DNA of 64,000 nt, taken from the IMG/VR virus record IMGVR_UViG_3300046808_000337, positions 1-64,000 of that record, one strand, 5' to 3'. The notes under the pieces are model-generated. The model saw only the letters and a list, made by a program, of their open reading frames with translations. It had not been told where the DNA came from and ran no database searches. Shown here piece by piece: positions 1 through 64,000 of the stretch. A program made the position numbers and the translations under genes. Position 1 is the stretch's first letter. Every line of letters begins with the position of its first letter. The DNA comes from a virus.

Positions 1-3000
1 CTGCTTCCACTCCTGTTCGGTAATGGCGTAGGCCTGGTCCGGTGTGGCACCCCCGGCGATGAGCTGCTTAATGCGCTCCTGGCTTTCCTGTACGCCCTTC
101 TCCAGCAGGTCCATCATTTCCTGCTCCTTCTGTGCTACGGTTGCCTGCGGCGTGCGAGTCTTACCCTTCTGCTTGCCCTTGGATGGCTTCTTGCCACCCT
201 TGGCCTCTTCAGCTGACAGCTTACCCTTCCAGTACTCCACGTCGGAGTCCGCGAACTTCTTAGCATCTTCGTCAGACATGCCATCCACGTCGTAGCCGTT
301 GTCCGTAAGAAACTCCTTGGCGGTCTTCTTGCCGTCTAGGTATTCAAACGCAGACTGTGCCTCCTTACGTGCCTTCTCTATCGCCTGCTGCTTGGCGCTG
401 TCTTGAGACTTGATGCGCTCGATGTCAGGCGTGGTAATGGCCGGTGCGTTGTCGATGTAGTCCTGCTCGGTTATCGCCTCCAATACTCGCTCGCGGGGAT
501 CCTCAGAAACCACTTTTTCTTGTGCTTGGGGAGCGGCCTGTAGGGCGGCTAGTTCTGCATCATATCTGTCGTTTATCTGTTGTTCAACAGTACGTGTGTC
601 ATCATTAACACCTAGCGCAATATCAAGGATGTCTTCTTTATCCTTTAACTCTTGTTGTCTTCTCTGTTCTATGTCGGCCCTTTTAGCCTCTATTTCTTCT
701 TGTGTTTGAAGTACTCCACCTGCTTGAGTCGCTTCTGTGCCTGCCCCTTCGATAGGTTGGGTTTTGACAGGTTCTTGCCCGACTCCGACTTGACCTGGTA
801 CCCCTGTGATGTTTTCTTGATCATTGGTTTTACCGCTTAATATTTCATAGACTGCCCTTTCATTGGCAGCAATCCTTTCCTTTGCCTGCTTGTATTCATT
901 AGACTCACTGTCGTTATCCGTGAGCAACTGTCTGTCCCTCTTAATCTGCTCGGATATAGAACGGATCGAATTTCTCTTGTCGTCGGACAGCTTGCCCCAC
1001 AGCGGGTTGCTCACCACGGTTGACAGGAACTGGTCGCCTGTCTTCATGGCAGCCAACAGGTCGGCTGTGTTGTTGTAGTCCTGCTCGACCTGCTTTGTCG
1101 GCTCAGCCTTGCGGTCCTCAATGTCCACCTTAGCCGGAGCAAACACAGACTTAGCGAGACCCGTTACAGCCTCAGCCCTTGCCTTCCAAACGTTGGCGGT
1201 CTTGTGATTGTTTACGCTCTGCTGGATCTCGTCGAGTAGCGGCTGCGTCTTACCGTAGCCGGAAACGCTAACACGGCGCTTAGCCAAGAGGTCCAAGAAG
1301 TCGCTGTTTGTGCTGAGTCCCTTGGCATCCTCCGGCGTCATCATCATGGTGGTGCCGTCTGCGTAGGTTAGGGTCAACATGTCTGGGGCCTTACCCTGCA
1401 AGTACTCTGCGCCAGTGCGCTCATACTGAGACTGTTGCTGGCGGTACATCTTCTCTAGAATCGGATCGTCCGCGTGCTTGTCTGCGTTTCTTCTGGCCTC
1501 GTCTGCACGGGCGGAGAAAAAGCCGTATACGTTGCGTTGTGCCGTGTTCAACTTGGCTTGGTCCGCACTGCTCTTGATCCTGCCCGCGTCGGTTATCTGC
1601 TCCTGCATCTCTGCCGCCTCGTTCTGGCCAATGCTTCCGCTGGCAAACATTGAGGAGACTACAGCCCTAGCATACTTCTCGTTTTTGTCAAACACAAGGC
1701 TCTGTAAGTACTGACGGCGCTGGTCCTCAAACCCTCCGGCAAGTATCGCCTTGTCGTTAAACGCGTTGGCCTGGTCAACCCTTTGCTGGGCAAGTGAGCC
1801 AGTCCTAGCGCCACCTATTGCCCCTAGTACGCCTATAGGAGCAACGCCAACAAGCGTCTCCTTGATACGTTCCTGTGAGTACATCTCACCGAAGTCGGTC
1901 CATGGATCACGCTCAAACTTTACTATGTTCTCCTCGGCAATGTTCTGAGGTATCTCTTGGGCAAACGTCTCAACGGCAACCTCAACACCGGCACCAACGC
2001 CGGCCCTTGCGATCCTTCCTGATATGTCCGCACCTAGCCCCTTACCGAATCCAGAAACGAGTCTGTACCCGGCAGTTGTGAGTGGAAGTCCATCAAGGGC
2101 GTAGGACAAGAATATGTCCTGCTGTGACTGAATGGTCCTAGCCACAGCCTTCTCCGAACGCCTAACGTCACCGGTCCTAGCTAAAACAGCGCTACCGTTC
2201 TGGCCCGCAATAGACATGGTCTCGCTTGCCCAGTTGCCTACCCATCCAGCCATGAAGGCGAGAGCTTCGCCGGTAGCGGCACCGCCAGACAGGTAACTCA
2301 TTCCAATAGCCGTAAGCATAGCCGGACTCATGTTTCCGCCCATGTTACCCAAAACATTTAGGCTGTTGTAGTACAGATCGTCCGCATTAAAACCAATGTC
2401 GCTAACCTTTGGGGCAGCAGAACTCCATTCGTTTTGCATGGTCTCACCGATCACCTTCATGTCCTGGTTGTCGATGTAGCTACCCACGTTCTTTATGTAC
2501 GAACCTAGTCCGTTCATGAACCCGCGTCGGGCCATGTACAGCGGTATGATAGACTCCTGTTGCGTCATCTTGAGCTGGTTGAACAGCTCGTTGTTCTTGT
2601 CGCTAAAGGCCTTGTCCATTGCCGCCTGATAGGCTGTGTTAATCTTTTTAAGGTCCTCCTCCGGTATGCCAGCCGCTGCTTTTCTGAGTTCCTCGTCGGC
2701 CATTTTAATTATGCTGGCCTTACGGTTCTCGAAGTTGCTGTTGTAACGAGAATATATTTTGTTGGTCTCGGCTAATATCTCGCCCGGGTCCGGCAAAAGA
2801 CTTTTAAAATCATCACTCAAAACGCTAAGCTGTTCATTCAGCTTGCCAACGGCATCGTTGTAAGTCATCTCATCAATGATTCCGTTTTGGAAGTCTTCTC
2901 CCAGCCGTTCTGCTTCTTCCTTTATTGCCTCAACCCGTGTGCTGTATTCGGAAGAAATCTGGTCGGCCTGCTTCTTTGCTGCGGAAATTATTGTGTCAAC

Positions 3001-4458
3001 CTCTGCATTTGCTTGCGACTGATACTCGCTAAACATAGCCTCTAGGTCGGATATATACCTAGCGTTGATCTCCTCTTGGAACTTGCCGCTCTTGTACTTT
3101 TCCCTCAACGCATACTCCTCTGGGTGTTCCTCCTTAAAGTTCTCCTCGATGTCGTAGTTGTTTGACTGAAACTGAACAGCTGCCGCCGCCTTGTCGTAAA
3201 GCATCCTGGCGGCAGATCCCTTGGGATCCAAACCGTAGTGCTCGACTATCTGCTTGACTTGGTCGTTTATCTTGCCCGCATCTATCGTGGTTTGTGTGAT
3301 GTATTCGTCAGGTTGGGTTATGAAGTGGGCGTATGTCTTTTCGTTGAAGTTGTCCTCAATAATCTTGTCAACTATCTTGGTGTCAAGCGTTTGCTCGACC
3401 TGCTCACTTAGGCCTTGCATCTTGTCTTTGATGCGCTTTTCGGCTTCCTTGCGTGTATTGGCTCTTTTTTGAGGATTTGGTTCATACACACCTCCAGGCC
3501 ATGGCAGGTCTTCACCCACGTACTTTTTCCACAAGGCTTCGTTCTGAATGAGCTTGTTATAGTCTACAACCACGCCGTCTATGCTGGTGTTCCCCGCAGC
3601 ATCCGTGTTGACGTTTACGTTAGTGGTGAAGTCTTCAAGGTCCTTGTACTGGTCCTGCGCCTCTTGGTATGCAGCCAGCTTTAACTTCTGGCTCACATAG
3701 TCATCCTTCTCAGGCTTAAACATCTCTTCCTGAGGCTTTTGAACTATGTCTCTTAGCGCCGGAACGCCTCTGCCAAACTCTTGTTTCTTGGGAGCCTTTA
3801 TACTCGGGAGCCCCTCCTTAGGCGCGTTTACCTGCCTTCCACTATACAAACTTTCAATTTCCTTTACGTTCTTAGAAAACCACTCCCTGTTCCCTTTATC
3901 TTCTGCGTATAAATTTTCTGGGTCGCTGAACCAACTAAATGTAGAGTTACGCTGGGCAACCACATTGTTTTTACTGTTTTCTAAAGCAGAACGCATGCCG
4001 GATGTCCAGCGGCGAACGTCGTCTCCTCCCATGTTGTCAAGCTCGTCGAGCATGCTCCCCAATCGCTGCTGCTTGTCCGAGAAGTGTTTTGTGGTATAGT
4101 CAACCGGCCATCCGTCATTCAACGCCTGGTCCTCTTCCTTGAGAAAGGTGTCGTACTCCTTCTTTATATTGTAGAGTAAGGTCTTTTGCTTGTCTATCGA
4201 CGCTTGATCAACCCCGCCACTCGTTGTAGAAGGCTGCGCAAGCTCTTCTGAACCTTGCGTAGTACCCCCTTTTTTTTTTACACCAAGAATGTTTTCAAAT
4301 TCATTATAATCATTGAATCCAAGCTCCTTATTAGATTCGTCAAAAAACAGCTTACGATTGTTATCGTTAGCCATTAGGGATTTAAACTCATCATAACCAT
4401 TGAATCCCTTGTTGTTAGCATAATTATCCCAAAGGAACTTTAACTGATTCTCGTTCAT
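1..4458 (-). CDS. Giant internal virion protein, N-terminal 1486 residues (runs off left edge)
   Basis: The frame is open from the ATG at 4458 to base 1, so only the N-terminal part is visible. The protein is very hydrophilic and rich in E, K, Q and N, with long predicted helices and coiled coils. A hydrophobic, glycine-rich stretch lies at about residues 690-745 and a second at about 865-885. The start carries two similar segments, FNGYDEFKSLM and FNDYNEFENIL, near residues 19 and 46, a small internal duplication. It is last in the late operon, 13 bp after the 409-residue gene. Giant helical proteins with hydrophobic patches at this position in short-tailed phages are often capsid-internal proteins ejected with the DNA. 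That role is inferred; I see no catalytic motif in the visible part. Confidence 0.85.
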   Translation of the reverse strand, partial: MNENQLKFLWDNYANNKGFNGYDEFKSLMANDNNRKLFFDESNKELGFNDYNEFENILGVKKKGGTTQGSEELAQPSTTSGGVDQASIDKQKTLLYNIKKEYDTFLKEEDQALNDGWPVDYTTKHFSDKQQRLGSMLDELDNMGGDDVRRWTSGMRSALENSKNNVVAQRNSTFSWFSDPENLYAEDKGNREWFSKNVKEIESLYSGRQVNAPKEGLPSIKAPKKQEFGRGVPALRDIVQKPQEEMFKPEKDDYVSQKLKLAAYQEAQDQYKDLEDFTTNVNVNTDAAGNTSIDGVVVDYNKLIQNEALWKKYVGEDLPWPGGVYEPNPQKRANTRKEAEKRIKDKMQGLSEQVEQTLDTKIVDKIIEDNFNEKTYAHFITQPDEYITQTTIDAGKINDQVKQIVEHYGLDPKGSAARMLYDKAAAAVQFQSNNYDIEENFKEEHPEEYALREKYKSGKFQEEINARYISDLEAMFSEYQSQANAEVDTIISAAKKQADQISSEYSTRVEAIKEEAERLGEDFQNGIIDEMTYNDAVGKLNEQLSVLSDDFKSLLPDPGEILAETNKIYSRYNSNFENRKASIIKMADEELRKAAAGIPEEDLKKINTAYQAAMDKAFSDKNNELFNQLKMTQQESIIPLYMARRGFMNGLGSYIKNVGSYIDNQDMKVIGETMQNEWSSAAPKVSDIGFNADDLYYNSLNVLGNMGGNMSPAMLTAIGMSYLSGGAATGEALAFMAGWVGNWASETMSIAGQNGSAVLARTGDVRRSEKAVARTIQSQQDIFLSYALDGLPLTTAGYRLVSGFGKGLGADISGRIARAGVGAGVEVAVETFAQEIPQNIAEENIVKFERDPWTDFGEMYSQERIKETLVGVAPIGVLGAIGGARTGSLAQQRVDQANAFNDKAILAGGFEDQRRQYLQSLVFDKNEKYARAVVSSMFASGSIGQNEAAEMQEQITDAGRIKSSADQAKLNTAQRNVYGFFSARADEARRNADKHADDPILEKMYRQQQSQYERTGAEYLQGKAPDMLTLTYADGTTMMMTPEDAKGLSTNSDFLDLLAKRRVSVSGYGKTQPLLDEIQQSVNNHKTANVWKARAEAVTGLAKSVFAPAKVDIEDRKAEPTKQVEQDYNNTADLLAAMKTGDQFLSTVVSNPLWGKLSDDKRNSIRSISEQIKRDRQLLTDNDSESNEYKQAKERIAANERAVYEILSGKTNDQENITGVPGQVGVGQEPVKTQPIEGAGTEATQAGGVLQTQEEIEAKRADIEQRRQQELKDKEDILDIALGVNDDTRTVEQQINDRYDAELAALQAAPQAQEKVVSEDPRERVLEAITEQDYIDNAPAITTPDIERIKSQDSAKQQAIEKARKEAQSAFEYLDGKKTAKEFLTDNGYDVDGMSDEDAKKFADSDVEYWKGKLSAEEAKGGKKPSKGKQKGKTRTPQATVAQKEQEMMDLLEKGVQESQERIKQLIAGGATPDQAYAITEQEWKQ

Positions 4459-4471
4459 AATTTCTTACAAC

Positions 4472-5701
4472 TTATTTATTTTGCCTCATCCTTTCGGCCA
4501 GTGTAGTGCCGCCCGTTCCTCCTGTTGATTTTCCTGCCGACGCACCCCCTTGCTTTCTGAACTCGTTGTACATGTTAGGATACCCCTTGACATTAAACTG
4601 GTCCTTATTTCTTTCGTAGTTTATGGTTATCTCAACAACGCTGTTATCAGCCTCACTCTTTCCCTCACCTATAACGTCTATGTTGCCGTCCTTCCTTATC
4701 TTAAACCCTCCAGAAGGAACAAAATCAGTTATCCTTTTACCTTCATTATCAACAACATATACCGACGGTGTGTTGTCAAGTAAGATCTTGTTGAACTCTA
4801 TGTCCTGGTCATACTGTGGCTCACCGCTATCAGTCTTTGTCTCCGAGTCCTTGCTCTTTACTTTTACTGTAGGCTTCTTATTCTTTGTGGTCTGACTTCC
4901 GGCGCTAGAAGAATTTTTTGGCGCAGGATCAACCTTTGTTTGTGGCGGCTTTAATTTCTGACCAAGTTCAGCCATTCGTTCAGCAAATTGGTCGGGAGTT
5001 TCGTTTGGCTTTTTCAAACTCTCATATATCTCGGCGCCCGTTTCTGTCTGAGTTATGTTTTCAAATATTACCGCCTTGTGAGCCTCCTTGTCTACGTATC
5101 TAACCTCTGTTCTGCCCTCATCTTTAAGAGAATCTTCCGGCATCGTCTCCTTAACAAACTCGTTTATGTCGTAGTTTAATTTAAACGGATTCGACTCGAT
5201 ACGCATCTTAGCCCTCTCCTCCGGAGTCTTTTTAGGGTCTCCATAATCCTTCAACCACTTAGCCGCGTATTCCTTGTTATACTTGTTTGTCTTGTCGTCG
5301 TTTAAGATTTTGAAGTATTGGTTTGAAACCGTTTCATTATCCTTTGCCCTTGACGCCTCTTTCGCTACCTTGTTTTGAAGCTCCTTAATCTTTCGCATAA
5401 CCATAGGGTCCAGGTCTGACGGATCAACGCCTTGAGTCTTCAGGTCAATTATATAGTCATTATACTCATTAAGCGCCTTGTTTACATACTCGTAGTCCGA
5501 CTGCCAAACATCTGGCATGTCGTCAAGTAATGCGTTCCATGTGGCGTTCTGTTTTTTTATCTCCTGCTTCTTTTTTTCCTGACGCTCATACAAATCCTTT
5601 TGCATGGTGTACACGTTCTGGAAAAACTTAGACGTGTCAAACACGACAGCCTCTCCGCCGCCTTGCTTTCCTACCCTAGCTTGACTCGCTATCTCTGCCA
5701 T
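4472..5701 (-). CDS. Putative virion protein, charged and coiled-coil rich, 409 aa
   Basis: The protein has no recognised domain. Residues about 25-130 are strongly charged and helical (K/E/D rich, with a KKKQEIKKQ run), typical of a coiled coil. A low-complexity linker of S, K, T and D around residues 255-300 is followed by a likely beta-rich C-terminal domain that ends in a glycine/threonine-rich tail. It lies 1 bp from the upstream structural gene and 13 bp before the giant protein gene, so it belongs to the virion operon. An internal or cargo protein is plausible, but that is inference from position. Confidence 0.8.
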   Translation of the reverse strand: MAEIASQARVGKQGGGEAVVFDTSKFFQNVYTMQKDLYERQEKKKQEIKKQNATWNALLDDMPDVWQSDYEYVNKALNEYNDYIIDLKTQGVDPSDLDPMVMRKIKELQNKVAKEASRAKDNETVSNQYFKILNDDKTNKYNKEYAAKWLKDYGDPKKTPEERAKMRIESNPFKLNYDINEFVKETMPEDSLKDEGRTEVRYVDKEAHKAVIFENITQTETGAEIYESLKKPNETPDQFAERMAELGQKLKPPQTKVDPAPKNSSSAGSQTTKNKKPTVKVKSKDSETKTDSGEPQYDQDIEFNKILLDNTPSVYVVDNEGKRITDFVPSGGFKIRKDGNIDVIGEGKSEADNSVVEITINYERNKDQFNVKGYPNMYNEFRKQGGASAGKSTGGTGGTTLAERMRQNK

Positions 5702-5702
5702 T

Positions 5703-6569
5703 TTATTGGAATAATGGATTCATGAAATACTGATTATTAAACGATTGCCATCCAGACTCTCTTTTATTCTGAGCATCGATATTTTTTTGCGCTGCTAACA
5801 TATCAGCTAACGAACTTCCCATTGGAGCTAAACCACCAACAGGAAGTTGTCCTGCCGGTAATGAAGATGAAGAGCGCGGAATAGGTTTTCCGTCTCTACC
5901 CATAAGCCCACGATCAAGATCAACTCTTGGAAGTTGTGTGATTGATTTGGACTGTATATATGGCAAGTCACCTATTGGATCTCTTGGTTTAACTTCACGA
6001 TTTTGATCAAACTTGCCCATGGCCGCAAGCAAGCCTACCTGGCCTATGTTTTGTGCCGCACCCATTAAGTTTTCTCTCCATGCGTTTTCCATACGCTCTC
6101 TTGCAGCGGATTCCTCGTACCAATTTTGTTGTTGGTCAGCAATTACCTTTTCCTGGTATCCGGCCATGGCTCCATATGCCCCAGCTAGGTCTTGTTGGCG
6201 TTCAGTGTAGTTTTCAGACGCCTGCAAACCTAAATTTTGCTGCAATTCCATGCCTCTCTGACCAAGACCTTGTATTATCCCGGCAGCATCCTGCGCGTTA
6301 CCAACTCGGCTCATTTGACCCAATGCTTTAGATTGCTCTAAGTCAATCATGTTCTGCATCAGTTGTTGACCCGGCATAGTTCTCGACACCGCCATGTTTT
6401 CGTAAAGAGCAAGAGCTTTCTTTGCCTCTTCGGGTATTTGATAGTTAACCCTTGGGCCAAGATTTCTTGCCATCTCTTCCGACTTCCTTTTTTGCCCAAT
6501 AGCTGTCAACCCCTGAACAACGGTGGGAAGAGCAGCTGCGGCAAGCGGTATCAATAATGGAGCTGGCAT
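5703..6569 (-). CDS. Putative virion protein with hydrophobic N-terminus, 288 aa
   Basis: I chose the ATG at 6569 (MPAPLLIPLAAAALP) rather than an upstream in-frame ATG at 6662, because the longer version would overlap the 1447-residue gene by 68 bp and its extra residues look non-coding. The N-terminal 20 residues are hydrophobic. The middle is helical and rich in Q, A and M, and the C-terminus is proline/serine rich. Alanine/glutamine-rich helical proteins after the tail nozzle gene in short-tailed phages are often internal or ejection proteins. No specific family is recognised. Confidence 0.75.
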   Translation of the reverse strand: MPAPLLIPLAAAALPTVVQGLTAIGQKRKSEEMARNLGPRVNYQIPEEAKKALALYENMAVSRTMPGQQLMQNMIDLEQSKALGQMSRVGNAQDAAGIIQGLGQRGMELQQNLGLQASENYTERQQDLAGAYGAMAGYQEKVIADQQQNWYEESAARERMENAWRENLMGAAQNIGQVGLLAAMGKFDQNREVKPRDPIGDLPYIQSKSITQLPRVDLDRGLMGRDGKPIPRSSSSLPAGQLPVGGLAPMGSSLADMLAAQKNIDAQNKRESGWQSFNNQYFMNPLFQ

Positions 6570-6594
6570 ATTTATTTTTTTTAAAACAACAAAT

Positions 6595-9500
6595 TTATGA
6601 TAAAACACCCTTAATTCCAACTGAGAAAAGAATGGACGATTGGTTTGCCAGTGACGGGTCAAAGTAAAGATTGTGAGTCAAGGCGTTTGCCCTCATGTCC
6701 TCACCATTTACCATTGCCCTGTCGCTATTGTACCAATACCCATTTACACCAAAACTACCTGGTTCTTGGTCAGCAAGTACTATTAAGGTGTTGTCATCTG
6801 GGATGCTATAAGTTGCCGATATAACTTCCCCTGAAAATATAGTTCCGTCGTCCTGTATAATGGTTATGTTTTGAGCCAGCAAATCCTGCTGATCCCCAAG
6901 AACAAGCCATCCATTTACAGTCAAACCATTTGGCGGATCGTAGTTACTTACGGTTGAAGTGCCGGTGTTAAAGAACCTGGGGTCATACAGATTCTTTCTG
7001 TAATAAGTCTTGCCATATCCCTCGTAAATGTTTACGATGTTGGTTGGCATCGTTGTTTTCATTCCAAGCGGATAACTTCTGTTGGGCTCTGAATAAGCCT
7101 CAATTGAGAACGTGTCATCAGAAACAAGAGCTATGTCTTGATACCTTTTGACCCTCAAAGGTTCTTCGTTGGAAACAAACGATATTTTTTGAATAAAGTT
7201 TTCTCCGTGAAAATTCCAGTTGCCATACTGATTGTGGAGATACATCTGGTTGTTCCTATCCCAGCCAACCAGGGTCTGGCCTAGGCTGCAAAACTGCTGG
7301 AAATTGTAATCGTATGTAGACCTCCATCGCATATTTACGTAGTCAAACACAACGTGGTCGTATGTGAAACCGCTAGTAGTGTAGTAATATGCCGGAACCA
7401 GATACTCAGAAGCAGATGGGCCGGAGTCGTTTATCTGAATGGTTGTATAGTTAAGCCCTTCGTCCCAAATGGCCTGTGTAACAGTCCCTGTATAAACGAC
7501 TCCATTCTCGTGAACGACAACTATTTCTAAACCAAATAAATTTTCAGCATCTACGCCAACAACTACCCAAACATCGTCAGTCAAGGACGGTGGGTTAAAT
7601 CCTCCCAGCATTTCTCCGGTTAGTTGGTCTCCAAACCTAAACGCAAAACCAACCTCCCCAACTGTTTCATTCACATAAGTTCTAACTACCGGTCTGTTTG
7701 TCGAATTGTATGAAGCGGCAAGCTGTTTTGTTTTTGTTCTAAACTTGTAATCCTTTCCTGAACCAGGATCCACCTCACTTACAACTATTTGCCCGTTAGC
7801 ACCAGAATATATAAATACTCCGGCCTTGTTGTCAAAGTACATAGTTGTGCCATCAGGCAGTATTGCATTTGCTCCAGTGTCTGAACAACCAAACAATGTC
7901 TTGTAGTCAAACCAAGAAGCAAATGTTCTGTTAGATACGCGCACTGTTGAGTCAGATCCTACTTCGTTAGGGTAGAATTGGATGTAGATAGAGTTCTCCT
8001 TCCTTGGCTGAAGACACTTGAGAGTTTTACCCTCGCGACCAGACATGTACGTTCTAGTCACAGGACCGAACAGTGCGTTCATGTCCTCGATGTTGTCGTT
8101 CAACAAAGAGAAAGAAGACAAGCCATTTACCTGTGTCCCTACAATAAATGAGTCTGAGTGAATAGACGTCGCCTGACGGTGATTCATCTTAGCGTTTGGA
8201 TCCTCAATCCTTGTTCTTCCTGTCTCGTGTATATTGCTTGACCAGTAGTCTGAGTAGTTTGGATCTTCAACAAAATAATAAGCCTGAGCCGATCCACCGG
8301 CCATACCTGTCTGATAGTTTCTTTGTCTTACATACACGTCCCCGTAGCCTAAAGCAAAAGTAGCAGGCCTAGATGAAAGTAAATCATTTGAAATTTGATA
8401 CTCGTTCGTTTCGGCATCAAATGGGGCACTATCTATTGTGATATAAGCCATGCTAGACGTGGCCGAAAACGCAAAGATAAGATTGGTCTGATTTTGGGTT
8501 TGATCGTAAGCTGCAAGAGTAACTGACGAACTAATTGAGGTAGTAGTACCGTCTAAATTGTATATTGTTATAGAATAAAAATTACCCTCCAAAAACGTGT
8601 AGTCTCCGTTCATAGCAAACCTATACGGTCCGTCGCCGAATATATACACGTAATATAGAGGCGGAGCTCCGTGCGCCCTGTCTTCTGTGTGTGGGTTTCT
8701 TATGTCTATAGCCTCAGTTACATCTTTCCAAGTCGATACAAATAAACTGCCTGTATCATCTACCGAAGGTGTTGGCGTGTATATTTCTATCAGTTGACCA
8801 AACAACTGTCCTTCAACCAAGTCTAATCCAGCCTGCGTCTCTATAAGACTTGTGTCAAATATATTTGTGTAAATTATTTGGCGTTGCTGTTCACCTCCCA
8901 CCGGATCGTATCCTACAACATCTAGTTCAAGATAAGGCAAATAGGCAACCTGGTCGGCAGTTGTTGCCGGTCCATCCAGCCTTCTTCTTATGAATCTTAT
9001 CTTGTCTCCAACTTTAATCTCATGGGCTATTGAAGCTCCAACGTTTTGATTTACATAGTACTTATCTATGTTTATTATGTATCTATTGTTCGTTACCGTG
9101 TCCAGATATATTGAAGAAACATAACCACTTCCCCCAACATTATTAATCAGACTAATGTCATTTGCGTTGGTTGTGTACTGTCCAAAACTAGAAATTTCAG
9201 TTGCCGGTTTTGCTACTATCCAATACCTATCAGCCCATACCGGAGGTATGTGATCTATAGTAAATCTTGCATTTACCGTGAACGGATTGTCGGCATTGCT
9301 AAGTCCAGTCCTGTCCAAATCATAAAACCAGGGAACAAATAGGTTCATGGAATCTACCGTGTAAACAGTGCTGTCCCTATACGCCCTGTCTCCGTATACA
9401 ATACCAAACTCATGTGTAGCCCCAACTTTCAGAGATGGAGCAGAAAGCGTTTGTCTGTATGATCTTACCCTTGGATTAACAATCGGATCTGGATTAGGAC

Positions 9501-10938
9501 CCGCCGTAAAGCTGTATATAACAGCGTTACCCGATGGAGCCGCCGAACCGGGAGCGTATCCTAATTGAGACATGAAAGAGTTACATATGATATCCATTAT
9601 CGCTACGTTCCAATCCATTGGAGTAGCCCCCGCCGCTAATGCCGCGTCGATATCCGCTTGAGTTATTTGATAAACAAATTGACCAATTGAAGCACTACTT
9701 GGTGCCGGACCTTGAAGCACCAAGCCGGCAGAAAACGGAAACACATCGTTTGCGTTAAAATCATCAGTGTCTGTTGCTATTGATGAGGACGCAAGGCTAT
9801 ATGTAATGTCAAGATCAATTGCCGCAAATGGGTTCCAGTTTATTTCGTTTAATTGATAGCCAACCCCAACGTCAAGGATAAAAGGCTCCTCTGTGGGTTT
9901 GTCGTACCCCTCTCTGAAGTTAGTGTACACTATCTGGCTTGTGGGGAGGTACTCTTGACAGCTTGCGGTTATAGGTAGTCGATCGTAGTTCTTAAACACA
10001 TCTATAGCCGGAGTCGTGGCAACCCCTCCGTAAAATTGAACAGTCCAAATGGTATTGTTTGGTATTACGTCCTGGTCCTTGTCCAACTGAAGAAATACAC
10101 CAAACGGAGGTTCTACGCCAAACAAGTCCTTGTCAAACTGTTGTACAGCAATGTTGAACTTTCTTATTATGCTAGGACCTGTTTCAAACTGTATATTGAT
10201 TCCGTTACTATTGTTTGGATAAACCCAATTGGTTCCGGGTATCAACTCAGACTGCTGAGGCAACTCTAAATTAGAATACATCGACCAAACGCCAACCTCT
10301 CCATTCTCGTAAATAGGCTGAATAATAAACTTGAACAGTTTATTGCGGAGTTTGTTGTCTTGTCTTGTGGGGTCTGTAAAATAAGATACGCGAGGCGGGT
10401 CCATAGGCCACTTTATCGCGTCAATTGTTTGAAGCGTAATACCACCCGTGTAAAAGTTATCAAGAACCTTTTGTATGTTTATCTGATATGGCGGATTGAA
10501 CAAACGTGTTCCATCAGCCTCATACATCTGAGGGTCCCAGCGTCCATCAGTCCACTTCAAGATATCATCAATTACGTTTGCGTGGTAGATAGGAAATTCT
10601 CGGCTGAAATTAAGTGCTGGAGCTGCAACTAAAAGATTATGTGTTTGTGTATCAATATAGTACAACCATATCTCATGCAGTCCGGTGGCTTTAAAAACAA
10701 AGTATACGATTGCATTTTGCTTTTGCCAAACGGTTGCCCCAATTATTTGGTCTTGAATTGAAATAAATGGATTAGGGATCAATAACGTCCCATCAGAAGT
10801 TTCTACAGCGTATGCGTTGCCAGAGTTGTAACCAAGGCGACAATAAGAGAAATCTCTATAATCTCCTTTAGGTACACCCTGTGGCGTATCGTCGGTGTTT
10901 ATACCGCCGGCAAAAACTATGACTTCGTTAAACTCCAT
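6595..10938 (-). CDS. Tail nozzle/muzzle-like protein, 1447 aa
   Basis: This large, beta-rich, aromatic and asparagine-rich protein carries the N-terminal signature FAGGINTDDTPQGVPKGDYRD. F-GG-N-D-P-GDY-D N-termini are typical of the tail nozzle/stabilisation or muzzle proteins of short-tailed Bacteroidota phages, including crAss-like phages. That comparison is from memory of the family and was not searched. The gene directly follows three neck-like proteins and overlaps the 243-residue gene at base 10938, the position expected for the distal tail component. It probably forms the distal tail tube through which DNA leaves. I see no enzymatic motif. Confidence 0.75.
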   Translation of the reverse strand: MEFNEVIVFAGGINTDDTPQGVPKGDYRDFSYCRLGYNSGNAYAVETSDGTLLIPNPFISIQDQIIGATVWQKQNAIVYFVFKATGLHEIWLYYIDTQTHNLLVAAPALNFSREFPIYHANVIDDILKWTDGRWDPQMYEADGTRLFNPPYQINIQKVLDNFYTGGITLQTIDAIKWPMDPPRVSYFTDPTRQDNKLRNKLFKFIIQPIYENGEVGVWSMYSNLELPQQSELIPGTNWVYPNNSNGINIQFETGPSIIRKFNIAVQQFDKDLFGVEPPFGVFLQLDKDQDVIPNNTIWTVQFYGGVATTPAIDVFKNYDRLPITASCQEYLPTSQIVYTNFREGYDKPTEEPFILDVGVGYQLNEINWNPFAAIDLDITYSLASSSIATDTDDFNANDVFPFSAGLVLQGPAPSSASIGQFVYQITQADIDAALAAGATPMDWNVAIMDIICNSFMSQLGYAPGSAAPSGNAVIYSFTAGPNPDPIVNPRVRSYRQTLSAPSLKVGATHEFGIVYGDRAYRDSTVYTVDSMNLFVPWFYDLDRTGLSNADNPFTVNARFTIDHIPPVWADRYWIVAKPATEISSFGQYTTNANDISLINNVGGSGYVSSIYLDTVTNNRYIINIDKYYVNQNVGASIAHEIKVGDKIRFIRRRLDGPATTADQVAYLPYLELDVVGYDPVGGEQQRQIIYTNIFDTSLIETQAGLDLVEGQLFGQLIEIYTPTPSVDDTGSLFVSTWKDVTEAIDIRNPHTEDRAHGAPPLYYVYIFGDGPYRFAMNGDYTFLEGNFYSITIYNLDGTTTSISSSVTLAAYDQTQNQTNLIFAFSATSSMAYITIDSAPFDAETNEYQISNDLLSSRPATFALGYGDVYVRQRNYQTGMAGGSAQAYYFVEDPNYSDYWSSNIHETGRTRIEDPNAKMNHRQATSIHSDSFIVGTQVNGLSSFSLLNDNIEDMNALFGPVTRTYMSGREGKTLKCLQPRKENSIYIQFYPNEVGSDSTVRVSNRTFASWFDYKTLFGCSDTGANAILPDGTTMYFDNKAGVFIYSGANGQIVVSEVDPGSGKDYKFRTKTKQLAASYNSTNRPVVRTYVNETVGEVGFAFRFGDQLTGEMLGGFNPPSLTDDVWVVVGVDAENLFGLEIVVVHENGVVYTGTVTQAIWDEGLNYTTIQINDSGPSASEYLVPAYYYTTSGFTYDHVVFDYVNMRWRSTYDYNFQQFCSLGQTLVGWDRNNQMYLHNQYGNWNFHGENFIQKISFVSNEEPLRVKRYQDIALVSDDTFSIEAYSEPNRSYPLGMKTTMPTNIVNIYEGYGKTYYRKNLYDPRFFNTGTSTVSNYDPPNGLTVNGWLVLGDQQDLLAQNITIIQDDGTIFSGEVISATYSIPDDNTLIVLADQEPGSFGVNGYWYNSDRAMVNGEDMRANALTHNLYFDPSLANQSSILFSVGIKGVLS

Positions 10939-11669
10939 TATCCTAAATTAAATTCTGAACTCTGTGAAAGTGCGTCAATCATTTCACTCAGTCGTGGCGC
11001 TTTTATCAAAAGGTTCGCACTCCACTGAGCTGCCTCATATTGCATCTGCAATTCTTTGTATTTAGCCTTGTCTTCGCTATTTCCTTTGTGCAAGCAATAC
11101 TCACTCATCAAGTACAAACGAAATGGCTCAGAATAAGCAACATCAATCATGGTGTTTTCGTTTACCTCCGATCCGTTTGAGAAGTATTCTATAATCAATT
11201 GACCATCAGGTATATTGTGACTGAAAATGATATTGTTACCATCTATGCGGTAGTAGTTCTCATTGCGTCCACCACCAGCGGTGTAGTTTGGGTAGTTGTA
11301 AAAGTAACCAAAATAACCCGTTGGGAAAAACCCATCCAATACTACGTCGTCATTCTGATCGCTCTCGCATTGGAAGAACTCTTCTGGGTAAGTAAGCGAG
11401 GTGTCCGGTGTTAAAGTCCAAATGCGACGACCTGACTTCAATCCTATCTTGGAAATCCTCATACAGTCTCCTGGCATCGTGAACACCCGCGCCCCCGTAT
11501 CTATCTTAGCGTATATTGTCTTTAGGCTCACATTCCCGTCGAGTGGAGCCTTCTCGCTCAAGTAATCAATAGCCACCTGAGTCATCCACGTAAGCTCACG
11601 ACCGGCTGGGTTCTTACCTAAGCGGTACAAAGCTGATGTGGCGATATATTTTATATTCTTAATGGTCAT
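10938..11669 (-). CDS. Head-tail adaptor / tail tube ring protein, 243 aa
   Basis: An N-terminal helical part (IATSALYRLGK to about residue 40) is followed by a beta domain and a C-terminal helical bundle with the pattern LYLMSEYCLHKGNSEDKAKY. That pattern resembles T7 gp11-like and crAss ring proteins. It overlaps its upstream neighbour by 4 bases and its downstream neighbour at base 10938, so translation is probably coupled. The role is inferred from fold pattern and order (neck proteins, then nozzle). Confidence 0.65.
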   Translation of the reverse strand: MTIKNIKYIATSALYRLGKNPAGRELTWMTQVAIDYLSEKAPLDGNVSLKTIYAKIDTGARVFTMPGDCMRISKIGLKSGRRIWTLTPDTSLTYPEEFFQCESDQNDDVVLDGFFPTGYFGYFYNYPNYTAGGGRNENYYRIDGNNIIFSHNIPDGQLIIEYFSNGSEVNENTMIDVAYSEPFRLYLMSEYCLHKGNSEDKAKYKELQMQYEAAQWSANLLIKAPRLSEMIDALSQSSEFNLG

Positions 11670-12265
11670 GATCTAGCCGCTGCGGTTTGTGCATCAATTG
11701 AGTCGTTGTTCAAATCGTCTTGGAACCCTTGGGTTGACAAGACCTGCATACACATTTGAAAAAGCATCATTTCTCCCTTACCCGTCTCGTCACTTGGAAT
11801 GATAAGAACATCGTCGTCATCCATCTGGTACACGTTAGGAACCATAGTAACCGTTACATTACCCTCTGGCTTTTTGTTGAAACGCAACTTATCTTTGAAA
11901 AGGATTGCAGCTGAGTTGTTTCCACCACGCAGTACGTTCAATGCGGTTGATTCCGCCTTGGTCTGTACCGAGTATGAATTAAACCCAGACGACTCGTCCT
12001 CCACACTAAAGATTGCCATCGTCCCAGCAATCGGCTGTGGACTGAGGGTCACATAATACCCATTGGCGTCAGTAGCCGGAGTAAACACGTATGGAACCGC
12101 CATGTCGCTTGCCTCATACGGATCGCGTGACACGGTGTCTGCAAGGGCTAAGTTGAGTACTCGAGAAATAATCGAACGAGGGTACAGACGGCGCAAGTCT
12201 TCAGGGGTGTCTCCCCCAGTCAATCTGTGCTGTATTAGTTCGATGGCTTGACGTTTTGTAATCAT
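11666..12265 (-). CDS. Neck / structural protein, 199 aa
   Basis: A short helical N-terminus (MITKRQAIELIQHRL) is followed by an all-beta region and an acidic segment MDDDDVLIIPSDE. The C-terminal third is helical (MMLFQMCMQVLSTQGF). It sits between two other small structural genes with 4-base overlaps on both sides, which implies coordinated production as one component of the connector or neck. No precise family is recognised. Confidence 0.65.
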   Translation of the reverse strand: MITKRQAIELIQHRLTGGDTPEDLRRLYPRSIISRVLNLALADTVSRDPYEASDMAVPYVFTPATDANGYYVTLSPQPIAGTMAIFSVEDESSGFNSYSVQTKAESTALNVLRGGNNSAAILFKDKLRFNKKPEGNVTVTMVPNVYQMDDDDVLIIPSDETGKGEMMLFQMCMQVLSTQGFQDDLNNDSIDAQTAAARS

Positions 12266-13017
12266 ACTTTACTTGGCATTTGAGTCTGAATGTTCCATTG
12301 GTTTTCGTTACCAATACCGATGTAAGTCTTAATCAAATCAGTTAGGTGGTCCACGCAGCTTTCAGGATATTCAAATTCAACGCTTGCACTTGGAGTGCCG
12401 ATTGGAGCTGTAGTTGCATTTGTGTGAGTAGACCCCGGTGGTAAATATACAGGGATTCCGTTCTCAATTTGATAATCAAATACAGGCTGAATTGGCTCTC
12501 GTATGTAAGTAAAGGTTATCCGTGGCATATACGGATAAATGAAATACTTGTCATTTCGTGTAACAAGTATTGGATCGTTTTCTTGTGGGTTGTCTACCGG
12601 GCTTGTAATCGAATTACGCATCTTGGCGTCAAACTCGTGTTGGCTTACAAACTCTACGCTTCGGTAGTTTGTTTCGTATGAACACTCCTTATTCAATATC
12701 TCAAGGAAACTTGCCGTTGCCTGATACCAAATGTCGGCAGGAATGTTTGCGTATCCGCCACGTTCTGGTCGTCCTGCTAAAACAGGAGTGAACGACATTG
12801 CTGGGTACTGAGGTGAACCTAAGGTCTTGATAAATGTCTGAAGGTCACTAGTAATCTCTCGGCTATTTTCAAAGTTGTCTACGAGCGTGTTCAAGTAACG
12901 CTGGTTTACAATCTTAATCGCACGATTGAAGTCATCGGGCGTGATGTAGCCGCCCCTCAGATCCTTTCCGGCTCTGAAGAGAAGCTCATCATATATTTGA
13001 CCGAGGTTAGTAGTCAT
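12262..13017 (-). CDS. Neck / ring structural protein, 251 aa
   Basis: The start MTTNLGQIYDELLFRAGKDL is typical of helical adaptor proteins in Bacteroidota podoviruses. The middle of the protein binds three predicted helices, followed by a beta-rich segment and a C-terminal helix with DHLTDLIKTYIGIGNE. It overlaps the next gene by 4 bases and shares base 13017 with the fibre gene. By order (portal, capsid, fibre, this gene) it is a good candidate for a portal-proximal ring protein, but the assignment is positional. Confidence 0.65.
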   Translation of the reverse strand: MTTNLGQIYDELLFRAGKDLRGGYITPDDFNRAIKIVNQRYLNTLVDNFENSREITSDLQTFIKTLGSPQYPAMSFTPVLAGRPERGGYANIPADIWYQATASFLEILNKECSYETNYRSVEFVSQHEFDAKMRNSITSPVDNPQENDPILVTRNDKYFIYPYMPRITFTYIREPIQPVFDYQIENGIPVYLPPGSTHTNATTAPIGTPSASVEFEYPESCVDHLTDLIKTYIGIGNENQWNIQTQMPSKV

Positions 13018-15386
13018 TATGGGTAGATTTCAATTTTGATTCTAGCGTTTGAAATCAAATCGGCAAGTGTACCTGTCAAATTATAATTTGATACATCTAT
13101 ACTATTAGAATATATTGCAGCGCTAAATGTAGATCCTAAAACAGGAGTTATAAAGATTGCAGCATTAGCAAATACGCTTGATGATGCTGATATTAGATAT
13201 TGACCAGTGGTTGCGTAGTCAAGAGTTATTGTAGCTCCAGTATTATTGAATATCTGTGTTAGCGAAGCAGTTGGGCCATTACCTGTTACCCTTCCTACAT
13301 AAACCAAAGGACCACTTGAACTTGTAGTCTGAACCACATTACCCGAAGCGTCAACGCCAAGCAGGTATGCTGGGGCCGGATCTTCAAAGGTTGTGCTGTT
13401 GTAGCCGTTAAGAGTAACAGACTTGTCCGCATTGACGGTGAGTCCAATATCTAATAAACCTCCTTCGGTAATTGCAATTTGAAAGTCTGAATCCTGTGCA
13501 GCGGCGTCTGTCCAACGACTTCTGATGACCGCTGTTCGGTTTACTGCTCCAGCTGTGGTTTCAGCTTGGAACTCTATTGAGCTTCCTATTCCGTTAGCTC
13601 CCGAACCGCCATCAACTGACGTTTGCAAAACTAAGTTTTGACCAACGCTTGGGAACGCTCCGTCCACTAATAAAACCAATGGATTTGTGGCGTCAACAAT
13701 CGAAAGTGAGTTTCCGTCTACGTCAATCGTAGTAGCCGCGTCAAGAGTACCTCCAAGTCGGAAGTCATCCCCAACCCTCGTCAAACCATTTATGCCGTCA
13801 AGGGCAGTCACGGTATTTTGAAGATCGGTTATATCGGCATTAAACTGAGCGTTCGCTAACAACTGAGCGGCAAACTGAGTGTTTGCTTGGCCTAGCTGAT
13901 CCTGCACGTTGTCAGACGACAGATACGGGAGGTTAGGTGTAGCCGGAACATCTAAAGCAATAGGCAATACGCCTGGAGCATAATACTCTACCCATACGGC
14001 TTCAGAAGCCGTGTTTTCAGTACAACGATATATTATTCCCGTGTCCGTATTTTGCCACAACGCACCAACCTCAACACCTTGAGTTTCGTCATCATCAACC
14101 GTAGGAGAACCCGGGCCAGCAGGGGTGAGCGAAAACAAACGAAATTGGAACGATCGAATAAGGCTTTCTATTACAGATTCTCCAGAGTTGTTTGAAACCC
14201 AGTAGTAGGTGTTTTCATCACAACAAGCACACTCGCATCCCGAAGAGTCGAGGTTCTGCTTAATTAATTCAAGTGTGGCTCTGTAGTTAGCTGTATCTCC
14301 GCAAGCCCTGTAGTTCTGAGCCTCCGCATAATACAGAAGCACATTGTCTACAAACACTTGATACTTTGAAATTCGATTGCGCTGGAGTTCAACTGCGTGA
14401 GCTGCGCGAAGATTCTCAATACAAGGAGTGAGACCGCAAAGGCTACCGGCACAGCTTACTTGAAACTCTTTAACTACAGACTTAGTGTAAAGCACAACCA
14501 AGCCGCTTGTTTGAGTTTGCTGTATCTGCTGCGTAAGCGAAACACTATAAGTTCCAGTTGCAAGTGGAGTTTCTGTTCCAGCAGGCGGGTAAGGAAGTGA
14601 GTTGGTAACTATGTTCCCAGGAAACGTAGGACTAAGTGTGGTCCAAGATGGGTAATTAATCGAACAACTTAAACTTGCAACAACTTCGTTTGAGGCAAGT
14701 GGTGTTGTGTTAGCTACACCCCAAGTTCCGCTGTCTCCATACTCGCAATCGTAAGTAAAGCTAACATCTGCGTTTACCTGTGTACATCCAGAATATGTGT
14801 ATACTCCGTTAAACTGTACGTTCTGTAAGTCAAACAGAATGATTTCGGCAACAGGAATAGTATAATCTGAAACGGTTATCTCCGCGTCTGCGTCTACCTG
14901 TTCCAACGCCTCTACTGTAACATCCTCAAAGTCTACACCCGGATCAGCTAGACGTATCACGTTTCCAACCTCCAGATATTGAGTTATCCATTGGTTAGAG
15001 GCCACGTTAATTAAGTCAGGCGGGGTGAGTGTAATCGCAACAGGAATAGTAAACGAGTTGACTCTGAGTCTATAAATAAACGTATAAACCCCGTTTGCCA
15101 CATTTCCGTTTAGGTCTAGTGGTAGATCAAAGTAGGCGGTAGGAACCCCATCATCGACAAAATTCCAACCTTGAAGGTCGATAATGGGGCTGCTAATAGA
15201 ATTGCCATCGACGATAATATCGCCGTTAAAGGTGACCTGCCCCAATCCTTTCAGTTCGTAAATTATTGGATCGAGACCCAATCCGATGTAGTCGGTAGAG
15301 TCAACGATAACGCCTCGTGGCTGTAACGCACCGGTGCCCGGGTTGGTGTACGTTAAGTCAAACGAAAAGGATATGGTGCTAATCAT
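13017..15386 (-). CDS. Head or tail fibre protein, 789 aa
   Basis: The protein is beta-rich with many T, S, N, V and G. Its middle section has cysteine clusters (CGLTPC near residue 318 and CECACC near 390) around a helical segment, suggesting a metal-stabilised or disulphide-stabilised knot. The C-terminal part has fibre-like motifs such as AYLLGVDASGNVVQT, which recur in the 1561-residue fibre at 54016-58701. The gene lies in the capsid/neck block, so a head fibre is as likely as a tail fibre. Confidence 0.7.
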   Translation of the reverse strand: MISTISFSFDLTYTNPGTGALQPRGVIVDSTDYIGLGLDPIIYELKGLGQVTFNGDIIVDGNSISSPIIDLQGWNFVDDGVPTAYFDLPLDLNGNVANGVYTFIYRLRVNSFTIPVAITLTPPDLINVASNQWITQYLEVGNVIRLADPGVDFEDVTVEALEQVDADAEITVSDYTIPVAEIILFDLQNVQFNGVYTYSGCTQVNADVSFTYDCEYGDSGTWGVANTTPLASNEVVASLSCSINYPSWTTLSPTFPGNIVTNSLPYPPAGTETPLATGTYSVSLTQQIQQTQTSGLVVLYTKSVVKEFQVSCAGSLCGLTPCIENLRAAHAVELQRNRISKYQVFVDNVLLYYAEAQNYRACGDTANYRATLELIKQNLDSSGCECACCDENTYYWVSNNSGESVIESLIRSFQFRLFSLTPAGPGSPTVDDDETQGVEVGALWQNTDTGIIYRCTENTASEAVWVEYYAPGVLPIALDVPATPNLPYLSSDNVQDQLGQANTQFAAQLLANAQFNADITDLQNTVTALDGINGLTRVGDDFRLGGTLDAATTIDVDGNSLSIVDATNPLVLLVDGAFPSVGQNLVLQTSVDGGSGANGIGSSIEFQAETTAGAVNRTAVIRSRWTDAAAQDSDFQIAITEGGLLDIGLTVNADKSVTLNGYNSTTFEDPAPAYLLGVDASGNVVQTTSSSGPLVYVGRVTGNGPTASLTQIFNNTGATITLDYATTGQYLISASSSVFANAAIFITPVLGSTFSAAIYSNSIDVSNYNLTGTLADLISNARIKIEIYP

Positions 15387-15389
15387 CTT

Positions 15390-16319
15390 TTATATTTTTC
15401 TTAATTTGCCTAATAATTCTTCATTTACCTTGAGGTGGTCAATCAGAGCAAATGCAGCCTCGCTACCCGTCTGCGCTGATTCAAAAAATGGTGTCTTCAA
15501 CCACTTTGTTCCATCGCCTCTACGGTCGCGAATATACCACATTCCGTCTTCATTTTTGATAAAATTCTCATTCAAAAGACGGTTAACTAATTCATGGATA
15601 GACTCTCCCTCTGGAGCCTTAGACTCCTGAGGCTTAGATGAGCCGATGATCTCGAACGCATTCTTTTTGAATGTTTCGCTTCCCTTCTTGATAGCGTCAT
15701 GAAGTGCTACGCGGGTCTCCTCTTCAGTGAACAAAGGCTTCATACCCAAGCCTTCCATAGCTTTTAGGATGGTCTTGTAGTCAAGATTAAAGTAGATGAG
15801 GTCTTCAAGCTCACGTGCTGCCTTGGCTGCGTTGATCTTAGACTTAGCATCAACATCTTTTTTCTCATAAATAAACTTCTGCTTTCCAGACTTGTAAAGT
15901 GACTTGTTTCCGTCAATAACCGGACAGATGTATTGAAGGTAAAACAACAAGTCTTTTTGATGTGGCTGGACTGTAAATCCATCATTTATATTTAGGCGAG
16001 TGTTGCCATATCTGTAAACTCCACCAATGTTACTTGGTGCCGTGGTCGTGTAAAGCAGTGTGTACTCAGACTCGCCCTCCTTGTCGTAAAAATTACCCTT
16101 CGTTTTTACAGAAAAAGCTCCCGGAGACTGAACCATCAAAATTGGTTCAGCATCTGTGTTGTTAGTTGGAACCTTATAGGTCTTTATTTTGTATTGGTCT
16201 TTGATGCGCAAAACAACTGGCCTTTTTTCATTAAAGAAGTAAGGGAAGTCGTTTTTCATTTCCTGTTCTGCCCATTCCGGAACATCTACCGCTTGGTTGT
16301 TGCTTAAATCAAATAACAT
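15390..16319 (-). CDS. Structural-block protein of unknown function, 309 aa
   Basis: The 309-residue protein starts MLFDLSNNQAVDVPEW. An N-terminal beta-rich part (to about residue 120) is followed by helices with lysine-rich segments, then a possible C-terminal winged-helix-like segment around ESIHELVNRLLNE and MWYIRDRRGDG. The gene follows the major capsid gene after a strong terminator and a 69-bp spacer, so it may be expressed at a lower level than the capsid gene. A capsid-auxiliary or DNA-contacting role is possible, but I do not recognise the family. Confidence 0.65.
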   Translation of the reverse strand: MLFDLSNNQAVDVPEWAEQEMKNDFPYFFNEKRPVVLRIKDQYKIKTYKVPTNNTDAEPILMVQSPGAFSVKTKGNFYDKEGESEYTLLYTTTAPSNIGGVYRYGNTRLNINDGFTVQPHQKDLLFYLQYICPVIDGNKSLYKSGKQKFIYEKKDVDAKSKINAAKAARELEDLIYFNLDYKTILKAMEGLGMKPLFTEEETRVALHDAIKKGSETFKKNAFEIIGSSKPQESKAPEGESIHELVNRLLNENFIKNEDGMWYIRDRRGDGTKWLKTPFFESAQTGSEAAFALIDHLKVNEELLGKLRKI

Positions 16320-16340
16320 ATCGTTTTATTTTTTTGTTTG

Positions 16341-16371
16341 TTAAAAATAGGGAGGGGTTTCCCCCTCCCCA
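16341..16371 (-). terminator. Intrinsic terminator behind the major capsid gene
   Basis: On the minus strand a perfect 8-bp stem GGGAGGGG / CCCCTCCC with a GAAA tetraloop is followed by TATTTTT. It starts 18 bases after the capsid stop codon. A strong terminator directly after the most highly expressed gene is a common phage arrangement that makes capsid mRNA more abundant than downstream messages. Confidence 0.85.
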
Positions 16372-16388
16372 TTTTGAGTTTACTAAGA

Positions 16389-17849
16389 TTAGACTGTGAA
16401 CAGACCGTACTTGTTAGCGTTTACAAACTTGTAAGCTACTTCAGATACGATGTGAACACCGAGCTGCCATACATCAGTCTTGTTAGCTGCTGCACGACCA
16501 CCTGTCTGCCACATGTTCATGAATGCTCCTGGCTTGTGACATACGCGGATATACTTACCCATGTTACCCATACCATCGTCAACACCTCCATTGGTGCTCA
16601 ATGGAATGAAGAACGCGTATTGTTTCCAAGGGTTATCAGTAGCGTCAGCACCAGCACCGAACATTGTTGGGTTGTCGAAGATGCCCATACGAACAAACGC
16701 GAAGTTCTTGTTATTAAACACGAGGTTGTTGAATGAGAATGTACGACTCATCAAGTCAGCGTAAGCGCCCTCGCCCCAGAAGGTCTTCTCCAACTGAGTC
16801 TTGTTAACGGTCACGTTGTAGTTAAGCGCTGAAGCACCTGGGCCAGCAGCTTGGAAAAGCGCTTGCTCTAATTGGGCTTGCATGTAACCGCTTGTCCACA
16901 CCATATAGTTCTTTACAGAACCGTCCTGTGAGGTCAAAGCAGCTTCCATTGCGTAGAAGTCTTCAATATCAATTCCAGCACCAGCTCCACCGCCAATTGA
17001 TATCGCAGTATTGATACCACCACCGTTTGCGCCAGATTGGTTGTTTTCAATCGCGTTTACCAAACCTTGTGTGGTCTGGAAAGACGTAGGTGTAATGGTA
17101 GCGTTGTAACCTGTAGATGTAGATGGAACACCGGCAAAGAACGTGTTTACCAAGGCAACTTGGTGCTCACGCTGCAAGTAGATGATGTCACGTGAGTTAG
17201 AGTATGGAGTCTGAACCCCGTTCTCCAACTGTGAGTACCAAAGCTGGTTGTAAAGCGCCTCTGAGCTAGAGGTGGTGTCGTTACGGAAAGTCTGCAAAGG
17301 AGAGGTGTGAACCGTGTCGAATGTAAACTTAGAAGCGTAAGCACCAGTGTTTTCACCAGCTGAGTTACCTACGTAGAACATCAAACCACTAGGACCTGCT
17401 GCGCCTGTTGTGATTAATGGCGCCATGGTAACTTCAGCAGCATCATTCGGATTCTTTGCTGTGATCTGGTATAGAGCACCAGTGGCAGCATTTCTCCAGA
17501 TGTCTCCAACCGCTGGCCAAGAGTAGTCTACACCGCCAACAGTTGTAATGCTGGTACCGTCCAAAGTTACTGTATACGGACCTGGATTTGCACCAGCTGA
17601 GGTAACAGTAATTGGAGCTTCCATGCGGGTCATTTCAAACCAACGAACACGTGGGTTCTTCGCGATTTCGCGGTTACCTACTGCGTTCATGATCTGGTTC
17701 ATCGCATCGAAATACTCATCACCAAATGGAAGATATGCTACCGCATCAAAGTCTTCCATGATTGCATCCCAGTTGTTCTGGATGCCCCCGAAGTTCATTG
17801 CACCCGTACTGATAGGGGGTGCAATTGGGTCACTTACTACAAATGCCAT
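16389..17849 (-). CDS. Major capsid protein, 486 aa
   Basis: The length, the position directly after portal and scaffold genes, and the strong downstream terminator all fit a major capsid protein with the HK97-type fold. The N-terminus (SDPIAPPISTGAMNFGG) is followed by an acidic helical part (DAIMEDFDAVAYLPFGDEY), an early beta domain and long mixed segments with high A, G, N and T content. I see no protease gene or cleaved delta domain next to it. The fold is inferred; the exact family is not identified. Confidence 0.8.
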   Translation of the reverse strand: MAFVVSDPIAPPISTGAMNFGGIQNNWDAIMEDFDAVAYLPFGDEYFDAMNQIMNAVGNREIAKNPRVRWFEMTRMEAPITVTSAGANPGPYTVTLDGTSITTVGGVDYSWPAVGDIWRNAATGALYQITAKNPNDAAEVTMAPLITTGAAGPSGLMFYVGNSAGENTGAYASKFTFDTVHTSPLQTFRNDTTSSSEALYNQLWYSQLENGVQTPYSNSRDIIYLQREHQVALVNTFFAGVPSTSTGYNATITPTSFQTTQGLVNAIENNQSGANGGGINTAISIGGGAGAGIDIEDFYAMEAALTSQDGSVKNYMVWTSGYMQAQLEQALFQAAGPGASALNYNVTVNKTQLEKTFWGEGAYADLMSRTFSFNNLVFNNKNFAFVRMGIFDNPTMFGAGADATDNPWKQYAFFIPLSTNGGVDDGMGNMGKYIRVCHKPGAFMNMWQTGGRAAANKTDVWQLGVHIVSEVAYKFVNANKYGLFTV

Positions 17850-17874
17850 TTTATTAAATTTTTTTAATAGTTAA

Positions 17875-18936
17875 TTATGATTTTAGCATCTGTGACGGTA
17901 AGGCAATACCACGCTCCATGAGATCTCTTTGAGCCGGGGTAAGTCCCTTGTTGTCTACAGACGTTTTGCCTACACGGTTCGGCGTCTTAGGCTGACCATT
18001 GTAGACCTCGCGTACCACCTTTTTTTCGGTTTGAGCAGTAAGTGACTTGGCTATTTGAACACCGAGATCCCCAGACTGAACCTTATGAATGAGGATTTGA
18101 TTTGTTAACCATTCACGCACCGCTTGTTTACCTTCCTTTGTGGTGGTATCAAAGGCTTGACCTAAATAACCAGCATACTGCGACTTCAAAATCGATTCGA
18201 CCTCTTCGTTTGAAACTTGTAACGAAACTTCCGTATCGCCGAATTTGTAGGGGACCTCCTTTAGCTGCTTACCGTAGGACTCTGCCTCGGTAAGTGCTAT
18301 AGTCTGTCTTTCCGCAATCTGTTTTTGACTTTGGCTCTTTAGCTCTTTTGCAAAGGTAAAAGGATTCTTTACTGTTTCAACATCTTTTTTGGTCTTTTCA
18401 ATCATCTCAATAGCATCGATTGCATCAGACTTTAAAAGGGCTGTAGCGTAATATTCTCCGTCACCTAAGTTATACTTTTCACGAATGGCTTCCTCAATAG
18501 TTGACTGGCCAAGTCGCTTAAATTTATCTGGATTCTTTACCGCCTCAGCAAGGACTAGTGCCTTCAAGGGGTCTTCCATCAAGCTGTCGGGGTTAGAGGA
18601 CACGATCTGGTTGGCTATAGACGAGTTGATACCCTTTTTACCAAAAGCAACCATTGTGCGAGCCTCTTCGATGCCGCCAAATGGATCGTCTGCCTCCTGC
18701 AAAAGCGCTAAACCATCCTCTATCTCCTTTTGTTTATGGGTTAACTCTTCCGCCAAACCTTTGTATGACCGTAATTGCTCGAACTCATTTTTAAACGAAT
18801 CCTCGCTATCGTACCCATAAGCAGCAAACCACGGGCTATCTTGTGGGGATACCTCTTCATTAACATGTTCAGTTCCTTGGTTGGTTAATTCTTCGTTTAC
18901 CAACTCATTTTGATTGTTCAATTCGTTGTTTTCCAT
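17875..18936 (-). CDS. Scaffold-like protein, 353 aa
   Basis: The protein is acidic and mostly helical, starting with an E/N/Q-rich disordered stretch (to about residue 35). Coiled-coil regions lie near residues 50-85 and 175-225, and the C-terminus (KGLTPAQRDLMERGIALP) looks like a short binding tail. Position between portal and major capsid genes, plus this composition, is typical of capsid scaffolding proteins, which guide shell assembly and are later removed. No protease domain is visible. Confidence 0.75.
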   Translation of the reverse strand: MENNELNNQNELVNEELTNQGTEHVNEEVSPQDSPWFAAYGYDSEDSFKNEFEQLRSYKGLAEELTHKQKEIEDGLALLQEADDPFGGIEEARTMVAFGKKGINSSIANQIVSSNPDSLMEDPLKALVLAEAVKNPDKFKRLGQSTIEEAIREKYNLGDGEYYATALLKSDAIDAIEMIEKTKKDVETVKNPFTFAKELKSQSQKQIAERQTIALTEAESYGKQLKEVPYKFGDTEVSLQVSNEEVESILKSQYAGYLGQAFDTTTKEGKQAVREWLTNQILIHKVQSGDLGVQIAKSLTAQTEKKVVREVYNGQPKTPNRVGKTSVDNKGLTPAQRDLMERGIALPSQMLKS

Positions 18937-18941
18937 ATGTT

Positions 18942-21338
18942 TTATACTCTACCTGTTATTTCGTTTCCTAACTCAGCCTCAAGAGTAGCCTCAAGATTTA
19001 TTTCTTCTAACGCCTGTTGTCCCTTGAGCATTTGTACTTGGTAATCTGCATCAGCCTTCATCTTAGCCAACTGCTGTTCTTTCATGAGGTCAAGGTTAGC
19101 CTTTTCTCTGTGTGCCGCAATCTCCATTTGCATCTTTTGCATCATGGTCTGTCTCTTAGCCTCTTCCGTTACAATGGCAGATTCTTGCTGACCCTGAATA
19201 GTTTGCTGCAACATCATCTGAGAGTATTGCTGCTCTCTCTGGCGTGCCTCTGTTTCCTCTGTTGCCATGAACCACAACGCCTCGTCAACATCTCCGTTTT
19301 TCAGTAACTGAGCCACTCGCTCTACACTAGAAGGGCTCAACAAAACAGCACCATCTTTAGTAGGCATCTGTGACATTTGCATAGCGCGTTGTAAAATAGC
19401 ACTCTTTTCCTTTTCATTAGGAAGAACCTTGCATGTAATTGCGAGCTGATCCAAAGACAATCCCTCAATATCATCCAGGGCGTTAATCATTGTCTCACCA
19501 ATAATTGCTTCATAAAACTCGCGGATCTTCGGGTCGTACTCTATATCTATCCTGGCCTGATGTATAATTCTTTCACCAAGTTTTTGTTTAAATTGTCTTT
19601 CCGATTCACGTAACGGCCAGTTGGCGTGGTTACCAGCAACATAGTCGGCCTCCATAACACCAACCAAACGCTCCGCTGATTGGTCAGGACTTGCGGCCAT
19701 AGCATCCGGAATACCCATAAGGTCCTTGATCATCATTTGGATATTTGCTATCTGGGCAAGCCATTCTTGGCCTTGTGGTCCCAAACCATTGTCCATTTCT
19801 GCCAATGGCTGAGATACATACTTGCCTGTTGCCGCGTTAAACTTAGTAGCGACAATCTGAATACCGTTTTGACGGTGGATGTGCATGAGGTCGAACAGGT
19901 CGTACTCTACACCTCCAATCTTGATGTTGGCGGCTTCGCCGACATCAATTCTGTATCCTTTCGGAGCAGCAGCCCATACCGCCGCACGTAACTTCAATAC
20001 CGCAAACATCAAATCATCAAGCAATCCTTTCACGCTGCGTGTCGGAGACTGACCATTGATGCGGTGAATAACATAAGAACTCATTGGAGAAAGGCCCTTC
20101 TGCATTTGGTTAGGTTTCTTCTTCCATTCGTAAATTTTATCTTGTCCTGTACCAGAAATGATGTAAGACCCTTCGTACCAGTAGTTGCAGCTTACCTCGT
20201 CATATGTGTCGTTTGGGTTCTTCTTCTTCTCGTCTACCGGCTTGTTGTTGCGGATATAACTTCCATATCCCTGCTTGTTTACTCGCTCTACGTACTGTTT
20301 GTAGTCTGTAGATAAATATTCAAACTTTAACACGTATATCTTAAAATCCATCCAAACCCAACGGTTTGTGGTAGAGTCTTTGCGCTCAAATGCCCACTGA
20401 GGAATGGTTGATACGTTGGTTTGGTATGGAACATACGACTTTGCCATCGCCTGTATCTGTGCCTCAGTAAATCCGGCGTCAATCAGCTTGTCAAAAATAG
20501 ACTGAACAGTTTCAGCCTCTATGTGTCCAATAGCCACAGGCTCTTCCTGATTGTCTTCATTCCAAAGCATGACCATTCGGGCAGGATCTATGTACTGAAA
20601 CTTTACCTGTCCGGTAATTGGATCATTGTAAATCTTAGCGGCACGGAAGTGAAAGTCAATCGCGTCACGATTAAACTCCATACGCTGACCCGCCCAGTTA
20701 GAAGCACGAAAACCAGACTCAGCAAGTTTCTCTAAGGCAACTTCATATTTGCTCTTGAAAAAACCAAGACGGTCAGCCATCTCAAGCATTGTCTCGTCCT
20801 TAGGAACAAAAGGTAACTTAAACTCTGGCAGACCTAATTGACGCGCTAGTGGATTTGTGTAATTTGCCTTAGCGTACAAATCATATTTTTGACGCTTCTT
20901 TTTATTGATGATGTTTTTATCAAGAGAAACACAATCAAGTTTATAGTCGTTATCTGCAAGAATCGATAGAAGAACATTCGATAATTTTCTCATTGGAGAG
21001 AAAATGTCATAGCTAATGTTAGCCATTGCTTTTCTCTGAGCCTTACTTAATCCCTTAGTACTTGAATTGGCCTCATTTTGACTTATGCCTTTTGTGCCAA
21101 TAGGAGACCCGTTTGTAAACCAATTTTTATACCTTTCCTGAGACTGATTTCCAGCGCCATAATTTCTAACTTCCTGCATCTCAGGTAATTGCGTATAAGT
21201 AAAATATGTACCACCGGCACAAAAACGAGTGTATAAAGCGCGTCCAACACGTAATCCGTACTCTGGCTTTAACTTGTCAATCTCGGGGATGTTGTCACTT
21301 GGGAACAACATGCTGCCGAGTATCTGCGGTAATATCAT
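18942..21338 (-). CDS. Portal protein, 798 aa
   Basis: Length and place next to the large terminase fit a phage portal, the dodecameric ring through which DNA enters and leaves the capsid. The central part has typical portal-like helices and the segment VWAAAPKGYRIDVGEA. The C-terminus is a long Q/M/A/E-rich coiled coil (about residues 680-798, with MQKMQMEIAAHREK), as in portals with a barrel or crown. It ends 6 bp before the scaffold gene. Confidence 0.85.
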   Translation of the reverse strand: MILPQILGSMLFPSDNIPEIDKLKPEYGLRVGRALYTRFCAGGTYFTYTQLPEMQEVRNYGAGNQSQERYKNWFTNGSPIGTKGISQNEANSSTKGLSKAQRKAMANISYDIFSPMRKLSNVLLSILADNDYKLDCVSLDKNIINKKKRQKYDLYAKANYTNPLARQLGLPEFKLPFVPKDETMLEMADRLGFFKSKYEVALEKLAESGFRASNWAGQRMEFNRDAIDFHFRAAKIYNDPITGQVKFQYIDPARMVMLWNEDNQEEPVAIGHIEAETVQSIFDKLIDAGFTEAQIQAMAKSYVPYQTNVSTIPQWAFERKDSTTNRWVWMDFKIYVLKFEYLSTDYKQYVERVNKQGYGSYIRNNKPVDEKKKNPNDTYDEVSCNYWYEGSYIISGTGQDKIYEWKKKPNQMQKGLSPMSSYVIHRINGQSPTRSVKGLLDDLMFAVLKLRAAVWAAAPKGYRIDVGEAANIKIGGVEYDLFDLMHIHRQNGIQIVATKFNAATGKYVSQPLAEMDNGLGPQGQEWLAQIANIQMMIKDLMGIPDAMAASPDQSAERLVGVMEADYVAGNHANWPLRESERQFKQKLGERIIHQARIDIEYDPKIREFYEAIIGETMINALDDIEGLSLDQLAITCKVLPNEKEKSAILQRAMQMSQMPTKDGAVLLSPSSVERVAQLLKNGDVDEALWFMATEETEARQREQQYSQMMLQQTIQGQQESAIVTEEAKRQTMMQKMQMEIAAHREKANLDLMKEQQLAKMKADADYQVQMLKGQQALEEINLEATLEAELGNEITGRV

Positions 21339-21363
21339 ATCTTGTAAATTTAGTTTACCAGCA

Positions 21364-21371
21364 CAAATGTA
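21364..21371 (-). promoter_or_regulatory. Possible -7 element of a minus-strand promoter before portal
   Basis: The minus strand reads TACATTTG 26 bases upstream of the portal start, a match to the Bacteroidota TAnnTTTG -7 element. A TTG at the usual distance is missing; only a TTTTC-like sequence lies about 22 bases further upstream, so this is a weak call. Confidence 0.4.
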
Positions 21372-21401
21372 GTAAATTTTTTATTAAATAGCTGAAAACA
21401 A

Positions 21402-23864
21402 TCATTCTACATCAAACATTGCAAAGCCTCCTTTTATTTCTATTGGCTGATAAACCTCTTTGTAAAGGTCTGGCATCCTGCTCTTTATAGCCCTCATGCA
21501 CCATCCTGTAGCGGCACACAAGTCATGGTTGGTCAAGTCATCAAGGCCCCTCATCTGGCTCCATTCTTCTACTATCTCCCACATTTTTACATACTTAACA
21601 TTGTTGTTGAAGAACGTCATGATGTCTCCGGCCATTTCGTTTTTCTCAGCCTCTCCCGCCCATACTCCCGGTCTTGCATCCTGCTTTCCATCAGACCCCA
21701 AATCCTTCAAAAGGTAGCCATCAAACCCATTGTCTCTAAAGTATTCCACTAGAGCTTCTCCATCCGGCCATTCAGGATAAACATATGCACCAAGGAATAT
21801 GGCTGCCTTCAGCCACTCCTCGTGATACTCAGCCTTGTCTTCAGTTTGTCTGTTGTAAATCAGAATCCAGTCGTTACTCACCCATTCGTTTCTAGGTTTG
21901 CTGTCTGGATCTACCTGACTATCTCGTTTGTAGAAAACCGCTGCTGCTGCGTTTGACTTCTTTTTACCTACTGTGTTTCGCTTATGGAACTTTACCGGGT
22001 CACAACAAAGGAAGTACTTGTTCATTACCGAAGGATCCGGCGCGTATATTGGGCCCCTTTCTTTGGGAGGTATATACCCTTCTTCTGCTGTCACAACTGT
22101 TCTTCTGTTCCTTTGATCGTGTGGGGGCAGGTAAGTCATAGTCCAACTCCCCTTAGGGTCATTTTCCACATAAACATCCCCCCCAAACTTGTCTCCAATC
22201 CATTTGAAGTTTACCTTAGTGCTTATTGGGGTCCTTAAAAACTTCAATTCAGATATGCGGTCACGCATCTTCTCGATAGGCATACCCATGTCTTTTGGAA
22301 TTACAGCAAACGCCTGCTTCCAAGTCATTGGGAAGTTCTGCTGCAACTTAATGAGCTTCTGCCATTCCCGCTTGCGCTCGAAGTAGTCTGCTTGGTTTAA
22401 CAGATACGACTTGGCGCCCTTGGTAATCCACTTGCCTTCGTTGGACATCACGGGTTCCTTCGGGTCGTCAATAATGCTTGCACCGTACTCGTCGATGTAC
22501 CCCTCCACTGCGTAGTAACCGGGCAGAAAAAAGTTGATGAGTCCTGACGGAGTTGTTCCGTTCTCGTTGCGATCAGAGAAGTGTGAATCGTTGGCAATGT
22601 CAAAGAACTGTGCTCCACCGCCTGTGTCCATGTCACCCACCGTAGACGGCATGATGCAGAACCCACGAATGTTCTCACCTCGCTCGATCGCTGGCTTCAT
22701 CGTGTTGTACCACCACGTCGGGATGTTTTGGTCTGCCGCCTTCGCGTCCGTTTTCTTCGCTGGCTCGTCACGATAGACAAATGCGATTTCCGCCTCTCCG
22801 TCCGCCGCCTTTTCCGACGACGAGAGTGGCGTAATGAAACATTCCATTTGTTCGGGGATGATTCCAGCCCTTGCTGCTGATGCGATTGCTCCTTCATATT
22901 GGAAACGTAATCCCTCTTTCGCCTCAATCCTTCCGCGATAGTGTGGTCGGAAGAAGAAAGGAAGTTTACTTACGGGGGTTTGTATCTGCTTGATAAATAT
23001 CTTGTTAACAGCCTGATCCTCGTTCATCGCCTGGATGATAAAGGTCTGGTCTGGCATATTGAGAGTGCCCCAAGTACAAAAACAACATGCAATTGCTGTC
23101 TTGGCGATACGACGTCCGGAAACGAAGTTAATGCCGTGCACAGTCCTCTTTCCTCTTCCGACCGTTACGTTTACGTTTGGCTCAACGTAGTATTCTACCC
23201 CTTGATCGTTCATATCCTCAACGACACTTTTCACTTCTTGGTTTGAATACCTTGTCTTTACCACTCCGTTTTCCCGGTACAGAATCTTGTGCTTATAAAA
23301 TGCATCCTCTGTGGTGTAGGCGTACATAAACAGGTGGAACATCTTTCGCTGGTAGTCGCGGTAGTCTGGACGGTTGTTGTTTTTTCCAAAATTCTTTACG
23401 GTCCAGAAGTTCAAGAAGAAGTAGTTCGCCCCGTTGATGTATGTAGGTTTTCCTTTGATGAAACACCAATACCCAACATATCTACGCTTAATTTGGAGTT
23501 TGATCCATTCAATCTCCATGGCATAGTACTTCTGATTGGACTCAATTTCCTCGTAAATGTCCTCAAGCCTTACGTCGCCTACTTCCTTGTATTTGGATTT
23601 GTTAGTTGCGTGTTTCTTATTGAACACGACCTCATAGATTAACTTTATCTTCTCAGGTGTTTCCTGATAAGTAAACTTTTGATCTTTAGGATTTAATCCA
23701 TATCCATCGACAAAAGTAAGCGCTTCCTCTCTTGTTATCTCTCGCTTTAGATGGTGAGAATACCATTCTTCCAGGCGCGGAAGCGGGATACGGATTGTAT
23801 CTAACTCGTCATCATCCTCATGGAACGAAACATATTTGTCCTCCTCGTCGTATTCGTACTTCAT
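21402..23864 (-). CDS. terL: Terminase large subunit, 820 aa
   Basis: This is the DNA-packaging motor, an ATPase plus endonuclease. The Walker A-like motif SGRRIAKTA lies near residue 247 and the Walker B segment IAFVYRDEP near residue 360. Acidic segments that could serve the RNase H-like nuclease (YFLCCDPVKFHK, LLKDLGSDG) follow in the C-terminal part. At 820 residues it is longer than average, with an extra N-terminal domain of about 200 residues, as in large terminases of crAss-like and related phages. It overlaps the upstream 217-residue gene by 4 bases. Confidence 0.9.
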   Translation of the reverse strand: MKYEYDEEDKYVSFHEDDDELDTIRIPLPRLEEWYSHHLKREITREEALTFVDGYGLNPKDQKFTYQETPEKIKLIYEVVFNKKHATNKSKYKEVGDVRLEDIYEEIESNQKYYAMEIEWIKLQIKRRYVGYWCFIKGKPTYINGANYFFLNFWTVKNFGKNNNRPDYRDYQRKMFHLFMYAYTTEDAFYKHKILYRENGVVKTRYSNQEVKSVVEDMNDQGVEYYVEPNVNVTVGRGKRTVHGINFVSGRRIAKTAIACCFCTWGTLNMPDQTFIIQAMNEDQAVNKIFIKQIQTPVSKLPFFFRPHYRGRIEAKEGLRFQYEGAIASAARAGIIPEQMECFITPLSSSEKAADGEAEIAFVYRDEPAKKTDAKAADQNIPTWWYNTMKPAIERGENIRGFCIMPSTVGDMDTGGGAQFFDIANDSHFSDRNENGTTPSGLINFFLPGYYAVEGYIDEYGASIIDDPKEPVMSNEGKWITKGAKSYLLNQADYFERKREWQKLIKLQQNFPMTWKQAFAVIPKDMGMPIEKMRDRISELKFLRTPISTKVNFKWIGDKFGGDVYVENDPKGSWTMTYLPPHDQRNRRTVVTAEEGYIPPKERGPIYAPDPSVMNKYFLCCDPVKFHKRNTVGKKKSNAAAAVFYKRDSQVDPDSKPRNEWVSNDWILIYNRQTEDKAEYHEEWLKAAIFLGAYVYPEWPDGEALVEYFRDNGFDGYLLKDLGSDGKQDARPGVWAGEAEKNEMAGDIMTFFNNNVKYVKMWEIVEEWSQMRGLDDLTNHDLCAATGWCMRAIKSRMPDLYKEVYQPIEIKGGFAMFDVE

Positions 23865-24514
23865 GGTATTACCTCCGGGAATATTTCTTTCTTCTCACGC
23901 CATATGCGGGAGTAGTGTTCTGGCTGTATACCCAAGTTTTCTGAACGAACCGAGAACGTGATTGCTTTTTGTAAAGTTATGCTAACCTCATCGTTCATGA
24001 TTCTAGTCCGCGCATCTACTAGGGTTTGACGCCAACTCTCAAGTCCTGCTTGAAAGTTCTTATCGTCATTTGACCTGTCCACGGGCTGAGTCAATAACGC
24101 TCTTTGCAATGCTGCGATTCGGATGTCTGCGGTACTCATAATCGAATAGTCCTCCGAGCATTGTAGGCGGGTGAATACGATGTAACGCTCCACCGCCCAG
24201 TCCACATTCATCATGCAGAGCTGGGCGTACCCGTTGTCTGGATCCGTGTCATCAACCATTATGTTGAGTTTGTTCAGCGTATATCGTTTGCGCTGGTTGA
24301 TGTCCGGATAGGCATCTTTTACAGGTGTTCCTGGAGCGAACATATATATGAGATAGCGCACAACCTTGTCAGCGCTAACCCCCTCAGGAAGGTCGTCAGA
24401 CCTGTCGAGAATATGGGCTTGACTGGCCAGGTCCGAGAAACGGTATACGACCGCCTCGTCATCCGGGATGCCTTCAATGTTGTACGATATTTTACTAAAG
24501 TCTAGTTTTATCAT
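23861..24514 (-). CDS. Unknown protein next to the large terminase, 217 aa
   Basis: The 217-residue protein starts MIKLDFSKISYNIEG. It has a predominantly helical C-terminal half with alternating charged residues (NDDKNFQAGLESWRQTL). It overlaps both neighbours by 4 bases, so translation is likely coupled with the large terminase. A role in packaging is suggested by position only; I do not recognise the family. Confidence 0.65.
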   Translation of the reverse strand: MIKLDFSKISYNIEGIPDDEAVVYRFSDLASQAHILDRSDDLPEGVSADKVVRYLIYMFAPGTPVKDAYPDINQRKRYTLNKLNIMVDDTDPDNGYAQLCMMNVDWAVERYIVFTRLQCSEDYSIMSTADIRIAALQRALLTQPVDRSNDDKNFQAGLESWRQTLVDARTRIMNDEVSITLQKAITFSVRSENLGIQPEHYSRIWREKKEIFPEVIP

Positions 24515-25314
24515 CTTTGGTACGCAAGGATCACCCTTGACTGGAATCTAACGTATTCTGTTGTCTTGGCAAGTGTAGGGTCTAACTTTGTTGCGTAGGC
24601 TCTCCTTACACATACAATGTCCCCCTTCTTGACCTCATTGTTTGACCAAACATCTGGCCTTGTATATACCGGTGTTCTTGCTGGAGGAACAACAACTTCA
24701 ACTAAAGTAAGGTCGTTGTCTACCATGTGGATTGACCCTATCTTCCTTTCATTACCAAGCAGTTTTCCTATAATGTACCCATTCAAGCTAACTATTTCAT
24801 CACCGCGCTTGGCCGCGTATATCGACTTCTTAGAAATCGTTAGGTATATTTTTCCGTCTACTATACAGCCACCTTCTCCCTCGGTTATCATCTCTCGGGT
24901 AAAAGTAGCGTCAAACCAAACTTCGTCACCTTCAACGGCATCAAACTCACACTGATAGTCCCATCCCTGTTCGCCAAGGTCAGCCTCAGAAATTTTAATT
25001 ATTTTCCCTCTCCTTACAGCCTGTTTGTCTTGAATGTTTTCCTTGTCCGGGTCAGCCTCTTGTTGTGACTCAGCATGAATCCTATTGTATTCAGCTATCA
25101 ACTTCTTGTCCTTATACCTTGACTTTCTTATACCATCGACAAGGTCAAACATATAGTTATGGTCTACGTCTGATACATAAGTCTTTACCTTGTTGACTAT
25201 CTTGAGTTTACCTCCATTAAAGTCTATCTCGTCTTCAGTAAGCGCATGAAGCTGAATTATACACTCTCCGTTTATTAAACGGATCTTGTCCAGATCTATC
25301 CCGTTTAAATTCAT
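24511..25314 (-). CDS. GroES-like beta-barrel protein (tentative), 267 aa
   Basis: The N-terminal part includes IIQLHALTEDEI, a lysine-rich linker (YKDKKLIAEY) and an acidic Q/E/D stretch. The C-terminal half has repeated barrel-like segments with GDEVWFDATF and KRGDEIVSLNGYIIGK, which resemble the co-chaperonin (GroES/T4 gp31) fold. In T4, gp31 helps the host chaperonin fold the capsid protein, so a gene in the capsid/packaging operon would make sense. The similarity is by eye and weak; another OB-like beta-barrel protein is also possible. Confidence 0.5.
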   Translation of the reverse strand: MNLNGIDLDKIRLINGECIIQLHALTEDEIDFNGGKLKIVNKVKTYVSDVDHNYMFDLVDGIRKSRYKDKKLIAEYNRIHAESQQEADPDKENIQDKQAVRRGKIIKISEADLGEQGWDYQCEFDAVEGDEVWFDATFTREMITEGEGGCIVDGKIYLTISKKSIYAAKRGDEIVSLNGYIIGKLLGNERKIGSIHMVDNDLTLVEVVVPPARTPVYTRPDVWSNNEVKKGDIVCVRRAYATKLDPTLAKTTEYVRFQSRVILAYQR

Positions 25315-25568
25315 TTGTTTGCTATTTTTTGTTCGTAAATCTCAAGCACCTTCTTTTGCTTGTCAAAGTTCTTCTTTCCAATTGGAATTTTTTTCTTTAA
25401 CTTGTTTACGCACCTCCTCAATGAAGAGTAGCTACCAAACACCATAACGGCATCCCAGTCAGACATCAAGCCCTCAACTTTTACGGGATCCACCTGCTCT
25501 CTCCTAATGTAGTACTCGTATACCTCTATGATTTTGAGGTAGTTATTTTTTGTTTTTGTTCTTATCAT
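25311..25568 (-). CDS. Small basic protein, 85 aa
   Basis: A helical, lysine/arginine-rich protein (CVNKLKKKIPIGKKNF) with no recognised family. Its stop overlaps the downstream start by 4 bases, and its own start at 25568 lies 26 bases inside the preceding gene. Small basic helical proteins just before the terminase genes can be DNA-binding small terminase subunits; this one and the 100-residue gene before it are the candidates. Confidence 0.55.
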   Translation of the reverse strand: MIRTKTKNNYLKIIEVYEYYIRREQVDPVKVEGLMSDWDAVMVFGSYSSLRRCVNKLKKKIPIGKKNFDKQKKVLEIYEQKIANK

Positions 25569-25845
25569 AATGCTCTTGCAGTGTTTTGAAGAACGAAGAC
25601 CTCTTAATCCTTGTCTCGACCTTTGTCTGTGAAATCTCAGTCATCGTCTCCTTATAGCGTCTTATCGCCTTTTCTACTTCGTCAAGGTCTTGTGAAGTTA
25701 TGTTAGGGTCACAGTACAACAACCTCCTACGAGACTTCGTGGCCATTGGGGTGAATATTCTCATCACCTCGTATATCTCAATCTTCTCATCAATCATAGT
25801 GTTGAGGAGTAGTATTGCCCTGTCCCAATTCTTAATGTTATTCAT
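25543..25845 (-). CDS. Small helical protein, possible small terminase subunit, 100 aa
   Basis: The protein is helical with a basic C-terminus (RIKRSSFFKTLQEHYDKNKNKK) and a helix-turn-helix-like middle (PNITSQDLDEVEKAIRRYKE). Its position two to four genes upstream of the large terminase suits a small terminase subunit that recognises phage DNA, but I see no definitive motif. It overlaps the next gene by 26 bases. Confidence 0.55.
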   Translation of the reverse strand: MNNIKNWDRAILLLNTMIDEKIEIYEVMRIFTPMATKSRRRLLYCDPNITSQDLDEVEKAIRRYKETMTEISQTKVETRIKRSSFFKTLQEHYDKNKNKK

Positions 25846-26053
25846 ATACCAAAACTATATGTCGCTCGTGTACAGAGTACTCCGTAACATCTTGCAGTTC
25901 AACCTTGTCTACCTTTCCTACAATGCAAACCCGCTGCCCAACCTCAAAATCACAAAAATTACCAACCTTGGTTATTACCGCATCGATTTGCTGTTTTGTA
26001 TGGTTTTCTATCTGAATAAATACCCGGTGATCGGGTGGAAATAAGTTACTCAT
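25838..26053 (-). CDS. First gene of the minus-strand operon, 71 aa
   Basis: I start this gene at the ATG at 26053 (MSNLFPPDHRVFI); an upstream in-frame ATG at 26077 would lie inside the promoter. The protein is small and beta-rich (VGQRVCIVGKVDKVELQDV) and could be an SH3/OB-like barrel. The start codon lies 4 bases after the end of the -7 element, so the mRNA is probably leaderless or nearly so. Function is unknown. Confidence 0.6.
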   Translation of the reverse strand: MSNLFPPDHRVFIQIENHTKQQIDAVITKVGNFCDFEVGQRVCIVGKVDKVELQDVTEYSVHERHIVLVYE

Positions 26054-26057
26054 GTTG

Positions 26058-26087
26058 CAAATATACAAACAAATCACACAGTGTCAA
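26058..26087 (-). promoter_or_regulatory. Minus-strand promoter of the virion operon
   Basis: On the minus strand TTG (26085-26087) and TATATTTG (26058-26065) are 19 bases apart, a full match to the Bacteroidota promoter. It drives the gene at 26053 and probably the whole packaging and virion operon. Confidence 0.8.
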
Positions 26088-26095
26088 GTTCTTGC

Positions 26096-26125
26096 TTGTA
26101 AACAATACTATTTTGCGTAAATTTG
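26096..26125 (+). promoter_or_regulatory. Plus-strand promoter of the early operon
   Basis: TTG (26096-26098), a 19-base spacer and TAAATTTG (26118-26125) match the Bacteroidota promoter. The -33 boxes of this and the minus-strand promoter lie only 8 bases apart, so RNA polymerases at the two sites may compete and one regulator could control both directions. Confidence 0.8.
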
Positions 26126-26129
26126 CGCT

Positions 26130-26321
26130 ATGTTTATCTGCTCAATTATATTGGTCCTACTATCTCTTGGTTTCATGATGAAAAACTCCATATATGGCTG
26201 TGGCAAAAGGTGTTACAAGACTCGTAAGGAGGCTCAGGAACATTGTGACTATGATCAGCAGGTTTATATGTGCTGGGACTGTGAAACCTGGCATATAAAA
26301 AATAATGAAGAAAATCCTTGA
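26130..26321 (+). CDS. Small zinc-ribbon-like protein, 63 aa
   Basis: The C-terminal part has a CGKRCYKTRKEAQEHC ... CWDC ... H arrangement typical of small zinc-binding phage and bacterial proteins. The ATG at 26130 would give an N-terminal hydrophobic segment (ICSIILVLLSLGFMM) as membrane anchor, and this ATG lies 4 bases after the -7 element. An internal ATG at 26178 would give only the zinc-binding domain (MKNSIYGCGK). The start is therefore undecided. It is the first gene of the early operon. Confidence 0.55.
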   Translation: MFICSIILVLLSLGFMMKNSIYGCGKRCYKTRKEAQEHCDYDQQVYMCWDCETWHIKNNEENP

Positions 26322-26342
26322 CAACCTCGCGTGGTTGTTTTA
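26321..26342 (+). terminator. Weak terminator hairpin after the zinc-ribbon gene
   Basis: A 6-bp stem ACAACC / GGTTGT (26321-26326 and 26333-26338) overlaps the stop codon and is followed by a short T run (26338-26341). It would allow only partial termination. It precedes the stronger attenuator at 26374-26461. Confidence 0.45.
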
Positions 26343-26373
26343 TGTTTGCTAAAATATTCCGCCCCCCGTTTGT

Positions 26374-26461
26374 TAAGAGCAACAACAACCGGGGGTTGGA
26401 AGGTGGTTACAAATCATAACCAACTCAAAAACCCGTAAAGTTGCTCTTACGGGTTTTTTTT
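26374..26461 (+). promoter_or_regulatory. Attenuator: terminator with competing antiterminator and two inner hairpins
   Basis: The terminator stem AACCCGTAA / TTACGGGTT (26430-26438 and 26447-26455) with an 8-base loop and a T8 run (26454-26461) sits 5 bp before the replication gene. TAAGAGCAAC (26374-26383) is perfectly complementary over 10 bases to GTTGCTCTTA (26440-26449), which is the terminator loop plus its 3' arm, so the two folds exclude each other. Between them lie two hairpins, CAACC-GGG-GGTTG and TGGTTA-CAAATCA-TAACCA. When the long stem forms they make a junction, as in aptamer-type leaders. No known riboswitch class is recognised. Confidence 0.7.
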
Positions 26462-26466
26462 ATTCT

Positions 26467-27156
26467 ATGAACACAGGACAAATAGTTAAAGGGAAACGCA
26501 AGCATGACTTCGCAATTATCCCAAACGAAATCTCACAATCCAACCAGCTTACAATGGAGGAAAAGGGAATGATGTGCTTCCTTCTTTCACTTCCGGACAA
26601 TTGGGTACTTTACAAAAAGAACATGTATGATCAGCTTCCCGATGGGAAACACGCAATTGACCGTGTGTTTAAGTCCCTGCAAGAGAAGGGGTATGTGCTT
26701 AGTTGCCGTCACATGGATACTGCTACAGGTAGGATGTTGGGTTGGAACCATATTGTGTACGATGAACCACAACTTGACCGAGAAGCGGATTTACCGACAT
26801 CTGGTTTTCCCGTTGTCGGTGATAGCCAACAGTCGGGTGGCATCGATATATATAAAGAAACAAATACCAACAAAGAAACAATAAAATACAAATACGCATT
26901 TGAGGACTTTTGGCTTGCATACGACAAGAAGGTGGACAAGAAACAAACCCTTGCTGTATGGAACAGACTATCTGCTGAGGACCGCATACTTGCAGTAGAA
27001 GGCGTGGGAAACCATAAGAATGGGCGCGAGAAAAAATATTGGAAGGATCCGGTGCGATATCTTCGCGACAGAAGGTGGGAAGACGAAATGACAACAACGA
27101 ATGTAAAACAAACAAACTATAGCTATGATCCAAATGACCCAAGGAATAAATGGTAA
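26467..27156 (+). CDS. Winged-helix replication initiation / helicase-loader-like protein, 229 aa
   Basis: Residues about 15-90 form a winged-helix domain of the type seen in phage replication proteins (MEEKGMMCFLLSLPDNW ... HAIDRVFKSLQEKGYV). The C-terminal part has FWLAYDKKVDKKQTLAVWNRL ... YWKDPVRYLRDRRWEDE, as in replication proteins that load helicase. It overlaps the primase-helicase gene by 32 bases. The 5' leader contains the attenuator, so expression is probably conditional. Binding the origin and recruiting the primase-helicase is the inferred role. Confidence 0.7.
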   Translation: MNTGQIVKGKRKHDFAIIPNEISQSNQLTMEEKGMMCFLLSLPDNWVLYKKNMYDQLPDGKHAIDRVFKSLQEKGYVLSCRHMDTATGRMLGWNHIVYDEPQLDREADLPTSGFPVVGDSQQSGGIDIYKETNTNKETIKYKYAFEDFWLAYDKKVDKKQTLAVWNRLSAEDRILAVEGVGNHKNGREKKYWKDPVRYLRDRRWEDEMTTTNVKQTNYSYDPNDPRNKW

Positions 27157-29071
27157 GGTATCTATCTACAAAGACTTCAACGACCTGCAAGGATTCCAAA
27201 TTAGTGTGCTGGGCGCACTTGAACGAATTAGGACTGGAAAATCAAAGGCACTTGTTGAGAAGGCGAGGGAAGCCAAGACCAAGAAAGAGGCGGACGAGTT
27301 AAAAAAGAAACTCCCTGCCGTCTGTTTTAGTGGCACTTTTTCTAAAAGAAAGGACTCTGAACTGCTTGAACACTCCGGATACATAGTTTTGGACTTCGAC
27401 AACGTGGCGGATATATCCCAAAAACGAAGCGAATTGTGTTCGGTAAGGTACATTACCGCAGTGTGGGTTTCACCGTCAGGAAAGGGCTTAAAAGCGCTCG
27501 TCCAAATTGAATGGAAAACCATGCATAAAGAGCATTTTGATGCCTTAATGAATGATATGCCGGACATTGACAAGACTGGACGCAATGTTTCTCGTCTGTG
27601 CTTTGAGTCGTATGATCCTGATTTATACTACAATCCGAGCGCCGAAACTTACAAGTGGTTACCCGTAAAAAAGTCAGACAGAAGGTTGCCTCAACAGACA
27701 ACTACCGAGACGATTAACGATGACGACAAGATATTCCAAAACCTTTTGACATGGATGACATCTAAAGGTGATGCGTTCCGCGAGGGTGAAAGGAATCACT
27801 TTGTGTTTAAGTTGGCTGCAAGCTGCTGCCGATTTGGTATGATGGAAGAGACCTGCTACAACTTGATGATGATGCACGTCACTCCCGACTCTAGTTTTAG
27901 TCAGAAGGAATGCCGCCAGGCTATCCGCAGTGCGTACAGGGCTAACATGAATCAGTGGAACACCGCTGAGTTTACCAAGGACCAACTGGTTACAAAAACT
28001 AACCACTTGGAGGTAAAGATTGAACTCACCGAGCAAGACCTGGAAGAGATAAGCAAGGACGACGTGATATACGCTGAGGAGGTAATGGAACAGGCTTCTG
28101 AAATTTACCACAAGGGATATCAGGCAGCAATGCCTCTTGGGGTTCCATTACTCGACAAGCACTTCAAAAGAGTCAAGGGCGAATTAACAATTGTTTCCGG
28201 AATAGGAAACTACGGTAAGTCATCGTTTATGAAATGGGAGATGATATTCCGCATGGTCAAGTTTGGGGAGAAGGTGGCCATCTTCACCCCGGAGGAATTA
28301 CCGGCAGAACAGTTCTATCACGACCTTGTAGAAATTTACTTTGGCAAGGACTGTACTCCAAACAATTACAACAGGCCTGGGTACGATGCGTACATGAAGG
28401 TGTACAAGATGATTGGCGAACACATCTTCATGGTGTACCCCAAGAACGTAAGCCCAACACCCGACTACGTGAAGGAGGTCTTCCTAAGCATGATTATTAA
28501 GCACGGTGTGGACCGTGTGATTATCGACCCGTTCAACCAAATGGCAAACGACTACACAAAGGGCGGTGGACGTAGCGACAAGTACCTTGAGACGTTTCTG
28601 TCCGACTGCACCCGCTTTGCTCGAAAGAACAACGTTTACTTTGACATCGTAGTCCACCCACACAAGATGCGTAAGGCTGACGACGGCAACTACCCGTGTC
28701 CAGAAGTGTTTGACTTAGCTGATGGTGCGATGTGGAATAACAAGGCGGACAACATAATTATTTACCACCGCCCACTTGCTCAGACAGCCCCGGAAAGTCC
28801 TTTGTGTGAGTTTCACTCCAAGAAGATCCGCAGACAGAAGATTGTTGGAATCAAGGGATTCTTTGATTTTGAACTTGTAAGGTCTACTCGCAGGTTTACG
28901 TTCGAGGGCGTCGATTACCTTCGTTTGGCGATCGAGGGTAAATATGTACAGTCTGAAATCAAACAACCAACCGCGATAAAACCGAATAGGAATTGGACTG
29001 ACTCAAAAGAAGTAAAGGAATGGGAAGAAGACGCAGGACACCCGAACGGTTACAAGGAGGCGTGGGAGTAA
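27125..29071 (+). CDS. Primase-helicase fusion, 648 aa
   Basis: The N-terminal third looks like a BT4734/VirE-N type primase-polymerase domain (VLDFDNV near residue 85, SPSGKGLKALV near 119, then SRLCFES). A PriCT-like helical linker follows around residues 205-275. The C-terminal half is a DnaB/RecA-type ATPase: Walker A GIGNYGKSS near residue 358, Walker B VIIDPFNQM near 464, and a motif-3-like HPHKMRK near 505. This layout parallels T7 gp4, with a different primase fold, and would unwind DNA and prime synthesis at the fork. The start could also be the ATG at 27134. Confidence 0.85.
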   Translation: MIQMTQGINGKVSIYKDFNDLQGFQISVLGALERIRTGKSKALVEKAREAKTKKEADELKKKLPAVCFSGTFSKRKDSELLEHSGYIVLDFDNVADISQKRSELCSVRYITAVWVSPSGKGLKALVQIEWKTMHKEHFDALMNDMPDIDKTGRNVSRLCFESYDPDLYYNPSAETYKWLPVKKSDRRLPQQTTTETINDDDKIFQNLLTWMTSKGDAFREGERNHFVFKLAASCCRFGMMEETCYNLMMMHVTPDSSFSQKECRQAIRSAYRANMNQWNTAEFTKDQLVTKTNHLEVKIELTEQDLEEISKDDVIYAEEVMEQASEIYHKGYQAAMPLGVPLLDKHFKRVKGELTIVSGIGNYGKSSFMKWEMIFRMVKFGEKVAIFTPEELPAEQFYHDLVEIYFGKDCTPNNYNRPGYDAYMKVYKMIGEHIFMVYPKNVSPTPDYVKEVFLSMIIKHGVDRVIIDPFNQMANDYTKGGGRSDKYLETFLSDCTRFARKNNVYFDIVVHPHKMRKADDGNYPCPEVFDLADGAMWNNKADNIIIYHRPLAQTAPESPLCEFHSKKIRRQKIVGIKGFFDFELVRSTRRFTFEGVDYLRLAIEGKYVQSEIKQPTAIKPNRNWTDSKEVKEWEEDAGHPNGYKEAWE

Positions 29072-29085
29072 TTTAACGATTTTTT

Positions 29086-29117
29086 TTTGCATAAAAGAAA
29101 CATATATGCTACATTTG
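29086..29117 (+). promoter_or_regulatory. Plus-strand promoter before SSB
   Basis: TTTG (29086-29089) and TACATTTG (29110-29117) are about 20 bases apart, a good Bacteroidota promoter. It gives a 33-base A/T-rich leader without Shine-Dalgarno before the SSB gene. SSB can thus be made at a higher level than the upstream primase-helicase. Confidence 0.75.
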
Positions 29118-29149
29118 CGAATATAACCAATTAATTAATCAAAAAATCT

Positions 29150-29782
29150 ATGGGATTAAATCAAGGTGGTTCATCAAACCGTACTTACCTCAGTATTTCT
29201 AATGGTAAGATTGCCAAGCGAGTTCCGGAAGGCACAGCTGGCTCAATTAAGTGTAACAGCAAGGACGGCACCAAGGTGTGGTATGAGCAGCGATTTGCTT
29301 CGCTATCTGGCTACATCGTAGACGTGTTCAAGCGCGTATCTGAACAAGGGTATGGGGATCAGCTCTGCGTTGTGTTGAGTGACAACGGCGAGGAGTACCA
29401 AATTCAAATGCCGTGGTCATCACGCTACTCTTCAGGTTTCTTTTTGTCAATGCCTAACATCGACGCCGGTAAGGAGATTACTCTTACACCGTGGTCTAAG
29501 GAAATTGACGGCAAGACTCGTACAATGCTATACCTCCGTCACGGACAGGAGGACATCAAGTGGGGATGGACCAAGGACAACCCCGGTAATATGCCTGAGA
29601 TGAAGCAGATCAAGGTAAAGGGTCAGGTTGTATGGGACGACTCAGAGCGCCAGGAGTTCTTTGAGAAGCACCTCAACGACATCTTCCTTCCGCAAGTTAA
29701 GGCCGTGAGCTCTGTAAAGAAACTAGACTCATACGCGGCGCCGGCTGTAGAAGATCCGGACGACGACGGATTGCCATTCTAA
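29150..29782 (+). CDS. ssb: Single-stranded DNA-binding protein, 210 aa
   Basis: The C-terminus ends DPDDDGLPF, an acidic tail with terminal PF, the hallmark of SSB proteins that recruit partner enzymes. The N-terminal part has beta-strand patterns of an OB fold (SLSGYIVDVFKRV, LSDNGEEYQIQMPW). Bacterial SSBs are usually 150-180 residues; this one is somewhat longer. The gene follows the primase-helicase, which is consistent with replication, and has its own promoter. Confidence 0.8.
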   Translation: MGLNQGGSSNRTYLSISNGKIAKRVPEGTAGSIKCNSKDGTKVWYEQRFASLSGYIVDVFKRVSEQGYGDQLCVVLSDNGEEYQIQMPWSSRYSSGFFLSMPNIDAGKEITLTPWSKEIDGKTRTMLYLRHGQEDIKWGWTKDNPGNMPEMKQIKVKGQVVWDDSERQEFFEKHLNDIFLPQVKAVSSVKKLDSYAAPAVEDPDDDGLPF

Positions 29783-29792
29783 TCTTAACCAA

Positions 29793-29833
29793 GGCCGTGG
29801 CGGGGGATAAACGCAGGCAAACCCGCTGCGGCC
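29793..29833 (+). ncRNA. Long hairpin with 17-nt loop after SSB
   Basis: A 12-bp stem GGCCGTGGCGGG / CCCGCTGCGGCC (two G-U pairs) encloses a 17-nt loop with a central GCAGG. It starts 10 bases after the SSB stop and ends 15 bases before the next start. There is no T run, so it is probably not a terminator; it may protect the SSB mRNA 3' end or separate two cistrons. A hairpin of similar size, with the same GCAGG in a 17-nt loop, lies at 41884-41918. Confidence 0.65.
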
Positions 29834-29848
29834 TAAACCTAAACAAAC

Positions 29849-30334
29849 ATGAGATACACATACAAAGATTTAGTCGATTTGGTTCACGTAAAAAAACGAG
29901 GTGAGTTTACAAAAATTTACGAGTACCTACACAAGGTAGATAATCCGCAAGAGAACGATATTCTTGAAAAAGTTAGCAAGCATTTTGAAGTGCCTACTGG
30001 AGAAATAAAAGGCAGAAAGAAATTTGCAGATATAGTGTTTGCAAGGCAGATGTTTATGACTACCATTAAGGTGTGTAGCACCAAAACTCTTGCACAGGTT
30101 GCCAGGATAGTAGAAAGAGACCATGCAACGGTTTGTCATGCGTTAAAGACGCTTCGTGTTGACTACGAATACGATCCGGTAAGAAGAAAAAAGATAAGAC
30201 ACTTCATAGCCGATCTAGACCCAGCAAAACAAGAACTTTTATTAGACTTTTTTAATGAACGGAATCCCAATATACTTGCCGCCTACTCCGTCGACGCTGA
30301 CCGAGTTACAGCACCTGCGGAAATTGAGGCATAA
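29849..30334 (+). CDS. DnaA domain IV-like DNA-binding protein, 161 aa
   Basis: Residues about 65-115 resemble the C-terminal DNA-binding domain of DnaA: RQMFMTTIKVCSTKTLAQVA, then the signature RDHATVCHALKTL (residues 90-102). There is no AAA+ ATPase domain, so the protein could bind DnaA boxes without acting as an initiator motor. A helical N-terminal extension of about 60 residues precedes the domain. Its place in the replication module suggests origin recognition or interference with host DnaA; both are inference. Confidence 0.75.
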   Translation: MRYTYKDLVDLVHVKKRGEFTKIYEYLHKVDNPQENDILEKVSKHFEVPTGEIKGRKKFADIVFARQMFMTTIKVCSTKTLAQVARIVERDHATVCHALKTLRVDYEYDPVRRKKIRHFIADLDPAKQELLLDFFNERNPNILAAYSVDADRVTAPAEIEA

Positions 30335-30521
30335 GCTCCTCACTGAGGACATGGAGTACCCTAAAATGGGTGTGTACAAGCCAATGCACAAATACAAGCG
30401 AGATAAGTCGCTAATGCGCTTGATAAACAACAGATTGTATGAGCTGACCGGAAATGATATGTATCTTTGGCTTGGCGGAAATTATAACGAACTCAAAAAA
30501 ATAGAAGATGGGCAGAATTGA
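30255..30521 (+). CDS. Small unknown protein, 88 aa
   Basis: The start at 30255 lies 80 bases inside the preceding gene in another frame. The resulting N-terminus (MNGIPIYLPPTPSTLTELQHLRKLRHKLL) reads like a normal protein, so I keep it. An internal ATG at 30351 is the alternative. The rest is basic and helical (MHKYKRDKSLMRLINNRLYELTG). It overlaps the next gene by 14 bases. Function is unknown. Confidence 0.55.
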   Translation: MNGIPIYLPPTPSTLTELQHLRKLRHKLLTEDMEYPKMGVYKPMHKYKRDKSLMRLINNRLYELTGNDMYLWLGGNYNELKKIEDGQN

Positions 30522-30783
30522 AATTAAAGACGCAAAACGCACAATAGACGGTAAGAAGATTAACGCATACCGCGTGAAGACAATTGGCGAAAACAATGAA
30601 GTGTTGCAGACGTCAGAAGTCCTGAACACCATGGAAGCTGTTCTGGTGCACATAAAAGCAATGGCGTATGCGTGGAAAAGCGAAGGCGGATGCAGTGTAG
30701 TTGATTGTACTTATAGAGGCAAATTCAACGGAAAAACAATACAATTGATCCTAATTGACAGGATAAAGTTTAATGTGGTCTAA
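30508..30783 (+). CDS. Small unknown protein, 91 aa
   Basis: The protein is lysine-rich and of mixed alpha/beta type (MGRIEIKDAKRTIDGKKINAYRVKT). It carries two cysteines in CSVVDC near residue 62. It overlaps both neighbouring genes by about 11-14 bases, which is usual for coupled small phage genes. Function is not recognised. Confidence 0.55.
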   Translation: MGRIEIKDAKRTIDGKKINAYRVKTIGENNEVLQTSEVLNTMEAVLVHIKAMAYAWKSEGGCSVVDCTYRGKFNGKTIQLILIDRIKFNVV

Positions 30784-31036
30784 ACCTATAAATTTGGAGC
30801 TAATGAAAAAATTTATCAAGCACATGTTGGAGTTGCCCAACATAACCCTTACGGCATTTTTAATTGCCTTCTGTATCGCAATATTTGTCTCTCTATGGGT
30901 TCGAGACTTTGTCAGCGCGTTTGCTTGCTTCCTTACCGTGGCCAGCATACTTCCTATAAAGTACTACGCATGGAAGAAATCGCAAAAGACGACTATAGAA
31001 AACAAGCAAAAAGTCATCGTAATCAAACGAAAATGA
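30773..31036 (+). CDS. Small membrane protein with two transmembrane segments, 87 aa
   Basis: A predicted hairpin of two transmembrane helices (ITLTAFLIAFCIAIFVSLWV and FVSAFACFLTVASILPI) is followed by a strongly basic tail (KKSQKTTIENKQKVIVIKRK). Such small membrane proteins can be host-interaction or superinfection-exclusion factors, but no family is recognised. It overlaps the preceding gene by 11 bases and is followed by a terminator. Confidence 0.55.
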   Translation: MWSKPINLELMKKFIKHMLELPNITLTAFLIAFCIAIFVSLWVRDFVSAFACFLTVASILPIKYYAWKKSQKTTIENKQKVIVIKRK

Positions 31037-31120
31037 GCAAACTAAATTGTTTGTCGATACATTTGCTGAGGATGCGTGCTTCACGCAAGTTCAGTTTGTT
31101 TTATTTCATTTCGTTTGTGG

Positions 31121-31148
31121 AAACCGTCTCTTAACCGAGGCGGTTTTT
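31121..31148 (+). terminator. Intrinsic terminator after the early replication operon
   Basis: A 9-bp stem AACCGTCTC / GAGGCGGTT (31122-31130 and 31137-31145) with a short loop is followed by TTTTT. The region 31037-31120 before it contains no gene. It closes the replication operon and lies directly upstream of the next promoter. Confidence 0.8.
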
Positions 31149-31176
31149 GCTGTATTGGTGATAGTGATTATATTTG
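31147..31176 (+). promoter_or_regulatory. Plus-strand promoter before the phosphoesterase
   Basis: TTG (31147-31149) within the terminator T run, a 19-base spacer and TATATTTG (31169-31176) match the Bacteroidota consensus. The terminator and promoter thus share bases. The mRNA leader would be about 12 bases. Confidence 0.75.
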
Positions 31177-31191
31177 TAACATATCAACTAA

Positions 31192-32226
31192 ATGAAAAAT
31201 AACGTACAAAACTATCTCAACGTCTTAAACGATACAAGAGATCTAAGCCAAAATAAAAAGCTGGAGTTAGAATACGAAAACGTAACGTCCGGAACAAGCC
31301 TAGATTCCTTCAAGCGGGCATTTATGGCTTGGAAGAAAAGCAACTCATCGAAGTATGTCAAGCCTGGGGCTGTAAAAAAAGCCAAGATCAACCCGTACAA
31401 GGTGGCGGGGGGCTTCCAGGAACTCGTTAACGAACTGATTCCCGACAGTAACCCATTATCGTTGCCCGAATCAAAGGAAAGGGAATGGAAGCCATATAAA
31501 TTACCAGTAAATCACAATGATATTCTTTTTCTTACCGACATACACGTACCATACCACAACATTCCTGCGCTCACAGCGGCCCTCAAGTACGGACTCGAAA
31601 ACGAAGTCAACACCGTCTACATCAACGGAGACCTCGTTGATTTTTATGCCATTAGCCGTTTTCAGAAGGATCCTCGCAAGCGCGACCTTGCTTCCGAGAT
31701 TTACATGGCGCGGGAGTTCCTCTACACGCTGCGGAAACTGTTCCCTACGCAAGCAATATACTTCAAAGCAGGGAACCACGACATCCGGTGGGACCACTAC
31801 CTAATCAACAATGCGTCTGAACTTGTAGGAATTGAGGAGTTTTCATTGGAATCCATCCTGCACCTCAAGCAGCTCAACATTACGTTTATCCCGGACAAGC
31901 AACTTGTTCAGATGGGTAAGTTAATTGCCGTACACGGCCACGAGTTTGGACAAAGCATGTTCAGCCCGGTAAACATCGCCCGTGGACTTTATCTTCGAGC
32001 CAAGGACAACGCAATCTGCGGACACCACCACCAAACCTCAGAGCATACCGAGCCAAATATCAACGGAAAGGTAACCACCTGCTGGTCGGTAGCTTGCCTA
32101 TGCGAACTACACCCAGACTATATGCCGATCAACAAGTTTACACACGGTTTCGCTCACATCAAAGCGTTTGATAATGATGAGTTTGAGGTTTTAAACTACC
32201 GGATCGTAAACGGCAAGATTAAATAA
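31192..32226 (+). CDS. Calcineurin-like metallophosphoesterase, 344 aa
   Basis: The dimetal motifs are present in order: FLTDIH near residue 112, NGDLVD near 143, AGNHD near 193, HGHEFG near 247 and CGHHH near 275. They coordinate two metal ions and the phosphate in this family. An N-terminal extension of about 100 basic residues precedes the catalytic domain. Such enzymes in phages hydrolyse nucleotides or nucleic acid phosphate ends. This one may process ends such as 2',3'-cyclic phosphates made by the ribozymes in this genome, but that link is speculation. Confidence 0.85.
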   Translation: MKNNVQNYLNVLNDTRDLSQNKKLELEYENVTSGTSLDSFKRAFMAWKKSNSSKYVKPGAVKKAKINPYKVAGGFQELVNELIPDSNPLSLPESKEREWKPYKLPVNHNDILFLTDIHVPYHNIPALTAALKYGLENEVNTVYINGDLVDFYAISRFQKDPRKRDLASEIYMAREFLYTLRKLFPTQAIYFKAGNHDIRWDHYLINNASELVGIEEFSLESILHLKQLNITFIPDKQLVQMGKLIAVHGHEFGQSMFSPVNIARGLYLRAKDNAICGHHHQTSEHTEPNINGKVTTCWSVACLCELHPDYMPINKFTHGFAHIKAFDNDEFEVLNYRIVNGKIK

Positions 32227-32293
32227 CGGGCGGTAACATTTTCTGCTTGTTTTTTGTTACGGGGGTCTAAGAAATTTTTCCTTATTTTGCTAT

Positions 32294-32536
32294 ATGGAAA
32301 ACTTGGTCGTAAAAGAAAGAAAGTTGGGGAGGGAAAAGGCTAGAGGTCTTTACCACGAGCATGGCTTGATCGAGATCGATCCCCGGTTGCCGGCCAAGGA
32401 GTGTCTAGAGGTCTTAATTCACGAGTTTTTACATCACGAGTTCAAGCACTGGGAAGAAGATTATGTGAAAGAATACGGAATAAAAATATCCGAGTTCTTG
32501 TGGGAGATGGGTTACAGGAAAGTAAATTTGGATTAA
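32294..32536 (+). CDS. Small protein with an HExxH zinc-metalloprotease-like motif, 80 aa
   Basis: LIHEFLHHEFKHWEED contains HEFLH at residues 43-47, the HExxH zinc-binding signature of metallopeptidases. At 80 residues it is very short for a metallopeptidase; it resembles minimal phage SprT/ImmA-like domains. With two further histidines in the same helix it might also bind metal structurally. It lies 67 bp after the phosphoesterase and 1 bp before the next gene. Confidence 0.6.
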   Translation: MENLVVKERKLGREKARGLYHEHGLIEIDPRLPAKECLEVLIHEFLHHEFKHWEEDYVKEYGIKISEFLWEMGYRKVNLD

Positions 32537-32537
32537 C

Positions 32538-32792
32538 ATGCTTAGAGTCATCCTTCCTGTTGTAATAGACAACGACGAGAAAAGAATCGCGGACTTGGTT
32601 GGCTCTACGCCAGAAAAGTTTGAATGCGAGCCGGCTGTCTTCTATTCTGTGGACAACGTAAGGCCGTACTTAAACTACAAGAATCTGTGCATAGTTAGCT
32701 CTGGTGGGGATGACTTTATCATCGGTATGTCAATGGAACAGGTGGACGAAATCATCATGAGCGACGTGAGCTTTATGTTCAGCGCAAATTAA
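32538..32792 (+). CDS. Small unknown protein, 84 aa
   Basis: A mixed alpha/beta, acidic protein (MLRVILPVVIDNDEKRIADLVG) that ends with a serine/phenylalanine-rich tail. It starts 1 base after the HExxH gene stop and is probably co-translated with it. No family is recognised. Confidence 0.55.
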   Translation: MLRVILPVVIDNDEKRIADLVGSTPEKFECEPAVFYSVDNVRPYLNYKNLCIVSSGGDDFIIGMSMEQVDEIIMSDVSFMFSAN

Positions 32793-32803
32793 AGTTAAAA
32801 TTC

Positions 32804-32833
32804 TTGACTTAATCCACGCGTGGTGTATATTAG
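32804..32833 (+). promoter_or_regulatory. Promoter with a 10-bp palindromic operator between -33 and -7
   Basis: TTG (32804-32806), a 19-base spacer and TATATTAG (32826-32833, one base off consensus) form a promoter. The spacer holds the perfect palindrome CCACGCGTGG (32814-32823). A repressor or activator dimer bound there would directly affect RNA polymerase. The leader to the next ATG is about 14 bases. Confidence 0.6.
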
Positions 32834-32850
32834 CCACCTAAATAAACGAA

Positions 32851-33333
32851 ATGAACGATCTAGAAAGAAAAAAACGACTGATTGTGACCGCTTTGGGCGC
32901 ACAACAAATTTATGCACAGTGTCACGACGAGTGCGTAGACCTAAAGTTCTTCAAGCATGACCTGAAGATGCATTCTAAGAACCTTATTGCCAAGTTGGAG
33001 CGTGAAATGATGCCAATCTTTGGCATTTTGGGCAACGTAGAGGGCGGAAGTCCGTACTCAAGCGCTGTAGAGTCGATGGAGGTCACGCTACAAAACCTCG
33101 CAACGCTCCCGGTCGAGTACTGGGCGCTAGTAAACCAAGGAATTAACGACATAAAACGACAAATTGATGAAAAAGACCAAGCAGGGGCTGCTGGAGTTTC
33201 TGACGGAACAGCTACAGACAGCCAATCCGGACCAGAAACAGAGGATAATGGAGATAGTGTCGAAGAACATACCGACACTGAGGAGTATGAGACAAGAAGA
33301 CGTTCAAAGCCTGTTAAAAAAGTGTCAAAATGA
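32851..33333 (+). CDS. Unknown protein with acidic then basic C-terminus, 160 aa
   Basis: The first about 105 residues form helices (VTALGAQQIYAQCHDECVDL). The C-terminus is low complexity, first acidic (TEDNGDSVEEHTDTEEYE) and then basic (RRRSKPVKKVSK). It overlaps the next gene by 4 bases as ATGA at 33330. Its last 170 bases also encode a +1-frame protein (33164-33376), so the low-complexity tail may be shaped by that overlap. Function is unknown. Confidence 0.6.
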   Translation: MNDLERKKRLIVTALGAQQIYAQCHDECVDLKFFKHDLKMHSKNLIAKLEREMMPIFGILGNVEGGSPYSSAVESMEVTLQNLATLPVEYWALVNQGINDIKRQIDEKDQAGAAGVSDGTATDSQSGPETEDNGDSVEEHTDTEEYETRRRSKPVKKVSK

Positions 33334-33376
33334 TCTTCGCGAGCAGGCCGATACCGGTGGTGACCCCGTTGGGTGA
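33164..33376 (+). CDS. Overlapping-frame helical protein, 70 aa
   Basis: This frame is open from 33164 and overlaps the end of the 160-residue gene and the start of the 63-residue gene. Its sequence looks like a real amphipathic helical protein (LLEFLTEQLQTANPDQKQRI), unlike a random alternative frame. A second ATG at 33167 would lose one residue only. If real, the region encodes two proteins in overlapping frames. Confidence 0.45.
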   Translation: MMKKTKQGLLEFLTEQLQTANPDQKQRIMEIVSKNIPTLRSMRQEDVQSLLKKCQNDLREQADTGGDPVG

Positions 33377-33521
33377 CGGCTACATCCTTTACATTACACC
33401 AAGCGGGTTCTTAGAAAACGACGAGATAACGGTTGTGTTGTGTAAGGGAGGCGAAATCAGGCACTTTTCAAGCGATCAGGTGCGTGTGTGGAAAAACTCA
33501 ACCTACGGGATACATGAATAA
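33330..33521 (+). CDS. Small beta-rich protein, 63 aa
   Basis: The short beta-rich protein (IPVVTPLGDGYILYITPSGF, EITVVLCKGGEIRHF) could be a small SH3-like or beta-barrel domain. Its ATG overlaps the preceding stop as ATGA, so translation is likely coupled. No family is recognised. Confidence 0.55.
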   Translation: MIFASRPIPVVTPLGDGYILYITPSGFLENDEITVVLCKGGEIRHFSSDQVRVWKNSTYGIHE

Positions 33522-33702
33522 CTACGTGATAACGATATGGGACGGCGAGAAGATCGTCCACAACGCAAAATCCAAAGCAAAGAGTCCTGAGTCAGCCAAG
33601 ACCAAGGTGTTGAACGACTGCTTCAAGCTCGATAAAATGATGGGAACTGAACATAAATGGTTAAGCTACAGATGGGACATACAAGCGACAATAAGCCGAT
33701 AA
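33514..33702 (+). CDS. Small unknown protein, 62 aa
   Basis: I begin at the ATG at 33514 (MNNYVITIWDGEK), because the upstream part of the open frame reads as shadow of the previous gene. The protein is lysine-rich with a beta-hairpin-like start and a helix (KSPESAKTKVLNDCF). It overlaps the preceding gene by 8 bases and the following one by 46 bases. Function is unknown. Confidence 0.5.
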   Translation: MNNYVITIWDGEKIVHNAKSKAKSPESAKTKVLNDCFKLDKMMGTEHKWLSYRWDIQATISR

Positions 33703-33893
33703 AACACGCATCGGACCTACTCAACGAGGTCATCGTGGACATGATTATGCGTGAAAAGAAGGGTTTTTCACAGTATAATCACACAATGGACCGCACGGAC
33801 CTCACCGAGAAGCAGTGGATCCAACACGCATACGAGGAGGCGCTTGACCTTGCGCTGTACCTAAAGAAGATTATGGGGACAAATCGTCCCTAG
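33657..33893 (+). CDS. MazG-like / phosphoribosyl-ATP-pyrophosphohydrolase-like small protein, 78 aa
   Basis: The C-terminal LTEKQWIQHAYEEALDLALYLKK is a helical pattern with EE..D spacing like that of metal-binding all-alpha NTP pyrophosphohydrolases (MazG/MazG-like). At 78 residues it could be a minimal domain working as a dimer or tetramer. Phage MazG-like proteins remove nucleotides or signalling molecules; here this is inference only. The start could also be the ATG at 33672. Confidence 0.45.
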   Translation: MVKLQMGHTSDNKPIKHASDLLNEVIVDMIMREKKGFSQYNHTMDRTDLTEKQWIQHAYEEALDLALYLKKIMGTNRP

Positions 33894-33906
33894 GTAGAAA
33901 AATGTT

Positions 33907-34002
33907 AGTCAGGTGGCAGAAATGAGTAATTGCAAGTGTTCTTCAAACGGCAAGTGTACATAGCCTACCTTTTTACAGGTTCGAGTCCTGTCCTGACTAC
34001 CA
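33907..34002 (+). tRNA. Class II tRNA-like gene, degenerate anticodon region
   Basis: The acceptor stem AGTCAGG / CCTGACT, T stem ACAGG / CCTGT with loop TTCGAGT, and an encoded CCA at the end are perfect. The D arm reduces to GCA / TGC. The middle is longer than a normal tRNA. The best anticodon arm is GGCAA-GTGTACA-TAGCC with one mismatch, suggesting GUA (Tyr). It shares acceptor and T arm bases with the tRNA-like gene at 34132-34223. It may be a decayed or diverged copy. Confidence 0.45.
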
Positions 34003-34055
34003 TGTTAACCCACAAAGACTAGAAACGGGTGACAGCTCGGAAAGACGAGCAATAT

Positions 34056-34125
34056 GGAGTGATAGCATAGTGGTATGCGTTGGGGTGAAATCCCAAAGAG
34101 TTAGGTTCGACTCCTGGTCTCTCCA
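34056..34125 (+). tRNA. tRNA-Phe (anticodon GAA)
   Basis: The acceptor stem GGAGTGA / TCTCTCC has one T-T mismatch at position 5. The D arm GCAT / ATGC is followed by the anticodon stem TTGGG / CCCAA with loop GTGAAAT (anticodon GAA), and the T arm has loop TTCGACT. No CCA is encoded. It lies between two class II tRNA-like genes. Phage tRNAs usually compensate codon use or replace host tRNAs destroyed by defence. Confidence 0.8.
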
Positions 34126-34131
34126 CAACAT

Positions 34132-34223
34132 AGTCAGGTGGCGGAATGGTAGACGCGGTGAATGGCAATGTACACACCATGGGTGAGAAACCCTGCTTAC
34201 AGGTTCGAGTCCTGTCCTGACTA
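34132..34223 (+). tRNA. Class II tRNA-like gene (Leu-like D arm, unusual anticodon arm)
   Basis: The acceptor stem AGTCAGG / CCTGACT and T stem ACAGG / CCTGT are perfect. The D arm GCGGAATGGTAGACGC is Leu-like, and the long variable arm GGGT-GAGA-ACCC makes it class II. The region between D arm and variable arm is about 24 nt, too long for the standard 17-nt arm plus spacer. I cannot fold it canonically; options are GGTG / CACC with a 14-nt loop, or TGGCA-ATGTACA-CACCA. Isotype is therefore unsure. No CCA is encoded. Confidence 0.5.
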
Positions 34224-34231
34224 CAAAACAA

Positions 34232-34528
34232 ATGAATATGAAAAAGAAAACAACCTACACAATCTTTGCCTACGAGCCGGGCACAGAGGTTTACGCCATC
34301 TCCATGTGGAGCGACAACGGCAGGCCAACAGACCACATAGCAATCTACAAGGCCAAAGTTTCTTCCTGGAGCTTTGACGCCGAGGAGAAGGACGTGATGT
34401 ACTACCTAGAAACCCCGCGTGAGGGCAAGTGGTGGGGTGAAGCTATCAAAGGAGAGAACGTGTCCGACGACTTCAACCAACTGCTTGAGTACGCTAAAGA
34501 ACTTTGGAGAAATGAAGCGGAAATATAA
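34232..34528 (+). CDS. Small unknown protein, 98 aa
   Basis: The protein is tryptophan- and tyrosine-rich with a beta-rich N-terminal half (TYTIFAYEPGTEVYAISMWSDNG) and acidic helical C-terminal half (FNQLLEYAKELWRNEAEI). Starts at 34232 and 34238 are both possible. It lies just after the tRNAs and overlaps the next gene. No family is recognised. Confidence 0.6.
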   Translation: MNMKKKTTYTIFAYEPGTEVYAISMWSDNGRPTDHIAIYKAKVSSWSFDAEEKDVMYYLETPREGKWWGEAIKGENVSDDFNQLLEYAKELWRNEAEI

Positions 34529-34622
34529 CTTCTTCAACAGCCTCGAGTTCGAGCGGCTCGTGCCCTACCTCGTCCTGCTTGCGATATACGCGGTAATAAT
34601 GCTAATACTATTTTCACTATGA
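34512..34622 (+). CDS. Tiny single-pass membrane protein, 36 aa
   Basis: MKRKYNFFNSLEFERLVPYL is followed by a hydrophobic segment LVLLAIYAVIMLILF. It overlaps the preceding gene by 17 bases and the next start by ATGA (34619), so it is embedded in a coupled operon. The function is unknown. Confidence 0.5.
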   Translation: MKRKYNFFNSLEFERLVPYLVLLAIYAVIMLILFSL

Positions 34623-34897
34623 GAGAACCAAAAGAATACAAGAACTACCTAGAGCTACTGCTTGACCTTTACCCGGAGGACGAGTTCCTTATCGCGGACG
34701 GGTTTGACGACGCCGTGATCGGTGTTGACTACGGATCGTCACGCCTAATCTATTCCTGCAAGAAGTGCCTAGAGATCCTCGTCGAGGTCGAGGGCATGGA
34801 CCCGGAAGACGCCATCGAGCACTTCCAGTACAACGTGGCTGGCGGATACGTGGGCGAAAAGACACCCATCTGGTGCGAGGATAGCTACGAGCTATAA
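34619..34897 (+). CDS. Acidic small protein, 92 aa
   Basis: An acidic, helical protein with a middle segment DAVIGVDYGSSRLIYSCKKCLEILVEVEG and a conserved-looking end (AIEHFQYNVAGGYVGEKTPIWCED). Similar proteins occur in many marine and freshwater phages, with unknown function. Start overlaps the preceding stop as ATGA. A bidirectional terminator follows directly. Confidence 0.6.
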   Translation: MREPKEYKNYLELLLDLYPEDEFLIADGFDDAVIGVDYGSSRLIYSCKKCLEILVEVEGMDPEDAIEHFQYNVAGGYVGEKTPIWCEDSYEL

Positions 34898-34922
34898 AAA
34901 AACCGGGAGTTACCCCGGCTTT
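34895..34922. terminator. Bidirectional terminator between convergent operons
   Basis: A stem CCGGG / CCCGG with a 6-base loop separates the plus genes ending at 34897 from the minus genes ending at 34964. On the minus strand it is followed by T7, a strong terminator. On the plus strand only TTT follows. Confidence 0.75.
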
Positions 34923-34963
34923 AGTCGTAAATATAACGGGCCATCTACACAACCCGTGCATCC

Positions 34964-35224
34964 TTAGCAGTCCCACTTGCGTAAAGCCAGTGCCTTACGT
35001 GTAGGCTTGCCGTTTGGTTTCTTCATAGGACCAGGCATGCCACCCATCCTAGCACAAAATGACTTCCTCCGGGCCGCAGCCTTAGGCGACTTCTTTGCCT
35101 GCTTTGCAGACACTGGGGGCTTGAGGTTGTGGCCCTCTCGCTTAGCGGAAGCTCTTCCTTTAGCGTTCAATCCTCCTGAGGGGTTCTTTCCCTCCTTACG
35201 CTGCCATGCCGGGGACTTTGCCAT
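34964..35224 (-). CDS. Small basic DUF6321-like protein, 86 aa
   Basis: The sequence AWQRKEGKNPSGGLNAKGRA, followed by KSFCARMGGMPGPMK and ending ALALRKWDC, matches the pattern I know from DUF6321 proteins of marine and freshwater phages. It is strongly basic and glycine-rich, which suggests a virion-packaged or DNA-binding role, but function is unknown. It is last in the minus cluster before the shared terminator. Confidence 0.7.
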   Translation of the reverse strand: MAKSPAWQRKEGKNPSGGLNAKGRASAKREGHNLKPPVSAKQAKKSPKAAARRKSFCARMGGMPGPMKKPNGKPTRKALALRKWDC

Positions 35225-35227
35225 CCT

Positions 35228-35386
35228 TTATTTTTTTTTGGTTTTTTTTGCTGTCTTCTTTGACTCCTTGAAGTCGTTTGCCGTGGGAGCACCTGGTGCA
35301 CCCGGCTTCCTCATACTCTCGCCTGATCCAGCTGCAATCCTCTTGCGCTTGGCGTGAATGTTTGCGTATAGCCCCCTCCTTGCCAT
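35228..35386 (-). CDS. Small basic protein of the YANIHAKRKRI type, 52 aa
   Basis: I start at 35386, not at the longer frame start at 35674, because MARRGLYANIHAKRKRIAAG is the typical N-terminus of this common small phage protein. GSGESMRKPGAPGAP follows and the C-terminus is lysine-rich (SKKTAKKTKKK). The ATG overlaps the previous stop region. Function is unknown, though such proteins are widespread in aquatic phages. Confidence 0.7.
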   Translation of the reverse strand: MARRGLYANIHAKRKRIAAGSGESMRKPGAPGAPTANDFKESKKTAKKTKKK

Positions 35387-35580
35387 TACTTTTTCTTTTG
35401 AATGTTCTTGTAAGTTGGGATCGGAACCGGCTTCTCTCCGCCAGGCTTCGGCTTGTAGTTCGGTATAGCTACCGGCTTTTCCCCACCAGGCTTCGGCTTG
35501 TAGTTGGGAATAGTTGTAGGCTTTTGAGTCGTGCCGATCGGCTTTGACTTCGGAGTTGGTTGTCTTTTTATGTTTCTCAT
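35386..35580 (-). CDS. Proline/lysine-rich tandem-repeat protein, 64 aa
   Basis: The protein contains the 14-residue repeat IPNYKPKPGGEKPV twice, the second time with VPIPTYK variation. It is basic and likely unfolded alone. Start overlaps the preceding gene as ATGA at 35580. It may be a nucleic acid-condensing peptide or a linker, but this is inference. Confidence 0.6.
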   Translation of the reverse strand: MRNIKRQPTPKSKPIGTTQKPTTIPNYKPKPGGEKPVAIPNYKPKPGGEKPVPIPTYKNIQKKK

Positions 35581-35696
35581 CCCTGTCCTCTTGATGGTTT
35601 TGTTTTCTTGTCCATGGGAGACTTGCGCTTACACGCCTTGCCATCCCTTCGCTTGCCAAATGTCGTCTTGGCACCGTTTCCTAGTGACTTTGCCAT
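35577..35696 (-). CDS. Tiny basic protein, 39 aa
   Basis: The tiny frame starts MAKSLGNGAKTTFGKRRDG and ends KPSRGQG. I recall similar very small basic proteins in aquatic phages. Its start overlaps the preceding stop as TAATG, and its own stop overlaps the next ATG, showing a compact coupled operon. Function is unknown. Confidence 0.6.
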   Translation of the reverse strand: MAKSLGNGAKTTFGKRRDGKACKRKSPMDKKTKPSRGQG

Positions 35697-36067
35697 TATT
35701 TTTTCTTTAAGTAGTCAGGCTTAGGTGGCCCAACAAACGTATTCTTGGTCGATGGCACAAACGCCTTAGCCTTGTTCTCAGTAAACTCCTTCTCCCGCTT
35801 TTCCTTCTGCTTGGCAGACAACACCTCGTTCTTTTCACCGCTGGCACCTTTGTTCTTACCGGTAGACCCGCTGCCCTTGTTTGACTGACGACTAGGACCA
35901 TCTCCGCCACCGTATGCAGGACAGTCCTTGCCCTTCTCACAGCTAACATCCACGTTGTCCGGATTGTCAGCAGATCCGTTCTTACCCCGTTTCCCCTTCT
36001 TGAGGAACTGCCTTACGCCACTCATGCCGTATGCGTTGTCTCTGTAGTCCTGTGATGCGTAGTCCAT
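35696..36067 (-). CDS. Basic, low-complexity protein with YASQDY N-terminus, 123 aa
   Basis: I use the ATG at 36067 (MDYASQDYRDNAYGMSGVRQ); an in-frame ATG upstream at 36088 lies within the preceding gene. The N-terminus resembles that of the neighbouring 52-residue protein (MRYASQDYTANMFGRY), so the two genes share an N-terminal targeting or assembly motif. The rest is K/G/S/N-rich and probably disordered, with two cysteines in CEKGKDC. Function is unknown. Confidence 0.6.
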   Translation of the reverse strand: MDYASQDYRDNAYGMSGVRQFLKKGKRGKNGSADNPDNVDVSCEKGKDCPAYGGGDGPSRQSNKGSGSTGKNKGASGEKNEVLSAKQKEKREKEFTENKAKAFVPSTKNTFVGPPKPDYLKKK

Positions 36068-36071
36068 AGTA

Positions 36072-36230
36072 TTATTTTTTACAGCCACAATCGTGATCGC
36101 CCTTGGCCTCCTTAGCCATACGGGCCTCCATCTCCTCCTGGGCCATTCTATAGCGGTTCTTTACCATCTGTCTTGCTGGGGTGTATCTGCCAAACATGTT
36201 GGCCGTATAGTCCTGCGATGCGTATCTCAT
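36072..36230 (-). CDS. Small protein with YASQDY N-terminus and cysteine/histidine tail, 52 aa
   Basis: The protein MRYASQDYTANMFGRYTPAR continues as a charged helix (MVKNRYRMAQEEMEARMAKE) and ends DHDCGCKK, a potential metal-binding tail. It is the first gene of the minus cluster, with a promoter at 36243-36272. It shares its N-terminus with the downstream 123-residue protein. Confidence 0.6.
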   Translation of the reverse strand: MRYASQDYTANMFGRYTPARQMVKNRYRMAQEEMEARMAKEAKGDHDCGCKK

Positions 36231-36242
36231 GGCTTTTTTTTA

Positions 36243-36272
36243 CAAATATATGCAAGGTCGTCAATTATCCAA
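36243..36272 (-). promoter_or_regulatory. Minus-strand promoter of the small basic gene cluster
   Basis: On the minus strand TTG (36270-36272), 19 bases and TATATTTG (36243-36250) match the Bacteroidota promoter. Three phased TAGACATT repeats lie directly upstream of the -33 box. The leader would be about 12 bases. Confidence 0.75.
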
Positions 36273-36273
36273 A
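36265..36273 (+). promoter_or_regulatory. Near-DnaA box
   Basis: TTATCCAAA differs by one base from the DnaA box TTATCCACA. A second near match, TTATCAACA, lies at 37144-37152. Single sites of this kind occur by chance, so the call is weak; it is listed because this genome encodes a DnaA domain IV-like protein. Confidence 0.3.
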
Positions 36274-36276
36274 TTT

Positions 36277-36304
36277 TAGACATTCCTAGACATTTTTAGA
36301 CATT
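36277..36304. repeat. Three 10-bp phased TAGACATT iterons
   Basis: TAGACATT occurs at 36277, 36287 and 36297, a precise 10-bp spacing that places each copy on the same face of the helix. They flank the promoter of the small basic gene cluster and lie at the edge of the gene-free region. They could bind a replication initiator or a regulator. Confidence 0.65.
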
Positions 36305-37164
36305 TCGTAAACTATCCCGGGTTGGGGTCCCCCCCTAGTCCCCCCCGCGAGAAAAAATTTCCCGAAGTCGATATGGCAAACGGGGTGGGGTCGAATACGT
36401 TCCACGTGGAACATCGGCACCCGCCTCGCTCGCTTGCTTGCCTAGGCTCGGGAGAAAGTAAAGTATTATGTACAGCTATAACATAGGGTATTCTTGGTAT
36501 CCCATCGGTGGACAAAGTAGACTAACATACTGATAACCAACCACATACCGCAAGAATAACTTGTAGTGCTACGTTTATGCATGCGGTTATCTATACGAAA
36601 TGCAGCCCGCTCCCCTGTATTTAACTTATCATTAACAGGCCTGTGCCGTCTGCCCTGTGGCCCGCGTGTTTAGTTAATGCCCTGTTAATTCGAGGCCTAA
36701 CATGCTGAGAATCAACTGCTTGGGCCAGATTCTGCCTTATTTAGAACCATTCCAAATAGCATTTTGAGGGGGCATAGAGGCATTATCTCGGGCTCGGATG
36801 TATGTAGATACCACCTAGGGCGAGAAAGTCGATTTAAAGCAATTTCCGCGTGTTTACAGGGGTTCTAGCAGGCCCGCTCTTTTTGGTTAGGGCAACCTAG
36901 CTCGGGAAGGCCTAATGTGCGGGCGCGCATGAGTGCTTTGTATGCCTATTGGCTAGTTTGTGCCGGTGCTTTGTGTGTCTCTATAGGGATCTATGGGAGG
37001 GCCTTGTGTGGGACTGCCCGCGCTCGGGGCTAGGTTTGCAGTGTTAACTGCTATGAGAACCAATAAGTTAGGTGGGAATTTCCCCAAATATAGGGTATGT
37101 TGGCCCCATATCCAAATATACCCTTAACTTTTTTGTACACTGATTATCAACACGTTACATTAAA
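36305..37164. other. Gene-free region, possible replication origin / partition region
   Basis: No convincing gene is found in about 860 bases between divergent operons. It has two C7 runs (36330-36350), a parS-like palindrome, and hairpins such as GGGTATG / CATATCC near 37092-37113. Composition differs from the flanking coding regions, with many AGGCCT-type and GTTAAT-type words. Together with iterons and near-DnaA boxes this makes it the best origin candidate in the window, but origin function is inference. Confidence 0.5.
36398..36413. promoter_or_regulatory. parS-like palindrome
   Basis: CGTTCCACGTGGAACA matches the classical bacterial parS sequence TGTTCCACGTGGAACA at 15 of 16 positions, and its central 14 bases are a perfect palindrome. 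parS is the loading site of ParB in chromosome and plasmid segregation. No ParB-like gene is visible in this window, so the site might recruit host ParB or a phage protein encoded elsewhere. Confidence 0.6.
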
Positions 37165-37165
37165 A
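37133..37165 (+). promoter_or_regulatory. Possible promoter of the large structured RNA
   Basis: TTG followed by about 20 bases and TACATTAA (two bases off the TAnnTTTG consensus) lies upstream of the structured RNA. A perfect hairpin TTATGT-TATG-ACATAA follows immediately. The promoter match is imperfect; the coordinates are approximate. Confidence 0.35.
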
Positions 37166-37620
37166 ACATTATGTTATGACATAAAAAGTGTTACTGAAAT
37201 GTTAATGTCGAGCTCACAGCGAGCAGACCCCCCCATCTTTGCCCTGTTCAACGGAACAACAGCTGTACTGACCATGTATCTACCATACACAGCGCAGTTG
37301 CACGGGGGTCGCATCCGAGACAACACGACAACTAGAGGTTATAGCCACCTAGGCAAGCGAACCAAAAGGTCGCTCATCGGCTCACTAACTGAAAAGGCAG
37401 CGCAAGCGGCTGAATGAAAGGGTGTGAGATGCAAAGGCATACGACAGATAGCGGGAACGTCGATAAAGCCCGCAGTTCTTTGAAGTACTGAGACCATGTG
37501 TGCAAAGCACGCCACCGAACAGGTGGGGAAACCGCAGGGAGGCCGATGACACCCTCTACTAGTTGCGCTGATAGCCGAAAGGACGCGCCATACATGGACT
37601 CGCAAGACAACAACTAAAAC
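37165..37620 (+). ncRNA. Large structured non-coding RNA with pseudoknot
   Basis: Long-range stems GACCCCC / GGGGGTC (37226-37232 with 37304-37310) and GGGTGT / ACACCC (37420-37425 with 37549-37554) enclose local hairpins. Those include TGTTC-AACG-GAACA, GCTGT / ACAGC, GTGTGC-AAA-GCACGC and CCACC-GAACA-GGTGG. CGAC / GTCG (37442-37445, 37459-37462) and GCGGG / CCCGC (37451-37455, 37469-37473) form an H-type pseudoknot. CC-GAAA-GG near 37575 is a GNRA-capped hairpin inside GCGC / GCGC. No ORF fits. Large phage RNAs of the GOLLD or ROOL type, which lie near tRNAs, are the closest idea, but I cannot confirm the class. Confidence 0.65.
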
Positions 37621-37671
37621 AACAACGCCACCGACGGGGTGCTCATCTAGGTTCGACTCCTAGCGTTGTTC
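37621..37671 (+). ncRNA. tRNA-like 3' element lacking a full cloverleaf
   Basis: A perfect 7-bp acceptor-like stem AACAACG / CGTTGTT encloses a hairpin CACC-GACGG-GGTG and a canonical T arm, CTAGG-TTCGACT-CCTAG. The total is 50 nt plus one unpaired base, with no anticodon arm. It ends the large structured RNA and lies 23 bp before the next start codon. It could be a processing signal (RNase P or RNase Z substrate) or a remnant of a tRNA. Confidence 0.6.
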
Positions 37672-37694
37672 TAAACTTATACACAACACAACAC

Positions 37695-38045
37695 ATGGAA
37701 ACACAGGAATTACTCAAGTCACTTAGCGGCATGCAGGTGGCTAAATTTGAAGACAACACAATCTACATGACTAACGGCATGGAGGTGCGTCACTACGTCA
37801 AACTCAACGAGTGGATAAACTTCGACTCATACGGGCGGCCCGACGATTTGGCCCTGCAAATGCAGTTGATTGTGCTATTCAACGGCGCACAGGTAATGAC
37901 ATGGGGCGCCGAGACCGAGCTAGACAACGCCTTGCTAGTGCGTTGGTGGAAACAACACTCGGCCATAGGTAGAAACAAGAGCCAAGAGGTGCAGCAGGAC
38001 CTAGGCAAGGTCGGCTACACGCTGCTAATGCAGGGCATTGACTAG
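37695..38045 (+). CDS. Small unknown protein before hammerhead 1, 116 aa
   Basis: The protein METQELLKSLSGMQVAKFED continues as a mixed alpha/beta sequence with EINFDSYGRPD-like and WWKQHSAIGRNKSQEVQQDL segments. It is the first gene of the long plus-strand operon after the structured RNA. Its stop TAG is the first G of hammerhead stem I, so the mRNA is cut 45 bases after this gene. Function is unknown. Confidence 0.65.
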   Translation: METQELLKSLSGMQVAKFEDNTIYMTNGMEVRHYVKLNEWINFDSYGRPDDLALQMQLIVLFNGAQVMTWGAETELDNALLVRWWKQHSAIGRNKSQEVQQDLGKVGYTLLMQGID

Positions 38046-38096
38046 GTAAACTGACGAGTCTTCAATAGACGAAACCGCCTGCGGGCGGTCTTTACC
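38045..38096 (+). ncRNA. Type I hammerhead ribozyme 1
   Basis: All core parts are present: stem I GGTAAA / TTTACC (38045-38050, 38091-38096), CTGACGA (38051-38057), stem II GTCT / AGAC with loop TCAAT, GAAA (38071-38074), stem III CCGCC / GGCGG closed by A-T, and the cleavage site GTC with the cut after C38090. Stem I is open to the flanks, which makes it type I. The ribozyme begins at the last base of the preceding stop codon. Compared with hammerhead 2, stems II and III covary. Confidence 0.92.
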
Positions 38097-38109
38097 AACA
38101 CACAACAGC

Positions 38110-38319
38110 ATGAAAAAACGATTCTTTTTCCGCCGCCCGTCGCAATTCTCATTCGACATGGTGGTGACAATCAACGACGACAGGCACGAAGCCAACTTCC
38201 TAGCCTCCATGGTGCGCAAGGGCTACGAGATAGTAGACACCGAGACATACCGCGCCGAGTGCGCTATGTTCGCACCATTCAGAAAGACTAGACTATCATA
38301 CGGCGGACGCAAATTCTAA
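38110..38319 (+). CDS. Small basic protein after hammerhead 1, 69 aa
   Basis: The N-terminus MKKRFFFRRPSQFSFDMVVT is strongly basic; the rest is mixed (SMVRKGYEIVDTETYRAEC). It starts 19 bases after the ribozyme cleavage site, with leader TTTACCAACACACAACAGC, so the cut defines its 5' end. No family is recognised. Confidence 0.55.
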   Translation: MKKRFFFRRPSQFSFDMVVTINDDRHEANFLASMVRKGYEIVDTETYRAECAMFAPFRKTRLSYGGRKF

Positions 38320-38338
38320 CATTAACACACAACATAAC

Positions 38339-38620
38339 ATGGAAACTACTGAAAAATTCGCTCGCATATGCAGCGCAACAAACGAGGGTATGAATGAGGG
38401 CTACCTATTCGAAGAGTCCCTCATGTATTTCATTGAGCATGAAGACGCCGAACGCTACGCAATTGAGCTAGGCTATGCCGACCTCGACGAGGCATACGAC
38501 GACGACGCGTACTGCTACACCGAATGGGACGTAGAAGACGAGCGCGAATGGTATGAGAAGCATGCCGGCCAATGGTACGAATGCACACAGGACAGCAAGA
38601 TATTAATCAACAACAACTAG
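38339..38620 (+). CDS. Acidic small protein, 93 aa
   Basis: A strongly acidic, tyrosine-rich protein (YADLDEAYDDDAYCYTEW). Acidic small early phage proteins often mimic DNA or bind basic host factors, but I do not recognise this one. It follows the previous gene with a CACAACATAAC leader, a form of the A/C-rich leader used in this operon. Confidence 0.55.
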   Translation: METTEKFARICSATNEGMNEGYLFEESLMYFIEHEDAERYAIELGYADLDEAYDDDAYCYTEWDVEDEREWYEKHAGQWYECTQDSKILINNN

Positions 38621-38625
38621 TCAGC

Positions 38626-38889
38626 ATGATACACAACGAGCACCTACAGAAAGCGGACGAACTATACGAGGTCCGCCACGACAACAACGGCAACGCTATA
38701 CACGTCTATGTAAAGGACGGCGAGGCTATCGTATTCCCCTCACTACATGACTTTGTGATGAGGGTATACTACGGACAGGAGGTCGAGCGCTTCTACCTAG
38801 ACGAGGAAGAGCTGACCGACCTGTATAACGAGAGCGCATACGACTACTACACGCTCAAGGCTAAACACGAGGCAATACAGAACAGCTAG
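38626..38889 (+). CDS. Acidic small protein, 87 aa
   Basis: I start at 38626 (MIHNEHLQKADELYEV), since the upstream frame lies within the previous gene. The protein is acidic and tyrosine-rich (EEELTDLYNESAYDYYTL), similar in style to the preceding gene product. The stop codon is part of the structured element at 38884-38929. Function is unknown. Confidence 0.55.
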   Translation: MIHNEHLQKADELYEVRHDNNGNAIHVYVKDGEAIVFPSLHDFVMRVYYGQEVERFYLDEEELTDLYNESAYDYYTLKAKHEAIQNS

Positions 38890-38929
38890 GCATGGTGGCC
38901 ATGGAGGGGTTCGCTTCCCCTCCCTAGCT
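38884..38929 (+). ncRNA. Three-way-junction-like RNA element at a stop codon
   Basis: An outer stem AGCTAGG / CCTAGCT (38884-38890, 38923-38929) includes the stop codon. It encloses a hairpin CATGG-TGG-CCATG and a hairpin GGAGGGG-ttcgctt-CCCCTCC that share one or two bases. Like the hammerheads it starts at a stop codon, but it lacks the CTGANGA and GAAA core, so it is not a hammerhead. There is no T run after it. Confidence 0.55.
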
Positions 38930-38962
38930 CTAATTTATTAACAACAATTTATATTCAACACT

Positions 38963-39886
38963 ATGAACAACAATTTCAACCTCGACAGCATGCTGTCAAC
39001 AATCGCCACAGGCGCTAAGACAATCGAAACCCTCCAAGCTACAGGCCTCGATTGGCAGGTAAACAAGGTACAACTCTACACACCCGACGGCACACCTGTC
39101 GACAGCGCATGGGCCAATCAACGAGCGGACAACGGCGCTATCCTAGGCGTAATGTCCGAGCAGTACGCAGTCTTTCAGAACGAAGAGTTGGCTGAGCTAT
39201 GCGAGGCAATCGCAGGCGAGTTTGGCTACACCATCCACAAGGGCGGCGCTCTCAACGGCGGCAAGAAGGTCTACCTACAGCTGTCAGCGGGCAGCGTTAC
39301 AGGTATCGGTGACAACAACGACCGCGTAGAAAAGTACGTGACGGCGCTCAACTCATTCGACGGCAGCAGCAGCGTTTGCTTCGGGTCCCTAGGGTACACG
39401 ATTAGCTGTCAGAACACGTTCTACCGCGCAGCCCGCGACAAGGCCATGAGCCGCGTGCGCCACACCTCTAGCATGCGCGACCGAATCGAGGCAGCCAAGC
39501 ACCAAATCTTGGGTATCATCAAGGCCGACGAGAGCCTGTACGACACCTTCTTCAAGATGGCCAATGCTCAGATGACCCCCGAGATTGTACGCAGTGTGGT
39601 GCAGCAGTTGACCGACGTCGACATTACCAAGACGCCGAGCAGCATCAAGGCTGACCACAGCGCCCGCAAATTCAACATCGCAAGCGACCTGCTAGACAGC
39701 ATACGCCGCGAGACTTCATACAAGGGCGGCTCGCTATGGGGACTGATGAGCGGGGTTACTCACTACACCACTCACAAAGCCTCCGCTCCTAACCGCGAGA
39801 ATGGCCGTATCGAGGCTAAGATGACAGGCAACGCAGGTTCAATGGACGCGCAGGCCTTCGATATCCTAGCCAAGATTGTAGCATAG
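38963..39886 (+). CDS. DUF932 / phage-plasmid-like protein, 307 aa
   Basis: The sequence has the pattern of the DUF932 family found in phages and plasmids (ATGLDWQVNKVQLYTPDGTPV, then GVMSEQYAVFQNEELAEL, and SFDGSSSVCFGSLGYTISCQNTFYRA). Members are about 300 residues, and this length fits. The function of the family is unknown; it is often linked to replication or plasmid/phage maintenance. Its stop TAG is the first G of hammerhead 2, so this gene and the three before it lie between the two ribozymes. Confidence 0.8.
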   Translation: MNNNFNLDSMLSTIATGAKTIETLQATGLDWQVNKVQLYTPDGTPVDSAWANQRADNGAILGVMSEQYAVFQNEELAELCEAIAGEFGYTIHKGGALNGGKKVYLQLSAGSVTGIGDNNDRVEKYVTALNSFDGSSSVCFGSLGYTISCQNTFYRAARDKAMSRVRHTSSMRDRIEAAKHQILGIIKADESLYDTFFKMANAQMTPEIVRSVVQQLTDVDITKTPSSIKADHSARKFNIASDLLDSIRRETSYKGGSLWGLMSGVTHYTTHKASAPNRENGRIEAKMTGNAGSMDAQAFDILAKIVA

Positions 39887-39945
39887 GTAAACTGATGAGA
39901 CTTCAGTAGTCGAAACCACGGGGCCCTGTCCCTGTGGTCTTTACC
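39886..39945 (+). ncRNA. Type I hammerhead ribozyme 2
   Basis: Stem I GGTAAA / TTTACC (39886-39891, 39940-39945) is identical to that of hammerhead 1. CTGATGA (39892-39898), stem II GACT / AGTC with loop TCAGT, GAAA (39912-39915), and stem III CCACGGGG / CCCTGTGG closed by A-T lead to the cleavage site GTC (cut after C39939). Stem II differs from copy 1 by compensatory changes (GTCT/AGAC versus GACT/AGTC), as does stem III. It begins at the last base of the DUF932 stop codon. Confidence 0.92.
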
Positions 39946-39955
39946 AACAACTTAT

Positions 39956-40201
39956 ATGAACACAATGTACGTCATCAAGATTACGCGCACGACATCGGGA
40001 GAGGTGACCCTGCGCAAGGAAGTCAGCGGCTACACTAGGGCCTACAACCTATTCACGGAGCTATGCGACATGCACGGCTACGACATCCAAGAGAACCCCA
40101 TGGAGGGCGGCTACCTAGCGGGCGGCCACAGCCACGACTTCATCATCGAGCTGTACGAGCCTAGCGACGACAACGAAGAAACTCAATACGAACCCTTTTA
40201 A
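39956..40201 (+). CDS. Small acidic protein after hammerhead 2, 81 aa
   Basis: The protein MNTMYVIKITRTTSGEVTL is mixed alpha/beta with an acidic C-terminus (YEPSDDNEETQYE). It starts 16 bases after the ribozyme cleavage site (leader TTTACCAACAACTTAT). A second ATG at 39965 is possible. Function is unknown. Confidence 0.55.
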   Translation: MNTMYVIKITRTTSGEVTLRKEVSGYTRAYNLFTELCDMHGYDIQENPMEGGYLAGGHSHDFIIELYEPSDDNEETQYEPF

Positions 40202-40213
40202 CAACACCAAATC

Positions 40214-40381
40214 ATGAAGACTAGACTAACCCTCATCGCGGTGTTTATCGCGGCCCTATGGCTCGCTTCTGACATCGACAAGCACATGCTGCTGCAAGAT
40301 TGTGTGCAGCAAACCGACGGCAGCGACGCTGCATGCGACAGCTGCTACTACGTAATCTACGGAGCATACCCAACCCACTAA
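40214..40381 (+). CDS. Small exported or membrane-anchored protein, 55 aa
   Basis: The N-terminus MKTRLTLIAVFIAALWLASD is a signal-peptide-like sequence. Four cysteines follow (DC, AACDSC), which suggests disulphide bonds outside the cytoplasm. The gene is preceded by ACAACACCAAATC, a variant of the operon leader. Function is unknown; envelope-targeted phage proteins often modify the host surface. Confidence 0.55.
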   Translation: MKTRLTLIAVFIAALWLASDIDKHMLLQDCVQQTDGSDAACDSCYYVIYGAYPTH

Positions 40382-40393
40382 ACCCACAGCAAC

Positions 40394-40549
40394 ATGGCAA
40401 ACTACCAATCAGCAATCGACGCTGCAAAGCAGCAGCAGGCAATCGACGAGGTTACAAACTTCATCGAGTACTTCACGTCCGACGACGACTTCCGCATCAT
40501 GATGCAGCAGTCTCTACAGGACTACATGAACCACGTTTGGAAACCATAA
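40394..40549 (+). CDS. Small glutamine-rich protein, 51 aa
   Basis: MANYQSAIDAAKQQQAIDEV is followed by a helical acidic stretch (NFIEYFTSDDDFRIMMQQSL). The leader is CACAGCAAC, the common form in this operon. Function is unknown. Confidence 0.5.
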   Translation: MANYQSAIDAAKQQQAIDEVTNFIEYFTSDDDFRIMMQQSLQDYMNHVWKP

Positions 40550-40562
40550 ACACAACAGCAAC

Positions 40563-40766
40563 ATGACAACTCAGCAAATTAAACAGCGCCTCCTGTTCAT
40601 CATTGAGGACGCAAACAGGCTCATGCAGCACATCGAATCGGGCAACGGCATGCAAGACCCTACGGCCTTTGCCGACAGCGGGTGGACTCACCTGTCTAAC
40701 ATTCAGATAGCCGCCGACCCCGAGGACACCGAGTCCGACCAATGGAAAAAAGAATCATTAAACTAA
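40563..40766 (+). CDS. Small protein, MTTQ-type start, 67 aa
   Basis: MTTQQIKQRLLFIIEDANRL is followed by an acidic end (PEDTESDQWKKE). The leader ACACAACAGCAAC and the start ATGACAACTCAG are the same as those of the next gene at 40781, suggesting duplicated 5' ends. Function is unknown. Confidence 0.55.
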   Translation: MTTQQIKQRLLFIIEDANRLMQHIESGNGMQDPTAFADSGWTHLSNIQIAADPEDTESDQWKKESLN

Positions 40767-40780
40767 ACACAACAGCAACA

Positions 40781-40921
40781 ATGACAACTCAGAAACTCAC
40801 AGCAGACACTATCGACAGACTGATAGGCCGCACCATTCACAGCGCAGGCGACAATTGGATACAGCTAGACAACGGCATCCGAATCTATCTAGACGACAGC
40901 GAAATCGAACACCTTAATTAA
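40781..40921 (+). CDS. Small protein, MTTQ-type start, 46 aa
   Basis: The protein MTTQKLTADTIDRLIGRTIH continues SAGDNWIQLDNGIRIYLDDS. The region from the leader through the first four codons is nearly identical to that of the gene at 40563, while the remainder differs. Likely a small beta-rich domain. Function is unknown. Confidence 0.55.
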   Translation: MTTQKLTADTIDRLIGRTIHSAGDNWIQLDNGIRIYLDDSEIEHLN

Positions 40922-40928
40922 CAACAGC

Positions 40929-41102
40929 ATGAAACAAGAGTACATGGGTATCAGCGGCAAGGTTAGCCATGACCCAGAATTAAGCAAGCAGTACAACGCC
41001 CTGCTACAGAAGCTAGGCACGGAAGGTATGCTCGTCCTCATCGAACGATGGATGGACGACAGCGACCTGCAATCAATCATCGCATACGACGACAACTACT
41101 AA
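40929..41102 (+). CDS. Small unknown protein, 57 aa
   Basis: MKQEYMGISGKVSHDPELSK continues as a helical part (NALLQKLGTEGMLVLIERWM) and an acidic end. The leader is TAATTAACAACAGC, seven bases after the previous stop. Function is unknown. Confidence 0.5.
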   Translation: MKQEYMGISGKVSHDPELSKQYNALLQKLGTEGMLVLIERWMDDSDLQSIIAYDDNY

Positions 41103-41121
41103 ACACAACAACAACAGCAAC

Positions 41122-41358
41122 ATGAAGACCTTATTTCTATTGGCAGCGCTTGCCATACAACAGCTAACAGCCGACGTTAAATTCCGCGAGATGCAAGACG
41201 ACGGCACAATCGTGTACGAGGGGCAAGACCCCGACACGGGACGAGACTTGTACATGATCATGCTGCCGGACAGCAGCGTGGCCCACTACGCATACCGCGA
41301 GGAGGCCATAGAGTACATCAAGACAGGCACATTCAAATACAACGACTTCATTAAATAA
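41122..41358 (+). CDS. Small exported protein, 78 aa
   Basis: The N-terminus MKTLFLLAALAIQQLTAD is a plausible signal peptide with a cleavage after LTA. The rest is a small alpha/beta protein (DDGTIVYEGQDPDTGRDLYM). It may be a second envelope-targeted product in this operon, along with those at 40214 and 41682. The leader is ACAACAACAACAGCAAC. Confidence 0.55.
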   Translation: MKTLFLLAALAIQQLTADVKFREMQDDGTIVYEGQDPDTGRDLYMIMLPDSSVAHYAYREEAIEYIKTGTFKYNDFIK

Positions 41359-41365
41359 CAACAAC

Positions 41366-41674
41366 ATGAGAAAGATTACAGCACAGGCAGTGCAAGCCTT
41401 TGAAAATGCAACCCCATTCAAGAACGGCAACACACAGGTTGAAGTGACACCCAACTGCACAATCTTGAAACTATTTGGCAACCCCATAGCATACCGGTAC
41501 AACGACCCCGAGCGCACACTCAGCATAACCAACTGCGGGTGGCCTACAGACACGACGCGAGAGAGACTCAACGGCATAGAAGGCGTGAGTGTATCGCAGT
41601 CCGCAGGCAAGTGGTACCTCAACGGCGTTGAGTGGGACGGCAATCTAATCGATGTAAACGTAAAACCAATATAA
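41366..41674 (+). CDS. Small unknown protein, 102 aa
   Basis: A beta-rich protein (NGNTQVEVTPNCTILKLFGN, SVSQSAGKWYLNGVEWDGNL). Leader AATAACAACAAC, start 7 bases after the preceding stop. It may be a small beta-barrel or ligand-binding domain. No family is recognised. Confidence 0.55.
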   Translation: MRKITAQAVQAFENATPFKNGNTQVEVTPNCTILKLFGNPIAYRYNDPERTLSITNCGWPTDTTRERLNGIEGVSVSQSAGKWYLNGVEWDGNLIDVNVKPI

Positions 41675-41681
41675 CAGCAAC

Positions 41682-41870
41682 ATGAACAGACAAGACAGAC
41701 TCAGAAAGTACGACCGCATTATGTCGGCTGTAGTTGTAGCAATCGTGCTCACCATGCTCCTAGCATCCTGCACAGCCCCACGGGGCCTTGGCTACCAAGA
41801 CCACCTGCGCTCAACACCTAGCAACAATTGGGTACGCCACGACAACGGCGGATGCGGGTGGAACAATTAA
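41682..41870 (+). CDS. Small lipoprotein, 62 aa
   Basis: An N-terminal basic segment and hydrophobic stretch end in the lipobox LASC, with the lipid-carrying cysteine at residue 30. The mature part is glycine/asparagine-rich (RGLGYQDHLRSTPSNN) and contains another cysteine near the end. Its architecture is common among Bacteroidota outer-membrane lipoproteins. In phages such proteins can block superinfection; here that is inference. Confidence 0.65.
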   Translation: MNRQDRLRKYDRIMSAVVVAIVLTMLLASCTAPRGLGYQDHLRSTPSNNWVRHDNGGCGWNN

Positions 41871-41883
41871 CATTCACTAACAA

Positions 41884-41918
41884 GCGGGTGCAGTATGCGG
41901 CAGGTATATTGCACCCGC
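41884..41918 (+). ncRNA. Hairpin with 17-nt loop
   Basis: A perfect 9-bp stem GCGGGTGCA / TGCACCCGC encloses a 17-nt loop with a GCAGG core. It lies 13 bases after the lipoprotein stop and 18 bases before the next start, with TCTAAAC after it. A 12-bp hairpin with the same loop length and GCAGG core follows SSB at 29793. No T run is present. Confidence 0.6.
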
Positions 41919-41936
41919 AATCTAAACACTAACAAC

Positions 41937-42131
41937 ATGAACGAAGAGAAAGTAATCAGCTACATCCAAGAGCAAATCATGAACGAATGGCGCTCGGTAA
42001 TGAAGTACGAAGACCAACTACGCAACATCGCGTTTCACACCGAGGAAGACCACATCATCCACGACTGCATCGCCAACGCGAAGGAACGAATCGAAATGTA
42101 TACAATAATCCTAAACAAGTTTGAACAATGA
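41937..42131 (+). CDS. Small helical protein, 64 aa
   Basis: I start at 41937 (MNEEKVISYIQEQIMNEW), as the longer upstream frame lies in the hairpin. The protein is helical and acidic (YEDQLRNIAFHTEEDHIIHD), possibly with a metal-binding HTEEDH segment. Its stop overlaps the next start as ATGA. Confidence 0.55.
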   Translation: MNEEKVISYIQEQIMNEWRSVMKYEDQLRNIAFHTEEDHIIHDCIANAKERIEMYTIILNKFEQ

Positions 42132-42499
42132 GCATCAACAACGACGCATGGAAGCTATCCAACCCCGACGACGACGGGCACTACACTGAAGACCACACAC
42201 CTCGCATTCAATCGTGCATCTACTACAAGTTTATCTCAGACCACAGGCTATCCAACCGCCCCGTGTACGGGATGTTCACGACCTCCGGTCACGACATCAA
42301 GATATGGAACTGGTTCGGCATCGAGACAATCGACATCGAACCGATCGGTACAGAGGTGGAAGAGATTGAGTCAGAGATATACCGCATCAAACAGAACTAC
42401 ACCGGCTACGAACTGATAGCAAAGGACGAGTTCTTAGAGGTGTTCAACTCGGTACAGGAACGAATCAATAAACTAGTCAGCCATGAAGCAATGTATTGA
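42128..42499 (+). CDS. Small unknown protein, 123 aa
   Basis: The N-terminal half is beta-rich and aromatic (YYKFISDHRLSNRPVYGMFT); the C-terminal half is helical and acidic (EVEEIESEIYRIKQNYTGYE). Its start overlaps the preceding stop (ATGA). No family is recognised. Confidence 0.55.
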   Translation: MSINNDAWKLSNPDDDGHYTEDHTPRIQSCIYYKFISDHRLSNRPVYGMFTTSGHDIKIWNWFGIETIDIEPIGTEVEEIESEIYRIKQNYTGYELIAKDEFLEVFNSVQERINKLVSHEAMY

Positions 42500-42551
42500 C
42501 AACATAGCATTCGCCCTCATGACGTGGCTCCTAAAGGACATCGACAAATGA
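42483..42551 (+). CDS. Very small coupled ORF, 22 aa
   Basis: The 22-residue frame (MKQCIDNIAFALMTWLLKDIDK) begins inside the preceding gene and its stop overlaps the following ATG as ATGA at 42548. It may encode a small amphipathic peptide or serve mainly to couple translation between two genes. Confidence 0.35.
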   Translation: MKQCIDNIAFALMTWLLKDIDK

Positions 42552-42868
42552 ACATCGACTACCGCGCAGGCGACGAGATTGTTTGCATAAGGGACCACTC
42601 ACAGGGTGTCGTCAAGAAGGGAGAGATATACACCGCACACAAGTTGAATCGCAACGGGTGTGGGTGTATACTCCTTGTTGACGTTGGGTATATATCTGAC
42701 AGGCCGTTCACTAAGTGTCCTGCCTGTGGAATGAACGACGAGAAGACCGACGACGTGTGGTGGATAGACGCTCGCTTGTTCCGGAGACTTCTCACCAAGT
42801 CAGAAGAGGAAGACCTCGCTGACGTGCTGGCTGAGGTGTTCCAAGAGGAACTAATTAGCCTTAATTAA
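42548..42868 (+). CDS. Small protein with zinc-finger-like motif, 106 aa
   Basis: The start at 42548 (MNIDYRAGDEIVCIRDHSQG) is chosen over an upstream ATG at 42524, because ATGA overlap with the 22-residue frame supports it. A CGC ... CPAC arrangement suggests one zinc site. The C-terminus is helical and acidic. The N-terminal part (VKKGEIYTAHKLNRNGCGCI) resembles small phage proteins with SH3-like barrels. Function is unknown. Confidence 0.55.
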   Translation: MNIDYRAGDEIVCIRDHSQGVVKKGEIYTAHKLNRNGCGCILLVDVGYISDRPFTKCPACGMNDEKTDDVWWIDARLFRRLLTKSEEEDLADVLAEVFQEELISLN

Positions 42869-42900
42869 TAATAAACAACAGCAACATCAGCATGTTGCAC

Positions 42901-42908
42901 TATATTTG
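42901..42908 (+). promoter_or_regulatory. Possible -7 element before the 68-residue gene
   Basis: TATATTTG is a perfect -7 match, 8 bases before the next ATG at 42917. There is no TTG at the expected -33 position, so this is only a partial promoter. Confidence 0.35.
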
Positions 42909-42916
42909 TAAAAGCA

Positions 42917-43123
42917 ATGGCAACACTATTCAAACTCAAAGATGGCTACGAAATGGTCACCAACTCGCGTGACATTTATGCAATCAGCCACACCGGTAGG
43001 ACGATTAAATACATCGGCAGGGGCACACCGGAATACAAGTCCCGAGGCAAAAAACTCTCGGAAATACCGCCCGAAATCAGACAGACATTCTTCGACATAC
43101 AACGACACAAATCAGAAATCTAA
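42917..43123 (+). CDS. Small basic protein, 68 aa
   Basis: MATLFKLKDGYEMVTNSRDI continues YAISHTGRTIKYIGRGTPEY and a basic helix (FFDIQRHKSEI). It precedes the nuclease gene by 5 bases and may be co-regulated. Function is unknown. Confidence 0.55.
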   Translation: MATLFKLKDGYEMVTNSRDIYAISHTGRTIKYIGRGTPEYKSRGKKLSEIPPEIRQTFFDIQRHKSEI

Positions 43124-43128
43124 ACAAC

Positions 43129-44124
43129 ATGAATTGGAACCTACAACAGCTATGGAATGAATGCGTTTATTCCCAACAACGTGCGCTAGAGCCACGCGAT
43201 TATTGCTATGCATCAGAAATCGGACAGCCCCTTGTCGATCGGTATCTGAAGATGAAGGCCGTCACGCCAACTAACCCGCCTAACATGCGCAGCCTCCGTA
43301 AGTTCGAGGCAGGCAACCTTGTCGAGTGGGTAGTGCGATACGTGCTAGAGCGTGCCGGCATCATCTTCAACACACAGGAACGTGTCATGGTCGAGTACCC
43401 CAACATGCTCAAGGTGTCCGGACGTATCGACTTTCTAGCCGGTGGCCGCATCGACATCGAACGTGCCAAGCAAGACATCACATCGTCTCACCTGCCCGAG
43501 TCTATCCAAGCATCCTCCCTGTACATCGCCGAGAGGTTGTACGAGAAGTTCGGTGACAAGGAGCTAGAGACAAAGGTGCTGGAGATTAAGTCCTGCTCAT
43601 CCTTTGTAATGGACATGATGGAGAAGACTGAGAAGCCTATCAAGCACCACCGCTTGCAGCTATTCCACTACATGAAGGGGCTCAACCTCAATGGTGAACT
43701 AGTGTACATATGCAAGGATGACCTCCGGATGATGTGCTTCCAATACGAGCCTACAGCCGAGCTGGAGCAGGAGTACCTCGCCGACCTCGCCGGCATCACC
43801 CACTACTTCACGTCTAACACACGCCCACCACTAGAGAAACTCATCATGGTGGAGGACGGCAAGTTCAAGAAAAACTTCGGCATCGAGTACAGCAACTACC
43901 TCAAGTTCCTGTACGACTTCGAGGAGCCACGCGACTACGCCGACTCAGTCAAGTCACAGGTTGCACGTTGGACCCGCGTCATCGCACGCTACGCAAAGGG
44001 CGAGAAGATAACTGCCAAGAACGAAGAGGTACGCGCCGAGATCGAGGCAGCCGGATACAACTTCAGTCAGATCGTAGAGCAGGCCAAGAAGTTTGGCGTA
44101 ACAGAAGAGGAAGAAGAAATCTAA
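43129..44124 (+). CDS. PD-(D/E)XK nuclease, 331 aa
   Basis: The catalytic triad is visible: D101 in GRIDFL, E152-x-K154 in VLEIKSCS, and Q177 in HHRLQLFHYM. This arrangement matches the PD-(D/E)XK exonuclease family (Cas4-, RecB- and phage exonuclease-like). A cysteine-rich iron-sulphur motif, as in Cas4, is not obvious. In phage genomes such proteins usually work with recombination or replication genes; here NinB-like and NinG-like genes follow. The acidic C-terminus (VTEEEEEI) is likely flexible. Confidence 0.8.
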   Translation: MNWNLQQLWNECVYSQQRALEPRDYCYASEIGQPLVDRYLKMKAVTPTNPPNMRSLRKFEAGNLVEWVVRYVLERAGIIFNTQERVMVEYPNMLKVSGRIDFLAGGRIDIERAKQDITSSHLPESIQASSLYIAERLYEKFGDKELETKVLEIKSCSSFVMDMMEKTEKPIKHHRLQLFHYMKGLNLNGELVYICKDDLRMMCFQYEPTAELEQEYLADLAGITHYFTSNTRPPLEKLIMVEDGKFKKNFGIEYSNYLKFLYDFEEPRDYADSVKSQVARWTRVIARYAKGEKITAKNEEVRAEIEAAGYNFSQIVEQAKKFGVTEEEEEI

Positions 44125-44136
44125 TCATCAAACCAC

Positions 44137-44355
44137 ATGAAGATACAAATCGAAACCAAGTTCTCCTTTGGAGACACAATCTTTTTCATCCAAGATGACA
44201 AGATTAAGTTCGGGGTGATGTACAAGATGGACGTCACCCTTGAAGACAACGAACACAGGGTCTACCTCTACACACGAGACAACGATGGCGAGCTGTCGGT
44301 CGTGCCGGAGAGAAAGGCATTTATTTCACGAGAAAAGCTAATACAATCGCTATGA
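44137..44355 (+). CDS. Small unknown protein, 72 aa
   Basis: MKIQIETKFSFGDTIFFIQD is a beta-rich protein with a basic, hairpin-like middle. It overlaps the next gene by 4 bases (ATGA). It lies in the recombination gene block. Function is unknown. Confidence 0.55.
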   Translation: MKIQIETKFSFGDTIFFIQDDKIKFGVMYKMDVTLEDNEHRVYLYTRDNDGELSVVPERKAFISREKLIQSL

Positions 44356-44588
44356 AAATCAAAATCGAAAAGGGTGTGCCGATCCCTAAAACACGCGGCA
44401 ACAGGAACATCTACCCGTTCAAAAAGATGAGCATAGGAGACTCGTTCTTTATCTCAGACAAGTCTAACCCGAAGAAGGCGCTGCGCAACGTGTGCTCGGC
44501 AGCCAGCTTCTTCAAAAAGAAGAACCCCAAGTACAACTTCCATTCGAGGTCGTATGTCACCGGAGTTCGCGTGTGGAGGGTAGAATGA
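44352..44588 (+). CDS. Small basic protein, 78 aa
   Basis: The protein begins MKIKIEKGVPIPKTRGNRNI and is very basic (SKKALRNVCSAASFFKKKNP). It overlaps both neighbours by ATGA, so it is translated with the NinB-like protein. A nucleic-acid-binding role is plausible but not proven. Confidence 0.55.
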   Translation: MKIKIEKGVPIPKTRGNRNIYPFKKMSIGDSFFISDKSNPKKALRNVCSAASFFKKKNPKYNFHSRSYVTGVRVWRVE

Positions 44589-45019
44589 AGCACAACGGAG
44601 TAATCACGCCACAGGGGGCATTGCGAATCTACAATCGCCCCCTCTTTGATGAGGAAGTCAGAGCCATGTCCCGTGAAAAGGACTTGGCTGTGACCATCGA
44701 AGTCAAGATGAAGAAACGTGTACGCTCCGACGTGCAGAACGCATACTATTGGGGCGTAGTCGTGTCGATGATAGTGGAAAGGCTCAGGGAGCTTGGCCAT
44801 GACGTTGACCGCGACCTCGCGCATGAGTTCCTCAAGGGAAGATTCCTTTACTCTGAACTGACCGACCCGACCACCGGTGAAGTCATGAGAATCCCACGCA
44901 AAACGTCAGACCTGGCAACGGAGGAATTTATTGAGTACATGGAACACGTCAAGCAGTTTGCTGCCGAGACGTTGGATATTTATATCCCAGACCCGAATGA
45001 GCAACTTGAGATAGGTTAA
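44585..45019 (+). CDS. NinB-like recombination protein, 144 aa
   Basis: I start at 44585 (MKHNGVITPQGALRIYNRPL), where ATGA couples it with the previous gene. The segment RVRSDVQNAYYWGVVVSMIV followed by ELGHDVDRDLAHEFLKGRFL matches the pattern of lambda NinB-type proteins, which bind single-stranded DNA and aid recombination. Its neighbours, the PD-(D/E)XK nuclease and the NinG-like gene further downstream, support a recombination module. Confidence 0.7.
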   Translation: MKHNGVITPQGALRIYNRPLFDEEVRAMSREKDLAVTIEVKMKKRVRSDVQNAYYWGVVVSMIVERLRELGHDVDRDLAHEFLKGRFLYSELTDPTTGEVMRIPRKTSDLATEEFIEYMEHVKQFAAETLDIYIPDPNEQLEIG

Positions 45020-45214
45020 ACCCTTGGTTCACTCAAAAGAAAAGAAGAGAAAAGAAACAAGTCAAGAAGAAACCTAAAGAGAAGAAAAGAAAAAGCCTCC
45101 CCCCGTGAAAAACAAACTACCCCGCCCCACAAAGGGGCAGCTACCCGATCCAACATACTCGCGTATGAAGTTTGCCTCTTGCACCGACAGGGCTGATTCG
45201 GGTGGTGGGGTTGG
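45020..45214. other. Gene-free A/G-rich spacer
   Basis: The first 80 bases are very A/G-rich (repeated AAGAAAAG words) and the rest has no promising ORF in either strand. It separates the recombination operon from a minus-strand small RNA. I see no other element here. Confidence 0.4.
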
Positions 45215-45320
45215 GGTAAAAAAAAAGCCCTCGTCTGGCTGGACCGAGGGCAATTCATAATAAGAATTTTAATTCTTATCTCCCACATTACACTGCCAGC
45301 CAGACACTGTAATGTGAGAA
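45213..45320 (-). ncRNA. Orphan small RNA with complementary loops (minus strand)
   Basis: Read on the minus strand, the transcript has hairpin 1 CACATTACA / TGTAATGTG (45316-45308 and 45292-45284) and hairpin 2 TAAGAATT / AATTCTTA. It ends in a terminator GCCCTCG / CGAGGGC (45251-45245 and 45233-45227) followed by T9. The 15-nt loop of hairpin 1 contains TCTGGCTGG and the terminator loop contains CCAGCCAGA, a perfect 9-base complement, so the loops can kiss. A promoter lies directly upstream. No plausible protein is encoded, and there is no minus gene nearby. Confidence 0.75.
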
Positions 45321-45325
45321 CGCAA

Positions 45326-45357
45326 CAAATGTATGGCGACCGCAACACGGAAGTCAA
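45326..45357 (-). promoter_or_regulatory. Minus-strand promoter of the orphan small RNA
   Basis: On the minus strand TTG (45355-45357) and TACATTTG (45326-45333) are 21 bases apart, a good Bacteroidota promoter. It fires away from the plus operon that starts at 45415, with the two promoters back to back. Confidence 0.7.
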
Positions 45358-45366
45358 AAGAAATAA

Positions 45367-45397
45367 TTGCATAAACAACACACATAAGTTATCTTTG
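45367..45397 (+). promoter_or_regulatory. Plus-strand promoter of the small-gene operon
   Basis: TTG (45367-45369), 20 bases and TATCTTTG (45390-45397) match the Bacteroidota promoter. The gene at 45415 follows after a short leader AACAACAACGAA. Confidence 0.75.
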
Positions 45398-45414
45398 TAA
45401 AAAACAACAACGAA

Positions 45415-45615
45415 ATGAAAAAGCAAACAGCAGTAGAGTGGTTAACAGACCAACTTAGAATAGACGGCGGAACAATGCGAGACAAAGCATTAGCAATGGA
45501 GAAGGAGCAGATTGAAGATGCTTTTTTGGAAAGTCGATTAATTCATCCAATGATTGGTTTCAAACACGAAGCATTTAACGATTACTTTAACGAAACATAC
45601 GGAGGTGACAAATGA
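45415..45615 (+). CDS. Small MKKQTAVEW protein, 66 aa
   Basis: MKKQTAVEWLTDQLRIDGGT is followed by AMEKEQI and the C-terminus NETYGGDK. A paralogue lies at 46541. This N-terminus and the YNETYGGDK end are frequent in small proteins of Bacteroidota phages. The GGA-GGT-GAC-AAA codons of GGDK also form the Shine-Dalgarno for the next gene. Function is unknown. Confidence 0.7.
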   Translation: MKKQTAVEWLTDQLRIDGGTMRDKALAMEKEQIEDAFLESRLIHPMIGFKHEAFNDYFNETYGGDK

Positions 45616-45986
45616 CAATAGCACAGCGATTAAACATCAAAGATTTTCCCTTTGTTGTCAGAGACAGCGGGGACAGGATTATTTACTACGAAAACAGCCA
45701 CCATTTTTGGGAGATAAACGAATACGAACAAAGTGGGAAGCAAATCTATTACGAAAACAGCGAGGGGTTGATCGAAGACTACCGCCCCAAGCCAGAAGCC
45801 ACAATACTCGGCCACTGGCATAAGGGGGGAAAGGTTGAAATGACCAAAGAGAAGATTGAAGAATGGCTTGACATGTATTCAAAACTAGAGAATCCATCAG
45901 TCTCGGACGCTACAAAAATGATGTGGGAAGATGTGGCAAAAATATTTTCAAAACAACTTAAAGGAGGTGAGCAAGAACATGACTGA
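45612..45986 (+). CDS. Unknown protein, 124 aa
   Basis: The protein has a duplicated pattern: DRIIYYENSHHFWEINEYE and KQIYYENSEGLIEDYRP. It starts in the ATGA overlap with the preceding GGDK gene. The C-terminus is basic and lysine-rich. No family is recognised. Confidence 0.55.
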   Translation: MTIAQRLNIKDFPFVVRDSGDRIIYYENSHHFWEINEYEQSGKQIYYENSEGLIEDYRPKPEATILGHWHKGGKVEMTKEKIEEWLDMYSKLENPSVSDATKMMWEDVAKIFSKQLKGGEQEHD

Positions 45987-46119
45987 GGAATTTAATTACT
46001 CATTAGTAGAGTGTGATATATGTAGAATCATGTGGGTTGCTGTTAGACCTATTGAAACATCAGAACTTGAATGTCCTAATTGTAATCACATGACATTTAT
46101 TGAAGGAGGTGACAAATGA
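45979..46119 (+). CDS. Small zinc-ribbon protein, 46 aa
   Basis: The start at 45979 (MTEEFNYSLVECDICRIMWV) keeps an overlap of 8 bases with the previous gene; the upstream frame is a shadow. CDIC and CPNC form one zinc ribbon. The C-terminus EGGDK again carries the Shine-Dalgarno GGAGGTGACAAATG for the next gene. Confidence 0.6.
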   Translation: MTEEFNYSLVECDICRIMWVAVRPIETSELECPNCNHMTFIEGGDK

Positions 46120-46304
46120 AAAGGCAAACAATAGCCGATGTTATAGAAAGTGACTCATTCCAAAAAGCAATAAGAGACGCCATTGAGTGCGGGGAGCATA
46201 GGGACTGGGTGTACGATGGCGAAAACGAGTACGGCATTGACACGTTCGATTCACAAGAAGCCCTAGAAGAGGTTATTAAGGTGATAAAAAAACATTTTAC
46301 TTGA
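46116..46304 (+). CDS. Small acidic protein, 62 aa
   Basis: The acidic helical protein MKRQTIADVIESDSFQKAIR starts in the ATGA overlap. The middle DWVYDGENEYGIDTFDSQ is negatively charged. Function is unknown. Confidence 0.55.
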   Translation: MKRQTIADVIESDSFQKAIRDAIECGEHRDWVYDGENEYGIDTFDSQEALEEVIKVIKKHFT

Positions 46305-46534
46305 CACAAATGAAAAACAAAAAAGTAGACTTTTATCAGGTTCCCAAGAACGAATGGCAGATGCCCATCGAGAAGGGATACAAGATGGCCTGTTGCGACT
46401 GCGGACTCGTCCACAGCATGGACTTCAAGGTGATTGACCCAGACACCAACAAGGTCATTAAGAATGCGCGGGCAATCCTCAGAGCAAGAAGGCACGAGAC
46501 ATTGACAAAGCAGCTCAGAAAAAACAAATACTGA
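46301..46534 (+). CDS. Small cysteine-containing protein, 77 aa
   Basis: CCDCGLVHSMDF and a basic helical C-terminus (ILRARRHETLTKQLRKNKY) suggest a zinc-bound, nucleic-acid-binding protein. The start may be 46301 or, more likely for coding style, 46310. It overlaps the previous gene by 4 bases. Confidence 0.5.
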   Translation: MTQMKNKKVDFYQVPKNEWQMPIEKGYKMACCDCGLVHSMDFKVIDPDTNKVIKNARAILRARRHETLTKQLRKNKY

Positions 46535-46540
46535 AATAAT

Positions 46541-46756
46541 ATGAAAAAGCAAACAGCAGTAGAGTGGTTAATAGAGCAAATAGGATGGTATAATATCGAA
46601 CTTTCATCTGAGTTGAGATTTGAAATAGATAAAGCCAAAACAATGGAGAAGGAGCAGATTGTTCATTGTTATGAGCAAGCCTATCGTGATGGATATATAG
46701 ATAATGGTAAGTCTGGACAAGATTACTACAACGAAACATACGGAGGTGACAAATGA
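46541..46756 (+). CDS. Small MKKQTAVEW protein, second copy, 71 aa
   Basis: The N-terminus MKKQTAVEWLIEQIGWYNIE, the AKTMEKEQI segment and the end YYNETYGGDK match the protein at 45415, so the two genes are paralogues. The last codons again form the Shine-Dalgarno for the next gene. Confidence 0.7.
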   Translation: MKKQTAVEWLIEQIGWYNIELSSELRFEIDKAKTMEKEQIVHCYEQAYRDGYIDNGKSGQDYYNETYGGDK

Positions 46757-46971
46757 AGAATGTACGCATAGTTAAACGAACAATGCCAGACGGAAGGGTC
46801 TACTACTTTTATCAAGTGGAGAAGAAATTTCTATGGAAGCGTTGGTGGGCTGACTACTACGACGGATGGTATGCAAGAGACCTGTTTTATACCTTGGAAG
46901 AGGCTCAAGAGAATTTATGGTATGTACAAGAAATTAAACCAATTGACGAAATAGTAGAAGGTGACGAATAA
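46753..46971 (+). CDS. Small aromatic protein, 72 aa
   Basis: A tryptophan/tyrosine-rich protein (YYFYQVEKKFLWKRWWADYY, LEEAQENLWYVQ) ending EGDE. It overlaps the GGDK gene by ATGA. Aromatic-rich small proteins like this are seen in Bacteroidota phages without known function. Confidence 0.55.
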   Translation: MKNVRIVKRTMPDGRVYYFYQVEKKFLWKRWWADYYDGWYARDLFYTLEEAQENLWYVQEIKPIDEIVEGDE

Positions 46972-47015
46972 GTACACCACCTCCAAAATAAGTACACCAG
47001 TAAAAAATAACTTAA

Positions 47016-47231
47016 ATGAAAGCAATACTTGAATTCAACCTTCCTGAGGATCAGGAATACTTCGACATGGCAGTCAAAGCCCGCGAGATGGCCTACGCAC
47101 TCAACGACATCAGAAACTACCTCAGAGGTAGAGTAAAGTACGAAGAGATGCCGGCTGAAAAGTGGGAGACCTGCGACGAGATATACCAAGAGTTTTTCAG
47201 ATTACTAGAGCAAAACGACATCAAGCTATGA
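47016..47231 (+). CDS. Small helical acidic protein, 71 aa
   Basis: The protein MKAILEFNLPEDQEYFDMAV is helical (KAREMAYALNDIRNYLRGRV) with an acidic C-terminal half. N-termini of this type (ILEFNLPEDQEYF) are common in phages of many hosts. It overlaps the next start by ATGA (47228). Function is unknown. Confidence 0.6.
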   Translation: MKAILEFNLPEDQEYFDMAVKAREMAYALNDIRNYLRGRVKYEEMPAEKWETCDEIYQEFFRLLEQNDIKL

Positions 47232-47686
47232 GCCCGTTACTATGCACCATAATCGTGTGGGGTGGTATGCACTACGCCACACCGGAGTGGATGGAGAAAC
47301 AGATACCGGACTGGATGTGGTCAAGGTACGAGATACTCATCGCGCCCTACGGCACATCGCTTTCCGTCATCGATCCTACCATTGACTACGAGACCACGGC
47401 TCTGATAGGATTCAGTGCCGGAGGGATAGACGTACTGAAGAACTACGACAGCCGCTACGCCTTCATCGGACTGATAGACCCGTCAACGCGGCCATCGTTT
47501 CTTAACGGAACGTATGACAACGCGGCTATTGTGTACAACCCCGCAGCGTGGGGTAGCAGCAACAAGTCTCTTGCGCCAATGGCCGACAGGATCAAGGCAA
47601 CCGGAGGCGACGCGGAAAGGGTTCAGCTAAAGCATTCAGATATACCTAAATACTTTTTTAACAAATACTTTAAGCAACATGATTAA
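47228..47686 (+). CDS. Compact alpha/beta hydrolase-like protein, 152 aa
   Basis: GFSAGG forms a G-x-S-x-G nucleophile elbow at residue 63. D84 in GLIDPS and H136 in LKHSDIP are in the right order for a catalytic triad. The N-terminal CTIIVWGGMHYATPEW contains a plausible oxyanion-hole strand. The enzyme could be an esterase or lipase-like hydrolase, but its substrate is unknown. Its length is at the short end for this fold. Its ATG overlaps the previous stop. Confidence 0.55.
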   Translation: MSPLLCTIIVWGGMHYATPEWMEKQIPDWMWSRYEILIAPYGTSLSVIDPTIDYETTALIGFSAGGIDVLKNYDSRYAFIGLIDPSTRPSFLNGTYDNAAIVYNPAAWGSSNKSLAPMADRIKATGGDAERVQLKHSDIPKYFFNKYFKQHD

Positions 47687-47954
47687 AATTTCAGACAAGC
47701 CATCCAAGCGGGTGGAGTACTTTACCGGAACGATAACAATGGCCTTTCCGGGGGTCGAAAACAAAGTTTGGAACTTCACGGTCTTGCGTAGCACCAACGG
47801 AGTCACTACCTTTGCTGTAGAGGCAGACCATGAGCAGTTCAAACAATACTTCGAGCAAGATGGGGAGGAATGCTACTTCAAGGGCATTCTCGAAGAGACC
47901 GTCAAGGCGAACTTGGCTAAAGAACAGGCTGAGTGGAAACCTGCCGAAAAATAA
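47679..47954 (+). CDS. Small unknown protein, 91 aa
   Basis: The protein MIKISDKPSKRVEYFTGTIT is beta-rich at the N-terminus and helical at the C-terminus. It overlaps the preceding gene by 8 bases and is followed by the NinG-like gene. Function is unknown. Confidence 0.55.
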   Translation: MIKISDKPSKRVEYFTGTITMAFPGVENKVWNFTVLRSTNGVTTFAVEADHEQFKQYFEQDGEECYFKGILEETVKANLAKEQAEWKPAEK

Positions 47955-47962
47955 CATAGCAT

Positions 47963-48502
47963 ATGAAGGAGAGGAGTAAGAAGTGCCGAATCTGTAGACA
48001 GGAATTTATTCCCAAGTACAGCACCATGCAGGCAACGTGTGAGAACATCGAGTGCATGATTGCCTACTCCTCCAAGCAGAAGGCCAAGAAGGTTAAGAGG
48101 GAGCTGAAGGAGGTCAAGGAGCGGAACAAGTCCGTGTCCCAGTGGCGCAAGGAACTACAGCAGGTGTTCAACCAATACATCCGGCTGAGAGACCAAGGGA
48201 AGGGATGCATATCTTGTGGTAAACAATTACAGGGCAAGTATGACGCCGGCCATTTTTATTCCGTCGGTTCCTACCCTAACCTTAGGTTTTCAGAGACGAA
48301 CGTTCATGGACAATGTGTGGGCTGTAACCAGCACAAGCACGGTAACCTCCTTGAGTACGCCATTGGCATCGAGAGGCGCATAGGCAAGACCAAGTTGGAG
48401 GAGCTGAAGTCTATGCGGAATGACCGACTGAGCCTGCCGCTTGACAAGATAAAAGAATTAATATACCACTACAAAGACAAAGTAAAGGAGCTAAAAAAAT
48501 GA
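47963..48502 (+). CDS. NinG-like recombination protein, 179 aa
   Basis: The sequence has NinG features: an N-terminal CRICRQEFIPKYSTMQATC motif, a lysine-rich charged helix (about residues 30-60), then GCISCGKQL and GQCVGCNQHKHGN, which form zinc sites. In lambda, NinG is a recombination-related nuclease-like protein. It overlaps the tiny ORF at 48499 by ATGA. A host exchange or repair function is inferred. Confidence 0.75.
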   Translation: MKERSKKCRICRQEFIPKYSTMQATCENIECMIAYSSKQKAKKVKRELKEVKERNKSVSQWRKELQQVFNQYIRLRDQGKGCISCGKQLQGKYDAGHFYSVGSYPNLRFSETNVHGQCVGCNQHKHGNLLEYAIGIERRIGKTKLEELKSMRNDRLSLPLDKIKELIYHYKDKVKELKK

Positions 48503-48549
48503 TTGAATCACCAACTTGGGAAGACCTAGGTTACGCTAATTTTGAATGA
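48499..48549 (+). CDS. Very small coupled ORF, 16 aa
   Basis: A 16-residue frame (MIESPTWEDLGYANFE) overlaps the NinG stop as ATGA and the next start as ATGATG. It could link translation from NinG into the spanin gene. Whether the peptide itself has a role is unknown. Confidence 0.3.
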   Translation: MIESPTWEDLGYANFE

Positions 48550-48947
48550 TGGACAAGACTAAGAACATTTACACCTTAATCATCCTTGCACTCAGTGTTG
48601 TGATCCTATTCGGAGTATTCTTTATGGTATTCCGGATGGGCATTCTTCACACGAGCTCGGAGAATGAGACTGTGGCCATAGAAAGGCTGCATGAAATCAA
48701 CGAGAAGTACATCGCACAGATGGACTCTAACCTGTTTATCGTAACACAAACCAAGGCTGCCCTTGACTCCTTCATGGTGCAAGACCAGCAGCAGTTTGTT
48801 ATGGAGCAGGAGCGCATAGAAAAAGCACAAAAAATTGTTTCACGAATACCCCGTATGTCAAATGACTCGCTTAAAACTTTATACGTTAACTCTTGGAATT
48901 ATCTTCTCAACGAGTATCGCACCGGACGCTTGCGCCCAGCCGACTAG
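48546..48947 (+). CDS. Inner-membrane spanin-like protein, 133 aa
   Basis: A single N-terminal transmembrane segment (LIILALSVVILFGVFFMVF) precedes a periplasmic coiled-coil region of about 90 residues (ERIEKAQKIVSRIPRMSND). That topology matches an i-spanin (Rz-type), which spans the periplasm during lysis. It overlaps the following gene by 86 bases in another frame, like Rz and Rz1. The start could be 48546 or 48549. Confidence 0.6.
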   Translation: MMDKTKNIYTLIILALSVVILFGVFFMVFRMGILHTSSENETVAIERLHEINEKYIAQMDSNLFIVTQTKAALDSFMVQDQQQFVMEQERIEKAQKIVSRIPRMSNDSLKTLYVNSWNYLLNEYRTGRLRPAD

Positions 48948-49275
48948 CCCACAGCTCCCTAGGGAGGCTCAGGAAGTAATCTCAGCAGCCGCTGAGACCA
49001 TCCGACAGGACAAGATGACGATCGAGTCCCGTTCGCAGCGTATTCAAATGATGCGCGATCAGTTAGAGGCTTGTCAAAAAGCCCTTGACTTAGCCATACA
49101 GAATGGCGACCTTTGTGAAGAGGTTCGTCAGAATCAGTTAGCGGAGATTCGTTTCTTGAAAGAACAATACGTCTTTATGAAATCTGAAATGAAGAAGGAA
49201 AGACGAAGAAAAATATTTTGGAAATGTGCAACGATCGTTACCGCTGGTACGTCGTTGTATCTGTTGTTGTTATAG
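48862..49275 (+). CDS. Exported coiled-coil protein, spanin-like partner, 137 aa
   Basis: From the ATG at 48862 the protein has a signal-like N-terminus (MTRLKLYTLTLGIIFSTSIA) with a cysteine at APDAC, a weak lipobox, then a long coiled coil and a C-terminal hydrophobic segment (TIVTAGTSLYLLLL). An o-spanin would need a lipidated cysteine, so this is only partly a match. Overlap with the i-spanin-like gene supports a spanin role. The start at 48835 gives a longer, less likely version. Confidence 0.5.
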   Translation: MTRLKLYTLTLGIIFSTSIAPDACAQPTSPQLPREAQEVISAAAETIRQDKMTIESRSQRIQMMRDQLEACQKALDLAIQNGDLCEEVRQNQLAEIRFLKEQYVFMKSEMKKERRRKIFWKCATIVTAGTSLYLLLL

Positions 49276-49288
49276 TTGTTATTGTTGG

Positions 49289-49320
49289 TTAGGGGGGCTT
49301 CTATCGTGAGGCCCCCTTTT
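49289..49320. terminator. Bidirectional terminator between the convergent lysis genes
   Basis: A stem GGGGGC / GCCCCC (49290-49295, 49308-49313) is followed by TTTT on the plus strand. On the minus strand the flank is CCTAACC rather than T-rich, so termination is better for the plus genes. Confidence 0.7.
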
Positions 49321-49323
49321 CTT

Positions 49324-49914
49324 TTAACCCCTAAAACGACTGGCTCTTTTCCACCTTGTGATGTGGACGTTCTTAGACAATGGCCGGATCTTGATATAGA
49401 CACCATCCCGTGACCGTGAGTCACGCATCCCTTGCTCGTTGGTGTTGCCCTCTATTGTACGAATTGAATGGTCTCCTACGCGGTCTACGATACCCGTGTG
49501 ACCTATGCCCTTATATCGGCCAGTGTTCTTAAACTTTTGGTACGACATAGTCATGACGAGTACATCTCCATCCCTAAAGGACTGATAGAACCTGCCGTCA
49601 GTAAAGATTACGTCTTTCCTGTTGTAAGCGGTAGGACTCCATCCGGTTACCGTGCTTTCGATACCACACTCGTCGAGTATAGCGCGTACAAAGAAAGAAC
49701 ACCAAGCATAGCCTGGTTTCCATCCAACGTCAGCCATCATTTTCTGTAGCTCGCGATCATTGAAGGCTTGGTTGTTACCTCCCTTCTCCTTGACCCCTAC
49801 AAAGGAAGCGGCAGTGGCACGGACGCAGTAGCCGTCATTATCAGCCACAATATGAATAGGAATGCTAAGAGCAAACCAAAGTAAACACAGACGTATAAGG
49901 TTATTCTTTGCCAT
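49324..49914 (-). CDS. Endolysin: CHAP-type peptidase with signal peptide, 196 aa
   Basis: After an N-terminal signal sequence (LIRLCLLWFALSIPIHIVAD), the CHAP-like domain carries C72 in GYAWCSFFV, H139 in GIGHTGIV and E155/N157 in IEGNT, the expected catalytic triad order. CHAP peptidases cut peptidoglycan amide bonds. A signal peptide points to Sec-dependent export, with holin-independent or signal-arrest-release use. The N-terminal part of the gene overlaps the membrane protein gene by 118 bases. Confidence 0.8.
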   Translation of the reverse strand: MAKNNLIRLCLLWFALSIPIHIVADNDGYCVRATAASFVGVKEKGGNNQAFNDRELQKMMADVGWKPGYAWCSFFVRAILDECGIESTVTGWSPTAYNRKDVIFTDGRFYQSFRDGDVLVMTMSYQKFKNTGRYKGIGHTGIVDRVGDHSIRTIEGNTNEQGMRDSRSRDGVYIKIRPLSKNVHITRWKRASRFRG

Positions 49915-50189
49915 GGCGTGGATGAGTATTCTAAGTCCAACTTGGCATTCTTCGAGTAGAAGTAGTTCTGCAAACCACGGAAGTTAAAGAACCCGCCAAG
50001 GAACACCACAAAGTTAGCAAAAACTAGGACAAGTGCCGCAAGGATTACCTGCTGAATGTACTCGATTGAGATGAGTCCATCACCAAAATACTCTGCGCTG
50101 TATGATCCAGCGAGGAGAAATAGAAAGAAGGCGAGTGGGATAGCCCACACGCCGTCAAACATCTGTAATTTTCTTAGTATCTTTTTCAT
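49797..50189 (-). CDS. Polytopic membrane protein overlapping the endolysin, 130 aa
   Basis: I start at 50189 (MKKILRKLQMFDGVWAIPLA), which overlaps the preceding stop as TAATG. Three transmembrane segments are visible (IPLAFFLFLLAGSYSA, VILAALVLVFANFVVFLGGF, YVCVYFGLLLAFLFILWLI). Its last 118 bases encode the start of the endolysin in another frame. A holin-type role is reasonable by position and topology; another envelope protein is possible. Confidence 0.6.
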   Translation of the reverse strand: MKKILRKLQMFDGVWAIPLAFFLFLLAGSYSAEYFGDGLISIEYIQQVILAALVLVFANFVVFLGGFFNFRGLQNYFYSKNAKLDLEYSSTPWQRITLYVCVYFGLLLAFLFILWLIMTATASVPLPLPL

Positions 50190-51295
50190 TACCAAAGAGA
50201 TTTTTCCATTGTGTCAAGATCCAAGCAAGCACCTACCGTTTCGTTCTTACCCTGTGCAGGAAGGAACTCGAAGTCAAACACGAGTTTGCTGTCGGGTGGG
50301 TAAGTCAACGTATTAGTTGCTGAGTCATACTTCACCTCAGTACCCGCCTTGAGTTTGAGGGTTGTGTCTTGGTTAGACGCAAACATTCTGTTCCAAGCGG
50401 TTCCGTATACGTTGTCGCCTGGGGTTTTGAACTTCTCGTTGTACAACTTATAGCGACAAACAAAGTCCGGAAGGTTCTTACCATACGAGCTGATAAGGCT
50501 TGTAAACGGAATCTGAGAAGACAAGATACCATTGATATAAGCCTCTCCCTTGATTGTGTTATCATCCACAATTACGATGTCGCTTGCAATGTTCAAGCAG
50601 TGTGTCTCATCGCTCTTGCGCTCAACGTGCCATGTGTGGCTATAGCATTCAGCGAGCTGGGTTTCGGTCATGCCAGCAAGATTGAGGAGCTGAGTGATCG
50701 TGTATCTTGGGAATGTACGGCTGAACTTGTTGAGTTTAACCCCGTCAAACGTAGACGTTTTAACGTATTCACGACGCAGGATCGAGCGAGTCACCGTGTT
50801 TGGATCGTGCGGCACAGGTTCCCCGGTGCGAGTCACGTTGTCTCCCTGCTCCCAATAGAACTTGTAGTCGTATCCATTGGCTGTAGGCACGATGTGGATC
50901 TCTGACCATCCGATCCAGCCCTTCAAAGGAGTTTCGCGAAGCACGATGTTACCCGAAGCGTCGTTGGTATACAAGTGGTCGATCTCTGTGAACGGCTTGT
51001 AAAGTTTGAAAGAACCATTGCTCATGTCAACAATGTCGTATTGACCCCAGTGGATGTGGCCAGCCGCTAAGTTGAGCGGGTACACACCAAACAGAGAAAC
51101 GCTAGTCTCAACGGTAAACGTAGAAGTGCGCGTTGGCTCCATCTTTCCTGTGGTAGGGTTCTTCACCATCTTGGTAAAGTCGTTGATGCGGTTCTCTACA
51201 AGCGACTTTACAGAACGCTTGTTAACCTGTCCATTGATAGCCCCCATCTCTGACGGGAGGTTCAGTAGTCGAAGTGTTTTATCTAAGTTTTGCAT
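50189..51295 (-). CDS. Virion-associated protein of unknown function, 368 aa
   Basis: The protein MQNLDKTLRLLNLPSEMGAI has a basic, helical N-terminal part, then a large beta-rich C-terminal half (GVYPLNLAAGHIHWGQYDIV, GEAYINGILSSQIPFTSL, TYPPDSKLVFDFEFLP). The histidine-rich parts and PPDSKLVFDFEF pattern suggest a folded, possibly ligand-binding domain. It is first in the lysis-linked minus operon, with a -7 element upstream. No family is recognised. Confidence 0.6.
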   Translation of the reverse strand: MQNLDKTLRLLNLPSEMGAINGQVNKRSVKSLVENRINDFTKMVKNPTTGKMEPTRTSTFTVETSVSLFGVYPLNLAAGHIHWGQYDIVDMSNGSFKLYKPFTEIDHLYTNDASGNIVLRETPLKGWIGWSEIHIVPTANGYDYKFYWEQGDNVTRTGEPVPHDPNTVTRSILRREYVKTSTFDGVKLNKFSRTFPRYTITQLLNLAGMTETQLAECYSHTWHVERKSDETHCLNIASDIVIVDDNTIKGEAYINGILSSQIPFTSLISSYGKNLPDFVCRYKLYNEKFKTPGDNVYGTAWNRMFASNQDTTLKLKAGTEVKYDSATNTLTYPPDSKLVFDFEFLPAQGKNETVGACLDLDTMEKSLW

Positions 51296-51311
51296 GAGTG
51301 GATTGTTTGTG

Positions 51312-51319
51312 CAAATATA
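51312..51319 (-). promoter_or_regulatory. -7 element of a minus-strand promoter before the 368-residue gene
   Basis: On the minus strand TATATTTG is a perfect -7 element, 16 bases upstream of the ATG at 51295. The -33 region lacks a clear TTG, so the promoter is partial. Confidence 0.5.
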
Positions 51320-51321
51320 AG

Positions 51322-51948
51322 CTATGAAAGCGATATTGAGCTAACCGGAGGCGGCTGAGTTGGCATAATGTACCAGTTATTACAGTTTGTCACAGTGCCT
51401 TTATACGTCCACAAGGTACACGCAGCAGAGCTGTCGATGTCCGTCACGTTCAGGTAGTCTATGTATTGGGTATTAGTCCCGTTGTTTACTAGCGTCAAAG
51501 ACCGCTGGGTTCCTGGTACACTTGACCTTAAGGCAATAGATCCCGCAGGAGTCCCAAACGCAGTCAGTCCTGCCGTCAAAATCATTGCGTCTGCAAGCTG
51601 AATGGTTGTGCTGATTGTACCAAAACGAAGGATACAGCCGATGGTTGCCCCTGCTGATATTATAGTGGAGTTTGTGCTTATGGTTATGTCAGAGGTTCCG
51701 CTTATGTTATTCGAGGCCGATAAGGTCACGTTGCCCCCGACCGTAAGCCTAGTGTTGACGATCAGGTTTCCTGTGTATCCGGTGGTAACAAGTGATAGAA
51801 TTGTGGCTGTTGCCACTGTAATTGTGCATTGGCCGTTGTTAGTTCCGGTAAACACAACGTCATCCCCCGCAACAGGGACTCCGCCTGCCCAACTTGCGGC
51901 AGTATTCCATGTTGAGGCTACATTTGATATCCAAGTTTTTGTTGGCAT
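51322..51948 (-). CDS. Fibre-like beta-repeat protein, 208 aa
   Basis: I start at 51948 (MPTKTWISNVASTWNTAASW). The N-terminus shows the pattern of a Trp/Asn-rich repeat (TWNTAASWAGGVPVAGDDVVF) also present in the following gene's product. The rest is T/S/I/G-rich beta-helix-like. It is likely a tail-fibre or surface-binding component. A second copy-type relationship with the 606-residue protein suggests duplication. Confidence 0.6.
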   Translation of the reverse strand: MPTKTWISNVASTWNTAASWAGGVPVAGDDVVFTGTNNGQCTITVATATILSLVTTGYTGNLIVNTRLTVGGNVTLSASNNISGTSDITISTNSTIISAGATIGCILRFGTISTTIQLADAMILTAGLTAFGTPAGSIALRSSVPGTQRSLTLVNNGTNTQYIDYLNVTDIDSSAACTLWTYKGTVTNCNNWYIMPTQPPPVSSISLS

Positions 51949-51950
51949 GA

Positions 51951-53771
51951 TTATGAAATAGATGTTGATTGACGGGTCCTTGGAAAGTCCCAATTTTTCC
52001 AGTTTAAAGTACCAGCAATTATCTGTCCACCTCTTGTATAAATTGTTTGTCCATTAGAACTATTAACAGGACCGCTGCTAACACCTCCGTTGATAACAAA
52101 CATATCTTGGGACGCACCTGGAAGAAGGGTAAATATAGTGCTTGCTCCACCAGTAGGATCTGTACCCACACTCATTGCATTACCAACTACAGTTGCCCAA
52201 GAACGCATTATTAAACTTGTTCTTATCTTATACTCTATTGATGGAAGCAGCCTAAGAGCAGATCCTGTAGATCCTGATTGTAATATGCAAGTCAGGCTAT
52301 TACAGTCCCATCCTATGGTTCCCTTGTGAGTAAAAGTAAAATTTAATGTAGCTCCTGTTAAGTTAAATGTTAAAATCCTAAATGGAACTGTATCATAAAA
52401 AAACAAAAGTGTTCCGAAAGCAACACCGGCAGACCCTGTAAAATGTTCAATAGCAGGTATTGTAACACCAGCAGAACCAAAACCATAAAATGCAGCAGAC
52501 TGCCCAGCCAATATACTTGCCCCGGGACTAAAAGTTACTGCTCCAGCAGTATATGTAAAAGAACCCGCATCTCTAAATCCGATAATAGTTGAAATTGTTA
52601 CTGATCCCGTTGTATTTATTTGAACCTGCCAAGCTGTACCCCAAGATGTATTGGTTGTACTGGCACCCGATTCAGAATAAGTTACAGAAGCTCCTTGTAG
52701 TACAACAATTGTACTGCTTGCATTTCTCATACCGCCATTATGCACAAAGTTTCCATTTGCATAAATAGTTCCTCCACTTGTTAGTATTGGAGCTTTAGTA
52801 GCAGAAAGCGGATTTGTGGAAAGAGTTCCTACGACACATACATTTCCAGTTATAGCACAAGCTCCTGGTGACGCCCCTACTGAGAATGTTGTAAAAGCTA
52901 GGTTGTTAAAGTTTACCCCTGTACTACTAGTCGTTGTGGCAGAAGTAGAGGAACTTCCATTTAAGTTGATTGAATATCCATTACCGCCCTGATTCCCTAA
53001 TAAATGAAAAGTACCAGTGTGTATTACCGTGCCTGATACATAAGTAAAGTTTGTGCCTGCAACACTTACTGATCCTCCAAAACAACAGTTATTCCCTATA
53101 GTAATAGTTCCTGGAGTATCTATCACAATGCTTACACCAAATCCTATTATAGAGTTGGCGACACCTGCAAATGTGGCCGCCACAGACCAAGTGCCTGTAC
53201 CAGCCAATTTTATTGTTGTGAGAGCTGCTGCATTTGCAATTACCCTAGATGCGTTGCCAAATGATTGATATGAAAAACTACCGTTAACAGTAATGGTAAA
53301 CGAGCCCTGCAAAGTCATGGCGTGATTAATTCCTGGGCCTAAAAATAAATTTTGTACAGTCCAGTTGTCCGTTATTGTAGCAATTGAGTTGGCTGCAATA
53401 AAATTGTTGTTTATCCCCAAACCGTTTGGCCATACCTTACCATTGCTAGTAAGTGTTGTAGTTCCATTGGCTCTTGTAGATATACTGCCCGTCCCTGCTA
53501 CGCCCATAGTGGGGGAAAGAGTAACCGTATGACCTGGATTTGCAGAAGCAGCAGATCCAACCAAAATACCATTGGTCATGGTTATAGTGTTAGTATAACC
53601 AGTAAAGTTCAAATTTCTACATACAGCCGTTGTAATGTTTACTGTACAGTTAGGGGAAGATGCATTAAATATAGCATCTGACCCCGCACCTGTGGCAGAG
53701 GGTAGTACCCCAGTATCCCAGTTACCGGCAGTACCCCAGTTACTATCTATGGCTCCCGTAAAGATTGGCAT
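51951..53771 (-). CDS. Fibre-like beta-repeat protein, 606 aa
   Basis: The N-terminus MPIFTGAIDSNWGTAGNWDT matches the start of the 208-residue protein, and the N/T/G/S-rich body repeats short strands, fitting a beta-helix or beta-sandwich fibre. It is very hydrophobic in small residues and lacks K and E, unlike neighbouring genes, which is common for receptor-binding or matrix-binding fibres. Confidence 0.65.
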   Translation of the reverse strand: MPIFTGAIDSNWGTAGNWDTGVLPSATGAGSDAIFNASSPNCTVNITTAVCRNLNFTGYTNTITMTNGILVGSAASANPGHTVTLSPTMGVAGTGSISTRANGTTTLTSNGKVWPNGLGINNNFIAANSIATITDNWTVQNLFLGPGINHAMTLQGSFTITVNGSFSYQSFGNASRVIANAAALTTIKLAGTGTWSVAATFAGVANSIIGFGVSIVIDTPGTITIGNNCCFGGSVSVAGTNFTYVSGTVIHTGTFHLLGNQGGNGYSINLNGSSSTSATTTSSTGVNFNNLAFTTFSVGASPGACAITGNVCVVGTLSTNPLSATKAPILTSGGTIYANGNFVHNGGMRNASSTIVVLQGASVTYSESGASTTNTSWGTAWQVQINTTGSVTISTIIGFRDAGSFTYTAGAVTFSPGASILAGQSAAFYGFGSAGVTIPAIEHFTGSAGVAFGTLLFFYDTVPFRILTFNLTGATLNFTFTHKGTIGWDCNSLTCILQSGSTGSALRLLPSIEYKIRTSLIMRSWATVVGNAMSVGTDPTGGASTIFTLLPGASQDMFVINGGVSSGPVNSSNGQTIYTRGGQIIAGTLNWKNWDFPRTRQSTSIS

Positions 53772-53772
53772 A

Positions 53773-54009
53773 CTATAACTGATTTAGAACCTGCTCAGTA
53801 ACCTGACGAGCTAATATTTTATCCTTCTCTGTGACTATTCTGTTTTCTATATTATTCTCCACCTCTTCTACGCTTTGTGGTAGGAAGTGGTAGATTACAA
53901 CATCAATAAGATCCGTAATATCCCCGGCGAATTGAATAGAGACGTCCGTTACGAGAGCATCTCCTTCGAGGTACTTGTTGTTGATTGTATAACTATGAGT
54001 GATTGCCAT
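53773..54009 (-). CDS. Small fibre-associated protein, 78 aa
   Basis: A beta-rich N-terminus (AITHSYTINNKYLEGDALVT) is followed by a helical acidic C-terminus (EEVENNIENRIVTEKDKILA). It lies between two fibre genes and could be an adaptor or a chaperone for fibre assembly. No family is recognised. Confidence 0.5.
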   Translation of the reverse strand: MAITHSYTINNKYLEGDALVTDVSIQFAGDITDLIDVVIYHFLPQSVEEVENNIENRIVTEKDKILARQVTEQVLNQL

Positions 54010-54015
54010 ATTGTT

Positions 54016-57000
54016 TTATATTTTAGTTACAAGCAATTGAAGGTTTGCCCAAGAGAATACCGCAGCCCCTGACTCTACGTTAAATCCAAGGATGTCGTTA
54101 GCGGCAAGAGTAACTGATGTCCACCCAGAAGGTGATGCACTTGTTATTTGCTGTGTGGCGCTCGTTAGGAATGGCTTGGTCCCGCCTCCAACCAATGAGT
54201 TAGCTACCGTTGGGATAGCATTGTTTGCCCTCCATATATCAAACGTCACGGTTGCTCCCAAACCAGAATTACCTGTCAAGATCGACCATGTGTTAATTGT
54301 ACAAGCGTATGGGATTCTTATGTACCCCTTCTGGCCGGCTGTAATTACACCTCCCGATCCGTCAACCGTAATACCTATGCTGAACGTACCCGATAAGCTT
54401 GGAACGCTGCCCGTTTTCCATTGGCTATCAGCCGAATCAAAGTATATCGTATCATTATCGTTAGGCGACTGCGCCTGTACGTCATGAAGCTCATCTAACT
54501 CGTATCCGTTCTGGCATCGAACGTAGATCTGACCATTACCCGCGTTGCTCTTCTCTACTATACCCACGTACACACGGTGTGTTGGTGCATAAGTTGGAGT
54601 TGATGTATAACCTCCGGGTGTGGTTCCGCTCAAGTACAGGGTAGCACCTGCCGCAAACGCCGCCGTGTTGATTCCCTCTATTACACCTTGAATGATGATG
54701 TAACCCTCGCCACCCGCTGCGATTGATGAGTCGTAAACCATACCAATCGTCTTTGCCGAAGTGTCGTCTGCATTAGCAAGAGCGAGCTTTACGCTCATCC
54801 TGTCTCCGGAAGCACCAAACGCATATACTACCTGACCCTTGGTTATTGGGGCAGCCTCTGAGTTGTGTACGTATGCAAGTAGTTGGTTGGTCACCAATCC
54901 GATTGCTTGGAAGTTTGTTCCGTCATACACGACCATGATTTCTTGGCCTGCCTTGATATCCCCTGCCGCAATCTTTACATTGGTGTTCTTGAATATGTTG
55001 ATTGGCGCAAGAGTATTTATCTGTAATGTAGACTCTCCCTCGTTGGTGCTATCAAAATTAATCATGAAGGCTTCGCCAGCCGTGTATGCGGTAACACCAG
55101 ATATTGTCGCTTCATATACGCCGTCTGTCACCTGAATAGCGTTTCCCGACTTTAAACCGCCGCCTCCGCCAGTTGGGGTAAACTCAACCACATCACCACT
55201 AGAGTTTACACCTAGCGCCCATACAGGGCTTGCATCAGGGAATTGAGCGGGGGTTTGGCCGTATTCATTTAACTTCAACTGACCAAGTGTGTCAATCTCA
55301 AGTTTGTTAACAGGAATAGGGCTTCCTGATTCCTTAATGGAAACAAAGAAGTCAGCAGTTTCAGCATTGCCAGCAGCCGTTACTGATGTAGAAACAAATC
55401 CTATGTTACCTGCATCATAGCTTGTTGCGTTGTCATTGCTTAATGTATACAGAGTCTTGGCCCCATGTCCTATAAGTCCCCCTCCAATCCTTGTAGAAAA
55501 AACGTGGAGTGGCGTTCTTATCAAGTCTGCCACATCTGAGTTGGAACTTATTACTCCAGCCATTACTCCGTAAGATCTGCTGCCAATGGTCTGGATGTGA
55601 TTATTAGTTGTTCCTAAAACGCCTATGCCTTTAGTGTTTCCTTGTCCAAAAATACCTGCTGAATTGTATGCCGCACCCGCATTTAAGCCTCCCCTAACGG
55701 CATAGGAAGCTCCAAGAGTAGCAACCAAGCTATTATTAGTCACGCTAAGCACACTAATTCCAGTTGGTGGTGTGCCAACTATTTGCAGGTTAAAGTCATC
55801 AAAGTTAAGATACCTATCCTGCGTAAACATATTGCCGACAGTACCTGCATCTCCCGATGATAAGTACCCTAACTGAAATGTTTCGTTTGTAAGGGAGGTA
55901 TTCTTGTATATGCCTTCGTTTGCGTCGTAGGTTCCGCCGCCACCGCCAAGAGGAACTTCCATTATTGACCCAGAAGCATTAACACCCAATCCGTATACCG
56001 CTGGACTAGCTGGATTTGTAAGCCAGGTTCCTATACCGTAAGTGTTAAATATCACTTGACCGTCCCCCTCAAATTGGGCAACCCTTCTGATGTTTGGGTC
56101 ATTAGAAGGAAGTGTATACCCCTCTATGACAAAAGCAGTTCCATATTCTATAGCCAGTATGTTTTCCGGGCTTGCTATGTAGCCTATGTTACCTGCTTGC
56201 TTGTATCCAATACCCGTATTTGGGTCTGGTATTGCAAAAGATACCCTGGCAGACTTATCAGACGCATTTCCGGATGTTGTTGCGCTTCTCCATAGTTCTA
56301 AAACATTGTTTTGAGTATCGCTTTCTTGTAAGAAGTAAGACGCAAACTTCTGAGATACCTCCATACCGCTTACTGGAGCGTTTATTCTCAATCCAGATCC
56401 GGTTGTCGAGTCAAGATTTAATACAAATCCATCTCCAACTGTACCTGAAACATTGAAATTAACCATCCCGCCTGGATATACGGGGTCAACACCCTCCATA
56501 TTAAACGTAAACGTATCTAAGTCTACGAATCTGTTTTCTTGAAACGCTATACTAGCTTGCAGTCCAGATGGCGCACCAAGCATGAACGTGTCATTGGTAA
56601 GTGTAGTATCCTTATATACGCCTTGATTGGAGTCGTAGGTTCCGCCTCCACCATCTGCACTAAGTGTGTCGCCAGTCAAGGTCAACCCAGACCCAATAAC
56701 GATCTGCTCGAAAACCCCTGTGCCTGAGCTATAACGTCCCACGAGGAATCCGCTGTCCATTATAGATGTAACAGTCCCTGTGGTTTCAATCGGATTCGGA
56801 GACGTGGTCAAGAGTCCTGTTGCGGTTACTGAGGTAACAGTTCCTCCGCCCTCAGATAACTTCTTAAAGACGTTACCGCTCGTATCAACGGCAAGCACGT
56901 ATTCGAGGTCGTTATTGATATTGCTTGTGCTGTTGCTGAACGCAGATGTAGCGTATTCATTCAACACAAGCTGACCAAATCCCTGCAACTCTAGCTTGTT

Positions 57001-58701
57001 TGAAAGCGTTCCGTTATCAACGAGTTGAACCTCAAACCTAGTCTCCTCATTACCATCAACAAAACTTACCACCTCGGTAGACAGGCGAGAGCCTATGAAG
57101 TTTGAGCTGGCTACTACCGCGTTGTTGTTTCTGAACTGGTAGTCTATCGTCATCATGGCAAGCGATGGATCACCCGTGTAACGGAGGCGCAAAAGCGTGT
57201 CGTCCGCAGTCGGGAGGTTGCCCTCCATGTTTAACTCAAGTAACGGCTGGAGAAGGTCGACATCGCCGACGATTTCTACGGACGGATTAGGTCTTGAGCC
57301 TGATCCATAGTCCTGGAAGGTGGCTACACCGCCATTTCCAAGATTAGCCACACCAAATGGGAAGCGAGTGTCTTGGTCTGCGCTGCCTCTTACAGATAGT
57401 TGCCACTCGTTTACCGGACCGGGGCTTGCCCCCTCCGTAGTTTCTATTAAGGTATCTTCGATAAGCTGTCCGCCCAAGTGGAACACCAAAGGATCGGCAG
57501 GAGATTCTTTTGTATGAAGACCGTTTTCTACTGTGTACACCGGGAGCGTAGCGAGTTCACCAAGTCCATTGATGTACTCTAAGGCTGTACCCGCGCCTGT
57601 TACCAAAATATCACCCGAAGTAGTAATGGGAGAATTAGTCACGGTAAATGCACTAGGCATATCAAGGCCAACGGATGTAACCGTACCTGTGCCTGCTAGG
57701 GTATATTCGACGTGACCCGAAGCGTCAAGGGCGAGAACCATTCCCGGTGTTGCGGTTGCGTATCCGGGGGTTATGATATCTACAAATGCATTTCCCGAAA
57801 TGGTTACAGCCCCCGGATCTATTTGCACAAATCCAATTGAGCCGGCACCATCATCTGCGGTGTAAACCTGGTAAGCGATTGTGTCTATCGTGTATCGGTT
57901 TACATTAGTCCACCCAAAATTAAATCCTCCACCGTCAACCGCGTTATTCTGCGTAAGCAAAGAACTAATGTTCAACGTGTCCTGCCAGTCTTGAACCAGC
58001 GATCCGCCAACGCTTGTAACGTCTACGCAAAGAGATGTACCAGCAGGGAATCCGGCAGGGCCGGTGAGAAGGGTAGAATCAAATTGAGCATACGTTCCTC
58101 CATCGCTATAGTTAGATAACTGATATACGCCGTAAACAGTCGGGTCAGTCTTGCTGAAAATAAAAACCCATGAACCATCTTGGACTATAGGCCAAAAGCC
58201 TGTGAAGTCTTGGTTGTTTGCTGTGAAATAATTAAAGCGAACAGCTGACCCGCCGTCTACAAATATACCGGGGTTCTCAGCACCAGTATCACCAGCCGTA
58301 TACTGAATGGAACATTCCGGCTCCGTATTCCCGCACTCGCAGCATCCCTTGAAGATAGCGGTTACAAGAAGTCGATATATTTCAACTGTCTTGGCTTGTA
58401 CTACATCGGAAGAGTCTTGGAATGTAAGTGGGGTAAATGTGTTACCACCAACGTCAGTTATCGCGTAAATTGTAAATGTAAACGAGTCCCCGGATACCTG
58501 TGAAATTGTAATGCTATCGTACCGATACGAAATGTAAGTCGGCGTCTGTGGCATGATTTGACTCATGCCTCGAACGTACTGATACGGGGCAACAGTCCCA
58601 TTTAGAAAGGACACTGTGTCGTTTCCCTCTACTTGTATTCGGGTAATTATGGGATTGTTGATATCAATCCGTTGCCTGTTCGATGTCGGTATTGTAGCCA
58701 T
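54016..58701 (-). CDS. Large tail fibre / receptor-binding protein, 1561 aa
   Basis: The protein is beta-rich with multiple repeat segments: GGGTYDSNQGVYKDTTLTND and GGGTYDANEGIYKNTSLTNE, plus repeated LGVNxSGxV motifs. Cysteines occur near residue 117 (GCCECGNTEPEC). The C-terminal part (about residues 1270-1560) has a different, globular look. Repeats and length fit a trimeric fibre that recognises the host surface. The motif is shared with the 789-residue fibre at 13017-15386. Confidence 0.75.
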   Translation of the reverse strand: MATIPTSNRQRIDINNPIITRIQVEGNDTVSFLNGTVAPYQYVRGMSQIMPQTPTYISYRYDSITISQVSGDSFTFTIYAITDVGGNTFTPLTFQDSSDVVQAKTVEIYRLLVTAIFKGCCECGNTEPECSIQYTAGDTGAENPGIFVDGGSAVRFNYFTANNQDFTGFWPIVQDGSWVFIFSKTDPTVYGVYQLSNYSDGGTYAQFDSTLLTGPAGFPAGTSLCVDVTSVGGSLVQDWQDTLNISSLLTQNNAVDGGGFNFGWTNVNRYTIDTIAYQVYTADDGAGSIGFVQIDPGAVTISGNAFVDIITPGYATATPGMVLALDASGHVEYTLAGTGTVTSVGLDMPSAFTVTNSPITTSGDILVTGAGTALEYINGLGELATLPVYTVENGLHTKESPADPLVFHLGGQLIEDTLIETTEGASPGPVNEWQLSVRGSADQDTRFPFGVANLGNGGVATFQDYGSGSRPNPSVEIVGDVDLLQPLLELNMEGNLPTADDTLLRLRYTGDPSLAMMTIDYQFRNNNAVVASSNFIGSRLSTEVVSFVDGNEETRFEVQLVDNGTLSNKLELQGFGQLVLNEYATSAFSNSTSNINNDLEYVLAVDTSGNVFKKLSEGGGTVTSVTATGLLTTSPNPIETTGTVTSIMDSGFLVGRYSSGTGVFEQIVIGSGLTLTGDTLSADGGGGTYDSNQGVYKDTTLTNDTFMLGAPSGLQASIAFQENRFVDLDTFTFNMEGVDPVYPGGMVNFNVSGTVGDGFVLNLDSTTGSGLRINAPVSGMEVSQKFASYFLQESDTQNNVLELWRSATTSGNASDKSARVSFAIPDPNTGIGYKQAGNIGYIASPENILAIEYGTAFVIEGYTLPSNDPNIRRVAQFEGDGQVIFNTYGIGTWLTNPASPAVYGLGVNASGSIMEVPLGGGGGTYDANEGIYKNTSLTNETFQLGYLSSGDAGTVGNMFTQDRYLNFDDFNLQIVGTPPTGISVLSVTNNSLVATLGASYAVRGGLNAGAAYNSAGIFGQGNTKGIGVLGTTNNHIQTIGSRSYGVMAGVISSNSDVADLIRTPLHVFSTRIGGGLIGHGAKTLYTLSNDNATSYDAGNIGFVSTSVTAAGNAETADFFVSIKESGSPIPVNKLEIDTLGQLKLNEYGQTPAQFPDASPVWALGVNSSGDVVEFTPTGGGGGLKSGNAIQVTDGVYEATISGVTAYTAGEAFMINFDSTNEGESTLQINTLAPINIFKNTNVKIAAGDIKAGQEIMVVYDGTNFQAIGLVTNQLLAYVHNSEAAPITKGQVVYAFGASGDRMSVKLALANADDTSAKTIGMVYDSSIAAGGEGYIIIQGVIEGINTAAFAAGATLYLSGTTPGGYTSTPTYAPTHRVYVGIVEKSNAGNGQIYVRCQNGYELDELHDVQAQSPNDNDTIYFDSADSQWKTGSVPSLSGTFSIGITVDGSGGVITAGQKGYIRIPYACTINTWSILTGNSGLGATVTFDIWRANNAIPTVANSLVGGGTKPFLTSATQQITSASPSGWTSVTLAANDILGFNVESGAAVFSWANLQLLVTKI

Positions 58702-59348
58702 TATTTACATTCTTCTTCAGTCGCGAAGGTACAAAATTCGTCGAGACTTTTGTACATTTTCGCATACTTAGAAGAAGAGAACTTGTCGCGCCACTCCATC
58801 TTGACCCGCGCCCACTCTGGCCCGGTTCGTACAGGCTGTGCTCGCCTTTCTTCCTTGGCGCCCGAAAAGATGAAATTAATCACAGACTTCTTGCTGGGAC
58901 GACCGCCATTCTTGCGCTTACTCTCTATCAAAATCTTTACCTCGTCTAACTTTTCGTGGTTCGCTTCCTCCAGGAGTTCCACCATCTGACGAAGAGATAT
59001 ACAAGAATCGAGCTTACCACGGGTTATCGTAACCTTTTCACGAACGACTGGATCGCTGTCCAAAAACTTGATATCAAACCCAAGTTCGCGCATAGCGAAG
59101 GTAAGGGACAGAATATCCGCCTTGATTTGCGCCGTTCCCCTATTGGGAACTGAGGGGTAGATTGCGGAATGCCAGCTAGTCCTTTTGTCATCGTCTATAA
59201 ATATTGATGTGTTGCTTATAGCATAGTCCCCAACGCCCCTTTCAACCAATACGGAGGCATCAGGAAACTTTTCCTTCAACTCACTAATTAGTACTCTATA
59301 TTCACCTAATTCATGCGGCGTTGGATCCGCAAGTTTCAATTCAATCAT
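58701..59348 (-). CDS. Unknown protein with a basic segment, 215 aa
   Basis: I start at 59348 (MIELKLADPTPHELGEYRVL). It has an alpha/beta N-terminal part and a basic segment (SKRKNGGRPSKKSVINFI), which could bind nucleic acid. Its stop overlaps the start of the fibre gene (TAATG). It might be a regulator of fibre expression or a structural adaptor, but no family is recognised. Confidence 0.55.
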   Translation of the reverse strand: MIELKLADPTPHELGEYRVLISELKEKFPDASVLVERGVGDYAISNTSIFIDDDKRTSWHSAIYPSVPNRGTAQIKADILSLTFAMRELGFDIKFLDSDPVVREKVTITRGKLDSCISLRQMVELLEEANHEKLDEVKILIESKRKNGGRPSKKSVINFIFSGAKEERRAQPVRTGPEWARVKMEWRDKFSSSKYAKMYKSLDEFCTFATEEECK

Positions 59349-59365
59349 AATTTCGTTTTGTTCTG

Positions 59366-59401
59366 CAAATATAAAAGAAATCCCCGGGCCGTTGCCCAGG
59401 G
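59366..59401 (-). promoter_or_regulatory. Terminator followed by -7 element on the minus strand
   Basis: On the minus strand the stem CCCTGGGC / GCCCGGGG (59401-59394 and 59389-59382, one G-U pair) with loop AACG is followed by ATTTCTTTTAT, a terminator for upstream minus genes. Immediately downstream is TATATTTG (59373-59366), a -7 element that leads to the 215-residue gene. No good TTG is seen at -33. Confidence 0.5.
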
Positions 59402-59484
59402 AAAACCACATAAACACTAAACACTATATTACTTACCAAAACCAGGGCGAATATATACGCAAGGTTCGTTTGTGCAAAATAATT

Positions 59485-59514
59485 TTGCATTAAATAATAA
59501 ATGTCATATATTTG
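59485..59514 (+). promoter_or_regulatory. Plus-strand promoter of an orphan small RNA
   Basis: TTG (59485-59487), a 19-base spacer and TATATTTG (59507-59514) give an excellent promoter match, with TTTTGC at 59483-59488. It transcribes to the right, opposite to all nearby protein genes. Confidence 0.8.
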
Positions 59515-59519
59515 CCCCG

Positions 59520-59594
59520 CAAGTTCGCGCACACTAAGTGCAGTCGGGAGACGAGAACTTTGAGGGCGGGCTGATCACCGCCCTCTGTGTTTTC
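59520..59594 (+). ncRNA. Orphan small RNA with terminator (plus strand)
   Basis: The RNA forms stem 1 AAGTTC / GAACTT (59521-59526, 59555-59560), enclosing hairpin GCAC-ACTAA-GTGC (59529-59541) and hairpin GTC-GGGA-GAC with a GNRA tetraloop (59543-59552). The terminator GAGGGCGG / CCGCCCTC (59562-59569, 59578-59585) is followed by TGTGTTTT. There is no ORF. A perfect promoter lies directly upstream. Length is about 75 nt. It could act in trans, in cis as an antisense RNA, or as a decoy. Confidence 0.75.
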
Positions 59595-59623
59595 AGAAGG
59601 TATACAACTACAGTAGGGAGAAA

Positions 59624-59839
59624 TTACTTATGGGAGCGCTTCGCCTTGGCCTTCTTATAGTGACCGTAAAGGACAACGACAGATACTGTACAAGCCAATA
59701 GTAGAGACGAAATTCGGAAGGCCCATTCGGCCTGTTCCTGCCACGATAGTACGGCTGCAAATGTTGTTAACAAAACTGATCCCGCAGCGTCTATATATCC
59801 TTGTCCTGTCATCTCCTGTTGATTTATATCATGGTGCAT
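59624..59839 (-). CDS. Holin-like two-transmembrane protein, 71 aa
   Basis: Two hydrophobic segments (SVLLTTFAAVLSWQ and AFRISSLLLACTVSVVVLYG) are followed by a basic C-terminus (HYKKAKAKRSHK), the usual shape of a small class II-type holin. I start at the ATG at 59839; a GTG at 59848 would overlap the -7 element. It sits far from the endolysin, so lysis genes are dispersed. Confidence 0.6.
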   Translation of the reverse strand: MHHDINQQEMTGQGYIDAAGSVLLTTFAAVLSWQEQAEWAFRISSLLLACTVSVVVLYGHYKKAKAKRSHK

Positions 59840-59847
59840 TGCGCTCA

Positions 59848-59855
59848 CAAATATA
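59848..59855 (-). promoter_or_regulatory. -7 element before the holin-like gene
   Basis: The minus strand reads TATATTTG nine bases upstream of the ATG at 59839, a perfect -7 element with very short leader. No TTG at -33 is clear. Confidence 0.45.
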
Positions 59856-59857
59856 GG

Positions 59858-62800
59858 TTACTTGCTAGTTTCTTTTTGTAGTTGCTTCAACTTTTTTTCG
59901 TAGTCAGCCACCGCTTCTTCAATCGTAGGAGGGATGCGCTTTCCAAGGGCCTTGAAGTACTCGTATGCCGCCGCGTTCTGTGCCAGCTTGGCCAGGTCGC
60001 CTATCTCGTCTGATATCTTTTCCTTCTTCTTCTTTTCGATGGCCATCTTCTTAGACTCCTCGTCGAGCTTGTCTTCCGGTACACCCTTCTTGATAGCCTC
60101 TGCGCGGGCCTGCTCAAGCTGGTTGTCGGTGACCTTCTCAAAGTTGGCCGGGAACTTCTTCTTGTCGTCGAGCGACGGCTTGGTGGCCGAGTATGTGTCC
60201 AAAAGGGTCGCTGCCTTCTTGCGGTAGTTTACGTTCAGCTGTACCAACTCATCGTCCGACAAAGGAACCGCGAACGTATCCTTCTTGATATCAGATATAC
60301 CCTTGGGCTTAAACTCTTTTATGACTCCTGCCGTCTCCGGATTGTCATACTTCGGTGTAACCTTTTTGTCCTTGTACACGTTTATACCGGCACCTAAGAA
60401 CGCATATGCGCTAAGGAAGGCCCCCTTCAGGTTTGGCTCCTCTTCAAATATTTCGAAAAGTGTGCTGGCGATCATAGGCGTCACACGCTCCTGTATCTGG
60501 TCGGTCAAAATAAAGTCCTCACCATAGGCGTTCACTCGCTTGCCATCTTCCTCGTGTGTGGTCAAGTAGTTTACAAGCAAGCTCGCGGTAGGATGCAGCT
60601 TGTTCCTTGCAAACTCAGCTATCAAGCCTCCCCGGGTGGGCGTGTTGTAGTCACCTAACTTCTTCTCCTCACCACCACGCACAAGGGCGTCGTTGTACAG
60701 GCGGGCCTGCAAAACAATGTGCTGGATAAATCCACCCCATGGGTCAATGTAGATGTCACCCATGCGGATCTTACCGAACCTAGAGCTGAGCGGGTTTAAG
60801 TCAACCTCAACCTCGTCCTCGTCGTCTTCGTTCGCCTTAAATGCTATCGTAGAGACTATACCGGTTGTAACAACAAACCATGTGATGAAGTCGCGTGCGG
60901 CCATCTTCTGTGCGACAGATGGGTAGAACGTACCCTTGTCCTTCAGCGTGAGTAAGAATATAGGAAACCCTACAGTAGACGTCTTCAGCTGGGACGCCCA
61001 GTTCTTTGGCGAGTAGAATATCTTAGAGAGTAGCCCGGCGTTCTTCTCGAGCGGTCCAAGCGAAGATCGACCGGTAAACGTGTTCACCATGTTGGCCACC
61101 TGCTTGTATGAGTCAGGATCAGTCTCGAACGTCTTTCCGTACTTGTCCCTGAGCATGGTTGCACCGTCCTCGAAGCGAAGCACACGCATGGTGTTGAGGT
61201 ATCCAATACCCGCACGCTCAAAGGCCTTGAACGGGTTTGCTAACGTGACGCGTGTGTATGCGGCATTGCCGAACATCTTAAAAGGAAGCGCTAGGTAGTC
61301 CCACATGGAGTTACCCACACCACCCAAGAATCCTTCCTCCTTTTCAGACAACGACGCGTCGTACTCGGACAGTGAAAGCCCGGACTTCATCATCGTCTCG
61401 TAGTATGGCTGTGCCTTTATGAACTCTCCCCACTTGCGGGCACGGCTTTCACTCTTGAAGTGTTCGTAGGCCTTGTTGAACCCACGTATTGCGTACAGCG
61501 GGTGCGAAACGGTCAACTTGAGGCCCTGCACGAGCACCATAGACAAGTCGAAGGTTGCCTGGAGCAGTCGGGCTATCTCCCAGAAGGCACCCAGTCCGTC
61601 CCATACCTTGGTTGGGCTGTTCTGTTTTTTAATCTTGTCGAGCTCCTTGTCGTACTGGTTCTGTAAGGTCTGGCGCTCTGCACGCAGTTCGTTCAGCTCC
61701 TCGTCTTCCTTTACCTTCTTGCGCTCCTGCTTGCTGAAGTCTCTTTCGTCAAGCCTGCGCTCGAGTTCTGCGATGCGCTTCTTTGCGTTCTCCTTGGCGT
61801 TTATCAGCCTCTGTGCGTCGCCTATGCCAGCCTCTTCGTATGCGTCCTGTATCTCCTGCGTGAGTTGCTTCTCCTTTTCGGTCAGCTTCGCCCTCTCCGA
61901 AGGCTTCTTGGCCTTGATCTTACCGGCCTGTATGTCCTCGAGCCTAGACTCCATGCGACCGATGTTGCGCAGTCTGGCGATCTCCCGCTGTATGTCGGTC
62001 TGGGTCATAGCCCGCTCACGTCCGTAACCACTTATGGCGTCGCGTATCTGGCGGTCAGTGGCGTTGGGGTACTTCTCTTGTATGCGAGACTTTATGTCCT
62101 GCACTAGCTCGTCCATGGTGGCTACCCCACTCTCTACCGACTCACGGATAATGTTTGACGGTATGGATATCTTGCCGGGGGTGGTGCTCTGGAACTGTGC
62201 CCGCACCTGCGCCTCTACGGCCTTCTTGTCTGCGTCAGGCAGCGCCTGGAACCATGGCTCGGCACGTACAGCGTCTAGCGCAGCGTTTAAAGCAGCGTTG
62301 GATGCGGCACCGGAAAGGCTTGCCTTGGATATAAGTGAAGGCTTGCTCTTTAAATTCTTTACGGCGTTGGCTGCCGCGTCTACTATCTTGGCCCATGAGC
62401 CCTTGGGTATGCTAAGAGCGTTGCCCTTGGAGTCCTTGAACGACACAGACTTTTCCTTGAACTTCAGCACCTCAGCTGCCGCGTCGTTTGCCGTGTCCTT
62501 GATGTCTATGTTGGCCAGCTTGTCCTCGGCAGCCGCCTTGGCTATCTCGGCGAGGTTCCTTGCATCCTCTGCCTCCTTGGCCCGCTTCTCCATCTCGGCT
62601 ATGCGGACGTTGAGCTCCTTTATACTCTCGTCTAGCTTGCGGTACTTCTCCTCGATCTCGGGGGATATGTAGTTAAAGTTCGCCTTCTTGTAGTCGTTGA
62701 TCTGCTTGTCTAGGCTGTAGTTAAACAGCGAGTTCCGGTAGATGTCCTTGAGTGCGTTGGTGAACTGACCATAGGCAGTAGCCACCGCCGAGAACTCGTT

Positions 62801-63361
62801 CATCATCTTTGTCTGTAGGCTGTACAGCTCATTCTGAGCCTCTACAAACTCTTGTGGAGTCATGCCGCTGTCGTCCATGCTGGTCAGCTTGGCCATCTCC
62901 AAACGGTCGATCAGGTTGGCGTATACGTATGCGGCCACCCCGTCGTTCATCTTCCTCTCAAGCACTGCATTGTACGCGGCCTCAAAACCTACGTCCTCAA
63001 CAAACTTCTCTGCCCTAGCCCTAGCGTCAGTTATCGACTGTATGTCCCGGTCTAGGCCGGTCTTGCGTAACGACTCGGCTAACCGCTCGTCTGTAGTCCC
63101 CACGAATGCCCTTGCAAGCAACGTCTTGAGCGCCCTTCCCTTCCCTGCCAGTGACTTTAAGTCTGCACGCTTCACCGGCTCTGGCTCGAATGCAATGAAC
63201 GGGTTCTCCCCGCGCATGCGTCCCTCGTCAAGTGTGCCGTTGTTTATAAGGTCCATCAGCTTGCCGTCCTTGAGTATTTGCATGAACTCGTCATACGAAT
63301 ACTCTACGGGAGCCTCGCCCTTAGTGTTCTTAAAGGATATCTTGCAGGGATTCTTGGCCAT
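59858..63361 (-). CDS. Giant virion protein, possible large polyvalent or ejection protein, 1167 aa
   Basis: The N-terminal half is alpha-helical and charged, with long coiled coils (residues about 220-290 and 470-570). The C-terminal half has a more folded part (GFNKAYEHFKSES, MVNTFTGRSSLGP, SPKNWASQLKTS) with a membrane-like stretch FITWFVVTTGIVSTIAF near residue 820, and a glycine-rich region GDIYIDPWGGFIQHIV. Proteins of this style (large, helical, membrane-active patch) in phages are often delivered with DNA. Function is unproven; I see no polymerase or nuclease motif. Confidence 0.75.
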   Translation of the reverse strand: MAKNPCKISFKNTKGEAPVEYSYDEFMQILKDGKLMDLINNGTLDEGRMRGENPFIAFEPEPVKRADLKSLAGKGRALKTLLARAFVGTTDERLAESLRKTGLDRDIQSITDARARAEKFVEDVGFEAAYNAVLERKMNDGVAAYVYANLIDRLEMAKLTSMDDSGMTPQEFVEAQNELYSLQTKMMNEFSAVATAYGQFTNALKDIYRNSLFNYSLDKQINDYKKANFNYISPEIEEKYRKLDESIKELNVRIAEMEKRAKEAEDARNLAEIAKAAAEDKLANIDIKDTANDAAAEVLKFKEKSVSFKDSKGNALSIPKGSWAKIVDAAANAVKNLKSKPSLISKASLSGAASNAALNAALDAVRAEPWFQALPDADKKAVEAQVRAQFQSTTPGKISIPSNIIRESVESGVATMDELVQDIKSRIQEKYPNATDRQIRDAISGYGRERAMTQTDIQREIARLRNIGRMESRLEDIQAGKIKAKKPSERAKLTEKEKQLTQEIQDAYEEAGIGDAQRLINAKENAKKRIAELERRLDERDFSKQERKKVKEDEELNELRAERQTLQNQYDKELDKIKKQNSPTKVWDGLGAFWEIARLLQATFDLSMVLVQGLKLTVSHPLYAIRGFNKAYEHFKSESRARKWGEFIKAQPYYETMMKSGLSLSEYDASLSEKEEGFLGGVGNSMWDYLALPFKMFGNAAYTRVTLANPFKAFERAGIGYLNTMRVLRFEDGATMLRDKYGKTFETDPDSYKQVANMVNTFTGRSSLGPLEKNAGLLSKIFYSPKNWASQLKTSTVGFPIFLLTLKDKGTFYPSVAQKMAARDFITWFVVTTGIVSTIAFKANEDDEDEVEVDLNPLSSRFGKIRMGDIYIDPWGGFIQHIVLQARLYNDALVRGGEEKKLGDYNTPTRGGLIAEFARNKLHPTASLLVNYLTTHEEDGKRVNAYGEDFILTDQIQERVTPMIASTLFEIFEEEPNLKGAFLSAYAFLGAGINVYKDKKVTPKYDNPETAGVIKEFKPKGISDIKKDTFAVPLSDDELVQLNVNYRKKAATLLDTYSATKPSLDDKKKFPANFEKVTDNQLEQARAEAIKKGVPEDKLDEESKKMAIEKKKKEKISDEIGDLAKLAQNAAAYEYFKALGKRIPPTIEEAVADYEKKLKQLQKETSK

Positions 63362-63364
63362 GCC

Positions 63365-63856
63365 TTAGAATAGTTTTTTCTCCAACAGGAGCATGTTGAA
63401 CTTGTCCTTCGCGTCTACGTCCTCGAGCATGTTGAGCTTGTCGCTATACTCAGCAACCGACTGCTTCTGTAGCATGCGGAACTGCTGTAGGAAGTCGAAC
63501 ACGCACAGGTCCTTCTTGAACACCTCCATTGACGTGCCTTCGTAGTCCTCGTACAGTGCATACTCGATAGAGTAAGCGTTCTCGATGACGTCGATGAGTC
63601 CGCCGAAGGTGATCTGCGGGCGCTCCACTGTTGGAAGCTCCGGATCCACGTTCCAGTCCACGAGGTAGTCCTCGATCTTCTTTGCGTGCGACAGTTCGTC
63701 TTCGGACTCCTTGGCGAAGAACTCAGCCGCCTTGAAGTAGCCCACGCCCTTACACCAGTTGCTGGCTGCGCGGTAAAAATAAAACGCGTTGTACTCGTCC
63801 TTGAGGCGAGGCAACAGCAGGTCTACGACCTCTTTGCTTAACTTATTTGGTGTCAT
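63365..63856 (-). CDS. Ferritin-like four-helix protein, 163 aa
   Basis: E21 and Y22 in KDEYNAFYFYRA, then E50/E54 and H57 in AKESEDELSHAKK, follow the four-helix ferritin/Dps-type pattern with a diiron site. A third helix carries ENAYSIEYALYEDYE. In phages such proteins are rare and may store iron, protect DNA, or form part of the virion. The stop of the next upstream gene overlaps its start (ATGA). Confidence 0.75.
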   Translation of the reverse strand: MTPNKLSKEVVDLLLPRLKDEYNAFYFYRAASNWCKGVGYFKAAEFFAKESEDELSHAKKIEDYLVDWNVDPELPTVERPQITFGGLIDVIENAYSIEYALYEDYEGTSMEVFKKDLCVFDFLQQFRMLQKQSVAEYSDKLNMLEDVDAKDKFNMLLLEKKLF

Positions 63857-63999
63857 GGACAGTTACCTGATTTCGTTAAAAGTTGAGCGTCCTCGAGCAT
63901 TCGAGTGATCTCCTTAAAGTTGCTGTAAATATAGGACAGTTTAGGGTCTCTGTCCAAAATAGCGTTTATCTTCTGGCGCTCAGCCCATCCGCCACCCTC
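63853..63999 (-). CDS. C-terminal part of a gene cut by the right edge
   Basis: The last 48 codons of a minus-strand gene are visible (RQKINAILDRDPKLSYIYSN, then EITRMLEDAQLLTKSGNCP). It ends in TGA overlapping the ferritin-like start as ATGA. The segment is helical; the rest of the gene is outside the window. Confidence 0.65.
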   Translation of the reverse strand, partial: EGGGWAERQKINAILDRDPKLSYIYSNFKEITRMLEDAQLLTKSGNCP

Positions 64000-64000
64000 A

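What the first reader, a model, noticed from the sequence alone, without database searches (positions are those of the whole stretch)
59485..59594. Orphan plus-strand small RNA with three-hairpin body and its own promoter and terminator
A near-perfect promoter is followed by a compact RNA, stem 1 enclosing two small hairpins (one with a GGGA tetraloop), and a strong terminator. It lies in a gap inside a minus-strand operon. It could be a regulatory RNA that targets late mRNAs or a host mRNA. No known family is recognised.
Basis: partly seen in the sequence, partly recalled or inferred. Interest (0 to 1): 0.65.

Follow-up and report, generated by a model that had tools for sequence, protein, structure and literature searches.

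The report
New small RNA gene in Bacteroidota phages
The window carries a real, roughly 75-nucleotide structured RNA gene of a phage of Bacteroidota bacteria, kept nearly letter for letter in related uncultured phages and by shape alone in distant ones; it belongs to no catalogued RNA family and probably regulates phage late genes.

Summary
A Bacteroidota-type promoter (TTTGCA-N17-TATATTTG, 59484-59514, +) drives a predicted RNA of about 75 nt (59519-59593). It folds as stem 1 around a variable hairpin and a GGGA-tetraloop hairpin, followed by a terminator.

It is not chance. The core is an exact match in 21 viral contigs. In the aligned copies 58 of 71 RNA columns are invariant, while the 4 bases just before the RNA are free. 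Two distant lineages (neighbouring protein 54% and 48% identical) keep the architecture at the same place through double compensatory changes: 3 pairs in stem 1 and hairpin 2, a fourth in hairpin 1 within the main group. No pair is broken. G-U pairs specify the + strand. Two relatives lack the cassette cleanly (122 bp between AAAT repeats), so it is dispensable. No Rfam family matches.

Function is inferred. The best lead is base pairing with the mRNA of the divergent neighbour (58701-59348): the RNA's 5' end has a 12-nt perfect match in a synonymously constrained stretch of that gene. This is suggestive only: shuffled RNAs often do as well, and the distant lineages lack the site. A protein-binding role is almost as likely. 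New family of a known kind (phage sRNA).

The parts
59484..59514 (+). Promoter of the RNA: -33 TTTGCA (59484-59489), -7 TATATTTG (59507-59514), Bacteroidota sigma-ABfr type
   Evidence: -7 invariant in all aligned copies; consensus as in PMC7366714
59519..59593 (+). Predicted small RNA, about 75 nt; start inferred from where invariance begins, 5 nt after the -7 box
   Evidence: 4 bases before it vary freely (48% identity), first 10 nt of the RNA 100% identical
59521..59560 (+). Stem 1: 59521-59526 (AAGUUC) with 59555-59560 (GAACUU), enclosing both hairpins; GGUUU/AAACC and AGUUU/AAACU in the distant lineages
59529..59541 (+). Hairpin 1 (GCAC-ACUAA-GUGC): variable loop and length, stem kept (C-G to U-A in L012; C-G to U-G in L021 and L023); absent as a hairpin in the distant lineages
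59543..59552 (+). Hairpin 2 (GUC-GGGA-GAC), GNRA-type tetraloop, loop invariant in all three lineages, stem U-A to C-G in L034
59562..59593 (+). Terminator: GAGGGCGG-GCUGAUCA-CCGCCCUC, tail UGUGUUUU
   Evidence: a GC-rich hairpin with U-rich tail, different in sequence, follows in L034 and L091
59595..59620 (+). Conserved stretch after the terminator (AGAAGGTATAC ... GGGAGA), part of the lost cassette; role unknown
59503..59624 (+). Cassette (122 bp) missing in L010 and L015, bounded by AAAT direct repeats (59499-59502, 59621-59624)
59448..59478 (-). Divergent minus-strand promoter (TTTGCA-N17-TATATTCG; TAnnTTYG kept in relatives)
59381..59402 (-). Conserved minus-strand terminator or attenuator hairpin between that promoter and the start codon of the next gene
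58701..59348 (-). P0001, 215-aa protein of unknown function next to the RNA in every RNA-bearing contig; proposed target mRNA and/or partner
59081..59108 (-). Proposed pairing site in P0001 mRNA: UGCGCGAACUUG (59092-59081) with RNA nt 2-13, and UCCC (59108-59105) opposite the GGGA loop
   Evidence: suggestive only

Best explanation
This is a genuine gene for a structured non-coding RNA of about 75 nt, made by host RNA polymerase from a housekeeping-type promoter on the strand opposite to the late genes of a Bacteroidota phage. Most likely it acts by base pairing. Its 5' end (CAAGUUCGCGCA) and its GGGA loop pair with a site inside the mRNA of the divergent neighbour P0001, which runs on into the tail-fibre gene, and damp or time the expression of that mRNA. 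Shown by sequence comparison: promoter, RNA structure and strand, conservation, dispensability. Inferred: transcription itself, and every step of the pairing mechanism.
For: RNA gene: conservation pattern, covariation across three lineages at the same locus. The motif (5-bp stem plus GGGA hairpin plus TAnnTTTG) occurs in 1.31 Mb of scanned strand only at these loci, plus two background hits without promoter. G-U pairs fit only the plus strand. Pairing: a 12-nt perfect match to P0001 mRNA, about 0.25% by chance for that one gene (my estimate from lengths). The site is kept in the group-1 phages checked: the only common variation is C/U opposite a G (G-C or G-U), with one mismatch in L014. Codons 79-92 have 0.066 synonymous difference against a gene mean of 0.32, although the amino acids there are not conserved in distant relatives. 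The GGGA loop faces UCCC in the best duplexes of the window and G016.
Against: Genome-wide, 23% of shuffled RNAs have at least one equally conserved 12-bp site. Duplex energies beat shuffles only weakly (9%, 58% and 5% of shuffles do as well in three phages). The distant lineages have no equivalent site. A local mRNA hairpin (UUCGC-UAUGC-GYGAA) could explain the synonymous constraint equally well. In the full-length fold the GGGA loop is open, but in the stem-1 fold the 5' seed lies partly in stem 1. No expression data.
Confidence: 0.38

Rival explanations
1. The RNA works as a protein ligand, scaffold or decoy: the GGGA hairpin held in stem 1 is the binding site of a phage protein (possibly P0001) or of a host RNA-binding protein, and pairing with mRNA is incidental.
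For: Across lineages stem sequence and hairpin 1 change but the GGGA loop and the geometry stay, as expected of a protein-binding site. Every RNA-bearing contig also encodes P0001 beside the RNA. The P0001 model has an alpha-beta-beta-beta-alpha domain whose weak structural matches include HPF and double-stranded-RNA-binding domains. Group-1 sequence is far more constrained than its structure needs.
Against: Structure matches in the PDB are all below significance (best E 0.018, model pLDDT 71), and the viral library gives DNA-annealing proteins. L010 and L015 keep P0001 without the RNA.
Confidence: 0.28
2. A base-pairing small RNA whose real target is a host RNA or another phage mRNA; the P0001 match is chance.
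For: Near-invariant sequence in group 1 fits a conserved target. The host-type promoter resembles those before replication-region genes at 29150 and 31192, so it may act early.
Against: No other conserved 12-bp match lies in the sense strand of a phage gene (the two others are on the non-coding strand). The host is unknown, so host targets were not tested.
Confidence: 0.2
3. OOP-like cis element: the opposite-strand promoter-terminator unit works by antisense overlap with, or by blocking, transcription of the late operon through the gap; the RNA itself matters little.
For: Size, own promoter and terminator, and position in a gap opposite to an operon resemble lambda OOP (77 nt, PMC12197685).
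Against: The RNA overlaps no coding sequence (59519-59593; the neighbouring stop codon is at 59624). Compensatory changes and the invariant GGGA loop show that RNA structure is selected. A separate minus-strand terminator-like hairpin (59402-59381) may already end upstream transcription.
Confidence: 0.09
4. Not an RNA gene: a conserved DNA element (recombination or protein site) or a remnant that spreads between phages.
For: Clean presence or absence between AAAT repeats.
Against: G-U pairs, covariation, and invariance that starts exactly at the predicted start and excludes the 4-nt spacer and the hairpin-1 loop; the unit is always at the same locus, once per genome.
Confidence: 0.05

Closest known systems
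Lambda OOP RNA (and P22 sar RNA)
   Same: Phage small RNA of 68-77 nt with its own promoter and terminator in a gap opposite to a phage operon (PMC12197685)
   Different: OOP is antisense to cII and sar to ant; here no coding sequence is overlapped, and structure with an invariant GGGA loop is conserved
Intergenic small RNAs of Bacteroides such as GibS
   Same: sigma-ABfr-type promoter, intrinsic terminator, structured body (PMC7366714)
   Different: Bacterial, not phage; no sequence or family match (Rfam)
c4-type phage antisense RNA
   Same: Recognition segments presented by a folded RNA and pairing with a phage mRNA (PMC12197685)
   Different: c4 pairs around the ribosome-binding site of ant and is made upstream of its target (own knowledge); here divergent promoter and a site inside the gene
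phi29 packaging RNA
   Same: Phage RNA built on a small three-way junction (own knowledge)
   Different: No complementary loops for ring formation; hairpin 1 is missing in two lineages

Membership tests
Bacteroidota small RNA gene with sigma-ABfr promoter | -33 TTTG and -7 TAnnTTTG at proper spacing, conserved | tested here: met
Bacteroidota small RNA gene with sigma-ABfr promoter | Mapped transcription start | not testable with these tools
   no RNA-seq data
Bacteroidota small RNA gene with sigma-ABfr promoter | Intrinsic terminator | tested here: met
   8-bp GC-rich stem, but interrupted U-tail; counterparts in L034 and L091
Bacteroidota small RNA gene with sigma-ABfr promoter | Non-coding | tested here: met
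   only a GTG start in the window copy, lost in L012 (GUA); no shared reading frame across lineages
Any Rfam 15 family | Score above the family's gathering threshold | tested here: not met
Lambda OOP-like cis-antisense RNA | Overlaps the coding end of the opposing gene | tested here: not met
   RNA 59519-59593; stop codon of the opposing gene at 59624
Base-pairing small RNA acting on P0001 mRNA | Conserved complementarity better than chance | tested here: inconclusive
   favour it; searches do not establish it
Base-pairing small RNA acting on P0001 mRNA | Compensatory mutations restore regulation | not testable with these tools
   needs the bench
Type III antitoxin RNA | Tandem repeats beside a toxin gene of that family | tested here: not met
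   single copy, no repeat; P0001 matches no family
RNA anti-CRISPR (solo CRISPR repeat) | Similarity to host CRISPR repeats | not tested
   host unknown; the exact 24-nt core is absent from 84,980 genomes, which does not favour it

The most novel reading that the evidence does not exclude
The RNA and P0001 form a paired regulatory unit: an RNA-binding late protein of a new family and a dedicated structured RNA that both binds it through the GGGA hairpin and pairs with its mRNA, so that the phage sets its own fibre and late-gene level by RNA.
Probability: 0.1. Interest if true: 0.75.

Novelty: new member of a known kind. Interest (0 to 1): 0.45.

Why it matters
The papers found here on phage small RNAs concern mainly temperate phages of enterobacteria, and the searches made here for Bacteroidota phages returned nothing relevant. 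This is a covariation-supported RNA family at one locus in a widespread uncultured group, with a defined structure, a natural deletion to compare with, and a testable target site. If it regulates late expression it would be a dedicated phage sRNA in a phylum where RNA regulation is little explored.

Tried and rejected
E. coli-type promoter scan: uninformative. Rfam, including weak matches: all low hits are on the minus strand and far below threshold. Relatives in annotated phage records by DNA or by P0001 protein: none; two cultured relatives of the portal (Cellulophaga phi46:3, Flavobacterium elemoE) have neither a model match nor the motif. Exact core in bacterial genomes: none. Covariance model R1 finds L034 only weakly (E about 0.09 in its own record, but at the syntenic place) and misses L091; these two rest on synteny and the structural motif. 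Small-peptide reading: rejected because the only start codon is lost in L012 and no frame is shared. Within group 1 alone covariation is thin (one double change, 51 of 500 shuffles as good); the case rests on the three lineages together. MAFFT misplaces stem 1 between lineages by one or two columns, so pairs were counted on a manual structural alignment. Other phage mRNA targets: no better conserved sense-strand site. P0001 structure: low confidence, no significant PDB match. A second scan with a deeper P0001 alignment gave no further lineages.

Full report
What the window is. The window is bases 1-64000 of a 70,037-base IMG/VR virus record. Its portal and terminase match phage families, and the portal matches those of Flavobacterium and Cellulophaga phages at about 22-23% identity, so it is probably an uncultured phage of Bacteroidota. 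Late genes run on the minus strand and replication genes on the plus strand. The finding lies in the gap between a 74-aa probable membrane protein (59624-59848, minus) and P0001 (215 aa, start codon at 59348, minus), which is followed directly by a 1561-aa fibre-like protein (54016-58701).

The observation. The promoter is TTTGCA-N17-TATATTTG. With the consensus known for Bacteroidota (-33 TTTG, -7 TAnnTTTG; PMC7366714), TTTGC-N17-19-TAnnTTYG occurs four times in the window against 0.35 expected, always between genes; two of these are the back-to-back pair here, and the other two precede replication-region genes. The RNA 59519-59593 folds with z = -2.5. In the full-length minimum-energy fold GAGAAC pairs with the U-tail instead, so stem 1 and an extended terminator compete. 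A terminator hairpin follows.

Conservation. The 24-nt core is an exact match in 21 viral contigs, all of which also encode P0001 (and, for one contig). In the alignment the -7 box is invariant, the four bases after it are free (48% identity), and the RNA from its first predicted base is 94% identical (58 of 71 columns invariant) although the least conserved flanking non-coding DNA is about 45% identical. The free positions inside the RNA are the loop and length of hairpin 1, whose stem is kept: C-G to U-A in L012, C-G to U-G in L021 and L023. The U-G cases pair on the plus strand and mismatch on the minus strand. This argues for selection on a plus-strand RNA rather than recent spread of identical DNA.

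Distant lineages. Contigs whose P0001 is 54% identical (L032, L034, L035, L037, identical to each other over the gap) carry at the same place TAGATTTG-TCGC-GGUUUAGCGCAAAUGCCGGGAGGCAAAACC followed by a GC-rich hairpin and a U-rich tail. One contig whose P0001 is 48% identical (L091) has TATTTTTG-CAAA-AGUUUAACAACACGUCGGGAGACGAAACU and again a hairpin with a U-rich tail. Stem 1 becomes GGUUU/AAACC or AGUUU/AAACU and hairpin 2 becomes GCC-GGGA-GGC in L034. Counted by hand on the structural alignment, three pairs of stem 1 and hairpin 2 show double compensatory changes, a fourth lies in hairpin 1 (within group 1), and no pair is broken. A search for the motif (5-bp stem, GGGA hairpin, preceded by TAnnTTTG) over 1.31 Mb of strand found only these loci; without the promoter there were two background hits. 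The covariance model of group 1 finds L034 as the best place in its record, weakly, and misses L091. The common core is therefore stem 1, a 5' bulge that in group 1 forms hairpin 1, and a GGGA (GNRA-type) hairpin.

Absence. L010 and L015 lack the stretch that corresponds to window bases 59503-59624, bounded by AAAT repeats, and keep the neighbouring stop codon and the divergent promoter. They share the junction, so one loss event is enough to explain them. The RNA is thus dispensable in nature, which fits a regulatory or accessory role.

Function. I looked for conserved complementarity. RNA nt 2-13 match P0001 mRNA perfectly (59092-59081). The site is kept in group 1 with only C/U variation opposite a G, apart from one mismatch in L014. 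It lies within codons 79-92, one of two stretches of P0001 with almost no synonymous change (0.066 against 0.32), where distant relatives differ in amino acids. In the window and in G016 the best predicted duplex adds the GGGA loop against UCCC at matching spacing. Against this: 23% of shuffled RNAs have some equally conserved 12-bp match in the genome, duplex energies are only marginal, the distant lineages lack the site, and a local mRNA hairpin may explain the constraint. I therefore hold pairing with P0001 mRNA as the leading mechanism at about 0.38, not as a result.

The main rival is a protein-binding RNA. What persists across lineages is geometry and the GGGA loop, and P0001 is always adjacent. 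A low-confidence model of P0001 (pLDDT 71) has an alpha-beta-beta-beta-alpha domain with weak similarity to HPF and double-stranded-RNA-binding domains, but also to DNA-annealing proteins. This was not resolved.

Verdict. A real and, as far as the tools here show, uncatalogued RNA family of a known kind (phage small RNA). I am about 0.93 sure that it is a genuine RNA gene; the mechanism is open.

Noticed in passing
59381-59478 (minus): A divergent minus-strand promoter (TAnnTTYG kept), a conserved 5' end (GGUUUUGGUA) and a conserved terminator hairpin with an AACG loop before P0001: either an attenuated leader or a second small RNA of about 65-70 nt; the 5' motif and hairpin recur in L034.
   Followed up: partly
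58729-58755: Perfect 8-bp inverted repeat GTACAAAA-N11-TTTTGTAC near the end of P0001, just upstream of the fibre gene, in the other stretch of P0001 with almost no synonymous change; chance expectation 0.00. Possible operator or RNA hairpin for the fibre gene.
   Followed up: partly
59595-59620: Conserved AGAAGGTA and a second GGGA motif after the terminator (in several relatives inside a small potential hairpin), lost together with the RNA; suggests read-through or a further element.
   Followed up: partly
59366-59373, 59848-59855, 51312-51319 (minus): TATATTTG boxes just upstream of late genes with no -33 TTTG at the usual spacing; 14 in the window against 1.7 expected. Possibly late promoters of another type.
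   Followed up: no
63365-63856 (minus): Ferritin-like protein gene among the late genes, with relatives at 37 distinct loci in viral contigs.
   Followed up: no
34056-34224 (plus): Two adjacent tRNA genes, tRNA-Phe and one of 93 nt with a predicted 4-base anticodon (gcaa).
   Followed up: no
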